A DNA stretch of 64,000 nucleotides. It comes from Cutaneotrichosporon cavernicola. Its lineage: Eukaryota; Basidiomycota; Tremellomycetes; Trichosporonales; Trichosporonaceae. The translations under genes were made by a program, and so were the position numbers. The notes beneath the pieces are model-generated. The model saw only the letters and a program-made list of their open reading frames with translations. It did not search any database and was not told where the DNA came from. Shown here piece after piece: positions 1-64,000 of the stretch. The stretch covers positions 248,001-312,000 of the forward strand of contig NC_083394.1 of assembly GCF_030864355.1 (NCBI RefSeq), given 5' to 3'. Every line of letters starts with the position of its first letter. The first letter of the stretch is position 1.

Positions 1-171
1 CCCGATTACCACCCGATTACCACCCGACCTACGGTTCGGCTGTACCTGCAATTTATCCAAATATAACCTCCACCGATGGTCACCGACATCGCCGACCACC
101 CAAACCATCAACAACTCACTCCTCCCTCTCTCTCTCGGACTCATCACCGACTACCGCCTCGCCTTGTCCAC

Positions 172-737
172 ATGCCACCACGACGCGAACCATCACGCGC
201 CCAGATCTCAAGTGGACTCAGCTACGTTGCGCAAAAACCCTCCTTCCTCGCCAACTTTGGCAAGCCTCCTCCATCGGAACGCGAGCCAATCCCTACCCGC
301 CCAGACGAAGGGGAATGGGCAGAGGACAGCGACGAGGATGAGTGGGATAAGAAGTTTGGTGGAGGCGAGGACGGACCGCAAGTCGTTGTGCTTAAGGAGG
401 GAAGGCATTTGAGTGCGGATGAGGTTGCCAAGGAGCGGCGGAGGGGTGAGTTGGCCGGTGGGCTGGAGATCAGGCGTAGATGCACCAGCTGACAGCAGCC
501 AAGGGCGAGCGCACAGCATCCCCGGATCCCGAGACATCTGCTGTCCTTGCCAAACTGTCTGCAGTCGCAAAGGAGCCTATAACTAAGCAAGGACCAATAC
601 ACAAGGCGAAGCGCAAACTCGTCGGCGAGGCAGTTGAACACGAAGAAAAAGCAGAGGAGGCAGGGGAAAAGAAGAAGAAGAAGAAGAAGAAGGCCAACAA
701 GCAGATGCTGAGCTTTGACGAGGCGGAGGGGGAGTAG
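172..737 (+). CDS. DUF4604 family protein (KIAA1143-like)
   Basis: Two exons, 172..445 and 499..737, give a 170-residue protein. The 53-nt intron has a GTGAGT donor and a GACAGCAG acceptor. The N-terminus carries the family pattern in which a short basic start leads into SYVAQKPSFLANF, followed by an acidic stretch and then PQVVVLKEG. The C-terminus ends in a lysine run and NKQMLSFDEAEGE, matching the LSF-acidic tail of the DUF4604/KIAA1143 family. The family is small, mostly disordered and has no established biochemical role. The start at 172 is chosen because similarity begins within a few residues of it; an in-frame ATG at 76 would add an unconserved extension. Identification rests on motif recognition only. 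Confidence 0.8.
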
Positions 738-1048
738 TTGCTCTGGCGGGGGGGAGGGGGTTGTCGGGGGTGAGAGAATACCTGCATGTCGGAGGGCGAG
801 GGAAGCGTGCATGGGGACGCGGGATAGCGTACACGTCTGCATGTCTACATGCCTGCACGAGGTGGGTAAGTAGCATTGAGATGCTGAGATGCATGTCTGT
901 ATCATAATCAGAGGTTGTTGGACATGCGAGTAATTTATGGGTTGTCACCAATCGGACTGATCGGATATCGGACACTCAAAGATCCAAAGATCCAGCGTCA
1001 TCCAAATATCCAAAATCTCATTGCCTCCTCAGCTCCTCATCAACCACC
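738..1048. other. Intergenic spacer
   Basis: Downstream of the DUF4604 gene and upstream of the NDUFAF6-like gene. It holds a short G-run at 746-771 and AT-richer sequence. I see no gene or recognisable regulatory element. Confidence 0.5.
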
Positions 1049-2361
1049 ATGTCAACACGCACCGTCCTCACTCGCTTGGGACACCTACGTGTCTATACAC
1101 CATTACGCGCCTTCTCCACCTCGCGCGCCCTCTCATCCGAGCACCCGCCGTCACCAGCCAACCCGGCCAACGCGCGCCAAGTAGCCACCGCCGGCGGACG
1201 CACCCACCGCACCCCCGGTGCGCCTCTCAACTCTCCCGTTGCGGCCGGTGGTCCCGGGGAGAACGCCGCGTACTGCGCCTCCCTAGTTCAGAGGTTGGAT
1301 CCTGATGCGTGGCTCACGAGTTACTTTTGGCCAAAGCGGGAGAGGGAGTGGTGGCTTGCGATTCGGGCGTTTAATGCGAGTTCCTTTCACTGCATGGGTA
1401 CGCTGACGTTAGCTCGAACTCCACCTCGTGACCACGACGGTATCGCAGCCGGCGATCGCAGCTATGCGGTTCCAGTTCTGGCGGGACGCGCTGGCTGCCA
1501 TCTTCTCGGGCAAGCCGGCGCCTCAGCACCCTGTCGCGCTTGCTCTGGCTGAGATGCATGCTGCACGGCCGGTGCAACGGTATTATCTTGGACAGCTGAT
1601 TGATGTTCGGGTGAGTCGGCGCGGCGTGTTGGGCTGGGGGTGTTGGGGGGTATTGGGGCCGGGGGTTGGGGTTGGGGTTGGGTAGGATGAGCAGCTGGGA
1701 GGAGGGGGAGGGAGGGGGAGGGAGGGAGGGAGGAAGCTGGTGAGGAGGGGGGAGATTGGAGGGAGAAGAGAGGAACAGAGGGAGAAGAACGAGCTAACAG
1801 CAGGCCAAGAACCTCGCCGCCCCATCCGCCTCGGCAACCCTCGAGCAACACCTGGCAACCTACTCCCCTCTCGCTGGTGCGCTGTTGCAAGGACCTCTGC
1901 CAATCCTCCTTTCCCCCACCGACCCCGAGACGGGACACATCGCGCACACGTTGAGCCACATTGCGCACCTCCTCGCTGTCTCCTCGCTTCTGCGCGCTCT
2001 ACCCAGCCTCGTGGCCAAGAGACAGCTGAACATTCCGGCCGACGTGTCTGCCCGCCATGGGCTCGTGGACGAGGAGGTGTTCCGGCGCGGCACCGAGGCG
2101 CCGGGATTGAAGGATGCCTTGTTCGAGATCGCGACGAGGGGAATGGACGAACTTATTACCGCCCGCCGCGATTTGAATAAGACGGACGGCAAGGTCGTGC
2201 CCAAGGAGTGTATGCCGCTTTTCCTCGCTGCTGTACCCGCTGAGCGCTATCTCCATCGGTTAGAGAAGGCCGACTTTGATGTGTTTGCGCCAGAGCTTGC
2301 CAAGCATGATTGGCAGCTCGCGCCGCGTATCTGGTGGGCGTACCATCGCGGCAAGCTGTAG
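1049..2361 (+). CDS. NDUFAF6: NDUFAF6-like complex I assembly factor (squalene/phytoene synthase fold)
   Basis: Exons are 1049..1375, 1413..1610 and 1804..2361; the last could begin at 1801. The product is about 360 residues. The N-terminus is Arg/Ser/Thr-rich and free of acidic residues, as expected for a mitochondrial presequence. The family blocks follow: YCASLVQRLDPDAWL, then AIRAFN-LELHLV across the first junction, then MRFQFWRDALAAIF, and a C-terminal half with HTLSHIAHLLAVSSLLRALP. Known members are mitochondrial matrix proteins needed for assembly of the complex I peripheral arm and lack prenyl synthase activity. To keep the FN-LEL block in frame, intron 1 (1376..1412, 37 nt) must start with GC (GCGAGT) and end GCTGACGTTAG. 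Intron 2 (about 193 nt) is G-rich. The gene converges on the Rab GAP gene, 229 bp away. Confidence 0.85.
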
Positions 2362-2590
2362 CTGGACGACTAGTGAGATGCATACATCACCCATCCGTGT
2401 ACAGGCGCGTCTTACATGTATCGCAACGCTGACCGCCACGTTGCAGACAGCCGCGCATGCGCATCAATGTCTAACCCAATGAACGTAACGTCGACCACCC
2501 GCGTCACCAAGTCTACATGTACAACACCATGGGCTCTACGTTTACCCTTCGGAACGTGTTGTGCTCATAGAACAGAGAGTATAACTGGCG

Positions 2591-5479
2591 TTAGATGAGG
2601 CTTTCAGATTCGGGCGTCCAGCAGCGGAGCAGCTCGCGCACCTCCGGGCTGACGGTGCGCGCTGACGGACGCCGCTCCACTGCAGTCGAGGACGCTGATG
2701 ACGACGCGTTGGCGGGGGGCGAGCCGCGGCGCTGGCGCAGCTCATTGTCGGACCTGCCCTCCTTGTCGATCTCTTCCATGATGTCGCGGAAGGACAGGAA
2801 TAGCACCTCGGCCTGGGCGAGTGTCGTGTCGAGGTCGATCTGGTGTCAGCTGTTAAAAAGATCCCAGCTCACCGTCCCAGTTAGGTCGTTCGCGTACTTG
2901 AGCACCTCGTCAAACTCGCTCAGGTAGCGGATAATCACGTCCCTTCTGTCAGCTCAAGCAGCGGATTGACTCACCGGTGGCTCTGCAGCACCGCAAGGGC
3001 AACGAATAACACAAAGTTATCCGAGTAGTAGTTGGTCCACAGCACCTCCCACAGTCGAATTACCGTCTCGAACTGGAACTCGCGCTTGAACGCGATGAGA
3101 ATCCAGCGGAAGCAGAAGAAGAGGTTGAGCGAGCCCGTGCGCTCGAGGTGTGCGTGCAACTCGGGGTCCATTAACGCAATGAGCTGCTGCAGAGTGCTCA
3201 GCTGACGCCGCATGCCGCTCTGGTCGCGCAGGAAGTTGGATTCCATCTGCTTCATGACCCCGACCAGCCCGTAGAACGCCTCCGGAGCCGAGGCCTCGAA
3301 CACGCTGTAGATGGGGCTGAGGAGGTCTGACATGCCTGTGGTCAGGTTGGAAGCAACGCAGCCGCTCACCTTGCACGTAACCCAGGTCAGGTGCATGAAC
3401 GTGGTACGTCATGAGGATCTCGCGGAGCTCGGCGACATGGGCTGCTGTCAGCTGGTTCAGAACCTAAAAGCTCACGGTTCAAAGGCGCATAACCACCCTC
3501 CTCCTCCTTGTCGTCCCGGGACCAGATGTCCGCGCCAGCACCTCCACCCTCCTTCTCTTCGTTGCCATCGGCAACAATGTCGGGCATAACCGCATATAGC
3601 GGCTGGGTCCGGTCAGTCCGGCGGCAGTCGACCTATTGTCAGCATTTGATGCCCAAGGCGAGCTCACGTCAATGCGGTGCCACTCCTCTTTCCAGTTGTC
3701 TTCTGCCTCGCCGCTCTTCGTCTTCTCGCGCCACCCTTGGTGAAGGCGCTCGTACTCCTCCCGCTTGGCGCGCACGATCTCGTCCCGCCTCTCGGCACGT
3801 TGCGATAGCCGGTCGAGGCCCGACGGGCCCTCCTCCACCGACCACGGCACGACACCAAGGAGCACTTCCCACCCACGGCGTCGCGCGCCCTGGTCGTTGG
3901 GCATATCCGAGAACCCGCGGCGGAAGATCTGCTGGCGGACAAACAGTTCGTCCTTGCCCGTGGCGATGAAATCGTCCCATTCCTCCGCCGTGATCGGGCG
4001 CTCGGGGTGACGCGTAGGTTTGGGCATCTTGCGATTGCCTGGGAGCACAGAGAACACGCCGAGGGACGTAATGTCCTCCGCGCTGGCATCACCACCGGCC
4101 GCGCGTGCGGCCAGCTCGTCGCGACGCGACCGCTCACCTTCCTCCGCCACCACACGCGCCCAGCGCGCGAGATACAGACGAGCAGCCTCGAACTCAGTCG
4201 CCACATCGGCGCTACTGGAGCTGCCCCTTCTCGGCGGTACACTGCTCTGCCACTCGCCGGGGGCGTGCACCAAACTGCGGAATGCGGGAGGAAGGTGCGG
4301 GACCACGGGCTTGGCCAGCGGGTGGTTGAGCACATTCTGGGCAGTGCTTCGGGCAATGTTGGTGATGTTGGATAAGCTGACAAGAAGCGAATCGCGCGGA
4401 GTCGTTGGGGAGGCTGGAGGAAGGGTGGGATATGGTGCAGCAGCAGGAGGGTATGCAGCACCTGGGGGTGTCTTATCGCCCCCGTGCCAACGGCCCTTCT
4501 CCTCGTAACCCGCCTCGTGCACCTCGCGGTCAGCCCTACTGGGGTTTACCAGCCAGAGCTCGCCGCCGCGGTTGTTGGTCGGCGTAATCAGGCGCGATCG
4601 AAGCAGCGTCGCATGCCTGTGGAAAACCTTCAGAAACGGTTGGAAACCCCACTGCGACGTTGACGGGTCGCCAGATTGGTTGGTGGCAAGTGGTGTCTGG
4701 TCATCGTGGAAGTAGAGAGTGGGGAGGGAGACTCCCCCCAGAAGGCTGCAGTTAGCTATCGTCGCGAGCGAGATGGCTCACTTGAAGGTGGCAGAGCCGT
4801 ACCAGTAGTACGTTCGGCTAGGCTGGTGTGATGAGCATCGCGACCGCCGAAGCGCCACTCACGGAATACACTAAAATGCTGTAAACGCTCGTGATGGGGA
4901 CGGAGAACGCATACTTCTCCCCCTTCGGAGCCGGAAGTGAGACGAACACGAAGCCTTGAATTAGCCGGTTGCGCAGCTGCACAGCCCCAGGTTCACTCAC
5001 CATCCTCGTCGGTTGGAGTTCCTTGAGGACGACCCTCGATGCGCTCGTATTTGCGCTTGTCCTCGTCGGGAAGCCGCTTGAACAGCTCGTCTGGGACCCA
5101 TACGATGAGAATCTCCTTGCCGGAAGTGGGAGTGGCGGTGCCCGACTCAGGCGCCAGAGGCACCTCGCGATCCACCTCGACTAGGCCCAGCAGACCGGTG
5201 ATGTTGTCACGTGGATGCTGGGTGGGGTGGATTGCGACATGGCTCTTGACATAAATGAGGCGGGCTTTACGGTCCTCGGCGACGGAGGAAGGTTCGCCGC
5301 CCGCGGCGGCGGGCTGCGCCAGGAGGGAACCTCTGCTGGCCGATCGCGAGCTCGAGCTTGGGGAATCTCTCCGCCCAGAGACATTGAGCGCTCCTACACG
5401 CCGCGTCGTTTCTTCGACGGCCTTGAGGCGTCAGCCAGACTACGAACGGGCAGCTCACCTTGGGGTCAATGCGGGCCAT
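2591..5479 (-). CDS. GYP7: Gyp7/TBC1D15-type Rab GTPase-activating protein
   Basis: Ten exons, read from 5479 down: 5479-5459, 5421-5001, 4954-4863, 4822-4782, 4745-3668, 3632-3476, 3441-3370, 3335-2975, 2942-2873, 2839-2591. They give 853 residues. The N-terminal half carries the Gyp7-type lipid/Rab-binding region, with YYWYGSATFN-LLGGVSLPTLYFHDD rebuilt across a junction. The TBC domain has the arginine finger in I-x2-D-x2-RT form (Arg556) and the glutamine finger in GYVQGMSD (Gln627), so catalysis should be intact. Known members accelerate GTP hydrolysis by Ypt7/Rab7-like proteins in vacuole and endosome traffic. Introns are 29-46 nt. The eighth could be 29 or 32 nt; 2942 is chosen because it gives SHRDVIIRYL. 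The first exon encodes only MARIDPK. Confidence 0.9.
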
Positions 5480-5804
5480 TGGGGGAAGAAGGAAGGTAGT
5501 TAGTTGCTTGAATGGGCGATGAAAGGTCGTTCAAGAAGAGATAATAAGGCTAGTCGAGAGAGTATCTAGAATGTGAAAGATGGAAAGAGGGAGAGACGTA
5601 GAACGAGTCAAGAGAGATGGCAATGGTGAAGGATATGATGGATATGATGTTGAGTAGAGTATCTTCAAGTCGAGGCGCGTCATCCACGTTGAGCATCGAT
5701 GTTACAACCACTTGCTTGTTGTACAGTATATTCCCCCTGGGCTCAGACGTCATGTTGCCACCCAGTACATCACTGTCCTGGACTGTCCTGGTCAATCACT
5801 GGTA

Positions 5805-5849
5805 CCACAGGACCCACAGGACCCACAGGACCCACAGGACCCACAGGAC
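5805..5849. repeat. Perfect 9-bp tandem repeat, five copies
   Basis: The unit CCACAGGAC is repeated five times without a mismatch, in the shared promoter of GYP7 and SEC24. Copy number is likely to vary between strains. Confidence 0.9.
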
Positions 5850-5917
5850 GGGGATGGGAAACCACGTGTTACTTATGTCATCACCCCACATAAAATGTAT
5901 GAGTGAACGTTACACTA

Positions 5918-5956
5918 GCTGGCTGGCTGGCTGGCTACCTGGCTGGCTGGCTAGGC
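5918..5956. repeat. GGCT microsatellite
   Basis: Two blocks of tandem GGCT, split by TACCT, about 75 bp upstream of the SEC24 start codon. Confidence 0.85.
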
Positions 5957-6031
5957 TAACCCACGACGTGTCTGGATGGCCATGACGGCCTATTTCGCTC
6001 TTCATCGTGTCTTGCGTTCAGATCACCCATC

Positions 6032-9000
6032 ATGCCACCACGGTCACGACACGCCGTCGACCCATCCCTCACGGCCCAAGCCAACCAGGGCCAGCAGTGG
6101 CAGCCTCTGTCCCCGCCCGGCTCGGCCCAGCCCCTTCACCAGGAGAACCCGACATTCGCGCCGGGGTACGGCAACCAGCAGCCGGCATACGACGCGTCGT
6201 ATGGCCAGCACCAGCCCTATGTCAACCCCCGCGGGCCACAGTTGCACCAGGTGGACGACCGGCGTGCTGCTCCCCCGATGGGTGACTACGCACCGCCGCA
6301 GGAGCAACATGTCCCCGTGCCCCATGGCTCTCATCTCCGCGGGCAGCCTGCAGCGCCCGCCCAGCCTGCAACGTACAACTACCCCCCAGAGAACCACATT
6401 CCCCCGCCCCCGCACTCGGCTGGCCCGGCGCTCACGGGGCCGCGAATTCGCATCGACCCCTCCCAGATGCCTGACCCCATCGATGGTCAGGAGCTCGACC
6501 AGAACCTCTACGATGATGAGGAGTTCCATTCGTGCGACACCAAGGGTCTTATCCCCCTCGCCTTGACCGACTACCGCGGTGTTGATCAGGGTGGGCGGAC
6601 TGCGTAGACCGGCGAGGCTGACGTCAGGCAACTCGCTTCCGAGGCATATCCGCGCGACGCTCCCGACGATCCCCTCGACGCACCAGCTGCTCGACACGTC
6701 CGCACTGCCGTTCGGCCTCGTTGTCCAGCCGTTCGCACCTCTGAGATATGACGAGGCACCCGTCCCGCTCGTGTCGAACTGGGTATCGGGCCAGAGCGCG
6801 TTCGACCCCCCACCGACGCCCAGCGGCCCAGAGGACATTGGTCCTCCTCGTTGTGAAAAGTGCCGCGGCTACATCAACCCTTGGGTCCGGTTCATCGACG
6901 GCGGCCGCAAGTGGGTGTGCAACCTCTGTGGTGCCGACAACATGGTCTCGCACTCGTACTTTGCGCAGCTCTCGACGATGGGACAGCGCGTCGATCACAA
7001 CGAGCGCCCAGAACTCCAACACGGTACTGTCGACTTCCTCGCGCCACGCGAATACTGGTTCCCCCAGCCGGCAGGCAGCATCTTCGAGGAGAGCCACGAC
7101 TCATTGGCACACGCAGGCGACGCGCTCGCGACGACTTCTGCCGACCTTCTGGGCGCGCTGCAGTCCAGCTTGGGCCAGACGCCTAGCAGAGGCAACACTC
7201 CGCAACCTGGGCACCGGAAGAAGCACAAGGAGGAGGGGAGGCGGCTCCGTCGCCCAGTGCCTATCGGTCGTGTTTTCGTCATCGATGTCTCGACGGGCAG
7301 CGCGCACCGTGGCATCGTCCGCTCGATCTGCGAGGGCATCCACCGTGCACTCTACGGCGACAAGAAGGAGGGAGAAGAGGAGGACGAGGAGGTGATCGGC
7401 CAGGGCGAGCGCGTTGCCTTCGTGACTGTCGGCCAGTCGGTCGGGTTCTGGAGCCTGAGCGCGACCTTGCCACAGCCCCAGCTACTTGTCGTGTCGGACC
7501 TGGAGGACATGTTCTGCCCCATGGTTGGCGGTTTCCTTGTCGACTCGCAAGAGTCCAAGTGGGTCGATTCGGCGTATGACGCTGACGTGACAGGTCGCAG
7601 ATCGAGGCTCTCCTTACGCTCATTCCGAACATGTACGAGCAGCAGCCGGACGGACCGTATTGCGCAATCGGCGCTGCGATCAAGGGCACGATGGACGGCC
7701 TCCGCTCAATCGGCGGCCAGATCAACTTCTTCTTGGCTGGATTGCCGCAACTCGGCCCCGGCAAGTTGGAACCGCGTGACGAGTCATCGCTCGCCGGCAC
7801 CGACAAGGAGAAGCAACTCTTCTCGCCCGCCGACCCCTTCTGGCGCGTGACGGCGGACGAGCTCGCCGAGATCGGTATCGGTGTCAACACGTTCGTGTTC
7901 CCCGAGCGCGCCATGGACCTCGCCTCGGTGTCGGCGCTCTCCGCCGTGACTGGCGGCGACACATTCTTCCACCCAAAGTATTCGCCAGTACGCGACAGGG
8001 ACTCGTTGCACGACGAGATCAAGCGCGTTGTGACGCGCGAGATCGCGTACAACGTGCTCGTACGCGTGCGCTGCTCGAACGGCTTACGTGCTTCCGACCA
8101 CACCGGCAACTTCTTCCAGCGGTCACTGACCGACCTCGAGTTTGGCACGATGGACGAGGCCAAGGCGTTCGTTGCGACGCTGAAACACGACGGCCACCGC
8201 CTCGATGACCGTCAGATGGCCTACGTCCAGGTTGCGGCTCTGTACACGAGCTCGAGCGGTGAACGCCGCGTGCGTCTCCTCAACTTGTGCCTGCGAATCA
8301 CGGGTCTCATCGGCAACGTCTTCCGCTACGCTGACTTTGACGCGAGCGTCACCATGTTCTTCAAAGAGGCCGTGACGCAGCTACCCGTCAAGCGTCTCAA
8401 GGACATCCGGCGGCAGCTGATCGAGCGCTGCAACCGTGTGTTGCTCATGTATCGCAAGCACTGCGCGCCGGCCGTTCAGAGCGGGCAGCTCATCTTGCCT
8501 GAGGGTTTCAAACTGCTTCCAATCTTCACACTGTGTATGGTCAAGGCCAAGCCGCTCAAGGGGGGCAACGTCGTCGCCGACGTGCGCTCCCACTATCTCC
8601 GCGTCGCCAAGGGCGCAGGGGCGACGGCGACCATGTCCTCGCTCTACCCCAGAATCATGGCAGTGCACGACCTCGATGAGCAGTACGGCTTCCCCGGGCC
8701 GAACGGGCGTCTGCGCCTCCCGCGCTTCATGCGGGCAAGCCACATGTGGATGGTCGCCGAGGGCGCGTACCTGCTCTCGAACGGCGAGATTGCCATGTTG
8801 TGGTTTGGTGGTGCCGTGTCGCCGCGTATTATCGACGAGCTGTACGGGGTCGAGAACGCGGACGAACTCGATGTCCGCATCACGCGCCTCCCCAAGCTTC
8901 CCACGCTCCTCAGCACGCAAGTCCGCAACATACTCACCCATCTCGAGCGACTTGCTGGGCACGAGCTCCCGGTCCTCCTCGTACGCCAGGACCGCGATGG

Positions 9001-9148
9001 CCTCGAGATCGAGTTCGCCAACATGCTCGTCGAGGACAGCAACAACGACGCCCTTTCGTACACGGACTTCCTCATGTCTGCACACAAGGCCATCACCAAC
9101 GAACTCAGCGGTAAGGGCAACGACGGATGGCGCGCACCCTGGGCATAG
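6032..9148 (+). CDS. SEC24: COPII coat subunit Sec24
   Basis: Exons 6032..6590, 6628..7558 and 7594..9148 encode 1014 residues, the usual Sec24 length. Introns are 37 and 35 nt. A Pro/Gln-rich N-terminal tail leads to NSLPRHIRATLPTIP and the Sec23/Sec24 zinc finger (Cys262, Cys265, Cys284, Cys287). The trunk domain follows (VFVIDVSTGS at its start, an acidic insert, NMYEQQPDGPYCAIGAAI), then the beta-sandwich, helical (FRYADFDASVTMFFKEA) and C-terminal gelsolin-like region. Sec24 pairs with Sec23 on ER exit sites and selects cargo for COPII vesicles. The ATG at 6032 is the first in frame. Basic and acidic low-complexity stretches interrupt the trunk domain (around 7210-7400). Confidence 0.95.
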
Positions 9149-9318
9149 GCGTATCAGTACTACTCTTAATGACGGGATGAACAAATGCATACATCAATGT
9201 TCTGCGGCTGGTGTGGGTCAGATGGGGAGGCTTCGTTGGAAACTACAACACGCCGCATTGGTATAATACAGTGCTCCGCAACGATTGCGGTGATGGGATA
9301 AGCGGGGAGCGCGTGAGT

Positions 9319-10568
9319 TCATTGAGCGCTGAAGTGGCCGTTGAGGTGCGTTTGGTCCTGCGGCATGTTTAAGTACGCTTGCGCCTGCGCTCGCGGCATC
9401 TCGAGGAATGTTTGCTCGAGAAAGGTGACGTCTGTGCCGAGGCCAGGGTGGAAGCCGGGGTCTTGTCCGGTCATGAGCACATGCTCAGCCGGTGGTGCGG
9501 TCGCAGTCACGGCCGCTGGAGGAGAGGATGGAGGTGCCGAACGCACAGGGGCTACATCAGCCGGTAGTGGTGGTTTGGCAGTGACCGACGCTGCAGATTC
9601 CGATCCAGGCGTCAGTGTACCGGGACCCGGGGACGAGGACGACGCCACCCGCTTGACTTTTACCGGCGCCTGGTATGGGTGGCCATGCTTCTGCTCGTAC
9701 TCGTCGCACTGGTTAATCCGATGTCCAGGCTTCTTGCAGTACCCGCACTTCTGTGCGCCGCGTGGCTTGTTGTACGGCTTGAACCGCCGGTCGTCGGTCA
9801 CAGCAACTTCGGACCCATACTCTTCCGCAAGGGCGCGCGCGACTGCGACTGGAATGTACAATGTGTGGAGGTTTCCACCTGGCGTAGACGGCGTGAAGGC
9901 GATCATGGGTTCACCAACGGCGTCGGGCATATCGAGCGCGGCCTTGCGGGCGTCTGCGATCGCCTTGCCAAACGCAGAATCCGAGAGTGTGATACCCTTC
10001 TCGCGCAACCATCTGCGCACGTCGGCCGGCGGGTCGCCTTGCACAATGAGGCGTTCGTGGATCTCGTCCTTGAGTTCTTCGAGGCGTTCTCGCCGCAGCT
10101 GAGGCAGCTCACTTGGGTCCTGTGGTCCGTGGTTGTGGGTATTGTTCGACAGTTTGGCATGCCACATACCATTCCGCAACTTGCAGTTGACTTTGAATGG
10201 GCAGCCGGTCGCTTTTGTGCTGCGCGGTCGCTTGGTTCCTTTTGCACCATACGCGCCATTCGCACCATGCCGATGACACACGAGGTTGCAGTACTTGCCA
10301 TCCTTGACACTCGAGAAGTTGACCTCGAAGCCTAGGGTCTAGCGTCAGCATGGCTGAGTGGAGAGCTCACCCTAGTCAGAGAATTGACGGCCTTGCGCGC
10401 ATCCTCGAGCGTGTGGTATTGCCCGCTGGTGTAGGTGATGGGTTGGATCTCCACGGTGGGGTCAAGCGAACCTCCCGAAGAGCCGTTCCCGGTGTCTGGT
10501 GGACGCTCGACCATCTCGGGGTCGTCGGAAATGAACGGTAGATTGACGTATATTGGGCTTGCTGTCAT
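9319..10568 (-). CDS. FAR1-type DNA-binding protein with CCHC zinc knuckle
   Basis: Exons 10568-10371 and 10338-9319 (32-nt intron) encode 405 residues. Residues about 52-140 form a FAR1/WRKY-GCM1-type zinc-binding domain: a GFEVNFSSVKDGKYCNLVCH block, then GCPFKVNC, then THNHGP, with the Cys/Cys/His/His spacing typical of Mutator-like transposase N-termini. A CCHC zinc knuckle (C-x2-C-x4-H-x4-C) lies at residues 264-277. The C-terminal third is Pro/Ser/Ala-rich and ends in a Gln-rich tail. No MULE DDE transposase domain or SWIM finger is present, so this resembles a host transcription factor or a domesticated transposon protein. The start at 10568 lies in frame with the FAR1 domain. Function and target are unknown. 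Confidence 0.75.
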
Positions 10569-11099
10569 GGCTGATTGTGAGGGAGGGAGGGAGGGAGAGA
10601 GGAGAGGTCGAGGTCGAGAATTGGTGCGGAAGCTGGTTCTTCCCGCTTGATGCCCGGATACTGACAAGTCGCTAAAGACGGATGCTCTGAAGAATGGTCT
10701 CCGTGTATGGGATAGGACAGCAGATGCCGGGCGATGGATGCAACAAAGTAATAAAGAATGGACGATGACAGTTGGAGAGTTAAGAGTCGGAAGTGGCAAT
10801 GACGCCAACCAATGTACGCTGACGTAATGGGACCACGTGTGGCGGAATGAAATGTGACTTGAACAAGACTGAGCCTCTTGCCTCCACAACTCGTGCCCTC
10901 CAGCTCTCTTGTTCGCTTTTAGTTTGGCATGGCGGATTTAGCATCGCTGCTTCGTTTGATAGAGTGGCCCCATCCTCCCTAGTCACATAATACTCTGCTG
11001 TAACCCAACCAGGACAATAACAAGAGCCTCTACGTCTAACTGGAATAACCAACACCGCGAGCGCGATCGTGAGCCAACCGCCTGGGGCTATCAACACTG
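10569..11099. other. Intergenic region upstream of the FAR1 gene
   Basis: Promoter and 5' region of the FAR1-type gene, with a GAGG run near 10580 and a CACGTG near 10833. I see no gene. Confidence 0.45.
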
Positions 11100-11330
11100 G
11101 AAACCCCGTCTGTCGGGATCAGAGAATTGCGAGCGAGAGCAAAGCGACGATGAGAGTGACAGCCGCAAGCCGGGAGTCCAAACTGGCCGAGCGACTAGAC
11201 CGCTCGTGTCTTTACGTCTCTTGAAACTTTTGTGTACTGTGGCAGCTTGTTGTCGGGAAGCGTAATTGCCCCAACATGTTCCATGCCGTTGTCGCACTCG
11301 TTAAAAGTCCCCAGCACGTGGACTATGGAG
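11100..11330 (-). pseudogene. Decayed copy of the neighbouring secreted-protein gene (3' part)
   Basis: On the minus strand this stretch reads GTFNECDNGMEHVGAITLP, close to GTFKCDKGIEYPGTITLP of the intact gene at 11889..12644. Nucleotide similarity continues to the 3' end: TGTCTTTACGTC, the CCGGG-x-GTCC stretch, GAGCGAC and GGATCAGAGA recur in the same order. The frame has a stop and frame changes, and I cannot recognise the 5' two thirds. It lies about 0.6 kb downstream of the intact gene on the same strand, which suggests a tandem duplication followed by decay. Confidence 0.5.
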
Positions 11331-11888
11331 GCGTTTGTGACATGACAGGGCAAATGACATGAAACCCAAGCGAGTGAGTGCCTGAGTTAGGATTGTTTTG
11401 AATTGAAAGGGGTTTCAGGCCCGAACCATTGTCAAGTATCTTTTCCTAGTACTGCCTCAATCGCCCTATCCTCGCAAACAGAGTAAGCCACTCAACACCT
11501 CTAGCTCCCTGTACGTGCAAGGTGATCAGTTCCGGATATGTCTTGGCATAGAGAACCATGCACATACTCCTGGTTCATCCTCGATTCCAAGAAGCTGACG
11601 CCAAGTAATGTGCGGGCAATAATGCCAACCTCTCTGTGACTGCTGCCATGACACCATTGACGTTGGTCTGCCGTTGATTACCCCGCAATAAAACATTTCC
11701 TCCCACTATTACGCTATATACAATGTTGATTATAGCGGCCGAGCACACTTGGCATGAAGGGCTGCGCTCCAACTCGTATCGCTTCGACTCTGCAGTCAGC
11801 ACACCCGTCATAGTCCTACACCCAACCTTTATGCTATCACGGGACCTAAGGATGACCCCTCGCTTGGATGTCTGGATCAGAGACTGGA
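11331..11888. other. Spacer between relic and intact secreted-protein gene
   Basis: It probably holds the eroded 5' part of the relic plus the 3' region of the intact gene, but I cannot align it. A 12-bp direct repeat, CTGGATCAGAGA twice (11872-11895), overlaps the stop codon of the intact gene. Confidence 0.4.
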
Positions 11889-12644
11889 TCAGAGACTCGC
11901 AAACGAGAGGCCCGAGACACAAGCGAATGCGAGGAGAACACCCACGAGCCGGGTGTCCCAACCGTTCGAGCGACGAGCCCCACTTTTGGGCCCGTAAAGG
12001 GTATTGTCTTTACGTCCTTTCAACTCGTCTGCGCTCATGATAGACGCTTGGCTCCCCGGAGCGTCTGGAGGCAACACAATAATCCCTATTTGCTCCTTGT
12101 CGCTCCCCTCGTCTCGCCGAATAATTGTATCATACAACTCGTTAGTGCCGGGTAGAGTAATGGTCCCCGGATACTCGATGCCTTTATCGCACTTGAAAGT
12201 CCCTGGTACAACCACTGCGCGGGGGACCAAAGTAACAGCGGACACCATGTACTTGTTTGGCGAGGCACCGAGGCTCCAGGCCCCGTGCAGCGATTCACTG
12301 ACGACGTCGTTGAAGCCCACGCCAATGATGCTGGCCGGGTCGTAGCGGCCCAGATTGACGGTGACACCATCGGGAACGTCCCAGTAATACTTCCAGCCAA
12401 CCTTGGCGTTGGTCACGTTGAAGTTACATCTGCTACCGGCTGGACATGCTTCCCATGGCGTCAGGCGCTGAAACGGCAGTTTGTACGAGTTGTTCCACGT
12501 CGAGTTGTCGGGGTTGTGGACGAACTCGCTGCACGTCACCTGGGGGTTGCGGGCAATGAGGGTGGAGGCGAGAGGTTGCAAGGCAGCGACAGCAGTGGCC
12601 AAGGCCAAGACCAGAGTCGCCGTAATGAACTGTTCGAGGAGCAT
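11889..12644 (-). CDS. Secreted, probably GPI-anchored protein of unknown function
   Basis: A single uninterrupted frame of 251 residues. The N-terminus MLLEQFITATLVLALATAVA looks like a signal peptide. The C-terminus ends with a hydrophobic segment (LVGVLLAFACVSGLSFASL) and no charged tail, preceded by a small/polar region, as expected for GPI attachment. The mature part has several Cys (TCSEF, ACPAGSRCNF, FKCDKG) and candidate N-glycosylation sites (NST, NNS, NVT). I do not recognise the family; a cell-surface or wall role is only an inference from topology. The ATG at 12644 is the only one placing a signal peptide in frame. A degenerate copy lies downstream at 11100..11330. Confidence 0.7.
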   Translation of the reverse strand: MLLEQFITATLVLALATAVAALQPLASTLIARNPQVTCSEFVHNPDNSTWNNSYKLPFQRLTPWEACPAGSRCNFNVTNAKVGWKYYWDVPDGVTVNLGRYDPASIIGVGFNDVVSESLHGAWSLGASPNKYMVSAVTLVPRAVVVPGTFKCDKGIEYPGTITLPGTNELYDTIIRRDEGSDKEQIGIIVLPPDAPGSQASIMSADELKGRKDNTLYGPKSGARRSNGWDTRLVGVLLAFACVSGLSFASL

Positions 12645-13329
12645 GACACGCGATGGGTACCAGCTTGGAGAGGAGAGGGGTTCGAGTTGTGTAGTGGGTA
12701 GATCACTTGACAGGGTTTGAGGTTGTTGAGGAATGGCAGAGGTGATCGCCTCAGCACTGTCGAGACTAAGTAATCACTGCCATTGGTCAACAACCTCGGT
12801 CTGAGCGTCAGGAGGGGGTCGTAATGGTTTTAATGGCCAATCACCGAATAGTGCCTGCATTATTCCTGGAAGGCGACCTCACGCCAAGACAATGCCTTGC
12901 TTGGATCACACCAGTGGCTTACTCCAGAGCTAGCCCACATCGCCACAGTGTGGTCTCTGGGTCTCTGTTCTGACTGAACGGACTATCACTGGCACACGGA
13001 CGCTCTTCATCATCACGTTGCTGGCGCTCACTCCCTCTCATGTCATCGTACGATATCACATAGCCTTCGCCCTATCGTCCTTGCCTATATAGTAGAACAC
13101 TTGCTAATAGGTGTGTCCCCATCGACACACTATCATACGTTAGTCGCCTACTGTCGTTCATTCTAGATCACACCTCAGCACATCGCCATCGCCTTTTTCG
13201 CCACTTTGTCCAACCCTAACAGTCCTGTTAGTGCAACAATGTGAGACGGTTGAAGGCGGGATGAGTTTGAGCGTAGCTAGTGCCGAAGCGCATCTTATTG
13301 ATAAAGTCATGCAAACCGTCGGGTCATGC
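12645..13329. other. Intergenic region upstream of the secreted-protein gene
   Basis: Contains a TATA-like CCTATATAG at about 13083. No coding sequence is recognised. Confidence 0.4.
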
Positions 13330-13690
13330 CTGTGTCGCTTGGTACAACAATAGCAGCAGCTTGAAGCCGGCCGGTAGGGCCCCCGCGTGGTGCCAACGCC
13401 CATTGCGTTGTACGTCTCCTCAGTGCTAGGTGGCTGGGTTCCGGTGATGCGGGGGTAGAAGACGATGCGGCCCGCCAATGTCCCCGCACCAGTAGCCAAA
13501 GCATCTTGATCCAAGTTGATGAGCGCAAACCACTACTGCAAGGTCAGGTCCACCTTGTACACGAGGCGCCGCGCCGGATGAGAAGAAACCGCTGCGTAGT
13601 AAATGTGGCCTCGCGCTCCGTCCTTGAACCCAGGATGATGCATGGCACCCCAATCTATGCTGTATATGATATAGACTACAAACTACGCCA
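13330..13690 (-). pseudogene. Possible gene relic, family not recognised
   Basis: The minus strand reads a protein-like stretch, about 40 residues from HHPGFKDGARGHIYYAA to LVYKVDLTLQ, then a TAG, and continues in the same frame with WFALINLDQDALATG and GTLAGRIVFYPRITG. Residue composition looks coding-like on both sides of the stop. No start codon, upstream exon or splice solution is visible, and the 5' end runs into the MET10 stop codon. It may be the broken end of a formerly larger gene. This could also be chance, so confidence is low. Confidence 0.3.
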
Positions 13691-13699
13691 CCGAAATGC

Positions 13700-16600
13700 T
13701 TAGTACACCTCGAGCACGTAGCGCTCCGACTCCTTGAGGTCCTCAAGGTACTGCTCTGCCTCCTCGCGCGTCATGTTCCCTTCCTCAACCAGCGCCTCGG
13801 AGAGGGCGTTGAAGATGTCGGGGACGGGCCAAGTCGGTCCACACAGATAGAAGTATCCCTTGTCCTTCTCGTCCTGGGCCAGCAGCTGCTTGGCGAGTGT
13901 ACGGCCATGCTCCTTGATACGGTGCTGGATGTAGATCTTGTGCTTCTGGTCACGCGAGAACGCCAGGCCAAGGTTACCGATAACACCAGCGTCACGCCAC
14001 GCCTCGAGCTCCTCGCCGTAGAGGTACTCCTCGGACCTGTGGCGCGAGCCGAAGAAGTACGAGCTCTCAGTCGAGACCTCGATGCCCTCCGACATCTGGT
14101 GTGCGCGCATCTGGGCAAAGGCGCGGAAGGGAGCCGCACCAGTACCGAGACCAGCCATGATGAGGGGCTGAGTGGGGAGGGGAGGAAGCTTCATGACGGA
14201 AGGCTTGATCGAGACCGTGACCTTGGCACCGACGGCCAGGTCGACAAGGTAGCGCGTGCACTGGCCGAAGCGGGTGCGGCCGTTGGTGTCGACCCAGTCG
14301 ACAGTGACGATGAGGAGCTCGACCTTGTCGCCGACGACGGCCTGGGCCGATGCGATCGAGTAGTGACGCGGCTTAATCTCTGGGATAATGGTCATGAGCT
14401 CCTCGATCGAGGGGTGAGCTGAAGGGAACTCGCGGAGGACGTCGGCAAAGTTGACGGTCTCGTTCTCAGCCATGCGGTTGAACAGCTCGGCACCCTCGGG
14501 CACCGAGATGAACTTGAGCTTCATGGCCTCCTTGTGCTCGGTCGCAACCTTGGACAGGTCGGCGTAGAACGACTTGCCGGGCTGGCCGAACAGGTCGAGG
14601 TTCTGCTGGAGGAGCTGGAAGACGGTGCGTGTCGTCTGCACACCCTTCTTCTCGGGGTGGGGGACCGAGACGACCGCCTCGGCGTCGAGCCCGTACCACT
14701 CAATGAACTCCTGAACCTCCTGGGCGTTGTTCCAGCCGTGGATGCCGATAGCCTCGCCAATCTCGTACTTGAGCCCGGTGTCCTTGGTGTCGAGCTCGAG
14801 GTGGAAGATGTGACGGTCATAGGTGAGAGGGGTGAGGCGGCGGTTCTCGCTGACAGTGACGAGGAAAGTCTCCTCGTCAAGCTCGGGCGTGAGCGCCGTG
14901 ACGCCAGTCGAAACCTCGTCCGCGTCAGTGATCTTGGCACCCGAGTTGGACACAGCGTATGCCTCGCGGAAGAGGAGGTGGCGCGCAGCAAGCTCCCACG
15001 ATGAGAGCTGGGGCGTAGCCTCGGCCTCGAGGATGACAGACTCGCCAGCAACGGCGTCCCAAGTCCATGCCTCCTTGGTCTTGCTCAGCTTCTCGGGGTC
15101 GACCTCGAGGGCAGAGAGGACGTCGGGCGAGATCTCGAAGAGCGAAGCCTGGGCGTCCTCGACCTGGTCGCGGCCGAGCTGGCCAGAGTGGTACGCATCG
15201 AGGACCTGCCAAACGCCCTTGGGGAGGCGCTTCGAGCTGGTGTAGAGGAGGAGGAAAGCAACCTGCTCGCGGATGACGTTGAGCGGGCACCCGGGCTCGA
15301 GGTCGAGGAGGAAGACACGGAGCTTCTTGTCCTGGATCGTCTGGATCTCAGCGGCCGAGAGCTTGGACTGGAGGTCGTCCTCAGTCCAAGGGAGCTCAAG
15401 AACGACAGTCGCGCCGTCCTTGGCGGTGGCCAAGATGTCGGTGCCCTTGAAGACACCGTTGTCCTGTACCCAGATGAGGTCCGAGGGGGTGTTGGGGGTG
15501 AGCGGCACAGCGGCGCCCTGCGAGAGCGCGAGCACCGACTTGGTGCCGGTGACGGTGACGGCGCCGTACTGCGCGAGGGTGGTGGTGAGGGTGGGCGAAG
15601 CGAAGAAGAGGTGGGCGAGGACGGTGGGGAGGGGAGCCTTGGGGGCGGTGAAGAACGAGACAATCTTGGCGCTCTCGTCGGCGACGGCGGCAGCAGCCAA
15701 GGGGGTCACGGCGACCTTGATGGCGGGGAGCTTGGCCGAGCTCGAGGTGGCCGCAGAGTATAGCGAGGCGAGGACAACGGCCTTGAGAGCCTCGGCGTCC
15801 GAGAGGGTAGCGCCAGTGACAGTGACGGTAGCCTTGCTCAGGAGCGCGGCAGCGAGTTTGTCGGGCGAGGGAGTGAGGGTGTTGAGGACGACCTTGGCAC
15901 CGACCAGGGCCGATGCAGCGTGCGAAGCAACGGCGAGGTGAACGTCGGCGTTGTCACCGAGAACAACAAACTCGTCGAACGCACCGGCCGAGGGGAACTT
16001 GTACGACTGAACCTCGCGGGCAGCGTACGTCGACTCGATTACGTGGACTACCTTGCCCTGCTGGCCGTACAGGTGCGCCCCTGTGGCAATGACATCGGCA
16101 CCAGCCGAGAAGATGACGTCCCACTCCTCGGGCAACTGAGTGAGCGCCTTGAGGACACCAGCCTCGGCGAGAGCATCAGTGAGCTCGAGGTCAGCGCCGG
16201 TAGCGGTCGTGGCAACGTGAATGACGACGTCGCCGTCGATCTTGGCGAGGTTGGAAGCGAGGTATGGCAGAGTGGTGGCCGACGCGAACACTGAGATCTT
16301 GCCCGCAGGGGCCTTGTTCAGATACCCGGCAATCTCGAGGCCAGCACCCTCACGCGTCTCGACGGGGTGCACCTTGCCTGCAACCTGGGTGAGCTCCTGA
16401 GCGTCCCAGGCAGCGAGGCGGCTCCCAAAGCCGACCTGCACGGCGTCGTCGTAAACCCAAACAGCAGACGAGTTCTGCACCGCCAGTGCCTCAAGGACCT
16501 CGAGGCCCGAGGCGTAGACGGTCGCGCCGGGAGCAGTCGAAGGAAGGGCGGCGTTGGCGGCCACGAGCTGCTCGACATAACCTGGCGCCCCAGGGACGAG

Positions 16601-16786
16601 GGTCACACCGTCAGCAAGCGAGGCAGGCTCGGCGCGGGGCGTGCTGGAGAGCTTGGGGCTCTTATCGCCGGCTTCGGAGACAGCCGTCGAGGTCGTCGAG
16701 TATGGGGTCGCGCTACCGTTGAGGGCGGTCTTGGCGGCGAGGACACCGGCCGGGAAGGCGGAGTTCGCAATGGCGACGGGGGCCAT
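13700..16786 (-). CDS. MET10: Sulfite reductase (NADPH) flavoprotein subunit
   Basis: A single exon of 1028 residues, close to the yeast Met10 length. The N-terminal half is the pyruvate-ferredoxin-oxidoreductase-like region found in fungal Met10. The C-terminal half is the FAD/NADPH module: a PLTYDRHIFHLELDT entry strand, RHYSIASA for FAD, GTGAAPFRAFAQMRAH and the YFYLCGP segment for NADPH, and a C-terminal ERYVLEVY with the aromatic end typical of the family. Met10 passes electrons from NADPH to the Met5 hemoprotein in reduction of sulfite to sulfide for methionine and cysteine synthesis. The ATG at 16786 (MAPVAIANS) is used; the frame stays open upstream only from a non-ATG codon. A 3-kb gene without introns is unusual here. 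Confidence 0.93.
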   Translation of the reverse strand: MAPVAIANSAFPAGVLAAKTALNGSATPYSTTSTAVSEAGDKSPKLSSTPRAEPASLADGVTLVPGAPGYVEQLVAANAALPSTAPGATVYASGLEVLEALAVQNSSAVWVYDDAVQVGFGSRLAAWDAQELTQVAGKVHPVETREGAGLEIAGYLNKAPAGKISVFASATTLPYLASNLAKIDGDVVIHVATTATGADLELTDALAEAGVLKALTQLPEEWDVIFSAGADVIATGAHLYGQQGKVVHVIESTYAAREVQSYKFPSAGAFDEFVVLGDNADVHLAVASHAASALVGAKVVLNTLTPSPDKLAAALLSKATVTVTGATLSDAEALKAVVLASLYSAATSSSAKLPAIKVAVTPLAAAAVADESAKIVSFFTAPKAPLPTVLAHLFFASPTLTTTLAQYGAVTVTGTKSVLALSQGAAVPLTPNTPSDLIWVQDNGVFKGTDILATAKDGATVVLELPWTEDDLQSKLSAAEIQTIQDKKLRVFLLDLEPGCPLNVIREQVAFLLLYTSSKRLPKGVWQVLDAYHSGQLGRDQVEDAQASLFEISPDVLSALEVDPEKLSKTKEAWTWDAVAGESVILEAEATPQLSSWELAARHLLFREAYAVSNSGAKITDADEVSTGVTALTPELDEETFLVTVSENRRLTPLTYDRHIFHLELDTKDTGLKYEIGEAIGIHGWNNAQEVQEFIEWYGLDAEAVVSVPHPEKKGVQTTRTVFQLLQQNLDLFGQPGKSFYADLSKVATEHKEAMKLKFISVPEGAELFNRMAENETVNFADVLREFPSAHPSIEELMTIIPEIKPRHYSIASAQAVVGDKVELLIVTVDWVDTNGRTRFGQCTRYLVDLAVGAKVTVSIKPSVMKLPPLPTQPLIMAGLGTGAAPFRAFAQMRAHQMSEGIEVSTESSYFFGSRHRSEEYLYGEELEAWRDAGVIGNLGLAFSRDQKHKIYIQHRIKEHGRTLAKQLLAQDEKDKGYFYLCGPTWPVPDIFNALSEALVEEGNMTREEAEQYLEDLKESERYVLEVY

Positions 16787-17979
16787 GATGAGTGAAGTGG
16801 TGTACAAGGTGGAAATGCATGTTCCTCCTATTGAATGCAAAGTCTTTTAAAGAGAGATGGTATGCTACGGTAGTGTATTCGCTCGCGCACGCCATTTCTC
16901 ATCCTACCGAATGAGCCGAGCCTACCTTGTGCCTTTTGGATAAATATGGGGGGGCGGGGGGAAGGTGGGGTTCTTGAAATGGCGGTTGATTGCGTGATTA
17001 CAAACTTGACTCTCCGGATTTCCATAGGTTTAGTATATGGGAGGATTATATAGTCTCACCCAAGTTTACGTGCGACTCCGAATCTTTAGCTCGCCATCGC
17101 TCCACATTCCCACTATGGCGACAGATGATCAAGACGGGGGCCCAGGCAGAGGGTGAGCGGGGTGAGAGAGAGAGAGAGAGAGAGATACTTGCATCTCAGA
17201 TCTACTCCAGTTGCTCCGATGATCGTTTCATCATCGGCTTTCAATACTTTGGCTCCACCATGGCGGAATTCAACATGCTTGCCTTCAAGTATCCAGCCTC
17301 TCCAGCTCTCCATCTGGTTCCAGCGCACATCACCGACCACTGACTCGCATCCTTCTATGCTGTGGTAATGCTTCCGACGGCAGCCCAAATATCTATCAGC
17401 ATAACGTCTAGAAGCGTGCCAGGGAATTAAATTTACAGGTCTCTATGAGGCTTGCGAGTGGTCATATGCCTTTGAACCGTAGTGGCCGGAGTGTGTGGTC
17501 TTGATTCTCAAACGGCAGATTGTGTCCAATGTCAAGTGAGGCAACCCGCACGGACGCCTGAGTGCCGAGGTATTACGGCGGTAGGGCCTTTGCTCGCTCA
17601 GTAGTGTGGTAGTGTCCAACTGGCAACTGGCGAACTGTCAAACTGTCAAACTGTCAAGGCGACCTCTGGAAACATCCTGTGGCAGCCTCGTTGCTCACGA
17701 CACTCCCCTTGTGTCTCGCTGCAGCACCTTGGCAGACTGGACAAGGAGCAGCCGGAACAAACTACGTTCTATGGCAGGTGCGGCGAAGAGGGATCAAAGC
17801 TGACAAAACAGCTGTCACTTGGTCAACATTCCACAAGTTGAAGCGGCGCGTACAGTCACGCCTCTCGGCCTTGGCCGATCTCGGCATTCGATACCGGCTA
17901 TCACCCGGCCCCGCTCAGTTCGCCTTGACAGAATGAACCGTTATAATCAAAAGACTACTCTTTATCTCTAGTAGGCATC
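16787..17979. promoter_or_regulatory. Divergent promoter region between MET10 and the monooxygenase
   Basis: About 1.2 kb between divergent genes. It contains a GA microsatellite at 17161-17183 and a short tandem repeat AAACTGTC (about 17638-17660). No CACGTG or clear Gcn4 site is visible near the MET10 start. Short frames between 17600 and 17940 do not resemble proteins. Confidence 0.45.
17161..17183. repeat. GA dinucleotide microsatellite
   Basis: An uninterrupted GA run in the MET10/monooxygenase spacer. Confidence 0.85.
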
Positions 17980-19844
17980 ATGACACGTACTCAGACAGGC
18001 AACGGCGCTTCAGCCACAAATGGCGTGGCCACCGCCCACGGCCCGACCCGCTGGGACAGCACCCAGCCCTACACCTTCCCGAACGTTACAATGGGCACGC
18101 GCAAGCGGGTCAGAGTGATTACCATCGGCGGAGGGGCTAGTGCCATCAACCTCGCCTTTCAGTTCAAGACGCACATGCGCGAACTCGAACATGTCGCGTA
18201 CGAGCGTAACCCCGAACTGGGGGGAACGTGGCTTGAGAATAGGTAAGGCTCGGGCTAGCTGCCCACCCCATCCTGGGCCCCGCATACACTGTGTTAACCA
18301 CAGATACCCCGGATGCGCATGCGACGTACCGTCCCACTCGTACCAGTTCTCCTGGGCGCCATGGAGCGGATGGAAGTCGTTCTACTCCTCTTCGGAGCAG
18401 ATCTACGAATACATGAATATGGTCGTTGACCAATTCGACCTACGGGGTGACTTTAGGACCAACCACGAAGTCATCTCGGCGCACTGGGACGATGGAAAGG
18501 CTCAGTGGGTCGTGCGCGTACGCGGACCCGAGGGGGAGTTTGAGGACCGCGCCGAGTTCCTGATTAACGGGAGCGGCGTGCTCAAGTGAGTCAAAGTTGC
18601 TTAACGATGGGACTGACGCAAGTAAGTGGAAGTGGCCGGACATTGAGGGCCTTGACTCGTTCAAGGGACATCTCGTCCACTCTGCCCGCTGGGATGATTC
18701 TTACGATTTCAAGAACAAGAAAATGGCCATCATCGGTGTCGGCTCTACGGCTGTACAGATCGTGCCCGTGCTCCAGAAAGTCGTTGGGAACATGAAATGC
18801 TTCATCCGCTCACCGGCATGGATCACGCCCTCGTATGCGGCACAGTATGCCGGCCCCGGCGGCGCCAACTTTGACTACACCCCCGAACAGAAGGCTGAGT
18901 TTGATGCCGACCCTACAGCCTGGCTAGAGTACCGCAAGGGTATCGAGAGCAGTATCAATTGCCGGTACCAGATCGTGACCAAGGGCACAGACCAAGCTGC
19001 AGAGGCCAAAGTGGCCAGCGCGGCCGATATGCGCGCGAAGCTCGCAGCCAAGCCGGAGATAGCCGACCTCCTCATTCCTGATTTCATGGTCGGATGCCGC
19101 CGTCCCACTCCAGGTAACGGGTTCCTCGAGGCGCTGGTTGCGGACAATGTCGATGTCGTCAGCGACCGCATAGTACGCGTCGAGGAGACGGGTATTGTCA
19201 CAACTGAGGGGTTACATCAAGTCGATGCGATTGTGTGCGCGACAGGCTTTGATGTGAGCCTCAAGCCCAGATTTCCCTTCATCGGGCGCAACGGTGCAGA
19301 CCTGGCTAAGCGGTGGGCCACAACGCCCGAGGCGTACATGGGCATCATGGTTGACGACCACCCGAACTACTTCAGTAAGCCCACCGTCTTACAGCTCGTT
19401 GACACAGTTTCGCTGGGCCCCTCCTCGCCGGTTGCGCACGGATCCATCCTACCGTGCATGGAGAAGATGGCGCACTACATTATGAAAATCATCGTCAAGA
19501 TGCAAGTCGAGCCCATCCGCGCCATTTCGCCCAGCAAAAACGCGGTGGAAGAGTTCAACCAACATCGCAACTCGCAACTCGCCACAACGGCGTGGAGCGA
19601 CTCGTGCAGTTCATGGTTCAAGAATGGTACCGTTGATGGACCTGTCGTGGCTGTCCATCCAGGAAGCAGGTTGCACTTTTTCGAAATGATCGCCGAGCCA
19701 CGGTACGAGGACATGGATATCGAGTACAGCAACAACCGGTTTGCGTATCTCGGTAATGGAAATACAAGGCGCGAGGTTGAGGGAAGGGATCTGGCGTGGT
19801 ATCTCGAGTCTCCGCTGGACGTGGTGCTCCCGTATGCCGACTAG
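17980..19844 (+). CDS. Baeyer-Villiger-type flavin monooxygenase
   Basis: Exons 17980..18242, 18304..18585, 18623..19374 and 19408..19844 encode 577 residues. The FAD dinucleotide-binding motif is ITIGGGASAINLAF (around residues 48-60). The Baeyer-Villiger fingerprint F-x-G-x3-H-x3-W-D is complete (FKGHLVHSARWD, residues 195-206). It is followed by the NADPH-binding IIGVGSTAVQIVP and a late ATGFD. Such enzymes use FAD, NADPH and oxygen to insert an oxygen atom next to a carbonyl; the substrate cannot be read from sequence. The last intron (33 nt, in frame, no stop) is inferred because its removal restores PNYF-ISLGPSSPVAHGS, the conserved block of the family. No tailoring-enzyme genes adjoin it, so it may be a stand-alone catabolic enzyme. 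Confidence 0.88.
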
Positions 19845-20354
19845 GCATCATCATGATGAGAGCGTGGGGGTTGTTGTAAGGGAAAGAACAAGCTAGAGAT
19901 CAAAGATGTCAAGCCCGTGCGGTGATTACCGTCGACCAGAGACACGAATAACCGAACCGGCGGCCGCATTCTTCAGCCGATAACGATGCATCATCGGCGA
20001 TGATGCATGCGATGGCGGCGACGTGGCATGCAACGTGTCGTCTTCACACTTATGTCAGCTGGGCGGCGAATAGACGACGGTTATGCCCGAAGATTGAACA
20101 ACGTGCCTGACCAATATTGAGATGCCGCGTGGAGGCCGATTCGCGCTGACAGATATCGAAAATAAATCATCAGTCAGCCAGGTCTTGTTGTTGTTGTTAT
20201 CACTTTATCCATCTATCGCCAGCGAATACACCTACACACTTGGTCACGCGAGGGCGCGCCCTTTGCCCTCTTCTCTGTCTTCATCTCACTCTCTACCACC
20301 CAGCACCCCTCCATCTCCCTCCCCCCACCCAACGCCTGAAAACAGCACTCGGCC
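19845..20354. promoter_or_regulatory. ERO1 upstream region
   Basis: About 510 bp between the monooxygenase stop and ERO1. It contains a near-perfect palindrome (19986-20008) and a GACGTGGCA sequence near 20020 that resembles unfolded-protein-response elements. The latter is only suggestive. C/T-rich sequence precedes the ATG. Confidence 0.4.
19986..20008. repeat. Inverted repeat with 10-bp arms
   Basis: ATGCATCATC, a 3-nt spacer (GGC), then GATGATGCAT; the arms are fully complementary. It lies 346 bp upstream of the ERO1 start and 142 bp after the monooxygenase stop. It could be a dimeric factor site or a 3'-end hairpin. Confidence 0.8.
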
Positions 20355-22080
20355 ATGCGCTGGCTTCGTCTCCGCTTCGCGCTCCTGGCGCTCGCCACCC
20401 TCCTCCTCCCCCTCCTAGCCGGCGCGCGGCTATACGCCAACAAACCTGAATCCAAGATCGCGCGCAACGTCCTCGAATCCAAAACCGAGGGATACTGCAG
20501 CGTGCGTCCCCTCCATTCTTCACTAACAGTCAGCCCTCTGGCCCGATCGAAGCGACCAACTGCGCGTACGAAACCGTCGAATCACTCAACCAACATCTCT
20601 TTCCTGCCCTCCACAGCCTCGTCTCCCACCCCTTCTTCAGATACTTCAAAGTCGACCTGTACCGCGACTGTCCCTTCTGGCGCGAAAACGGCCTGTGCAT
20701 GAACCGCGCGTGCGGCGTCGAGACCATCGACGAGGCTGATGTTCCCGAGAAATGGCGGGGGGCTGCATTGTCGGCAGTGGTGACTACGGATATGAACGAG
20801 GGGGTGAACGGGTGTTATTTCCGCGACGACGACTTTTGTTTCATCCAAGACGACGCTACGCCGGAAGGACAGTATATCGACTTGATTGAGAACCCGGAAC
20901 GGTTTACGGGGTATGCGGGAGATAGCGCGCATAATGTCTGGCGAGCAATTTATCAGGAGAATTGCTTTGGACTGAGCGAGAGCGTCATTGCCGCCGCACG
21001 AGATGGCAAGTCTATCCCCGGTCGCTCAAGGCCTGCTATGGGCCTCAATCCCCTCCAGGGCGGCCATGCGCCGCAGGACGCCGATCTATGCGAGGAGAAG
21101 AAGCTGTATTACCGCCTGGTTTCTGGTGAGTCGGGTCATGACTGCGGCGATTCAGGTATCCTGAATGTACCAGCTGCTGGTCTCTCCTGGTCCGCAGGCT
21201 GGCCAACTTGCCCCGCTCGCCGCAGCTAACTCCAGGCATGCACGCCTCCATCTCGATCCACATCTGTGCCGACTATCTCGACCAAACGACTGGCGAATGG
21301 GCGCCTAACCTCGACTGTTTCGTTTCTCGCGTCGCAACCCACCCCGAACGCATCTCCAACGTCTACTTCAACGCCGTTCTCCTCCTCCGCGCCGTCGCTC
21401 GCGCCGCCCCTTACTTCCGTGCCTACGATATTGGGATCACTCCTCGCGGCCGCGAAAACGAATGTACCCGGTCCCAACGCCTGGCGGACTCACGCACGCG
21501 TTCAGAGTTCGACGGTGTCATTTCTCTGGCTGAAAGCCTGGCGTCTGGTTTCAACGAGGAACAGTTTTTCGCTGGTCCCGATGCGCCCGTCCTCATCGAG
21601 CAGTTCAAGGGCGCGTTTAGGAACGTCAGCGCTATTATGGACTGTGTGGGGTGCGACAAGTGTCGACTTTGGGGAAAGATGCAGGTTTCGGGCTTTGGAA
21701 CCGCACTCAAGATCCTGTTTGCGCTCGAGGATAAGGACCTCGATCCACGGGTTAATCCTAATCTTTTACAGCGGTCCGAAGTGGTCGCGCTGTTCAATAC
21801 CCTCCACCGCGTCACGGAAAGCTTGCACTCGGTCGACGAGTTCCGGCAGATCTACGCGCGGACACAGGCAGAAGAGGCCGCTGCTGCTCCGCAGCGTGTG
21901 GCCAAGAAGGCCGCCGAAAAGGATGCGCGCCGCCGCGCTGAGCGCGAGAAGGAGTGGGGCCCGTGGCTGCTTGCCATCGCTGTATCGCTGTTCGAGGCAT
22001 TCCGCAGGGGGTGTAGTGGCTGTATCAAGGCTGCAGCCGAGTTTCTGAGAGGACAAGGAGCGCCCAAGGGCGAGTTGTAA
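20355..22080 (+). CDS. ERO1: ER oxidoreductin Ero1
   Basis: Exons 20355..20501, 20534..21125 and 21236..22080 encode 527 residues. An N-terminal hydrophobic signal (FALLALATLLLPLLAGA) precedes the lumenal domain. Family blocks include ATNCAYETVESLN, the shuttle-loop region DLYRDCPFWRENGLC, ERFTGYAGDSAHNVWRAIYQ, HASISIHICADYLD, and the catalytic C-x2-C-x2-C at Cys383-Cys386-Cys389 (CVGCDKC) followed by RLWGKMQVSGFGTALKILF. Ero1 reoxidises protein disulfide isomerase using FAD and oxygen in the ER lumen. The C-terminus has a charged Ala/Lys/Arg helix and then a hydrophobic/amphipathic segment that could mediate membrane association. Intron 1 is 32 nt and intron 2 is 110 nt. The gene converges with the yippee gene. 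Confidence 0.94.
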
Positions 22081-22352
22081 TCAAGTATCCAATAGACATT
22101 GCATGGCAGGACATGGCATTAGCGCTTCATTCTTCCGGGCCGAACGCCGTCTGAATGGGCCGATGACGACACCGGCGGTATTCGGCTCACACTGGGACCA
22201 CTTGGACCACCTCGTTGATTCACAGGTGACATGACAATCAATAGTACAATAAAACAATGGTCGTACAGCGGCGTGAGCTGGGGAGTGGTGAACAGTGTCC
22301 AAGGGACAACGGCCTGGCGACAAGTCACTGGAGGTGGTGTGTGCGGGATAGA

Positions 22353-23096
22353 CTAGCCGCGACCCACTGGGACCTGGCTGGTGATGACTTCCTGAATGAC
22401 CTCAATGACAGGCTTGTCCACGTTGCGCTTCCTCTCTGGGCACTCGTAGATCATCTCGCGCTCAATGATAAACTTGCCCTCCTTGTACTTTTCGGTGGGC
22501 TCGTACGCAAATTCCTGCGGTTAGCGGTCGCGGTGGAGGGAGGGGACTGAGAAGGTGGGACTGCTACCCGTACCCAACTCACATACTTCCACCCTAGGAC
22601 CTGATGGCACACGCGGCAAAATAAATCGCGCACGGTATGCTTGCCTGTCCGCATGGTACGGTCCTCAGCCTCTGCGGAGGTATAGGCGTTGACGCTGGGG
22701 TCAGGCTCTCCTTGATTGAATACGGAATACGCACACATGGCGACAGAGGTACGCTCGGCCGTGCTGGCCGGTGAAGTTCTGGGGTTAGTGGGGTGCTGGG
22801 CGAGGGTGTGCATTGAGGGGTGGGGTTTGGGAGCAAGGGTGGAGGAAGAAGGGGGGAGGGTTGTGTGTGAGGGGATGAGGTTGAAGGGGTGAAAGGAGGG
22901 GCCTAGGATGAGATGGGGGGTTTTGAGAAGAGAGGGCGATGGGATAAGGAGACGAACCCGGTGTGATAGATGCAATACCAGACGCTCAACGACTCACCTT
23001 ACTCATGACACTCTCCTGCACGGCGAGGTGGTTACCGCATGAGCGACAGACATAAACCGTCTCGCCAGCGAGGTAAGTGCGATAACTGCGGCCCAT
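22353..23096 (-). CDS. Yippee-like zinc-binding protein (YPEL5 type)
   Basis: Exons 23096-22998, 22778-22735, 22694-22583 and 22514-22353 encode 138 residues. The yippee fold needs two Cys-x2-Cys pairs: CRSC at residues 17-20 and CRVC in the third exon. Between them lies FTGQHGRAYL, whose match to YPEL5-type proteins sets the 44-nt second exon and the 40-nt intron (GTGCGT donor, CCTGACCCCAG end). The tail LGWKY-EFAYEPTEKYKEGKFI is conserved. In animals YPEL5 associates with the CTLH/GID ubiquitin ligase, and the yeast relative is Moh1; a role here is inferred only. Upstream of the first junction lies a 219-nt intron, long for this genome. Confidence 0.88.
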
Positions 23097-23371
23097 GTTG
23101 GGCAAAGGATGCTAATGGGGGTAAGGCGGTTGGGGGATAGAGACAGGCCAGGATATGCGGCCTGCCTTGTCGGCGCCAGTGGGGCAATGCTGCGGGCGGC
23201 GGGGTTGTGGGTGGGATGTGTGGGGGGTGGCAATGAGGTCACCGGTGAGACAGATAGCTGGCCAGGGGAATGAAGGGAAGAAGGGATTGAGTGTGATGAT
23301 GAGGCTGAGTGTGGTGGCGATGAAGAGATGAGGGGGAGGAGGTAGAAGATATGAGAGATGATGATCAAGAC

Positions 23372-23406
23372 GATAGTGATAGTGATAGTGATCGTGATAG
23401 TGATAG
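23372..23406. repeat. GATAGT hexanucleotide repeat
   Basis: Nearly perfect tandem GATAGT units with one A-to-C change, about 280 bp upstream of the yippee start codon. Confidence 0.8.
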
Positions 23407-23790
23407 TTGGGGTGGGCTGTTGTAGGGAAGGTAAGTGCGTGTCCTAGTCGCAATGGTCATGAATCACTTTCCGGTAACTACCGGCCCTGCCCTAGGTCTG
23501 GTTGCTTCCGTCCCGATTTAACACCATACATCTATAACATATAGATATATAGATATTCAGATCCTAGCTTTCAGACTATGGCATTTACATGGAGGGCCAG
23601 AGGCTTTGGAGGCTCGTAGAACTGGCTGCTGTGAACGCATCAATGTGAGTAACAATGAACAATGGATATCCACCAGTCGATTGGATTTGCCACCCAGGGG
23701 CGAATTGAATAGTGCCAGGCACGACCCCGTTCCGCATCTGTTACCAGCCGCCAGCCATACAGCCAGGGAGTCCAACTGCGTTACTCATCC

Positions 23791-23828
23791 CCCAATATCC
23801 CCCAATATCCCCCAATATCCCCAATATC
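23791..23828. repeat. 10-bp tandem repeat, CCCAATATCC
   Basis: Three perfect copies and a partial fourth, about 120 bp from the 3' end of the tRNA-Lys gene. Confidence 0.85.
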
Positions 23829-23945
23829 ACCATCGTCGCCTCATCTTGGTAGATACATCTCCTCTGGATACAACACGCTCACCGATCCCCCAACACCTAC
23901 AGAGAGAAACAGATAAAGTAAAAGAGCGCTGGCAGCGAAAAACAC

Positions 23946-24039
23946 AGCCTCGTGTGGGGCTCGAACCCACGACCGAGTGATCAACCGGCGTAAGAACGGA
24001 TTTAAGAGTCACTTATTCTACCGACTGAAATAACGAGGC
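23946..24039 (-). tRNA. tRNA-Lys(CTT) with 21-nt intron
   Basis: The minus strand folds as a tRNA. The acceptor stem pairs GCCTCGT with ACGAGGC, and the T arm is GTGGG-TTCGAGC-CCCAC. The anticodon stem AGTGA/TCACT closes a loop C-T-CTT-A-A. A 21-nt intron (24002 to 23982) sits one base 3' of the anticodon, the canonical eukaryotic position. The D stem has three good pairs. Mature length is 73 nt without CCA. Confidence 0.9.
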
Positions 24040-24250
24040 TTGTACAGGCGACGAAGACGTATGCTTTGTGCTTGGGGTAGTCGCAAAGGGCCAGAGACTT
24101 ATACATCATGTATAGGTGTTTTGTACAACAAGAATGGTGGATCGCAAGCGGATTGTGAATTAAAAAGAGTTTGTGGATGTGATAGAGAAGTTGATGTCAT
24201 GTGGTTGTGGTTGCATTGAGTTGATGGAACGGGGTCTTCTCGTTGAAGCC

Positions 24251-26241
24251 CTACTCCTCAGTCGCCCTCTCAAAGCCCATGCCCGCGCGACGCGCCCCGT
24301 GGTCTGCGCCAGATCCCCGCAGCTCGATCCAGGGGAGGAACGTGTCAAAGTCCTCCCACCCAAAACTGGCGTACATTCCATTGGGGCCGAGGTTGGGCTG
24401 CACACCTTCAACCTCTGAGTCCTGCGGCGCACCGAGGGGATAAGCCTCCTTGCGCGATCCGGGAAAAATCTGCGCGATAATACTGGTGTCAGCTACCTCT
24501 AGGATGACGCACATCATAGGCCCGACCCAGCGTGACCGCCTGTCCTCGACACTCGTCTCGGCCATGGCCTCACTGTCGGGCCCCCAAATCCCCTCGTTGC
24601 CCGACCACACGCGGTCCTCGGCGTCCTCCTCGACTTCACGGTAGTCGGCACGGAAGTCGCGCACACGTCGCAGAGCCTCGAGCGTCGTCTCGTCTGGGTC
24701 CTCCTCGAACGGCGTATAGTTAGGGTATTGGGTGTGGCTGTAGGCTGGCGCTGGAATCTGCAGCGGACGGTAGGGAAAGCGCTTGCGGCTCGGCGGGGGA
24801 GAAGGTTGGGGGGTTGGCGGCGTAGGCGGATCAGAGTGATGCTCGGGAAGGGTTGGGAGCGTTTCGGATGGATGGACAATCGGAGTGGCGAGCTGGGTGA
24901 GCGGCGGCGTGATGGAGAGCTGTTCCATCTGTTGCGCGGTTACGATCGGACTGTCACCCGCATCACCTGTCGGCGCACTTCCACTGGTATTGCTGGTGTT
25001 GAGGATGGGCACGAGCGGAGACAGCGGGCGAGTCTCCAAGGGCAGGCTGGTGGTTGAGGATCGTCGGCCCCAGCCTGGGGCCCACGATCTGCGCCGGTCA
25101 CTCTCGCGGCTCCACGAACGCGTGAGAGGCGGCGTTGAGGGGCCCGCCTCGGCGTTTTCCGTGGAACTTGCCAGACCGTTGTCAACCGAGTGACGCCGGC
25201 CCGGCCTCCAGCTGAACCCAGCGAAGAGCGAAGAACGTCTGATTGAGCTGGCGCCCACCGACCCAACTGAGGTGGTTCTGGTTAACCCGACGTACTCGGA
25301 CTGGGTAGCTGTGGCCATAGAGAGCCCAGGAGCGGCTACGACGGGGACCGCGAAGGAGATTGAGTTGGCTCTCGGCGGTGGCGCTGGGATGCCGCTGGGA
25401 CCTGTGCCGGGCGGCGGGGCGCTGTTGCGGTGTGGCATCTTCCTCGGCTTCGTCTTCTCAGTCACGGGGCGCAGGAGGGGCGGGTGCACGACAAAATGCG
25501 CATTGGGATTGACATAGTACGACGGCTTGTCGGCGAGCACGCCAACGGCGAGGATACGCACATCCTGCAGATGGCAGAGGACACGAACGACGGTGGGGTA
25601 TTCTGCAACCCCGCCCTGGTGCTTGAGCTCGTCGATGATCTCGTACGGGTCAAAGGTGCGCGTGTATATTCTGTTGAGTGACGCACTCCCGTTGCGCCTG
25701 AGATGGATGAATCTGGTCCAGGACTCGTGGTGAGCACATCCGGCGCTTCTGTGGTCGAGCCGTCCGAGGGTGCGCAGGAACGCGCCCCGCCATTTGTCCT
25801 CGGGGTTCTTGTACCTCTTCCAACTGGGAAGGAATCGGCGGTCGAACGCTTCCTTCCAGATTTCGTCGGTCCAGCGCCCAAATTCGAAGCGCTCGAGGAG
25901 CCAACGAGCCGGCGCACGCACAAGTACGTCAAGGAAGAGGCGGCCATCGTCATCGCCCACAAAGTAGCGGAGGGAAGGTAGTACCTCAAACTGCGGCGGA
26001 TAGGGCGGACCTTTTCGCACGACACCCTTTATTACGGCGCGGAGAGGGGTCAAGTGCGTATCCGTGAGCGTGTGTAGTGCGGTACTCGTTGAGAGGAAGT
26101 GGATGAGGTCGCGCTGCGGCAAGAAGCTGAGTCAGCTCTGGACAGAGGAAAAGTGTACGTCGCGATCTGGCTCAAGATCTCAGACGGCAAGTCGAGCAGC
26201 TCGAGCGGCTCGTCGTTGTCTGTGCTTGGTGGCGAGAGCAT
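24251..26241 (-). CDS. F-box protein
   Basis: Exons 26241-26159 and 26126-24251 (32-nt intron) encode 652 residues. The N-terminal F-box reads ELLDLPSEILSQIAT, then FLPQRDLIHFLSTSTALHTL across the junction, the usual LPxEIL...L...D...L.....L pattern. A region with LRYFVGDDDGRLF and WTDEIWKEAFDRRFLPSWKRYKNPEDKWRG follows, which resembles other fungal F-box proteins. The middle is long, disordered and Ser/Pro-rich. The C-terminus has a folded-looking block ending in FGWEDFDTFLPWIELRG. F-box proteins recruit substrates to SCF ubiquitin ligases through Skp1; the target here is unknown. It shares a 201-bp divergent promoter with PAM17. Confidence 0.8.
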
Positions 26242-26442
26242 GGTGGAGTTGAGGGTTGGGGATAGAGTTGTCAGTTGACCGCCACTCAATCACACTGAGG
26301 TCATGTAGGATGGGGACCCCGCACGCGATTTGCCACCGCCACAGCGGCGTTTCCTCCCTCCGACCTCCACTCTACCATTCCATCCTCGCCATCTCGCGAC
26401 TCGACCTCGTTGACCGCGTCGCCCATCATCCACCACGCAACC

Positions 26443-27645
26443 ATGTCCCTCCGCCAGTCCGTCACCCTCGCCCGCGCGCGCCCAATCACGTTCGCTGCTC
26501 CTGTCGCGGCGCGCTTCGCATCCTCATCTTCCTCCTCGGCCGCGCAGGAGCCCGAGTCCAATGGCAAGCTGCCCATGACCTGGAGCGAGTACCTGGCCAT
26601 GCGCAAGCGCCGCAAGCAGTGGTCGACGCTCACGACTATTCCGACCACGATCGGTGGCCTTATGACCGGCGCGTCGTATGCCGCACAACATAGCATGACG
26701 GCTGAGGGAGCGACTATCCTCGGCTTCGACCCTATGTGAGTTGCGCTGATTTGGGCAAGCTAACGTGCAGGATTGTGTATGGCGCTGGAACGTAGGTCTG
26801 ACGCGGCTGGATTGATGGGATGCTTACCACTCTTCTAATGGTTTGTTCGACCCTCCGTGATACAGTGTCGGTGCTATGGGTGAGTTAGTGGCGTGGGATG
26901 TGGGCCGAGGTGTGGGCGCTGGCCAGGAAGCTCTGGGTGGTGTTGCGCAGAGGGCCGAAGGGGCCGAAGTGAGGGGGAGGAGGGGTGCAGCTGGCAGGAC
27001 TGCGGGTGGAATGCGTGTAGGCCGCACTCCGGTCCGGGTAGGGGTAAGCTCGCCCAACGAGTCTAACTTTACCGGACTCTGGTGTATTGCCCCTCGTACT
27101 GGAGGTAGAGCTGGCTAGACGTGCAGTCTCCTACCGACTGGCACCATTTCCAGCTCCAGTTGGTGAAACACCTACCTCGGACTCGTCTCGTCGCCCTTGA
27201 GTATAGACAGGATGACCAGCGTCGTAGCCTCCATCGGGAGCGCGTCCTCTCTAGCTCGCCCACGCTCCCACATTCAACCACCTCACGCTATGCTGGTGCT
27301 GCGCTAACCCCAGCTCTCGGCTACCTCGTCGGTCCCGCGATCGGCAACACCGTCTTCTCCGTCACGCATCCCAAGCTGTCAAAGGGCAACCCCTCCCCTC
27401 TCGAGGTCATGGACCGCGAGTTCTTCAACCGCATCAAGGAGAGGCGAGCGGACCCTTCGCGCCAGAGCGTCAACAACCCCGCTCCTGACTACTACGGCGA
27501 GAAGGTGTGTGGCTTTCTCGCCTAACCTAGAAGAGCGGATGACAGCTGACACCAGATCGTCTCGCTTCAGGCATACCGCCGCTGGCTTAAGGACCAGAAG
27601 GCGTACGAGCGCAAGACTTCGCACGGCGTGCCCGACGACGCGTAG
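26443..27645 (+). CDS. PAM17: Presequence translocase-associated motor subunit Pam17
   Basis: Five exons, 26443..26735, 26771..26791, 26866..26879, 27314..27504 and 27571..27645, encode 197 residues. An Arg-rich presequence (SVTLARARPITFAAPVAARFAS) precedes MTWSEYLAMRKRRKQW, two hydrophobic helices (around the GGLMTG block and ALGYLVGPAIGN) and a C-terminal YRRWLKDQKAYERK. Pam17 is an inner-membrane protein that supports assembly of the TIM23 import motor. Exons 2 and 3 are only 21 and 14 nt. They are required to join LGFDP-MIVYGAGT-VGAM-ALGYLVGP in frame, and each has proper GT/AG borders. The third intron is 434 nt. Confidence 0.85.
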
Positions 27646-28132
27646 TGGATTGTCGATTGTCCATTTTCAGTATTCAGACCTCGCAACCTCTCTTATGTAT
27701 GCATTTGCATAGCAAGTTCAAGTTGTGTGTTACTGTACTCTTTAAACGGCCAGTCTCCGTTAACGGTAACCGGTCGTGTGAGGTGCGGTTCAAGGGAGTG
27801 TTGTACAATGACTTGTACAATGACACGTGGTATGATCAAAAGGCCTCGCAACAGCTGAGGAATTGTGATTATAGGATTGGCTAGTTTCAGTGTCGGTGTT
27901 ATAATCCGAACAGTTCCGTAACTTGCCCGGTGAATCCCGGGCCAATTACTGTGGCCACAAGTAACAATTGGCTTACTGCATACGCCAACTGGTCACTGCT
28001 ACGCTGCTGGACTCCCACTCCCCGTGACCGCCCCACCTCCCACCACTGCTCACTTCTCCTTGCTCGTGCATCGTCGCTTTGCATCATCGCCAGCTACCCA
28101 TTCACCACTCTCCCACTTGTATCTTGGCCAAA
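27646..28132. other. Intergenic region upstream of SDHB
   Basis: About 490 bp between tandem genes PAM17 and SDHB. No gene or clear element is seen; C/T-rich sequence precedes the SDHB start. Confidence 0.45.
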
Positions 28133-29238
28133 ATGATGCGCTCCACTCCGGCCCTTCGTGCGCTTCGCCTCCCCCTCGCCCGCGGCCTTTCGTCCAGCGC
28201 GACCTCGTCGTTTGCGCAGCCCGCCGAGACGCCCGCCCCAAAGCCCGAGGTTCTCAAGAGCTTCAAGATCTACCGCTGGGTGCGTTCGTGGGAGGAGTCG
28301 GCCCAACTCCCCTCCTGTGATGAGCAGGGCTAATGACAGAACCCCGACACTCCGGCTGAGAAGCCCAAGATGCAGGAGTACAAGGTCGACCTTAACCAGT
28401 GCGGCCCGATGATGCTTGATGCTCTCGTGAGTACCCTCTCATCCCAACTCCCACCCGCCTCCTCGTCCTCCCACCCATCTAACTCCCAGATCAAGATCAA
28501 GAACGAGATGGACCCCACCCTCACCTTCCGTCGTTCGTGCCGTGAGGGTATCTGCGGCTCCTGCGCCATGAACATTGACGGTGTCAACACGCTTGCCTGC
28601 CTCTGCCGTATCGACAAGGACACGGCAAAGGAGGCAAAGGTCTACCCCCTTCCCCACAGTGCGTCCATTCACCTCTTCCAATCTAACGCCAGTGTACGTG
28701 GTCAAGGACCTCGTGCCCGACCTCACCCTCTTCTACAAGCAGTACAAGTCGATCGAGCCTTACCTGAAGAACGACAACCCACCGACCAAGGAGTTTTACC
28801 AGAGCCAGGAGGACCGCAAGAAGCTCGACGGCATGTACGAGTGCATTCTGTGCGCTTGCTGCTCGACCTCGTGCCCGTCGTACTGGTGGAACCAGGACCA
28901 GTACCTCGGCCCCGCGGTTCTCATGCAGGCCTTCCGTTGGGTCTCGGACTCGCGTGACGCCTACACCCAGGAGCGCATGGAGAACCTCCAGAACAACATG
29001 TCTCTGTACCGCGTGAGTATTCTCATTCGGCAAAGACCAATCCTGACGTTGACGTCGACGTCAATGTCGGGCCAATTAGCTCCCGCTATTCATTCTTATC
29101 CTGTGCTAACCCCAGTGCCACACCATCTTCAACTGCACGCGGACGTGCCCCAAGGGTCTCAACCCCGGCAAGGCGCTCGCCATGCTCAAGCGCGAGATGG
29201 CGACCGGCCTGGGTGCCACTGGACCCAACTTGACTTAA
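28133..29238 (+). CDS. SDH2: Succinate dehydrogenase iron-sulfur subunit
   Basis: Exons 28133..28279, 28340..28426, 28490..28658, 28693..29012 and 29116..29238 encode 281 residues. A mitochondrial presequence ([20 protein letters not shown]) is followed by three cluster-binding segments: [15 protein letters not shown] with a downstream CLCR for [2Fe-2S], [16 protein letters not shown] for [4Fe-4S], and [18 protein letters not shown], which completes the [3Fe-4S] and [4Fe-4S] ligands. The subunit carries electrons from FADH2 of the flavoprotein to ubiquinone in complex II, in the inner mitochondrial membrane. The His after the Cys in CHTIFNC lies at the quinone site targeted by carboxamide fungicides and is the usual sensitive-type residue. 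All introns have GTGAGT or GTGCGT donors. Confidence 0.96.
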
Positions 29239-29667
29239 AGCATGTGGACGGGAGGCCCCAGCAGCAGGTAGCAGGCATGATCCAAATGTATAACAACCTC
29301 ATTTCGCGTTTCTCGCTCTGTTGACATTACTCATGCCGCGACTCTCTCCCTGAAATGTGGACGGGGCGCTATGAGGACCTGAAGATCCGCCACTTGTCTT
29401 TGGTCTTGTGTCTCTAGTCTTGTCTGGCCTGTCTGTCTTCTGGTACCCACTGCCTACGCGCGACTGTGGCTGTCTTTGAATGCCATCAAGGATCATCTTC
29501 CTGGATGGTGGACCCCTATCTACAACGCTCTTGCTCTCGGATACTATCGATTCTGCCGCACCACTGATAGCACGACATTTGTACAACTTTGCTCCAAGCC
29601 CTCATCCAACTCAGTGGAGCATCTCTGGCATTGCTTCAGCGTTCTGCAGGCACGCCCCCACTGCGCC
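29239..29667. other. Convergent 3' spacer
   Basis: Between the 3' ends of SDHB (plus) and the Cys-cluster protein (minus). Nothing recognised. Confidence 0.45.
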
Positions 29668-30525
29668 TCAGTCAGAGGTCTCAAGGACCTCGCTGTGAGC
29701 AGTGAGGGCCGCACAGGCGGCGTGGACCTCATCATCAGCCGTCTCGTCGGGGCTGGCCTGCACGTCGGCGACGTTCGGATACTTGATGGGCGTGATGGTG
29801 AAGAACGTGTCCAGCCCAGTCTGGGTAAGCAGGATTCCACCCAGCAACATACACCGTGCGTCTGGTACTCGAACGACTGGCCGAAGTTGAACATGCCGTC
29901 CCGGCTCATCTCGCCGAGGCGGACCACGCCCGCACCTTCCGGGTTTTGGGGAGAAGCAGTGGGACTCGAGTGCCCCGGCTCCGCACTCGCAATCACTCGC
30001 GGGCGAGGGTCGCTAAGGAAGCTCTCCATCATCTTGTTGGCTTTGTTGCCCACGACGATGCCGCGGGGCGCCATCCACCAGCAGCGCTCACACTTCGTGG
30101 TCGTCTTGCAGCACTCACCCCGGTCCTTGGAACACTCCCAGCGCTCCTTGCCGGGCTTGGGCTCCTTGCCCTTCGTCCAGATGTGCATGGCCTTCTTGAG
30201 GTGATCGAGACGCTGTCAGTCAGTCAGCTGTGTTGGGCCATTTATCTGAGCTGGGACCGCAATGCCGAGCACTCACAACGGGACGCGAATCAGACGCCTG
30301 CAGTTCGACCTTGTACTTGTTGGCGCAAGCTTGAGCGTCCGCAAGGTGGCGCGTCGGGATCGCGTTCCGCGCTGCCAGGCCGTCGAGGAAGACGAAGATG
30401 CATCCCGCCGGCAGCTCATCGGACGTTGGGTCCTTGGAGTTGGTGGTCGCGTTCGCCTTGACAGCCTTGGAGTTAGGCGTCTTTGAGACTTTGAAAGTTT
30501 TGGGCACCGTGTGAGCCTTCGGCAT
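29668..30525 (-). CDS. Hypothetical protein with a cysteine cluster
   Basis: Exons 30525-30277, 30212-29853 and 29820-29668 encode 253 residues. The last intron (32 nt) uses a GTATGT donor and restores a frame with TGLDTFFTITPIKYPNVADV and an acidic tail. A Lys/Thr-rich N-terminus leads to GCIFVFLDGLAARNAIPTRH. A cysteine cluster follows: WECSKDRGECCKTTTKCERC, with WW immediately after, five Cys within 18 residues, suggestive of metal binding or disulfides. I do not recognise the family. No signal peptide or membrane segment is seen, and the basic N-terminus would suit a nuclear protein. Splicing is inferred from frame and consensus only. Confidence 0.55.
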
Positions 30526-31030
30526 TGTGGGCAGACGACTGGTGGTTGTGGTGAGGAAGGTAGTGAAGTGGTGAGGAGGTACTGAACTGTCCTGCTGTAA
30601 GAGTCAGTCTGTAGCCTTCAAATGGCTAGTGGTTAGCAGATTACACACTTGTTGTGCGCTTGGGGACCAGACGGCTTGAGGGAGGTGGTTTGACGGCCGT
30701 TAATAAAGATAGATGGTCGAGTAAGTGGGAGTGCGGAGAACCGTTAGGACGGTGCTGGTGAAGTCTAGGTGAATGCGATGAGCTTGGAAGAGTGTGAAAA
30801 GGTGGCGGAATGTGAGCTCGTAGTTAGGTGAAGGAGGATGTGACCAATGGTCAATTGCAGGTGAATGATGGAGAGAAACGAAGAAGATTGAAGTGAGGAA
30901 GGTGGTTATATACAGTAGTAGATGGTTGACTCACCCCCCGATTCACCGAGGAAGGTGTCTAAACCGCGCGTTCATGATATCGTGACAAATGCATTGTATG
31001 ATGATCCTCAAACAGCGGGTGAGAAATAGT
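30526..31030. other. Intergenic spacer
   Basis: Between the Cys-cluster gene start and the 3' end of the MAP kinase gene. G/A-rich short motifs occur, but no gene is seen. Confidence 0.45.
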
Positions 31031-33802
<2,772 letters not shown>

Positions 33803-35824
33803 GTTATTCGGTTATGGAGGATGGTTAGAGGATGCGCCGTTGAGGCGTTGCGGTGGTGACACTGTCACCCGACGGCGTTGAGTGAGGCGAAAGTGATGAG
33901 TGATGGATGAAGAGTGTGGAGGTTGTAGCAGAGGAGGTTTGTGCAGTGAGGGCAGATGGAAGGGGTTTAGGGTCTTGGAGACGGGGCGATGTGGCGTTTG
34001 TGAAGATGAGAGTTGTGGGTAATGGGTGGCGTGGAAGAGTTGGAGAGTTGAAGAGTTGAAGAGTGTGTCTGGAAGTTGAACAAGTGAACGGAGGAGATGT
34101 AGACGATGATTGAAACAGTCCAAGTAGTTTGAGCGATGGTGATGGATGAAAGGATTTGTTGTGCGTTATGCAGTGCTCGGTAGTGCTATAATGAAATAGC
34201 AGTTGGTGGAATCAAAGTTTGGGTGGGGAGCTGCGCTTTCGGAGCCAAGCAAATAGTTTTGCGGGATACGGGGTAAAGCAATACAAAAGTCAGGCATAAG
34301 TCTACAAAGGTCAATGTTGACCGAGTAGGCAACCAATATACACTGTGACAAAGTAGAATTCAGGGACCCGTAGGAAGGGATGGAGTGAAAGACGAAAACA
34401 AGATCGACACGCCACTCTGCCTCTGATGACTCCACGCGACCTTGCTCCCTACCGACATGTACCAATGACCCTATAAACTATAGCCATGAGCCCCATATCC
34501 CCGGGCTATATCCCCCATCACAACCCGTTAACCTAACCCGTCCCCTCTCTAATTCATCGCACCCTCACCTCCGCTCACCAACCGAAGATTCTCCGACTTG
34601 CCAGCACCTACTGTACCGTAAGCCGGCGACTCGCACCATTCCTATCAGATGCAATTTCGTGTGCCTTGCCTGCCATCGGGGTGGCCCATGGTGCATGTCA
34701 GATGGGGTGCAAGGGATGAGTGGGGTTGGGGATGACATGCGACTCTCGCTCCCGGAGGCAATTTCTTGGCGGGCTCGCAAATGCCGGCTCACTGTGATAT
34801 CGCGTTTATTATCGGAGTGACCACACCGGTGGTGTGATGGCAGTACTGGTTCGCTGGTTGATTACCCCAATACTATATACATAAGAACGTGCGAGTTCCC
34901 CATGTCATGCCATGCCCAGTTGAAGATATGCTGATCGGCAGATCGGCAGGGCTATGGGGGAGAACGCTGCCCCCTACAACCTGACGATACAAAGGACATT
35001 GTCATTCATCACCACTCTGTAACAATTTCGCAATCTACAACAATGTGACCATGTGGCGTACGTGGCGTGTAGCCATACATGTCAGCGGCGTTATCTAGTC
35101 TTCAGTTACGAGATACGGCGTCATCCCATCACCCATCATCCTGCCAAAAGTCAGCAGCTCGTCAGCTCGTCGGATCGTCGGGTTCGAGCTGACAGAATTG
35201 GCGGAAGCAGAGGTGCTGGCGGTTGTTGTACCCATCCAATGAGGGTCCGAGCCTGCTCGGTTCCCACAATCGCCACTCACCTTCCTTCACCTCCCACCCC
35301 CACACCTTGAACCTGCGGAATTGCGGAATGCAAGGCCGATTGCTCACAACCTTACCTGCTCCTTTCGATACCTGTCCACATTGCTTCTATCTATAACACA
35401 TCAAGCTATCCAGACAGGAATAAATGTCTGCACAGAGCACTCAGCGGTGCATTGTATGCCGCCTTGATGCTCTCTACCCTCCATGCATCAGACTGCGGCT
35501 TCGGAGCCGAAGAGATTGGGTCCAGACGTGAGGTGCCCCGAAGTGTACAACGACCATCGCCTCTGCACTGACTCTTGCTATACTTGTGGCCTTATACGCG
35601 TGAACGATGAATGGTATCTTTACCTGCACCGCACTCTACACTCTACATTCGCAATCTACATTCGCCCGAAACCCACTCACCCACAGCATCGTGACTAAAG
35701 CACACACAAGCGTCATTACTCAGGCTGTCGAGTGTGGAACGTCGCCACTACTCACTTTGAATACAAAACTCCCTTGCCCCCATCCTTCACAATACCTGCC
35801 TACACATCCATACCACTCGCCGGC
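33803..35824. other. Large intergenic region between divergent genes
   Basis: About 2 kb. The MPK1-proximal part holds AGTTGAAG-type short repeats (34030-34070). Scattered short frames show no protein-like features. I see no tRNA or other RNA gene. It probably contains long upstream regions of both genes. Confidence 0.45.
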
Positions 35825-37393
35825 ATGGACGACATTCCTCTCCAGGGCAAGGCCACGAGGAGCACAATCTCGACGGTCGCGCAGACCCCAAAGACCCGCC
35901 CATGGTCCTTCCGCAAGACGTACCGCGACTCTGCCACCGACGAGCGCATCTACCTCTGTGTCGGTGAGACAGACTGACAGCAGTCGGTGGCCGGTTGTGC
36001 TCTGTGATCATGTGAACTGACAGCAGCCCTCACCGAGGCTGTGACTGTGACTGTACTCGCATTGGCCGCCTTCATTGTCATGGTCGTGCGTCTTTCACCA
36101 CTCTCACACCCTCCGCCGGTTTGTCTCCTCTCTAATGGCAGACACGCATGCCACCATCCAACAAGCAGACGATTGGAGTGTCAGTATACATGGCCATATT
36201 TGTATTGGGCCGGTGAGTTTACTATGGTCTCCGTTAATCCAGCATCTTCTCCCTCGCGTACTCGCTCGACGCGATCCGTTCCCGAAACATCATCCAGGTG
36301 AGCTGCTTGGTTCCTTACGCCAAGCTCATACAGCTCGTACATCACATCTTCTTCCAAGTGTGCATGTTCGTTTATGCTGTCGCGGAGATCCCCCAGACTC
36401 GCTCCGCCCTCAAGAACCTCAACGACCCCGGAGGCTGTCTCATTCGGAACGGCGACTTTGTGTGTTCCAAACCAGACCGGACTGACGTCAGGACTGCTTG
36501 GGGCGCGGCTCGTTGTACTACCTTCTGCTAAACATCTTAATCTGGCCGATCATCATCACGGCCGTCGCCACGGCAGCCTACATCGTGCTCGTGCGGCGAC
36601 TTACCCTTCGGTTCGGGTGGGAAGAGTGCAGGATCGTCAACGCCAACTATGAGCTGAGGCGTGCGTCTGGGCCCCGACTAGCTCGTTGTTCACCACAGCT
36701 GACGACAGGAATGTACCGCACATACTCGTGCATGGTGTCGCTGCTCAAGCTCCTGATGTTCTTCGCCAGCGCGTTCTGCATGGCCGTGAGCTGGTGAACC
36801 TGCCCGATCTGACAACAGTACATCGTCCTCATCACTGTACTGTGGAAGAACAAGGTCGATATTATCATCACTATCGTCGCACTCCCGATCTTCTATCCCA
36901 CCATTCTCGCCACTGGATGGGCCCTGCTCTCCGAGGATTTCGCGTATGTTGGAGCACTGTCTCAAGCTCACACCAGCCTCATGATCATCTGTCTCGTGCT
37001 CCTGCTGGTGGGAGAGGCGTATCTCGTGTACGTGTCCGATGCCAAGCACTTTTGATGATCTGACAGAAGATACAAAATGGCCTCCCTGTGGGTGCCACGT
37101 ACCGCCAAGCTGTACACCAGTACTCGCGCCACGCTTGCAGTGTTATGTGAGTTTCAGGATTCTCGCCTCCTCCGTTGACACCAGCCGCGTTTGCCATCGT
37201 CCTGCTTGTGAGTTGTTGGCATGACCCTAACTGACCGCAGCTGGCCGTCATCGTCAACGGCATCGCTTGCCTGTTCAACTTTGGCAAGGGCCTCCTCCCT
37301 GCACACCAGGAGCGGCGGCGGCGGTCAGCGAGGTACTTGAACCCCCTGGCCGGGCAGGAGCGCGAGTTGGAGACTCGCCTTGTTATCGAGTAG
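35825..37393 (+). CDS. Polytopic membrane protein, family not recognised, 12 exons
   Basis: Exons 35825..35963, 36027..36085, 36142..36212, 36243..36297, 36334..36459, 36492..36660, 36709..36785, 36819..36943, 36977..37027, 37067..37146, 37185..37207 and 37241..37393 encode about 375 residues. Each junction was set by frame and GT/AG signals. A 46-residue soluble N-terminus (MDDIPLQGKATRST) precedes about seven hydrophobic segments, among them VTVLALAAFIVMV, LLLNILIWPIIITAVATAAY, LLKLLMFFASAFCMAV, VDIIITIVALPIFY and SAFAIVLLLAVIVNGIACL. The C-terminal tail is basic then acidic. Seven spans recall fungal RTA1-like or receptor-like proteins, but no diagnostic motif is seen. The intron 36944..36976 is 33 nt, in frame and stop-free, so it could be retained. 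Confidence 0.65.
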
Positions 37394-38884
37394 ATTTGGA
37401 ACCTGTCACGCCGGATTCCTGCGAAACGCCACCCCGGAGCGATAACGATACATGAGCTGAGCATCCCCATGCCGTTGTATTATACATTTCTTCTGTACAT
37501 GTCTTCTGTCTCAAACTGGTAACGCCTCTTGCTGTGGCATGGTCATTTCCAGTGACGCACAAGCGTGAAGCTGTGCCTGGATAGACAGAACCCAAGCCGG
37601 GGCCACGTTTCCCTCGGCCCTCTGTCGCTCTCAGTGTTTGGCGACGTATCCTTATCATGGTGCAGCCCAAACGCTCTAGCCCCAAAACTATCGGAGCTGA
37701 TGTGGCAGACGAAACGAGGCTTTGCAACTGGTGACTTTTAACCAGCGAGCCGAGAGCCTGTTGCATCGCCAACTTTTGGGGTTGCTTTGGGCTGCGCGGG
37801 TCGATGGATTGATGCAGACGATCGCGATCGGTTAGATCGGAACGCGCCAGTGACGTTGTGGACCCTGTTGAGGACGATATTCTCAAAAATTAAACCAGTC
37901 GTGATTTGCCGGCTGCCGGCAAACATGCAAACATGTCCACATGGTTGCAGGGATGAGGAGGAGTGGGATGGGGAGGTTTCTCGACATGGTCGACTGGTGG
38001 CCATGTCATGTCGACATGAGAGTGTACAACAAAAGCGTGTAGGGGGCCAGGGGGATGGGGATTACGGGAATTACGGGGACAGACCAATCAAGCTGAAACG
38101 CTGAATTGTCGGAGACGCGGGGCGCCGGGACCTCTGAGAGAGAGGGACAAGTGTGTGGCGCAAGTTGTCATGTAGACCATTAATGCATGATAACAGTCGT
38201 AAGAGAAGTGTCGACGATCGCCACAACCGTCACTAGTTGTCCCAAGTGACAATGTTGAACATGCATTCCATCAACATTGCAGAGGTGTAGAAGAGATTAA
38301 CGGAGATTGTAAATGGCCGGATGTGTGGCGTAGGCCCGACCCTGGGCTTGGTTCACCCCTCTCTGGCCCTCTGGCAGCTGGATGCTTGCTTGGCCCTGGG
38401 GAGAGAGGTAGGTTTTAGACCTCTTACCTATGGCCCAGTCAATCCAACCGGTTCAACCTTAGCTTGGCCCTCGCATTTACACAATTACACACTCTTGTAA
38501 ACTCTCACTTAGCAACTCTATCCCTCTAAACCTCTACCCCTCTACCTCCGTCTTCCTCCTCAATCTACTTTTGCTCCCACCCCCCACCCCCCTCCAGGAC
38601 CACGACTCTCCTCCTCTTTTGTCTTCTCAATAACACTCTCACTCTCCTTCGTCGCTTGTCCCTCGCGCTTCGCCTCGTCTCGCGTCAACTACACATCGAC
38701 ACGAGAATCCGAGACAGACCGCGAGCCTCCCACCTAGGTCCCGCGACCACACTCCACCCATCATCAACATTCATCAGCCAACGCCCTCCTCCTCCATCTC
38801 TTCCTCGTATCTTTCGACTCTTAGACTCCCCTGCACTCGACACTAGCCGGGGCTATCCAAGATCCCGCCAGGGCGGCGGCCGTC
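37394..38884. other. Intergenic region
   Basis: About 1.5 kb upstream of the coiled-coil protein gene. A cluster of GTCGACATG/CATGTCGAC-like half-sites lies near 37975-38020. The last 350 bp are strongly C/T-rich, as in the 5' leaders of other genes here. No gene is recognised. Confidence 0.45.
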
Positions 38885-41736
38885 ATGCCGTCCTCCCTCA
38901 TCCGCGCCGGCGTCAACGCGCTCCGCGACCGCTCCCGTGCCGTCGCTGCGTTTGCCGGCGTCGGCGGTGGTGGTGGAGCGCTACGCGACGACTTGCCCAT
39001 GCACAGCTGGCACTTGGCGCCGGAGAGCCTTTCCGACGTCAGGCGCCTTCTGGTTTGGGCGGCGGCATGCGTGTTCCTCATCGTGCTCGGTAAGTTGTGA
39101 CGGGTGTTTCTAAACTTGGATGTGTGCACGGTAAAGAAGCTTACGCAGTCGCCGCAACGTGCCCCGCCGAGTCGTCATTCCGCGCACACCTCACCGAGCT
39201 CGCGTTCCGGCGTCACCTGGCGCACATCCGATCCTCAGACGATCCCGAGGACGGCGTGCGCGCCACCAACGGTAGTACCCCAAACGGCACTACCAGTGGC
39301 GCCGACACACCTATCGCGCCATTCCGCTTTGCCAACCATGTCGCTATCACTCTTCGCACACCCAGCCTGTGCTACCGGTCTCTGTTTTTCATCGCTCTCG
39401 CTTTTGCCGCTCCTCCGTCGCCACCAGTCTACCTCACGGACCCGGTGATGGGAAAGCCTCCCAAAGCGTCCGGACCGCCCAAGCCCGAGCCCACAGTCGC
39501 CTACCTGGGCGTCCTGGGGCACTGGTTTATGCTCGGACACGTCCCGGCGATGCTGCAGTGGGCGTGGCGCGCTATGCGCATCGGACGCCGTGACAAGGCC
39601 CGCAAAAAGTCTGCCGCCCTGGACCGCGCAGGCGTCATGGAAATGCGTGCTGTCGCATTAAAGGACGAATCGCCAGGTTCAGGCTCCCGTCCGTCGGCAC
39701 TCGTCCCCAAGCTCGTCTTCAGGACCGACTCACACAAGGACCTCGCTGATTTACTGCCGCTGCACTCGACCCCGTCTTCCATTCCGTCGGTGGGACCCGG
39801 GTCACGGCGCGGATCGGTGTCTACACTCGCTCCCCTGCCAATTCCGCCACAACAACCTGATCCATCGATCGAAATCTCTTCGCCTGTGCTTCTGGCTCTC
39901 AAGACAGACCTAGCGGCCGCGCAGGCCGTGGTCACCGAACTGCAAGCTCAGCTAGCGGCGCACGACGAATCGGTCACGGCGTCGCAGGCTCACCTACAGT
40001 CGACAGTCGACGAGCTGCGGCAGCGACGCAAAGACGACGATGCTGAGCGCCAGGATCTCAAGTCGAAAACCAAGACGCTGGAGGACCAGAAGCGCCAGGC
40101 AGAATCGGCGCGTCGCGACGCGGACAAGCGGCTCAAGGCTGCGGAAGCCGTTCGCGACGGGCTGTTGGCCAAAATAGCCGCAGCTCTAGGGGAGATTGAG
40201 GATCTGAAGGAGAGCATGGAAGCGAGCGAGAAGCAGGTCAAGATTGTAAACGAGGAAGGCGCGCAACTTGTGGTCGACACGCGCGTAGCAGTGAGGAAGA
40301 AGACTGAGGAACTGGGAGATCTCGAAACTCAGATTTCTCATCTCGACACGGCAATCGAATCACTGTGTAAGCAGGTGACCGACGCCGAGGACAAGCTCAA
40401 GACCGCCGAGACGGCTGCTGAGGAGGCGCGCAAGATTGCGCCCGAAGAGGAGATGATGCTCATGGCTGCTGCGTACGAGGCCGCCGCGTCCGAGTCGTAC
40501 CTCCACGGGCAGCGCCAGAACCAGGTTGACAGTCGCTGGGCGTCCCAGGCCGCAGCGTACATGGCTGAGGCCGGGTTCCCCCAGCTCGACGAGTCATACA
40601 CCGCGCGGCCCACGGCAAGCAGCACGGCCGGCGGCTACGGGCACCTGTCTCGAGCGCACCTGCACAACGCCTCTTACCGCAGCCTCAACGATAAACGCAT
40701 GGCAGACGTTGCTGGCTTCGAAGACTTTGGCCCCGGTGCCTCGCGCTCTCTCGTACCGCAGCGCCACTCGACGCCGCCAATCCACGAACCGTCAGAGTAC
40801 GGCTCGCCGAGCACGCAATCTGCGTCGTTCTCCAACTCCTGGCTTCCGCAGGGGCTTGTGCGCTCGCTCGAGGGTGGCGACACGCCACTCGACGTTGGCG
40901 TACCCGAGACTGACGGGGACGAATCTCTGTTTGCGTCGCTCGAGGACGCACTGGCTGCGGGACCTGAGGACGAGGGTTCACCCAACTACGACTCTGACCA
41001 GGACTCGCCTGTGGGTTGGCCGTCGTCGGCTCCACCCTCTGGTGAACGCAGAGTGACGCCGTCTTCGCGCTTCAACACGACTCCGCCTGTGATGAGCACC
41101 TCCGCTGCCACGTTACCTGGTATGGGCCATCTTCCATCCTCGCGCCGCTGGTTCTCGACGTCGCCGAGCAGCGAGAACGTGAGCTCGTTCCACCTGTTCA
41201 ATGCTGGTCTGGGCTCGAGTGACTCGTTACCCGGTGGCTTCGAGAGCGCGTTCGCCCCCTCTGCCAGCGAGAAGAAGGCGCTCAAGTGGCCTCTTCTTGG
41301 CAAGGGCAGATGGACGGGAGGGCAGCGCAGCCTCAGTGCCCTGGACGAGGTAACCGCCAACCTGAAGCACGACCCCGGTCCGATCGGCAGCGGCAGTCCC
41401 CGTTCAGTCCAACCGTCTACCGGTCCCTCGGGCGCGTACAACCCAGGTCCGAGCGTCGAGGAGATCTTCAACCGTGCTCCCGGCGCGGACTGGCCCGCGT
41501 TTACCAACGGTTCATCCCGCTCGCCTCTCGCGTCCCCTGAATTTGCGACGATGACCACGACTACGACGACGGACAATTCGTCATTCCTCGGGCCCGGTCT
41601 GTACAACAACAACAAGGGCAAAGGACGGGAGGTCGGGGTCGAGGGCGAGGGCGAGGGTAACGAGGACGAGCACCGCGTGCCTGAGCGCAAGCCCTCGTTC
41701 CGCTTCTTCTCGCTTGCGCGCAAGGGTGCGGCGTAG
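38885..41736 (+). CDS. Membrane-attached coiled-coil protein of unknown function
   Basis: Exons 38885..39089 and 39149..41736 (59-nt intron) encode 930 residues. The first exon ends in a hydrophobic segment (LLVWAAACVFLIVL) that continues into VAATCPAESSF after splicing. Two further hydrophobic stretches lie near SLFFIALAFAAP and YLGVLGHWFMLGHVPAML. Residues about 312-505 form a long, heptad-like, highly charged coiled coil (LKTDLAAAQAVVTELQAQL and on to SHLDTAIESLCKQVTDAEDK). The remaining 420 residues are Ser/Pro/Gly-rich and disordered, with RWFSTSPSSE-type motifs, ending in a basic RKPSFRFFSLARKGAA. I do not recognise the family; it may be a membrane tether or scaffold, by architecture only. 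Confidence 0.75.
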
Positions 41737-42562
41737 CCTAGTATTTGAGTGTCCCCAAATGCAATGTGTTGAGGGGTGGTACGGGTGGAGGTGGAGGTGG
41801 AGGTAGATCTGTTGGACTAGGTCGAGGGGCGAGGTTTTGAGGCGCGAGAGGGCAGGCGCGTTAGATCAGAGTGCGACGCCGTCTGAAGATTCATGTCCGC
41901 GGTCCGAGCGCATCAGCCGATGCTTCCGTCACCCGAGACGTCACACGTCAGCCGTCCGCCTTTGAACAGAATGCTGGTAGATCAAGAAGGCCATTACTTG
42001 AACTACGTAGTTACGAAGGTACAAGTGGATCTGTGGCTGGGGCTGTGGAGAGCCTGGGGCCACAGTGCGGGGGCGAGTAAAATACGTTGCAGCGCCTTCT
42101 ACTTGACCAGCGAACAGGCGCCTGGCAGGTTGCACGGCCTTTATGGTATCGGCTGATTATTACAGGCCTTTAACCCGCTGGATAAACGAGATTGGTGACT
42201 CACGTGACTAGACCATAGACCCTAGTAAAGGTACGGCCGTATTGGCCGACTCGCGACTTTCGAGTCGATGGCGACATTGGTTAGCTTTAGAAAGTTAAGA
42301 AACTTGGGTTTGGTTGGATTCCTGTTTCTTATTCTTTCAACTTGTCTCATCTGTTTAACATCCCAACTTTGTGTGCGGAGCCCATTTGCACCGCGTGGTC
42401 TTGCCGACTATCCCTCGCCCTAAATACTAGCTCCCCTCCAGCAATTCCAGCTCGACCAGCAAGCTACTCTTCGATCTCTGGCTCACGCCTTCAACCTCGC
42501 CAACTCTAGCTCACTACGCTAGCCCTCGATTGCTCCGGTTCCCTTCCTTCACCGTCGCCACA
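41737..42562. promoter_or_regulatory. Upstream region of the aspartokinase fusion gene
   Basis: Holds a GGTGGA repeat after the previous stop (41782-41803), the composite TGACTCA/CACGTG site listed separately, and a C/T-rich leader before the ATG at 42563. No gene is seen. Confidence 0.5.
42196..42206 (+). promoter_or_regulatory. Composite Gcn4-type and CACGTG site
   Basis: TGACTCACGTG: a perfect TGACTCA (42196-42202), the Gcn4/Cpc1 target of general amino acid control, overlaps a CACGTG E-box (42201-42206), the core bound by Cbf1-type factors in sulfur amino acid control. It lies 361 bp upstream of the aspartokinase-alanine aminotransferase start. Binding is inferred. Confidence 0.55.
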
Positions 42563-45500
42563 ATGCGCTCCCAAGCGTCCGATGCATCAACGCCGCGCTC
42601 GGCTACGCCGACATACGGCGCCGACGAACGGCTCAAGGCCAACTCGACTGATGAGAGGGTGCCCTACGTCGTCCAGAAGTATGGCGGTACATCGGTCGGA
42701 AAGAGCCTCGATTCTATCACGGGTATCGTTGAGTGAGTAGCAAAGCGCAGCTCGCAAGCGCGAGCTCGGTCGTGTGCTTGGGCCTCTGGGCATCACGGCG
42801 ATCACCTTCCCTTTGCCTTCGTCTCTTCCTCGCCTTCCTGGCGTTCCGTGGTCACCTCATCGCGCCCCAAAACCCCATTCCTAACCCCAGATCGTACCTC
42901 GCGTCCCACCGCGTCGTGGTAGTATGCTCGGCCCGCTCGACAGAAACCAAGGCCCTCGGCACGACCAACCTCCTCCTCCAAGCCTCTCGCGAGGCGTTAC
43001 AACCCGCCTCGGCGCGCCCCACCGCAAGCGGCTACCAGACGCCGCTGTACCCGAAGCGGGTCGGCAGCGGCTACTTCTCGCAGAGCATGGTGTCCTCTCT
43101 CTCCAGCTTGAAGGACGACGGACGCAGCTCGAGCCCGAGCCCGTTCCAGCCGTCCGGCCGTGCCCGCGCCAACACCGGTAGCAGCGGGACCGAGACGCCC
43201 TCGGAGTGGGCCAACGGCTCTAATGAGACGTTTGAGGCTGGCTTCAACGCCACGGTCGACACTATCAAGCGTGGACATATTGCCGCCGCGCATAAGGCGC
43301 TCAATCGAGGCCCTCTGCGCGACGAGCTCGAGGACGAGATTGAGCGCGACTGTGAGGCACTGCGCGCGTTCCTGAATGCTGCCAATGTGAGTGTCTGCTG
43401 TGTGTGCTGTGTTTGTGGTGTGGCAGACGTCTGCTGTGTGGCGGTGACATGGTTGCATGTGGTACCGGAACGCGGGTGGTGTTGGGTTAGCGGTGTGTCG
43501 TGAAGCGAACAGCCCGGTCGGGGTATGGTGGCACGCGTGTTCCCGCAAGCCTCGTGTTTGTCACGGTCTGCTTCTGCGTTTCCAGAGTCCCGCGTGGAGC
43601 GCGGCGTCTGTTCTGCTTTCCGGCGGAGGGGTGTCTGCAGCTGTGTTACAGCAACACGCCGAGCCTAGAGGTGGACATCATGAACTCTGGGGAATGTTGT
43701 CAGATGGTCGTACCATCTTCGGGCCACAGCTATTCACCGCCTGTCGGATCCACCCCAGCCCACTCGGAGCCACGGCTGACCCCAGATCATCGACGAGATC
43801 TCACCTCGGTCGCAGGACTCTATCATCGGTACCGGCGAGCGGCTAGCGTGCAAGATTGTCGCGGCCGCATTGAGGGATCGCGGTATCGACTCTGAGCTTG
43901 TGGTTCTGGACAACATTGTCGACCAGTCGATGACGTCGGCCATGGATGCAGCGCTCACGTCCTCGGGCGACCAGGGTGTGTCCCAGCTCGGCCAGACCTT
44001 TTATGACGAGCTCTCCAGACGCCTCGGCGACAGGTTGCGCGAGTGTGGCCAGCGCGTCCCAGTTGTCACTGGTTTCTTTGGGCCCGTTCCCGGCTCGCTC
44101 CTCGCTCAGATCGGGCGCGGCTACACAGACCTCTGCGCTGCGCTGTGCGCGGTCGGTGTCGAGGCCGGCGAGCTCCAGGTGTGGAAGGAAGTCGACGGCA
44201 TCTTCTCGGCCGACCCTCGCAAGGTGCCCGGCGCGCGTCTTGTGCCGTCCATCACGCCTGACGAGGCCGCTGAGTTGACGTACTACGGCTCCGAGGTTAT
44301 CCACCCCTTCACGATGGAACAGGTCATTCGCGCCAAGATCCCCATCCGCATCAAGAATGTCGAGAACCCCAAGGGCTCGGGCACCATCATTCTTCCCGAG
44401 TCGGACCTCACTGCGAGCGTCGACGGACTCGACCGCCTCCCCACGGCCGTGACGATCAAGGACCGGATCTTGGTGCTCAACATCCACTCGAACCGCAAGA
44501 CCATCTCGCACGGTTTCCTTGCACGCATCTTCGGCACGCTCGACCGCGCTGGCGTCGTGGTCGACCTCATCTCGACGTCCGAGGTGCACGTCTCGATGGC
44601 GCTGCAGGATTTTGGCAACGCGCGTCGCCTCGAGCGCTTAGTTAAGGACCTCGAGAAGATTGGCGAGATCACCATCTCGCGCGACATGGCCATTCTTTCG
44701 CTCGTCGGCAGAAACATGCGCAACGCCATTGGTTCGGCGTCGCTCATGTTTAGCGCGCTCGCTCGCGCCCAGGTCAACCTCGAGATGATCTCGCAGGGTG
44801 CCTCCGAGATTAACATCTCGTGTGTCATAGAAAACAAGGACGCCGTCAAGGCGCTAAATGTCATCCACGACTCGTGCCTCTCGCACAAGCCGGTTGGCGT
44901 ACGCAGTGGCGACGGTCGCGTCAAGGCGCTCACGCGCGCGTCCGTCAACCCTGCGGTGCTGCACGTGGAGTACGCAGTGCGCGGCGAGCTGTCGCTCAAG
45001 GCCGACGACTTCACGCACAGGCTCCAGGCGGGCGACAAGAGCCTGCCCTTCGACAAGATCCTGTACGCCAACATCGGCAACCCGCAGGAGCGCGAACTCA
45101 AGCAGCAGCCGCTCACGTACTGGCGCCAGGTCGCCGCTCTCGTCGAGTACCCCGAGCTCATGGCACACCCAATGGCGGCCGAGCTGTTCCCCTCTGACGC
45201 GATCGCCAAGGCTGGCCAGCTCGTTGAGGAGTTTGGCTCGGTCGGAGCGTACACTGCCTCCAAGGGCTCGCTGCCGATCCGCAAGCGTGTCGCGCAGTTC
45301 ATCGAGAAGCGCGACGGCTTCCCGGCCGACCCTGAGGAGATCATCCTCACGGGCGGCGCAACGCCTGCTGTCGCCATGATCATGGACCTCGCCCTGTGCC
45401 CCGGTGACGGCGTCCTTATCCCCATCCCCCAGTACCCGTTGTACACCGCGACGCTCTCCCACTTGCAGGCGACGCCGGTGCCGTACCACCTCGACGAGAA

Positions 45501-46365
45501 GCGCGGGTGGGCGCTCAACGTCGCGAGCCTGAAGAATGCGATTGCGCGGGCCAAGACTAACCCCTCGCTCCGCCAGCTTAAGGCGCTTGTTGTCATCAAC
45601 CCTGGCAACCCGACCGGCTCGTGCCTCTCCGAGGCCGACATGCGCGAGATCGTCCAGCTGTGTTACGACGAGAGCCTTCTGCTCCTCGCCGACGAGGTGT
45701 ACCAGAACAACGTGTACGACCCCAAGCGACGCCCCTTCGTGTCGTTCAAGAAGGTGCTCCGCTCGATGCCTGAGCCTGTGGCGAACGGCGTCGAACTCGT
45801 CTCGTTCCACTCGATCAGCAAGGGTGTGTCGGGCGAGTGCGGTCGCCGCGGTGGATATGTCGAGAGCGTCAACCTCGACCCGGAGGTCGATGCGCTCCTT
45901 CTCAAGATGGCCAGCATCAACCTCTGCGCGCCCGTGCAGGGCCAGGTCGGCGTCGACCTTCTCGTCTCGGCGCCACCCGTCGGCGCTCCCTCGCACGAGA
46001 CATTTGCGAAGGAGAGCGCAGTGATCCACGAGGGCATGAAGGCGCGCTCCAAGCTCATGGCTGCCCGCCTCAATGCTCTCCAGGGCGTCGAGTGCCAGCC
46101 CGCCGACGGGGCGATGTATCTCTTCCCGTCGCTCCGGTTCCCGCCCAAGGCCGTCGAGGCTGCACGCAAGGCCAACAAGGAGGCCGACACATTTTACGCC
46201 CTAGCCCTGCTCGACGCTACGGGCATCTGCGCCGTTGCAGGCTCGGGCTTCGGACAGGAGGACGGCACGTACCACCTGCGCGTGACGACGCTGTGTCCCG
46301 ACGCCGAGGAGATGATGTCGCTCATCGAGGGATTCCACAAACAGTTTATGGCAAAGTACGCATAA
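42563..46365 (+). CDS. HOM3-ALT1: Aspartate kinase-alanine aminotransferase fusion protein
   Basis: Exons 42563..42732, 42891..43386 and 43786..46365 encode 1081 residues. Residues 1 to about 598 are a complete aspartokinase: KYGGTSVGK (39-47), VVVVCSARSTETKALGTTN, ELQVWKEVDGIFSADPR, YYGSEVIHPFTMEQ and two ACT domains (about 455-600; DLISTSEVHVSMAL). After a linker of some 10 residues, residues from about 605 to the end are a complete alanine aminotransferase: VEYAVRGEL, IPIPQYPLYTATL, NPGNPTG (827-833), LADEVYQ (Asp858, Tyr861), the PLP lysine in SISKG (Lys901) and substrate arginine (Arg1054). No intron, stop or suitable ATG separates the two halves. Aspartokinase phosphorylates aspartate toward homoserine, threonine and methionine; the aminotransferase interconverts alanine/2-oxoglutarate and pyruvate/glutamate. 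Each half is certain; that they form one translated polypeptide rests on the open frame. Confidence 0.9.
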
Positions 46366-46717
46366 CCCCAGACGCAGAGAAATGTGCTATAGGAGCGAGC
46401 ATGTAGAAAACCCACAGTAGAGGAGCATTCATATCCGGTAGAGCATGTCATTAGTGGACGAGCGTGGCTCTCTCTATCCGGTTGCGAAGTCTCATTATCA
46501 ACACCGCATGCTGGCTCCCGTCCCGCCCCTTGCGCGCCGCTTGCGGTTGGATCAACGGCAAGTTGGGCTTCAGGACTTGTCGCAACTCTCTCTCTCACAC
46601 ACCTCTTCTTCCCATGTGTTTTAAAAATGTTGAAATCTCGCGCCACTGCACAGCTCCAGGTTTCGCCCGGAAAGTTTCGCCTGCAAAAAACTTTTGCAAA
46701 AGACTCGGCTAGGCCTT
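46366..46717. other. 3' spacer of the fusion gene
   Basis: Between the fusion gene stop codon and the tRNA-His-like sequence. Nothing recognised. Confidence 0.45.
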
Positions 46718-46801
46718 GCCCGCACGCTGAGTCGAACAGCGGTTAGCTCAGATGAGGAACACGCCACAACGAACTGTGATAACCACCTACACTATACGGG
46801 C
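46718..46801 (-). tRNA. Putative tRNA-His(GTG) with 12-nt intron
   Basis: The minus strand pairs GCCCGTA with TGCGGGC as acceptor stem (one G-T), followed by A as discriminator base. The D arm is GTG...CAC. The anticodon loop TT-GTG-G is interrupted after base 37 by a 12-nt intron (46763 to 46752). The 3' anticodon strand TGAGC pairs with GTTCG through two G-U pairs. The T arm is CGCTG-TTCGACT-CAGCG. Mature length is 72 nt. The weak anticodon stem and extra D-loop base leave open a degenerate copy. Confidence 0.6.
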
Positions 46802-47495
46802 TGGTTGAAAATTCGGATTTTCTGGCGTATAGGATTTGACCGCTCCAATTGAACAGTCCGATTTCGGCTTATTGGAATGTCGTTTGAAGGATGACTTCTG
46901 ACATCTGGCCACGGCGAGGTCGAGGATGGAGCTGGGCCAGACCAGGCGCGCTCCAACAGGCACCAAGCGGAGATTGATAGTTGATGTGTCTGCTAGTAGG
47001 TTGACGCGAGGGGGTAGGGGGACGACGGCTGGTTGAGGTATTAGAGGCATACGGCGTGAATGGCGGGCGTCCTTATTGGGCTGACTGAGAGTTGGTGAGC
47101 GGCCGATGAGCTGTTGAGGTGAGTACATGAGATATAGCGAGCGGCCTCGTCCGAGCGCGTGTGCTCCCGTTGTGATGCTGATGGGCGATAAGCACATTAT
47201 TACATTGTTGGGATCGCTCTCCAATGTTGGGTTTGGGTTCGTCTTCAGCAGCTGTGAGATGACATTATCCTCCCTCTCTCCTCGGCGCCCACCTCCAACC
47301 GCTCTTCGCGCATCGTCAATTCCCTCGGCCCACTCAGCCACTCAGCCGCTCAACGCATCCCCAATGTAACCATGCAATATAGACTACAGGCCCTATTGAC
47401 ACGATGAAAGAAACGGGAAATTTAGATGGGTGGCGGGACCCTATACAACAAGGTACATAGCGGCACCTGGCTGCCATGGCCTTATAGATAAAATA
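46802..47495. other. Intergenic spacer
   Basis: Upstream of tRNA-His and beyond the 3' end of the Ser/Thr-rich membrane protein gene. No gene recognised. Confidence 0.45.
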
Positions 47496-49404
47496 TTAGA
47501 CAGCATGGCCGACCTCGACCGTGGCATATTGATGCTGTGCAATTTGAGCCTGCACGGGTGGAGGGGTGACGCGGTACTGTGTGTGCTGGACGACGGGTGC
47601 CTCTTCCGCGCAGATGCCGTACATGTTTTCGAGGGTGCGGCTGCGTGCGGGGGACGGCCGCGTTGGCGTTTGCACTTGGGGGTCCGCGAACGGGTCGGGG
47701 TCAAGGGGGGGGACAGGGACGCGTCTCGCCTGTGGTTGGCGGATACGGGATGGCGATGGGTTTGCGGCAGGGGAGTCGGTGGGGGAGTTGAAGACGCCGG
47801 CATTGTCGTACGCTAGCCATTCCTCGTAGTGCGTGTTGCGGAAATGAGAGGCGTCGTCGTCGAGCTGCATGACCTGGCTGTGGTCGTCGTCCGAGTCGCT
47901 GCGCGCGTACGGGTACGCTCCCTGGGCTTGGTTCATGCTGGGCTTGGTCAAGTCGAGCCGGGTCGGGCTGGACCCCACGCCCGCCAGGCCAGGCCCCACG
48001 CTACCGCGTGACCTCCCTTGATTGGCAAAGGGGACGGCAAATGTCGAGAGATGCCTCCAACGCGAGCGTTGGTTTGGAAGCGGCCCGTCAGAGAAGTCGA
48101 GTGCAGAGTGCTGCGTGCCATTGCGGCGCAGGTCGCTTGCGCCTCCTTTTTCCAACGCTGCGCCGTAGGTGCTAAAGGCGTACGGGTTTGACTCAGCGGG
48201 CGTGCTGATGATTTTGCTGCGCTTGCTACGGCGCTGTTGTCAGTGGCAGGTATTCGGATGACTCACAACACAGAACATGATGACCAACAGGGCCACGCCG
48301 ATGGCAGCGATAACGCCGATTGCGATACCCGCTTTCGCTCCAGCGGAGAGGCTCTCGTTCTCAGACCCTGCACTGGCCGCTGTGGCAGAGTTTGAGGCAT
48401 TAGTTGAGGGAGAGGCAGCACGAGACGGTGAGGCAGTCACACCTGGGCTGGTGGGATGGACTTTTGGCGTCAGGGATGTCCCCCCAGGCGCGACCGAGCG
48501 CGAAGATGCAATGCCTGCAACGGCAGCCGCGGATGAACTGGCGAGAGCAGATGACGAGGACGAGACAGCACCGATGATGCCAGCAACGACTTCTGAGCTT
48601 GTAGGAGTATCAGCAGCGGTGGTGGACTCAGCAGAGGCAGCAGCTGTGGTTTGGCTTGGCTGGCCAAAAGTTTCCTGGGTTGGGCCAGCGGCCAATTCCT
48701 GTGTAATGGATGTCTCTGGTGGTGCCTGCCAGACCTCCTGTGACTTGGCCGCCGCGATCTGCTTGTTGGTCGTTTCGGCAGGCGGAGCGGACTCGGAAGA
48801 GGAGGAAGTCCCTTGCGGTGCGGGGTCTGTGGAAGGGGCGGGATCGGGCGTCGGCGTCGACTCACTAAAGGTCAGTTACAACGACGACCGGTACGCACGG
48901 CGGCTGAACGTCAGGAATCGTCGTCGGGATCGAGCTTGGAGCAGGGGCAGGGTTCCCGCTCGGGGCACCAGAGTTGCTTGGGCTCTGAGGCGGTGATGGC
49001 ACCGCCCCGTCTGTCCCCTGTGGTGTTTGTCTCACAGTCTGCTGATGGGTATCGTCGGTCGACACGCCGTCTACCTTGGCGGCCTCGCTCGGGGAAGGGG
49101 TGATGTGGGTGACGTTGGGAGGCGGGGTATCGGTGACGCCGGAGGAAGGGACGCTGGGGGATTGGGTGTCGACATTAGGGGCTGGGGTATCGTTCTTAGC
49201 TGGTGGTGACGCATCGTTGGTGCTCGAGCTCGGAGGGGGGGATGTATTGGCGCTAGACTCCTGTCTGGCAACGTGGGGGATATAGCGAACAGCGCGTCCG
49301 AGGAAAGGCAGGGTCTCGGGGTGGTGTGCACGCTCCTCGGGCGGGTGATGGAAGTGTTGCCGGCGGCGCAGTCGAGCCACCACGGGAGCCGTGTCGGCTG
49401 TCAT
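47496..49404 (-). CDS. Single-pass Ser/Thr/Pro-rich membrane protein
   Basis: Exons 49404-48899, 48864-48267 and 48233-47496 encode 613 residues; introns are 34 and 33 nt. A long Ser/Thr/Pro/Ala-rich region, probably O-mannosylated if extracytoplasmic, leads to one strong transmembrane helix (IAIGVIAAIGVALLVIMFCVV). A basic RRSKRSK stop-transfer sequence follows, then a disordered tail of about 240 residues with acidic and Pro-rich stretches. This layout resembles fungal wall-stress sensors (Mid2/Wsc class) or other mucin-like receptors, but no WSC Cys domain is present. The ATG at 49404 gives no obvious signal peptide (it begins MTADTAPVVARLRRRQ), so a missed 5' exon or signal-anchor topology is possible. 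Function is unknown. Confidence 0.65.
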
Positions 49405-50585
49405 TGTTCGGAGTCGAGAATCGGCAGGATGTAGATGTCCGTGTCGGCGGTGGGGCGAGGTGGAGATGAAGAGATGAAGAGGGGACAAAGGGGTCGGAGG
49501 TGGCGAATACTCGGGCGCTGCCGCGAGCGAACAAGATAAAGATCGTGAGGGTAGAACGAAGGGCGACAAGGAGGGTAGAAGAGAGGGTGACAAGACACGA
49601 AGAGGAGATAAGAAGAGAGGACAAAAGGAGTAAGGAGAGGAGGGGGGGATAGGTTGAGCGAGTGTGTTGTTGATGGATGGAGCGAGTGTGTCGGATGTGT
49701 TGCATGTGTTGCATGGCTCGCAAGGTCTCACCAGGGCCAAGTCGGGAATCCCAACGTTAGATGCGGCCCAAGTTAGCTGTTGCTAGGGACTAGATCTGTT
49801 CGGACCTCGTAGCCGCAGGGTTAGACATCATTCAAACGTATAGGAGAGCTAGATCTGGGGGGTGTTGACACCTAAAGAAGAGTGGCTGGGAGGGTGGTCG
49901 CGGGCAAGTAGCGGCCCCTGCCCAGTTGCCCAGTTGCCCAGTTGCCTAGTGCCCAGTTTGTTTGCCCAGCCTACCCAACAATAATCGATGATGTGAGCGC
50001 GTCCACGCAAAGTGTCGAGTGAGGCGTTTTAGAATGCTCGATGGACGAGACCGCGGACCGGCATCCCCTGCCGGCCCCTGACCTCCGTACAGTCTTCTTC
50101 CGCCCTGTCATTAGGTTTGGCATAATGCCCATTAGTAAAATGACCGTTTCATGAATAGTGGGTTCAGGGGTTTAACCCGGGGTAGTTGGTCCCGGTTTCC
50201 TGGTGCTGCATTCCTCGGTCCTGAGATTTCCCCTGAACGCCATCAGCCAGACGCGTAGACAAACAGAACCTTGTCAACATGGGCTCAAGTTGGGTCAAAC
50301 ACTTCAAACAACCCTTGACGCTACCCTCAAGTCGAAAAGGCGCGCTCAGACCGTGCGGGGTATTCGTGTGCATGGTATCGTCTCAACGGGGCCTGCAGTC
50401 AGACCTGCCGGCATCCCCAGCCAAGCCAGGGCAGGGGGTATGAGCGTCACCCAAGCGCAAGACTGGTCGTGTGGGAGCGGTGTTTGAGAATCAGGTAATG
50501 CCGTGCTGTGCATGTCGCTCGTTGACGCATGTGCGACAAATGTCGCCAGTCGATGTGTGAAGATTCCACTTTGCGTCCCCTTCAT
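49405..50585. other. Intergenic region
   Basis: Upstream of the membrane protein gene (purine-rich on the plus strand, 49450-49640, so a C/T-rich leader) and downstream of TRM44. Contains a CCCAGTTG tandem repeat. No gene is recognised. Confidence 0.45.
49921..49947. repeat. 8-bp tandem repeat CCCAGTTG
   Basis: Three perfect copies plus a partial one, in the spacer between TRM44 and the membrane protein gene. Confidence 0.8.
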
Positions 50586-52631
50586 CTAGTGCTCCTTGCC
50601 CTCCTTGGCGCGCACCTTGAACTCACCACGGCCGCGCACACCGAGCACTTGGTCAAGAGCCCACTGGCGGCACGCACGGTCCTCGGCGGCATCCTTTGTC
50701 CAGCGACTGCGTGCGACGATGCCCCACCCACGCGTGGACGGGATGCGCAGGCTCTCCTTCTCCCACTTCCAACCGCACTGAAGGCCCCACCACCCAAGCC
50801 ACATGACATACGCCTTGTACCGGCTCGCACCGGGGTCAAGGCCGGCCTCAAAGCCACCCTCGGGAGTGTGCGCGTGCGCCGGTGGGTTGAACTCGTTGGA
50901 CGTGAACTTGTCATCAAGCGTGTGCAGGCAGCATGGGAGCGAGAGGAAAGGGATCGGCTTGGCAGGGAGGAGCGAGAGGAGAGGGATCCACGGCTGCGGT
51001 CAGCTAGACTGCACGACACAGCGACTCACCGTAAGCTCGTCGGCGTGGTTGCCGAGAAGGAATGAGTCGTCGGGGATGACATTCGCTCCGCGACCCGGCC
51101 ACGCGCCTGCTTCCCATTCCCCGATCGTACTTGGGAACAATGACGGCATATCGATGGGAAGTTCGACGAGCGCACACCGCGTTGCCTCGGGGTACTGCGG
51201 CCAGGTGCGACGTTGCCGCAGCTCGTACCCTCGCCCAGCGTATCCCTGAAAGTCAGCTGAGCTGGCTTGCAATTATGAGGTTACGCACCTCGGATACTAG
51301 AATGTGCACCAGAAGTCCGTTGCCCTGTTCATTAGTCCCGGCCTCGCACCTCGCACTCAGATAAAGACTTACGCATCCGAGATCAACAAAGCCCCCTGGT
51401 GGGCGACCCCACTTGTCCCACTCCATGCCCACCTCGCTTCCCTCTCGCGGAGGGTAAATGTCGCGCCAGAGCAGCATGAGAAAGGCGGCGATAGCAATGT
51501 CCTGTGATCCCCAAGTTGCAATGTTGTTTGGCAACAAACGGTCGTCGGGTGAGCCTCCGTCTCGCACACTCTGTCCGTTGGCACGGTACGAGCCCCACTC
51601 ACCTTCCACACGTGTCGCTTGACGTCCTCAACCTTTGTGCTCCACGGCTGGGGTACACGGCTGTCCAGCTGCTTGTGCCGCTCCTTGAGGGCCTGGTAGA
51701 GGTCCTGGAACGGCTCACGCGATACAACGACGTCGTGGTGCACGCGCTTGACGTAGCCGTGCGCGGTACCATGGCCGTGCTTGTGCAGCTTCTCGAGGAG
51801 ATGCAGGCAGGTGCGCTGGAGGCGGCGCTCGGCTGCTACGCGGGCCTCTTCGCGACCCTCGGGTGTGTCGTCTTCAAGGACAGTGGCGGGCGGTGCGACG
51901 ACCTCAGTGGCGGATGACGGCCCGGCGAGGGGAGAGCGCTTCCGCTGAGGTTTCGGCGGAGGGCCTAAGACGTCGCCTGCAGGCGTCGGCGAGTCCTCGA
52001 ATGGGAGGTATCCAATGTAGATGCGACCGTAAACGCGAGGACCATCCCCTTCTTGAGGTTCGCCGGTCTCGTCGGCTTTCCACATGAACCCTAACTGCCT
52101 CACTGGCGGGTGGTAGTATGGCATTTCAGCTGCCGAGATCACTTCGGGCGTCTTGACGACAAAACCGAGCCGCCCGTCGTCGGATGAGTACGCTGCATTG
52201 CGCTGGCAGAGTCTGGCGTCGCGGTGCACCTGTCGTGGCACAAAGCGGACACGTAGTCTCTCGATCGGCACGGGATCCACACCGATGTGCGCTGCCAATG
52301 CGTCGTCCACCGCATCCGTGGCCGGGATGCCAGGAAGCTTCTCGGCGCGCAGAATGAGACTCGAGTTCTGCTCGGGATGCAACGACTGCTCCTGGAGGAC
52401 GGAGTGGAAGAGGTCGAGGGGGAAATACGCCGGGGCCGAGAGAGGGACGACCCAGCCTGGTGCTGATAGGGGGGTGGTCGCGTCGTGAGGAAGGTAGGTC
52501 GGCTCGAACTTGGGCCGCGAGATTTCCTTACCAGGCTTGGGCTTGAGTGTGGGGTTTGGCTTTGCCGGTTTGGATACCTTGGCCTCTGAGGCGACGGCTG
52601 CTAGTGGGTCAACCTGGTCTTCAAGGGCCAT
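50586..52631 (-). CDS. TRM44: tRNA(Ser) Um44 2'-O-methyltransferase
   Basis: Exons 52631-51603, 51501-51373, 51324-51289, 51245-51030 and 50993-50586 encode 605 residues. The SAM-binding motif GGFVDLGC-GNGLLVHILVSE is rebuilt across a junction; the third exon is only 36 nt and codes for GNGLLVHILVSE. Family blocks follow: GYELRQRRTWPQYP, DDSFLLGNHADELT-PWIPLL, the SLPCCLH block and ESLRIPSTRGWG. Upstream, DIAIAAFLMLLWRDI is also typical. Trm44 methylates the 2'-OH of U44 in tRNA-Ser in the cytosol. The ATG at 52631 (MALEDQVDP) is used because the frame has no upstream ATG. An N-terminal Lys/Pro-rich tail is not conserved. Confidence 0.9.
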
Positions 52632-53022
52632 GATTTTGGTCGTTAGGACGGAAAGTGCGGAAAGAAAGAAAAGTGGGTGGGTGTAAGGCAAAGTTCAGAG
52701 TGATAGATTGTCGATCTTTGGTGAAATGACGTCCAGGAACCACAGGAACCATTATCCGCACATTGCCTCGAGTCTAGACTTTTACGGACATTTTCTTGTC
52801 ATCTCCGTTTTCTGGTTGTACGCGCTATAATGCCCTGATTATGGTGCCTGCTTTTACCTCAAATGGGCGGGGGAAGTGAACGTGAACGTGTCCAAGCTTC
52901 AGGACCCACCCCATTTCTATTACCCGCGTCTCTTTTCCACGTAGCCACTGAGAGGCCCATAGTTGGGTACCCCCGCCCTTCTCTTCGCTTCGTTTCTTTC
53001 AATCACTCCAACCACCATCAAA
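52632..53022. promoter_or_regulatory. Divergent promoter region of TRM44 and the sphingolipid methyltransferase
   Basis: 391 bp between divergent start codons. No specific site is recognised beyond a C/T-rich leader before the methyltransferase ATG. Confidence 0.45.
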
Positions 53023-54680
53023 ATGTCGGCAGTGGACAACAAGTTCCCCGCCGAGGTCAAGGCTCAGGACGCCGTCAATGGCGTCCAGGCTAACGGCTCC
53101 TCCAAGCCGGCCTTCCGCCTGTAAGTCACGCATCCCTGCTCCCTACTACCTTGCCTGTCGCTGACAGTAGCACCAACTCGCCCTGCATCCCCAACGGGCC
53201 GCTGCCCGCCGAGGGCTCGGGCGCCTTCAACAACTACCACTTGGCTGCTATCGTTATCCTCGTGCCGTGGTTTGTCCAGCGCTGCCTCCCCTTCGGTCGC
53301 CGCAGCTGGTACATCTACTTCTTCCTGTTCATCGTCCTGGGTCTGCCCCTCACGATCGGCTACTGGATCCTCACCTCGCGCTACGGCCCTCCTAAGAACA
53401 ACAAGGTGCCCATGCCCAACCGCCCGCTCTCGGACTACTACATCATTGTTGACGAGGAGATGCGCACCAAGTGGGATGGCAAGAAGATGCCCATGCAGGT
53501 CTGGCACGACGCGTACTTTGACGGCAAGATTCAGCTCGCGCCTGGCCTCACCCTCCTCGACGTCCTCGAGTACCGCTACGACTGGTCGCGCTTCGAGCTG
53601 TCGTTTGAGAACTTCCGCTACGTCCTGTTCAACCTGATCCCCGACGTCATCTTCCACACCCAGAAGCAGGACGTTGACCACGTTCGTGACAACTACGACC
53701 GGGGCAACGACTTCTACTCCTGGTTCCTCGGACCCAGAATGATCTACACCGGCGGTATCATCAGCGACGTCACTCGTGAGGAGACCCTCGAGGAGCTCCA
53801 GGACAACAAGCTCAACATTGTTTGCGACAAGCTCCAGCTCAAGTCCACCGATGACCTTCTCGACATTGGCTGTGGCTGGGGCACTCTCGCCGCCCACGCC
53901 GCCAAGAACTATGGTTGCCAGGTTACTGGTATCACGGTCGCCCAGGGCGGTGCCGACTGGGGCAACCAGAGACTCCGCGAGTCTGGCATCCCCGAGTCGC
54001 AGGGCCGCATCCTCTGCATGGACTACCGCGACTTCCCCAAGGACAAGAAGTTTAGCAAGATTACCTGCCTCGAGATGGCTGAGCACGTTGGCATCCGTCG
54101 CTACCGCACCTTCCTCAACGAGCTGTACAACCTCCTCGAGGACGACGGAATCATGATCTTCCAGGTCGCTGGTCTGCGCAAGTGCTGGCAGTTCGAGGAC
54201 CTTATCTGGGGTCTCTTCATGAACAAATATGTCTTCCCCGGAGCCGACGCTTCCCTCAACTGCGGTTGGGTCGTCAACGAGCTGGAGGGTGCCGGCTTTG
54301 AGGTCCAGAGCGTCGACGTCTTTGGCGTGCACTACGCCGCCACCATCAACGGCTGGTACAAGAACTGGGTCTCGAACCGCGAGAAGGTCGAGGCCACGTA
54401 CGGCCCCCGCTGGTACCGCGTTTGGCTCTACTTCCTCGCCTACTCGATCATTGTTGCTCGCCAGGGTGGCTCGTCCGTCTTCCAGATCACGGTCCACAAG
54501 AACCTCAACGGCTTCCACCGCGTCGACATGATCCCGTCCCACCCGGTCATCAAGACGCTCCGCCGCAAGGGCGAATTTACCCCGATCGACACTCACAAGG
54601 AGTGGTTCCCCCAGGTCTACGGCACCTCGGTCCCCGCCGTGGCTCCCGTCGTTGCTCCCGCCGTTGCTCCCGCCGCCTAA
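53023..54680 (+). CDS. SMT1: Sphingolipid C9-methyltransferase
   Basis: Exons 53023..53120 and 53168..54680 (47-nt intron) encode 536 residues. Two membrane helices near the N-terminus (YHLAAIVILVPWFVQ and YIYFFLFIVLGLPLTIGYW) are followed by a cyclopropane-fatty-acid-synthase-like SAM domain: HVRDNYDRGNDFYSWFLG, YTGGI, LLDIGCGWGTLAAHAA, TCLEMAEHVG and NCGWVVNELE. The membrane pair plus this domain is diagnostic of the fungal enzymes that add a methyl group to C9 of the 4,8-sphingadiene base of glucosylceramide, at the ER. The C-terminus ends in a VAP-rich tandem repeat. Strong codon bias suggests high expression, and it opens a 510-codon antisense frame that is not a gene. Confidence 0.94.
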
Positions 54681-55453
54681 GCGCGGCCTGTACCGGAATG
54701 TTTGACCGCAGCCAGGCGCTCTCCTTCGTGTCCATCTACCTCCACCTACCTCACCTTAAGCGCATAGAACAACGCTATAGACTACTTGGCACCAGCGCTG
54801 CGGCGTCTTTGAATGCATGTTTGTCTTGCAACTGTGCTCCGTGAATGCTTATGGGGATGTTGGTGTCGTTGTCGTCTATAACACTCGGTACATTCCAGTG
54901 CCGGAGGGACTTTGGCGAGAGCGGGGTCGTCCTGGTATTCCGCCTTCATGAGTGATATAGAGAAGGGACTCACGACGACGCAGTACTGAAGATATCATTT
55001 GCAGCGGTTCCTCCGAGAAGAGGTCGGCGAGGAGGCGGACGCTCAAGCAGTTGGAAGTTGGGTCAGGCTTGGTTGCGTTGCTCGTCATTTGGGTGAGGGG
55101 TAACAGAGGTGTGAGTGAGGTAGTGGTAGGTAGAGGATGTGGATGATTATGGGTGGTTTCCAGAGTTTTGATTTGGAGTGTGGCAGATTTGAGTTGAATT
55201 CACTCAATGGCGGAAGGTTGTCCGAGGTTGTGACCGTGTTAGCTGTGACTTGTAGTAACTCAATGTCTATATGCTTTGCTGGCCTCCACGGTGTCCTCTG
55301 ACCGTGTACACATGATGGTCAGTGTGGTCAAGAAGTTTAGTCATCATCAGATCTCTGGTGTCAGCCCCCTCTCCCCGCCACATCACGTCGAGATGGTGCT
55401 ACGATTCATGCCTACGAATACACTTGATACGATGGATGTACACTACTCTACGA
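54681..55453. other. Convergent 3' spacer
   Basis: Between the methyltransferase stop and the 3' end of the Yml020w-like gene. One small ATG-started frame lies here and is listed separately; otherwise nothing is seen. Confidence 0.45.
54876..55088 (-). CDS. Possible small protein, 70 residues
   Basis: An uninterrupted ATG frame whose first part (LSVRLLADLFSEEPLQMISSVLRR) looks like an amphipathic helix-rich protein. A GTGAGT donor sits just after this block, and a 30-nt in-frame stretch ending in AAG could be spliced out, giving about 60 residues. I recognise no family, and the C-terminal part is basic and unstructured. It may be a real small gene or chance. Confidence 0.3.
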   Translation of the reverse strand: MTSNATKPDPTSNCLSVRLLADLFSEEPLQMISSVLRRRESLLYITHEGGIPGRPRSRQSPSGTGMYRVL

Positions 55454-58400
55454 CTATCTACCGACCATGGTCATGACGGCCTTTGGAGCCGGTGCTGGTG
55501 GTTTTCTAGTATTGGCGTGGCTCCTGGCATGTGCCGTTCCGGGTACCACGCCCGTGGCGTCACTGGCGAGGCTCGTGGAGCTCCCGCTCTTAGCCAGCTG
55601 GGAGAGGGGGGACGGGCGCTGCCGACCCGCCATTGGCTCGAGGCGCTTCTTGATCTCCTTGAGTGCCTTGGTGTTGGGCTTCCAAGCCAGGATGTTGTCC
55701 TTGAGCGTGCGGAGCTCGTCCGCGAACAGGTCTTTGACCTCGGGACTGTCGACGAGGGCACGCATGATCCACGGCAGCTCGAAATCGTTGCGCGAATCGC
55801 GAGCCGCGAAGGGCTCGACTTCGAGCGGTGGCATGGGCTGTGCTGCCGGACCGGTGTGAAAGAGATATTGTACGGCGAGCGAGTAGCAACCCAGCTCCTC
55901 GTAGGGGGTACTGTGTCCCACGCCAGTCAGGGAGCCTGCGGTGGCTTCGGAGAGGTGTTCTATCAAGCGCTGATCGTCGATGCCCGCGTTGCGGAGCATG
56001 AACGCGAAGCAGAGGAGGTTGGTCATAAAGTCCGAGGCCGAGTACGATGCGCCGTCGACGTAGAGAGCGCGCAGAAGGAGAGGATGTGAGGCTGTGGAGA
56101 ACGACGCGCCGTAGATCGGCACGACCTGGTCGTTGAGCGACGACAGGAGGAGAATCTTGACCTCGTTCTCGAGGATCATCGCCAGCGCTCGCTGGTACGC
56201 GACCGACACGGCCGACGTCGAGTCCTGGAATTCAAAGAGCTCGCGGGCAGCCGCGTTCTCGAACCACTGAAGGTAGGGCTGGATAACGCTCGACGTCGAT
56301 ATTGAGTAGAAGGGGCCGAGGTGGACGCCACACATGGCCAGCACGGCCACCTTTTGCCGCCCGCCTTCACGCCCGCTCATCCGCGCTGCGAGTTGCCGCC
56401 CCTTCCTTGACTCCTCGTTCGGCATGATACCAATGGGCCCGAAGGCCCATTCGCATCTGGCCGTCGCCTCGCGGTTCGTTGTCGTGCGGAGATGTCCCTG
56501 TGCGATCATGCGCGAAATGAGATGCGTCGTGACGATGCATCCCTGTGAATGCGCCGCGAATAGGACGGCATCGGCGCGACGTAGGTCGTTGATCCAGGCA
56601 GGGTTGGACAGATATTGCTTGTATAGCCTGTCGACGCGGTGCTCGATCGTGCCCTCGCCCTCGAGCGGGATAAGAGTGAGCCTGATGTCGTGCTCGTCGA
56701 CGTCCCTCTCTTTGAAGAATTTGCGGACCGCCTCGCCCATCATGTTGGCAAATTTGGTCGACGTGCCCGTCGGCTCACCAATGACGCTGATGTCAGTTTG
56801 CAACAAGTTGGCCAACTTGTTCAACTCACGAAGTCAACATCTTCGCTGGGAACCATCCATGCACCCCAATGACGACCACGCGCTCGACATCTCGCCAACC
56901 GTCGTCAGAGCTGCCACTGCCCAATCCCATGCGCCGAGGGAGGGTGGCTCCAATGTCACGGCCTGCCTTCTTGCCTCGCGTTTCGTCTGGTGGATCGGCC
57001 CGTTGCGTGTTGTACACGTAGTTGAAAGCGCGTAGAGCTAATCCGGCCGCTCCGGGAGGTTCGGGATGACGTGGAAGAAGGGATCGCGGTGGGCGATCGA
57101 ATGTGATGTCGAACGTGGGAATGACAAAGTTCTGCTGTTTAGGCGCCGCCTTAGCTGGACCCGGCAGGTCGGAAGCTCCTTTGGATGCCTGGCCGTTTCC
57201 TTGAGCGACTCTTGGGGACGCGGAAGCGACGGGCTGCGACCCACTCCCTGCCGTACATGTGGAGGACGCGTTGGAGAGGCGGCGGCTGCGATTGACGGAG
57301 AGATTCTGCGACCGCTTGTGAGCGAGCTTCTGGGGCGATGGATGCTGGAGGGCCGCAGCGGAGTCTCGGCGATCCTCGGCACGGGATTCAGTGGGCTTGT
57401 CTTTGACACTACCAGCCGTTGCCTTGGACTGTGATCCAGCGACCTTGTCCGATGCAGCCGGATGGGAGTGACTGGCCTGTCCTAGGAGGTTGGCACCGGT
57501 TGCTTTCACAGGCGCGCCTCCCTTGCCGCCGGCCTGCGACAGGCTCGCCTGGCGCGAGAGATTGACGCCAGTAGCTTTCGAGTGGCTCGTTTCGCGCGAC
57601 AGCCCCGGGCCCGTGGTCTTAGGATGATTGCCCTCCGATTGGGGGAAGTCCGGATCGTTCTCGAGGTCCATGATCTCCTCGCCGTCCAACGTCCTAGTCG
57701 AGGCGGTGATCCTCTTCTGTGTCGCCCTAAACGCGAGGTAGCTCAACCAACCGGATGTGGAGGTGGTGGACGTGGCATACTTCGGCTGAGGCGAAGGCGG
57801 CGGGGCAAGATGAGGCTCATCGGGCGGAAGCTCGATTTCGGGCTCGCTGGTGTGGAAGTCGGCAGCAGGATGCTCATTCTCAGCGATGGGCTTCTGTTCT
57901 TCTGCTGGGTTACTGAGCTCGATGGCTGATGTCGACTCGTCGTGCTCCACAATTGCTTCCGGTTCAGTTGTAATCAACGTGGTGGATGCAGGAAGGCCCG
58001 CTTGCCCAGCAGGTGCGGAAGACGGATAGACCCAAGATGCCAGGTACGAGCCCCATCCCTGTGCGGGCGCCGCGGACGTCGACGGCGATCTGGACCTCGG
58101 TCTCTGTGCTTCCGACGATGAACGTGCGGACAATATCTCTGCCGGTGGCTGGAGACTTCCTTCGACAGGCGGTGGTGCCGCGAGGATGTCGGCTGTTGAC
58201 GTTGGTGCTGGCGGCTCGGCTGGCGTGGCTTCAGGCTTGGGGGCGGGAGTGACTTTGGAGGGCGCGGCGTTGGTGACAGCTGCTGTCGTTTTGGAAGCAA
58301 CCTTGGAGCCCACCTTGGAACTCGCCTTTCGAGCCTTATCGCCGCCGCGGTGATCAACACTGGTCAACGTGCGCGGAGATGGTGGAGCTGAGGGTGAGGG

Positions 58401-59576
58401 CGTTGCGAGGGCAGAGGTTGTGTGGATCACCTCCACACTCTTGCGCTTCACGTTGCCATTCGCGCTGCCGTTGGCGTGCAGAGTATCGTGGGACTCGACC
58501 TTGGATAGCGCGAGCTCGGCGGCCACAACCGCGGGGTCGGTCATGTCGTTGGGAAGCAAGGGTGGAGGCACGAGGTGATGAGTGGACGTGGAGGCGTCGC
58601 CACCTCCACCCCAGAAGTAGTAGCGCCACCCATTTGGCGTGGTCTTGGCTGGAGGCTCGGTTGGCCGCATGACAGGTGTTGTTGGGTCAGGTGTCCTGGG
58701 CTCTGGGTCTGGTTTGTCGTCTGCGACTGGTTGTGGTGAGGAAGTAGGTGGCTGCGATGGGATCAAGGAAGGTACTGTGGCTTCATCGTGTAGTTCTCGT
58801 GCCCCAACAGGCCTTGGAGGGGAAGTCCCGGGCCCAATGCGATCTCCACCTCCACCTTCCCTCATATCACCGGGATCGGCGGCTGTCACCATGGTTGCAA
58901 CGTTTGCAGCCCCAGGCGACTCGGCACGCGCCTTGCCCTTGTCCTTCTTTGGGAACGAGGGCGCGGGCGAGTTCCAGCGCAACCACGCTCCACTTTGTTT
59001 GGGATTGAGGCGCGGTGTCGTAGGGCCCGGCTCGCACATCACGCATGCGCTATCTCGCCTCTCCTGGGTGGCGGCTCTTTGTTCGGAGATGGAGGGAGTG
59101 GGGCTGCCCCTGTGGGGAACGGAGCGGCGCGAGCTGGCGCGACGCCGGCGCATCCGCGGAGTTGCGGGAAGGGAAGAGTCGGTGTCGTGGGGAAGTGATG
59201 CGGATGATGTGGGGTCATGGGGATATGGGGAACGTGAAATCGAGGGCCCCGCCTCGTCCTCCTCTGGAACAGCAGACGCGAGGAGGTGGGACGAGCAGTC
59301 TGTGCGCATGGACGAGAGCGTTGCGACGCTGGAGCGACGGGAGCGCAGACTCATCCGCTCGCCTGCAGTGTCGCGGTCCAGTTGACGCGAGAGCGCCTCC
59401 TCGCTCGCACTAACGTCTGCCTGGACGGCATCGCCATGTGCAAATACCAGCGAGACCGAGATCGCGGCAGCCACGCGGCCGCGCGAACCCGGCGCACCCC
59501 GCAGTGCGGGCGGCGGGCGGCGAACCGACGAAGCGGGAGTGCGTGGCGCGCTGGCGGGAAGGTTCCTGGCACTCAT
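55454..59576 (-). CDS. Yml020w-like alpha/beta-hydrolase-fold protein
   Basis: Exons 59576-56830 and 56786-55454 (43-nt intron) encode about 1359 residues. The first 800 or so residues are disordered, Ser/Pro/Thr-rich, with several WG/WRYYFWGG and GWGSYLASWVYPS-like motifs spaced along the chain. The folded C-terminal part starts with [33 protein letters not shown], joined across the intron. It includes a nucleophile-elbow-like AAHSQGC, GVHLGPFYS and LLSSLNDQVVPIYGA, typical of the fungal YMC020W-like family. The substrate is unknown. The start at 59576 (MSARNLPAS) is chosen; an in-frame ATG at 59675 would add 33 residues that look like leader sequence. Confidence 0.8.
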
Positions 59577-59902
59577 GCAGACAATGACATGGTCGAGGCA
59601 GGGGTAGTGTTGGGGTGTGCTGGATGATGTGTTGGCTTGGTTGGGTGGCCACTCGATCAACTCCCCCTTCTGCATCACCCCTCCGCTCTTCCTCTTCGGC
59701 ACGTGGAGGGACTTGGATTAGTAACAACACATGTGCCAATAGCGGAATCATATTTCCTAATCTCGTCACTTCCCTACCTTCCCCATGGGCATGACATCAG
59801 AAATGACGTTGTTGTACTTTGACCCCATCTAAAGTTACACAGGTCTACATGAACAAGGACGCGTCGTAGCGCAGTTGTCATTCACACACTCCTCCACAAA
59901 CA
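59577..59902. promoter_or_regulatory. Divergent promoter region
   Basis: 326 bp between divergent start codons of the Yml020w-like gene and the aldo-keto reductase. No specific element is recognised. Confidence 0.45.
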
Positions 59903-61838
59903 ATGGACAAAGGTACACACTTCTCCATACCATGCTAACCTTAGCATCAGGCAACGCAATCCGTCTCTCCCGGGAGAGCACCGTCCGCCTGCGTTCTGGG
60001 GCCGCCATGCCCATCATCGGCTACGGTGTTTACCAGGCCCGTGGCGATGACTGCAAGAATGGTGTCAAGGCGGCTCTTCAGTCCGGGTACCGGCAAAGTG
60101 AGTCATGGTGTCACCAGATGCAGCTGACATTAGTCGACAGTGCGCAGGCGTACCATAACGAAACGTGTAAGTCAATTCAATCCCACAAGTCACCCGAATA
60201 AGGCCGCGACGAGCTTCGCAGGTGAAATGGTGGATGCGAGTGAGCCCGATTCGTCCGCGTGCGTACACCCGGGTGACTGTCTACCGGAGTGGTCTTGGGG
60301 TCGCCGCCTTCACATACTCTTTCGGCGCCGGTGGCCCTGATAGCCCCATATTAGTCCGCCCGCCGTCCGCCGCCCAACAACATCTCCCCAGCCTAATCAC
60401 GCCTTCCCACCATTACTCACCTACTGACGACAGTGGTTGGCGCTGGAGTTGCCAACTCGGGCGTACCCCGCTCCCAGGTATTCATTACGAGCAAGTTTAT
60501 GCCGGGGCACACGGTGCCGACGGAGGATGAGGTGTTCGATCACCTCGTAAAGTCACCACGGCGCTTCACGCCCGAAACGCCCAGACCGCCCGAGGGACAC
60601 CTGGACCTGCTGTTAATCCATGCGCCGCGCCCCAACGAGGAGGCACGCGCCGTGCACTGGAAGGCATTAGCACGCGCGCAGAAGGAGGGATGGGCGCGCG
60701 ACATTGGCGTGTCCAATTTCGGCGTCAAGCATCTGGGCGCCCTCCCCGAGCCGCTTCCCGCCGTCAACCAGATTGAACTGCATCCCTGGTGCCAGCAACG
60801 CGACATTGTCCAGTATTGCCAGGACAAGGGGATTGTCGTTCAGGCGTACTGCCCAATAGTGCGCGCCGATCCGAAGCGACTTGGCGATCCCGTCGCTGTA
60901 AAGATTGCGCAAAAACACGGCAAGGAGGTGCCGCAGGTGCTCATCCGCTGGAGCTTGCAGAAAGGGTGAGTGTGCGGTGTGATCTGAAGTGTGGTAGCCT
61001 GTTTGTGCGACGTGGTGAACCACGTTCGTAGGAGCGAGATGGGGAATGTGGGTTTGGGAGAAGGTAAGGGGGAGCGGGCCGGACGGCTGGGGGAGAGAGG
61101 GGGAGAGGGAGAGAGGGAGAGAGAGACTAGTCTGGCTCACACCTGTCCAACTCGTCGTTGGCAGGCCGATGCCGAGATTTGCTGTTGGTCACTCCATTTC
61201 CGTCTCATCCCGTGGGTGACGGTTGGGGTTGGAATCAAGTGGCTCAGGCGCAGGCACGGCCGCCTCGCTGCTGCGCTTGGAGAGGAAGCATACCACGGCC
61301 CGGCTCAGCACCTTCTGCGGTATGCGCCAAGCGCTCGAGCCTACCATTCTACCATTCTTCGCCACCGCCGCTGCACGCAGACCGAGGAATGAAAGAATTA
61401 CGCTCAATCGCGTGCCTGTGCAATCATGTGCCTGTGCAATCGCGTGCCTGCGCACAGGTGCATGTTAAGGCGCTGCTTGGCGCGCCGCGTCCTAGCCATC
61501 TCTGCGGCTCTGGTGAACACGTCATGAGCTGCCGTGGTGGCGCGGCGCCTGCTCGCTACCGCTACCGGGTTGTTGTGATTCCATTCCCCGGCGCCAAGTT
61601 GATTGTGTCCGATCTGCGCGGAGGATCACACACACGGCGACAAGTCTCCGCGGCTTGCAACTCGAGTCGGGCTCACGCCAGATACGTCCCATTGCCCAAG
61701 AGCGTTACCCCGGAGCGCATCCAGTCAAACCTTGACGTGTTCGACTTTGAGCTCGATGCTGAGGACATGGCCGCGCTCGACTCGCTCGACGAGGGTGCTA
61801 AGGGCGCTTGCTCGTGGAACCCCGTCGACAACCCATGA
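59903..61838 (+). CDS. Aldo-keto reductase
   Basis: Exons 59903..59912, 59951..60097, 60134..60166, 60434..60965 and 61682..61838 encode 292 residues. The catalytic tetrad is present: Asp and Tyr in QIDSAQAYHNE, Lys in VFITSKF and His in LDLLLIHAPRP. The WARDIGVSNFGVKHL block, NQIELHPW and a C-terminal VPLPKSVTPERIQSN (NADPH-binding) are typical. Such enzymes reduce aldehydes and ketones with NADPH in the cytosol; the substrate is unknown. The first coding exon is only ATGGACAAAG. The third exon is 33 nt and was placed by the IDSAQAYHNE match. The last intron is 716 nt, exceptionally long here, with GA-rich repeats. Confidence 0.85.
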
Positions 61839-62076
61839 GGCTGTGAGGCTTCTGACTGTGCTGCCACTCGCGTGTAGCCAACAATAATCAAGCCGACAAT
61901 CAGCTGTGTATGTATTCAGTGCTGAATTCCTTCCTTAGCACACACTAATGCCCGCCGGGACGCTTGGTTGAGAATGCTAACTAAAATGCATCAAAGGGAA
62001 AGACTAGGGCTAGAAATACACTGATAGCTGGGTAATGTTGACAGCAAGTCGTACAGGATGATCCGAAAGGATCTAT
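61839..62076. other. Convergent 3' spacer
   Basis: Between the aldo-keto reductase stop and the kinase gene 3' end. Nothing recognised. Confidence 0.4.
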
Positions 62077-63593
62077 CTAAACAAAGGCGAGTTTGTGGTT
62101 GTGCAGGTGGGGGATTGACTCGACGAGGCCCTGGAGCTTGCCGCTACAGCCGTGATGGGCCGGCATAAGCTTCGGCATGGGCACGGGCATGGGGCTGTTT
62201 CGCGGCGTCGGGAGATGGCAGTCGGACGAGTTCGTGTTACTGGCGCCAAACCCGAAATCACACACCTCGGACCCGACGAGGCCGGGGGTCCCTGCAGGCG
62301 TGGCCGGGTGGTGCACGGGCGCGGTGATGTATCTCGGCGACGGTGATGGGACATAGTGATGGTGGAACTGGGGCGAGTAGGGACTGGGTGGTGGCCCCAC
62401 GAGATACCCGTAAAGATCGGACATGTCGGATGGCGGGGTCTGCACATACTCGGAAGTGTACGAGGGCAAGTACGAGATGTAGGGCGAGGCATTGGATGAG
62501 GGAATGGACTGTGGTGGCCGTCGTGGCTTTGCGGGCTGTGCGCGTACTGGAATGGGAGGAGGCACGGGCATCGGCGGCGGTGCTGAGAAAGAGGGTGCCC
62601 TCTTGACCATGCTGGTGAGCTGGGCGAGGGTGATGCGGTCTGCGGGGTTGGACGCGAAAAGGCCTGCGCAGATCTCGGCTGTGGAGTCGGAGACGGGGAG
62701 GATTCTTCCAAGGATGGATGGGTTGTCGATGTAGGCGCGGAACGTTTCATCGTCGATGGTGGCCTGCTTCCAAGGGTTCCGGACGCAGGCGAGGTTGATG
62801 AGGATGATACCGAGTGACCAAAGGTCAGCCTGGACTGTCGAGTAGTTGTCAACTGGCTCAAACAGCCCACCCTGGCATTCAGGGGAGAGGTAAAAGGTGG
62901 AGCCGCTAAACGTTAGCATTGATCGATCGGGAGCTTTGTTACTCACCATCCAAAGTCACGGCTGAAGGGCTCTGTAGTCGCAAGCCCAAAGTCGGCCAGA
63001 ACAACCTTTGTCCCGTCGGCTGAGCATAGGATGTTCTCGGGCTTGAGGTCACGGTGGTAGATGCCCATGTCGTGGCAGTGGCGGACGGCGTCGACAATCT
63101 GGAGGAAGACGGAGCGGACGAGCTCGTCATCTCCAATGTATCTCCCACGGTCGGCAATCATGGCAAACAAGTCACCACCTGGGATGTAGTCCATGACAAT
63201 GTAGGTGTAGTCATCATCGTGAAGCACCTGGTGAATGGCGGCAATGTTTGGGTGGCTACTTGCGATGGTGTGAAGCATGATCTCTCGTCTTTGGAAGAGA
63301 CGCTGACGTTCGTCGAGGCCTCTGCGGGAGAGGCATTTGACTGCTCGTAAATGGGCAACGGCACCTCCGGCTTCGCAGGGGCATGCTTGAAAGGTATGTG
63401 GTAGGTGGTGGGGTGCGCTCGAGCCACCAACAGTTGACCGGCACGGGCAGCCTTTGGGACAGGCACATGCCGAATTCCAGTCACGCGCGAGGTAGACTGC
63501 ACCATACGCACCGACACCTAAGATGGATTTGAGCTCGATCCCCCATTCGAGAGTGAGACCAGCAAGATCAAGACCTTTGGTGGTGGAACGCAT
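62077..63593 (-). CDS. Ran1/Ksp1-type serine/threonine kinase with Cys-rich N-lobe insert
   Basis: Exons 63593-62947 and 62905-62077 (41-nt intron) encode 491 residues. The kinase domain has VGAYGAVYLARDW, the ion-pair Lys in LRAVKCL (Lys86), HRDLKPENILCS, DFGLATTEPF, and GCGSTFYLSPECQGG across the junction, the signature of the Ran1/Pat1-Ksp1-Vhs1 group. Some of these kinases control meiosis, nutrient response and filamentation. Residues about 39-80, between strands beta2 and beta3, form an insert with six Cys (43, 45, 49, 51, 71, 73) and several His that could bind metal. The C-terminal 190 residues are Pro/Ser/Tyr-rich and disordered. The first ATG in frame is used. Confidence 0.88.
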
Positions 63594-64000
63594 CGATGCC
63601 TGTTATGGCGTGGAACGGGGTTGTTGATAGAGACTGGGAGGGAACGGGATGGCAGAAGCCTGGGGACCGATGTGGCGTGTGGCGGTTGAGATTGTGTGAA
63701 TTCGGACGTGACGGTGCCAGCGTTGAATTCTCGTGGAGCTCGGTGGATACGTTTCGAGCAGCGTGGGGATCATGCAATTGGGAGGGGGGGCAAGTAGATG
63801 TGATGTTTCGTTGTGAGACGGCGATGTAAGGCGCAGTCGTAGTAATCGATAGGTGGAGTGGAGTGGGTTGGAGTCGTATGCCGGCCAGCCGGCGGTTTGG
63901 ATAGTCTGTAGGTAGTTGTGGGTGACCTGGGCATCCTTCATGTCCTTATGAACAACTGCAACACGCACATGACAGACGTCGTTTCACGTGCTTGCTCCTG
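63594..64000. other. Upstream region of the Ran1-like kinase
   Basis: About 400 bp to the window edge, with no gene recognised. Confidence 0.4.

Follow-up and report, generated by a model that had tools for sequence, protein, structure and literature searches.

Does the locus at positions 42563 to 46365 of the analysed window, a stretch of 64,000 nucleotides on contig C2 of the Cutaneotrichosporon cavernicola genome (20.2 Mb, 8 contigs), encode a single protein that combines an aspartokinase (AK) with an alanine aminotransferase (ALT), and what could such a combination be good for? To our knowledge, AK, the first step to threonine and methionine, and ALT are consecutive in no textbook pathway. 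An earlier reading made from the sequence alone (hereafter the sequence-only reading) had proposed that the two enzymes are fused in frame. The spliced gene model, the Pfam domains and the conserved motifs confirm this proposal and show the cores of both enzymes to be intact. With a probability of roughly 0.6, we favour the explanation that the gene encodes a bifunctional, probably cytosolic enzyme, in which a Hom3-type AK of 587 residues is connected through a flexible linker to a complete ALT of 480 residues.

The spliced product comprises 1081 amino acids (116.3 kDa), its sole stop codon is the terminal one, and GT-AG borders are found at both introns (Table 1). The length given for the third exon by the sequence-only reading was correct. 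Pfam assigns AA_kinase to residues 36-413, ACT to 464-515, ACT_9 to 526-584 and Aminotran_1_2 to 689-1070, i.e. an AA_kinase domain followed by the two ACT domains that characterise the AK class, and no homoserine dehydrogenase domain was found by Pfam in the fused protein. The first half matches aspartokinases among the PDB sequences, and its assignment to the AK fold rests on Foldseek matches, which include a threonine-sensitive AK. Among the motifs that we take to be conserved in AKs (K-Y/F-GGTS, GRGxTD and G-S/A-E-V/I-HP), the latter two are present in all 11 fused sequences described below, while KYGGTS was found in three (window, P0001, P0002), the other eight being without that end of the protein. 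A close known counterpart is the fungal Hom3-type AK, for example that of Cryptococcus neoformans (P0017), which shows the same AA_kinase-ACT-ACT order and the same catalytic motifs and is 70% identical over the AK half. However, it stops 16 residues past the shared SCL, whereas the fused protein continues into ALT.

Table 1. Features of the AK-ALT gene, with positions as counted in the window.
Feature	Position	Strand	Remark
Exon 1: AK N-terminus, KYGGTSVG = residues 39-46	42563..42732	+	ATG at 42563; P0001 shares start and length
Intron 1, GT-AG	42733..42890	+	
Exon 2: AK, Ser/Pro-rich insertion at residues 99-169, low model confidence	42891..43386	+	
Intron 2, GT-AG	43387..43785	+	
Exon 3, whole, 2580 nt	43786..46365	+	
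Exon 3, AK part: remaining AA_kinase and two ACT domains	43786..44880	+	
ACT domain within exon 3	44509-44664	+	Pfam
ACT_9 domain within exon 3	44695-44871	+	Pfam
Linker, 14 codons, residues 588-601, without in-frame ATG or stop	44881..44922	+	
Complete intronless ALT, residues 602-1081 (480 residues)	44923..46362	+	
PLP lysine K901 codon	45820	+	
R1054 codon	46279	+	
Stop codon TAA	46363..46365	+	

The ALT half begins by homology at residue 602 (KALTRASVNP), upstream of the start of the Pfam match. Among the PDB sequences, fused residues 601-1081 align with residues 20-498 of human ALT2 and residues 596-1080 with 15-498 of barley ALT; according to these matches, the ALT is complete and starts at about residue 602. 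Identity to solved ALTs amounts to 42-44%. The half shows the class I fold, the PLP lysine, NPGNPTG, the D-x-x-Y motif and the substrate arginine of the ALT class, and in search rankings it groups over its full length with ALTs ahead of AAT and other class I enzymes. As the sequence-only reading had stated, the PLP lysine K901, NPGNPTG (827-833) and the substrate arginine R1054 are intact, and they are kept in 11/11 fused sequences. The same is true for the stretches ADEVYQ, SISKG, GECGRRGG and HLRVT.

Between the last conserved AK residue (L587) and the first of ALT (K602) lie 14 residues; hence, the gap between the conserved regions is short as claimed before, although it is longer than the approximately 10 residues given then. 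The second ACT domain contains an in-frame ATG at 44785, and the following one is found only at 45160, so that an ALT started separately at an AUG would be without its first 79 residues. This rules out the production of a separate complete ALT from an internal AUG, in agreement with the earlier claim. In the 11 fused sequences, linkers of 12-38 residues with divergent sequence are embedded between conserved flanks, IH(D/E)SC(L/I) before and KALxxxxVNP after; similarity is restricted to members of the same genus (Cutaneotrichosporon or Vanrija) and, in part, to the pair P0004/P0005. Such variability in length and sequence fits better to a flexible tether than to a conserved allosteric joint. 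In the structure model, the linker has a pLDDT below 50 at residues 590-598 and the whole-model pTM is 0.52, so the arrangement of the domains relative to each other is unreadable from the model.

The fusion is not restricted to one genome. When the whole fused sequence was used in a protein search, ten other clusters with AK and ALT in the same order appeared among the best 120 of 414 matches. P0001 from Cutaneotrichosporon sp. HIS471 is 98% identical and likewise 1081 residues long, P0002 from Vanrija albida is 73% identical, P0003 from Vanrija humicola is 73% identical over 89% of the fused protein, and seven metagenome clusters (P0004-P0010) are 75-80% identical over 75-78%. These seven proteins begin within the residues equivalent to exon 3 and read through the junction. 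For HIS471, the genome project took mapped RNA-seq reads as hints for gene prediction, according to the accessible part of PMC10568926. P0003 (960 aa) is without YAVRGEL and its neighbours at the ALT start, a stretch present in the remaining ten fused sequences, and its model starts at a methionine that corresponds to an internal one of P0002; in this annotation, an intron was probably called falsely and the start misplaced.

It could be objected that the fusion reflects an assembly error, a missed stop codon or intron, or adjacent genes read as one. However, independent genomes and metagenomes share the in-frame fusion with different linkers; unequal linkers that all keep the frame are typical of translated linkers and provide a strong argument against assembly error. 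Furthermore, the sequence-only reading had named two separate genes in related genomes as evidence that would contradict it. Such genes were looked for in the best 120 rows each of 414 (whole protein), 7986 (ALT half) and 3803 (AK half) matches, and no unfused close relative was found among the matches listed: the fused rows listed for the AK half and the ALT half are 78-86% and 73-77% identical, respectively, whereas the unfused rows of the three lists reach at most 74% to the AK half and 61% to the ALT half. The shared frame in ten other clusters thus rules out an artefact of assembly or gene model for practical purposes, and we regard it as hardly conceivable.

The other Tremellomycetes among the matches listed have the two enzymes apart. 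Among the matches listed, AK without ALT was found in Cryptococcus, Kwoniella, Papiliotrema, Dioszegia, Naganishia, Tremella and Cryptotrichosporon argae. If contig size is taken as a proxy for contig identity, the two genes reside on different contigs in 10/10 Tremellomycete species in which AK and ALT each fall into a one-member cluster (Kwoniella shivajii, K. shandongensis, K. newhampshirensis, K. dendrophila, Kwoniella sp. DSM 27419, Cryptococcus sp. DSM 104549, Tremellales sp. Uapishka_1, Naematelia encephala, C. argae and Mrakia frigida). Five further pairs involve multi-member clusters; four of them differ in contig size (C. depauperatus, Kwoniella sp. CBS 9459, K. dejecticola, T. mesenterica), whereas the fifth, Kwoniella sp. 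B9012, shows the same contig size of 18.2 Mb for both. Hence, ALT was probably no old neighbour of AK. Under the names Trichosporon asahii and Apiotrichum, no AK, fused or single, was found among the named cluster members in the best 120 rows of the whole-protein and AK searches; the unfused ALT of T. asahii is P0127. C. argae possesses two unfused ALTs (P0139, P0140) on equal-sized contigs, which are sisters in the ALT tree and represent a separate ALT duplication; the N-terminus is leader-like in one of them and not in the other.

The remaining genome of C. cavernicola was also searched. With the AK half as query only its own locus was matched, i.e. a second Hom3-type AK was not found in the genome search; two further AA_kinase-family matches on C5 and C3 were not hit by this query. 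The sequence-only reading had asked whether a separate ALT gene exists, which is the case: an intact unfused ALT with two introns is encoded on the minus strand of contig C6 (start codon near 1145968) and is 57-71% identical by exon. Elsewhere, the ALT query gave only weak matches of 26-31% identity on C1 and C4. The unfused ALT begins MAMRSMRAPLLRPFSFLSQFPRRTM, judged by eye as a mitochondrial leader, possibly with an inner start, and the fused N-terminus MRSQASDASTPRSATPTYGADERLK is, also by eye, not leader-like. From these N-termini, the fused ALT may be the cytosolic form, with the unfused ALT serving mitochondria. The genome also encodes two AATs whose catalytic motifs are intact, which disfavours the idea that the fusion replaced a missing AAT. 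An AAT-like frame at C3:2906654-2907619 (G000; L022, L025), 38% identical to an intact AAT, has diverged in the stretches with the catalytic asparagine, aspartate, lysine and arginine and looks, from its sequence, like a catalytically dead AAT relative. A Gcn4-type TGACTCA is located at 42196-42202, 367 bp 5' of the fused gene, and another at L006:2318-2324, which places the element ~330-370 bp 5' of both ALT-encoding genes, fused and unfused. It is not enriched in the window (9 compared to 10.06 expected), and at this chance level it gives no evidence for Gcn4-type control.

The age and origin of the fusion were addressed with trees whose rows were chosen from the matches listed. In both trees, the fused proteins are united in one clade. 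In the AK tree (39 rows, several outgroup branches long), this clade (100/99) is nested among the rows of Tremellales/Trichosporonales. In the ALT tree (45 rows, of which 11 are fused and 34 single), the clade (100/100) is placed outside the other sampled Tremellomycete ALTs except Mrakia and has a stem branch of 0.45 with and 0.85 without outgroups. Uniting the fused with the unfused Trichosporonaceae ALTs was rejected by the AU test with outgroups (p 1.15e-05), also with Cryptotrichosporon added (p 0.000238), and more weakly without outgroups (p 0.0106). A recent origin of the fused ALT by copying of its unfused Trichosporonaceae counterpart is disfavoured by these tests, with a long-branch effect being possible; the plain reading would be an old second ALT that survived only in fused form. 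Nevertheless, given the long stem, a younger copy with accelerated evolution would be conceivable. Introns are absent from the fused ALT, while the unfused ALT has two; an RNA-mediated copy would fit to this, as would intron loss. The position of the fused clade apart from the intron-bearing unfused ALT (P0123, orthologue of the C6 gene) is of no help to a simple retrocopy story. The fusion, which the sequence-only reading had wished to see dated, is at least as old as the common ancestor of Cutaneotrichosporon and Vanrija, and most likely it arose by a single event in such an ancestor. There, an intronless and perhaps RNA-derived ALT copy may have arrived 3' of AK, and loss of the AK stop codon would have captured it.

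Do both active sites work, as the bifunctional reading implies? In Saccharomyces cerevisiae Alt2, all catalytic residues are kept and ALT activity is nevertheless lost (accessible parts of PMC5960717 and PMC3458083), which means that motifs alone are no proof of activity in the fused ALT. With this precedent, and with a second intact ALT in the genome, the ALT half could be enzymatically dead and retained as a dimerising or stabilising appendage. We consider this quite unlikely, given the unaltered catalytic motifs in 11/11 fused sequences and the invariance of 241/467 columns. Across all 45 ALT rows, 119 columns are invariant. Five columns set the fused clade (10 or 11/11) apart from the single ALTs (at least 32/34), namely 657 Q to E, 697 R to K, 705 I to F, 748 S to T and 973 L to M, and the AGASAG loop reads GGATPG in 9/11 and GGATPA in 2/11 fused sequences (window, P0001). 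At the sequence level these changes are mild, although the clade-wide loop change and the long stem indicate that the specificity may have shifted.

Such a shift leads to another reading, according to which the fused aminotransferase is no longer mainly an ALT and supplies aspartate, made from oxaloacetate and glutamate or alanine, to AK, which would make the two steps metabolically consecutive. Barley ALT reportedly makes aspartate at ~10% of its alanine efficiency (Duff 2012, as cited in the accessible part of PMC5960717), and the exchanges at 657 (after GNPQ), 748 (in the AGAS loop) and 973 would, with the long stem, be in line with it. However, two intact AAT genes already exist in the genome, the nearest structural and sequence relatives are ALTs and not AATs, and clean differences between the fused clade and conserved single ALTs are limited to five columns. 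An aspartate-supplying function is therefore very unlikely in our view.

Alternatively, threonine bound by the ACT domains, or the oligomerisation of AK, could regulate the attached transaminase; the sequence-only reading had likewise suggested that the two halves might share regulation or oligomeric state. The conserved ACT domains directly 5' of the linker and the threonine-sensitive AK among the fold matches point in this direction, but the low-confidence linker with its variable length and sequence does not, and no conserved inter-domain contact was identified in the model; control by threonine appears unlikely. In a more general form, a composite enzyme could couple the entry into threonine and methionine synthesis with cytosolic amino transfer, physically and perhaps allosterically, by a threonine-tuned ALT or an aspartate feed to AK, which we consider possible, yet doubtful. 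The favoured bifunctional enzyme would be made as one polypeptide from one mRNA, and both of its active sites would work. Its benefit might lie in the expression from one gene and a fixed 1:1 stoichiometry, whereas the two reactions would be largely independent and meet only in the shared glutamate/aspartate nitrogen pool: ALT would swap nitrogen between alanine and glutamate, AAT would pass it to aspartate, and AK would commit the aspartate.

AK has been joined to other enzymes elsewhere, and all such fusions that we found or know of pair it with enzymes of the same pathway. ThrA and MetL are bifunctional AK-homoserine dehydrogenases, and diaminopimelate decarboxylase is, like ALT, PLP-dependent. 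AK-homoserine dehydrogenases of this kind and those of plants resemble the AK-ALT protein in carrying AK and a second amino-acid enzyme; however, their partner catalyses a later reaction of the AK pathway, two steps further on, while ALT uses no AK product. Such fusions are also reported from oomycetes and a diatom (PMC2705460, PMC3901274, in their accessible parts). The bacterial fusion of AK with diaminopimelate decarboxylase, named in the accessible text of PMC2705460, is similar as well, but its partner is a different enzyme, which belongs to the lysine branch of the AK pathway. Known ALTs (human ALT2, 3IHJ; barley, 3TCM; fungal Alt1) share the motifs and align with the fused ALT over nearly the full length; in contrast to them, the fused ALT sits behind AK without a separate start codon or leader and belongs to a deep clade apart from the others. 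Among the search matches, P0037 from Manduca sexta (999 aa) is annotated as "alanine transaminase" and contains a second PLP-enzyme domain (PF01212); either ALT has been fused in an unusual manner here too, or the gene model is a merged one.

In the literature searched, which includes the accessible parts of PMC10568926, PMC7026411 and PMC12820176 and had subscription papers mostly outside its scope, no description of an AK-ALT fusion was found, in line with the statement of the sequence-only reading that it knew of none described for fungi. As far as our searches show, the sequences are deposited but unremarked. The named database entries for the fused proteins read aspartokinase or aspartate kinase, alanine transaminase, or hypothetical protein, and these single-enzyme or hypothetical names call for caution in annotation. 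AK and ALT are linked only through the glutamate/aspartate nitrogen pool, and no AK other than the fused one was found in the genome. With the AK-ALT protein, a fusion of non-consecutive enzymes becomes directly accessible to testing. Moreover, it is a rare shared derived character within the Trichosporonales and may have a bearing on metabolic models of the oleaginous yeasts in this group.
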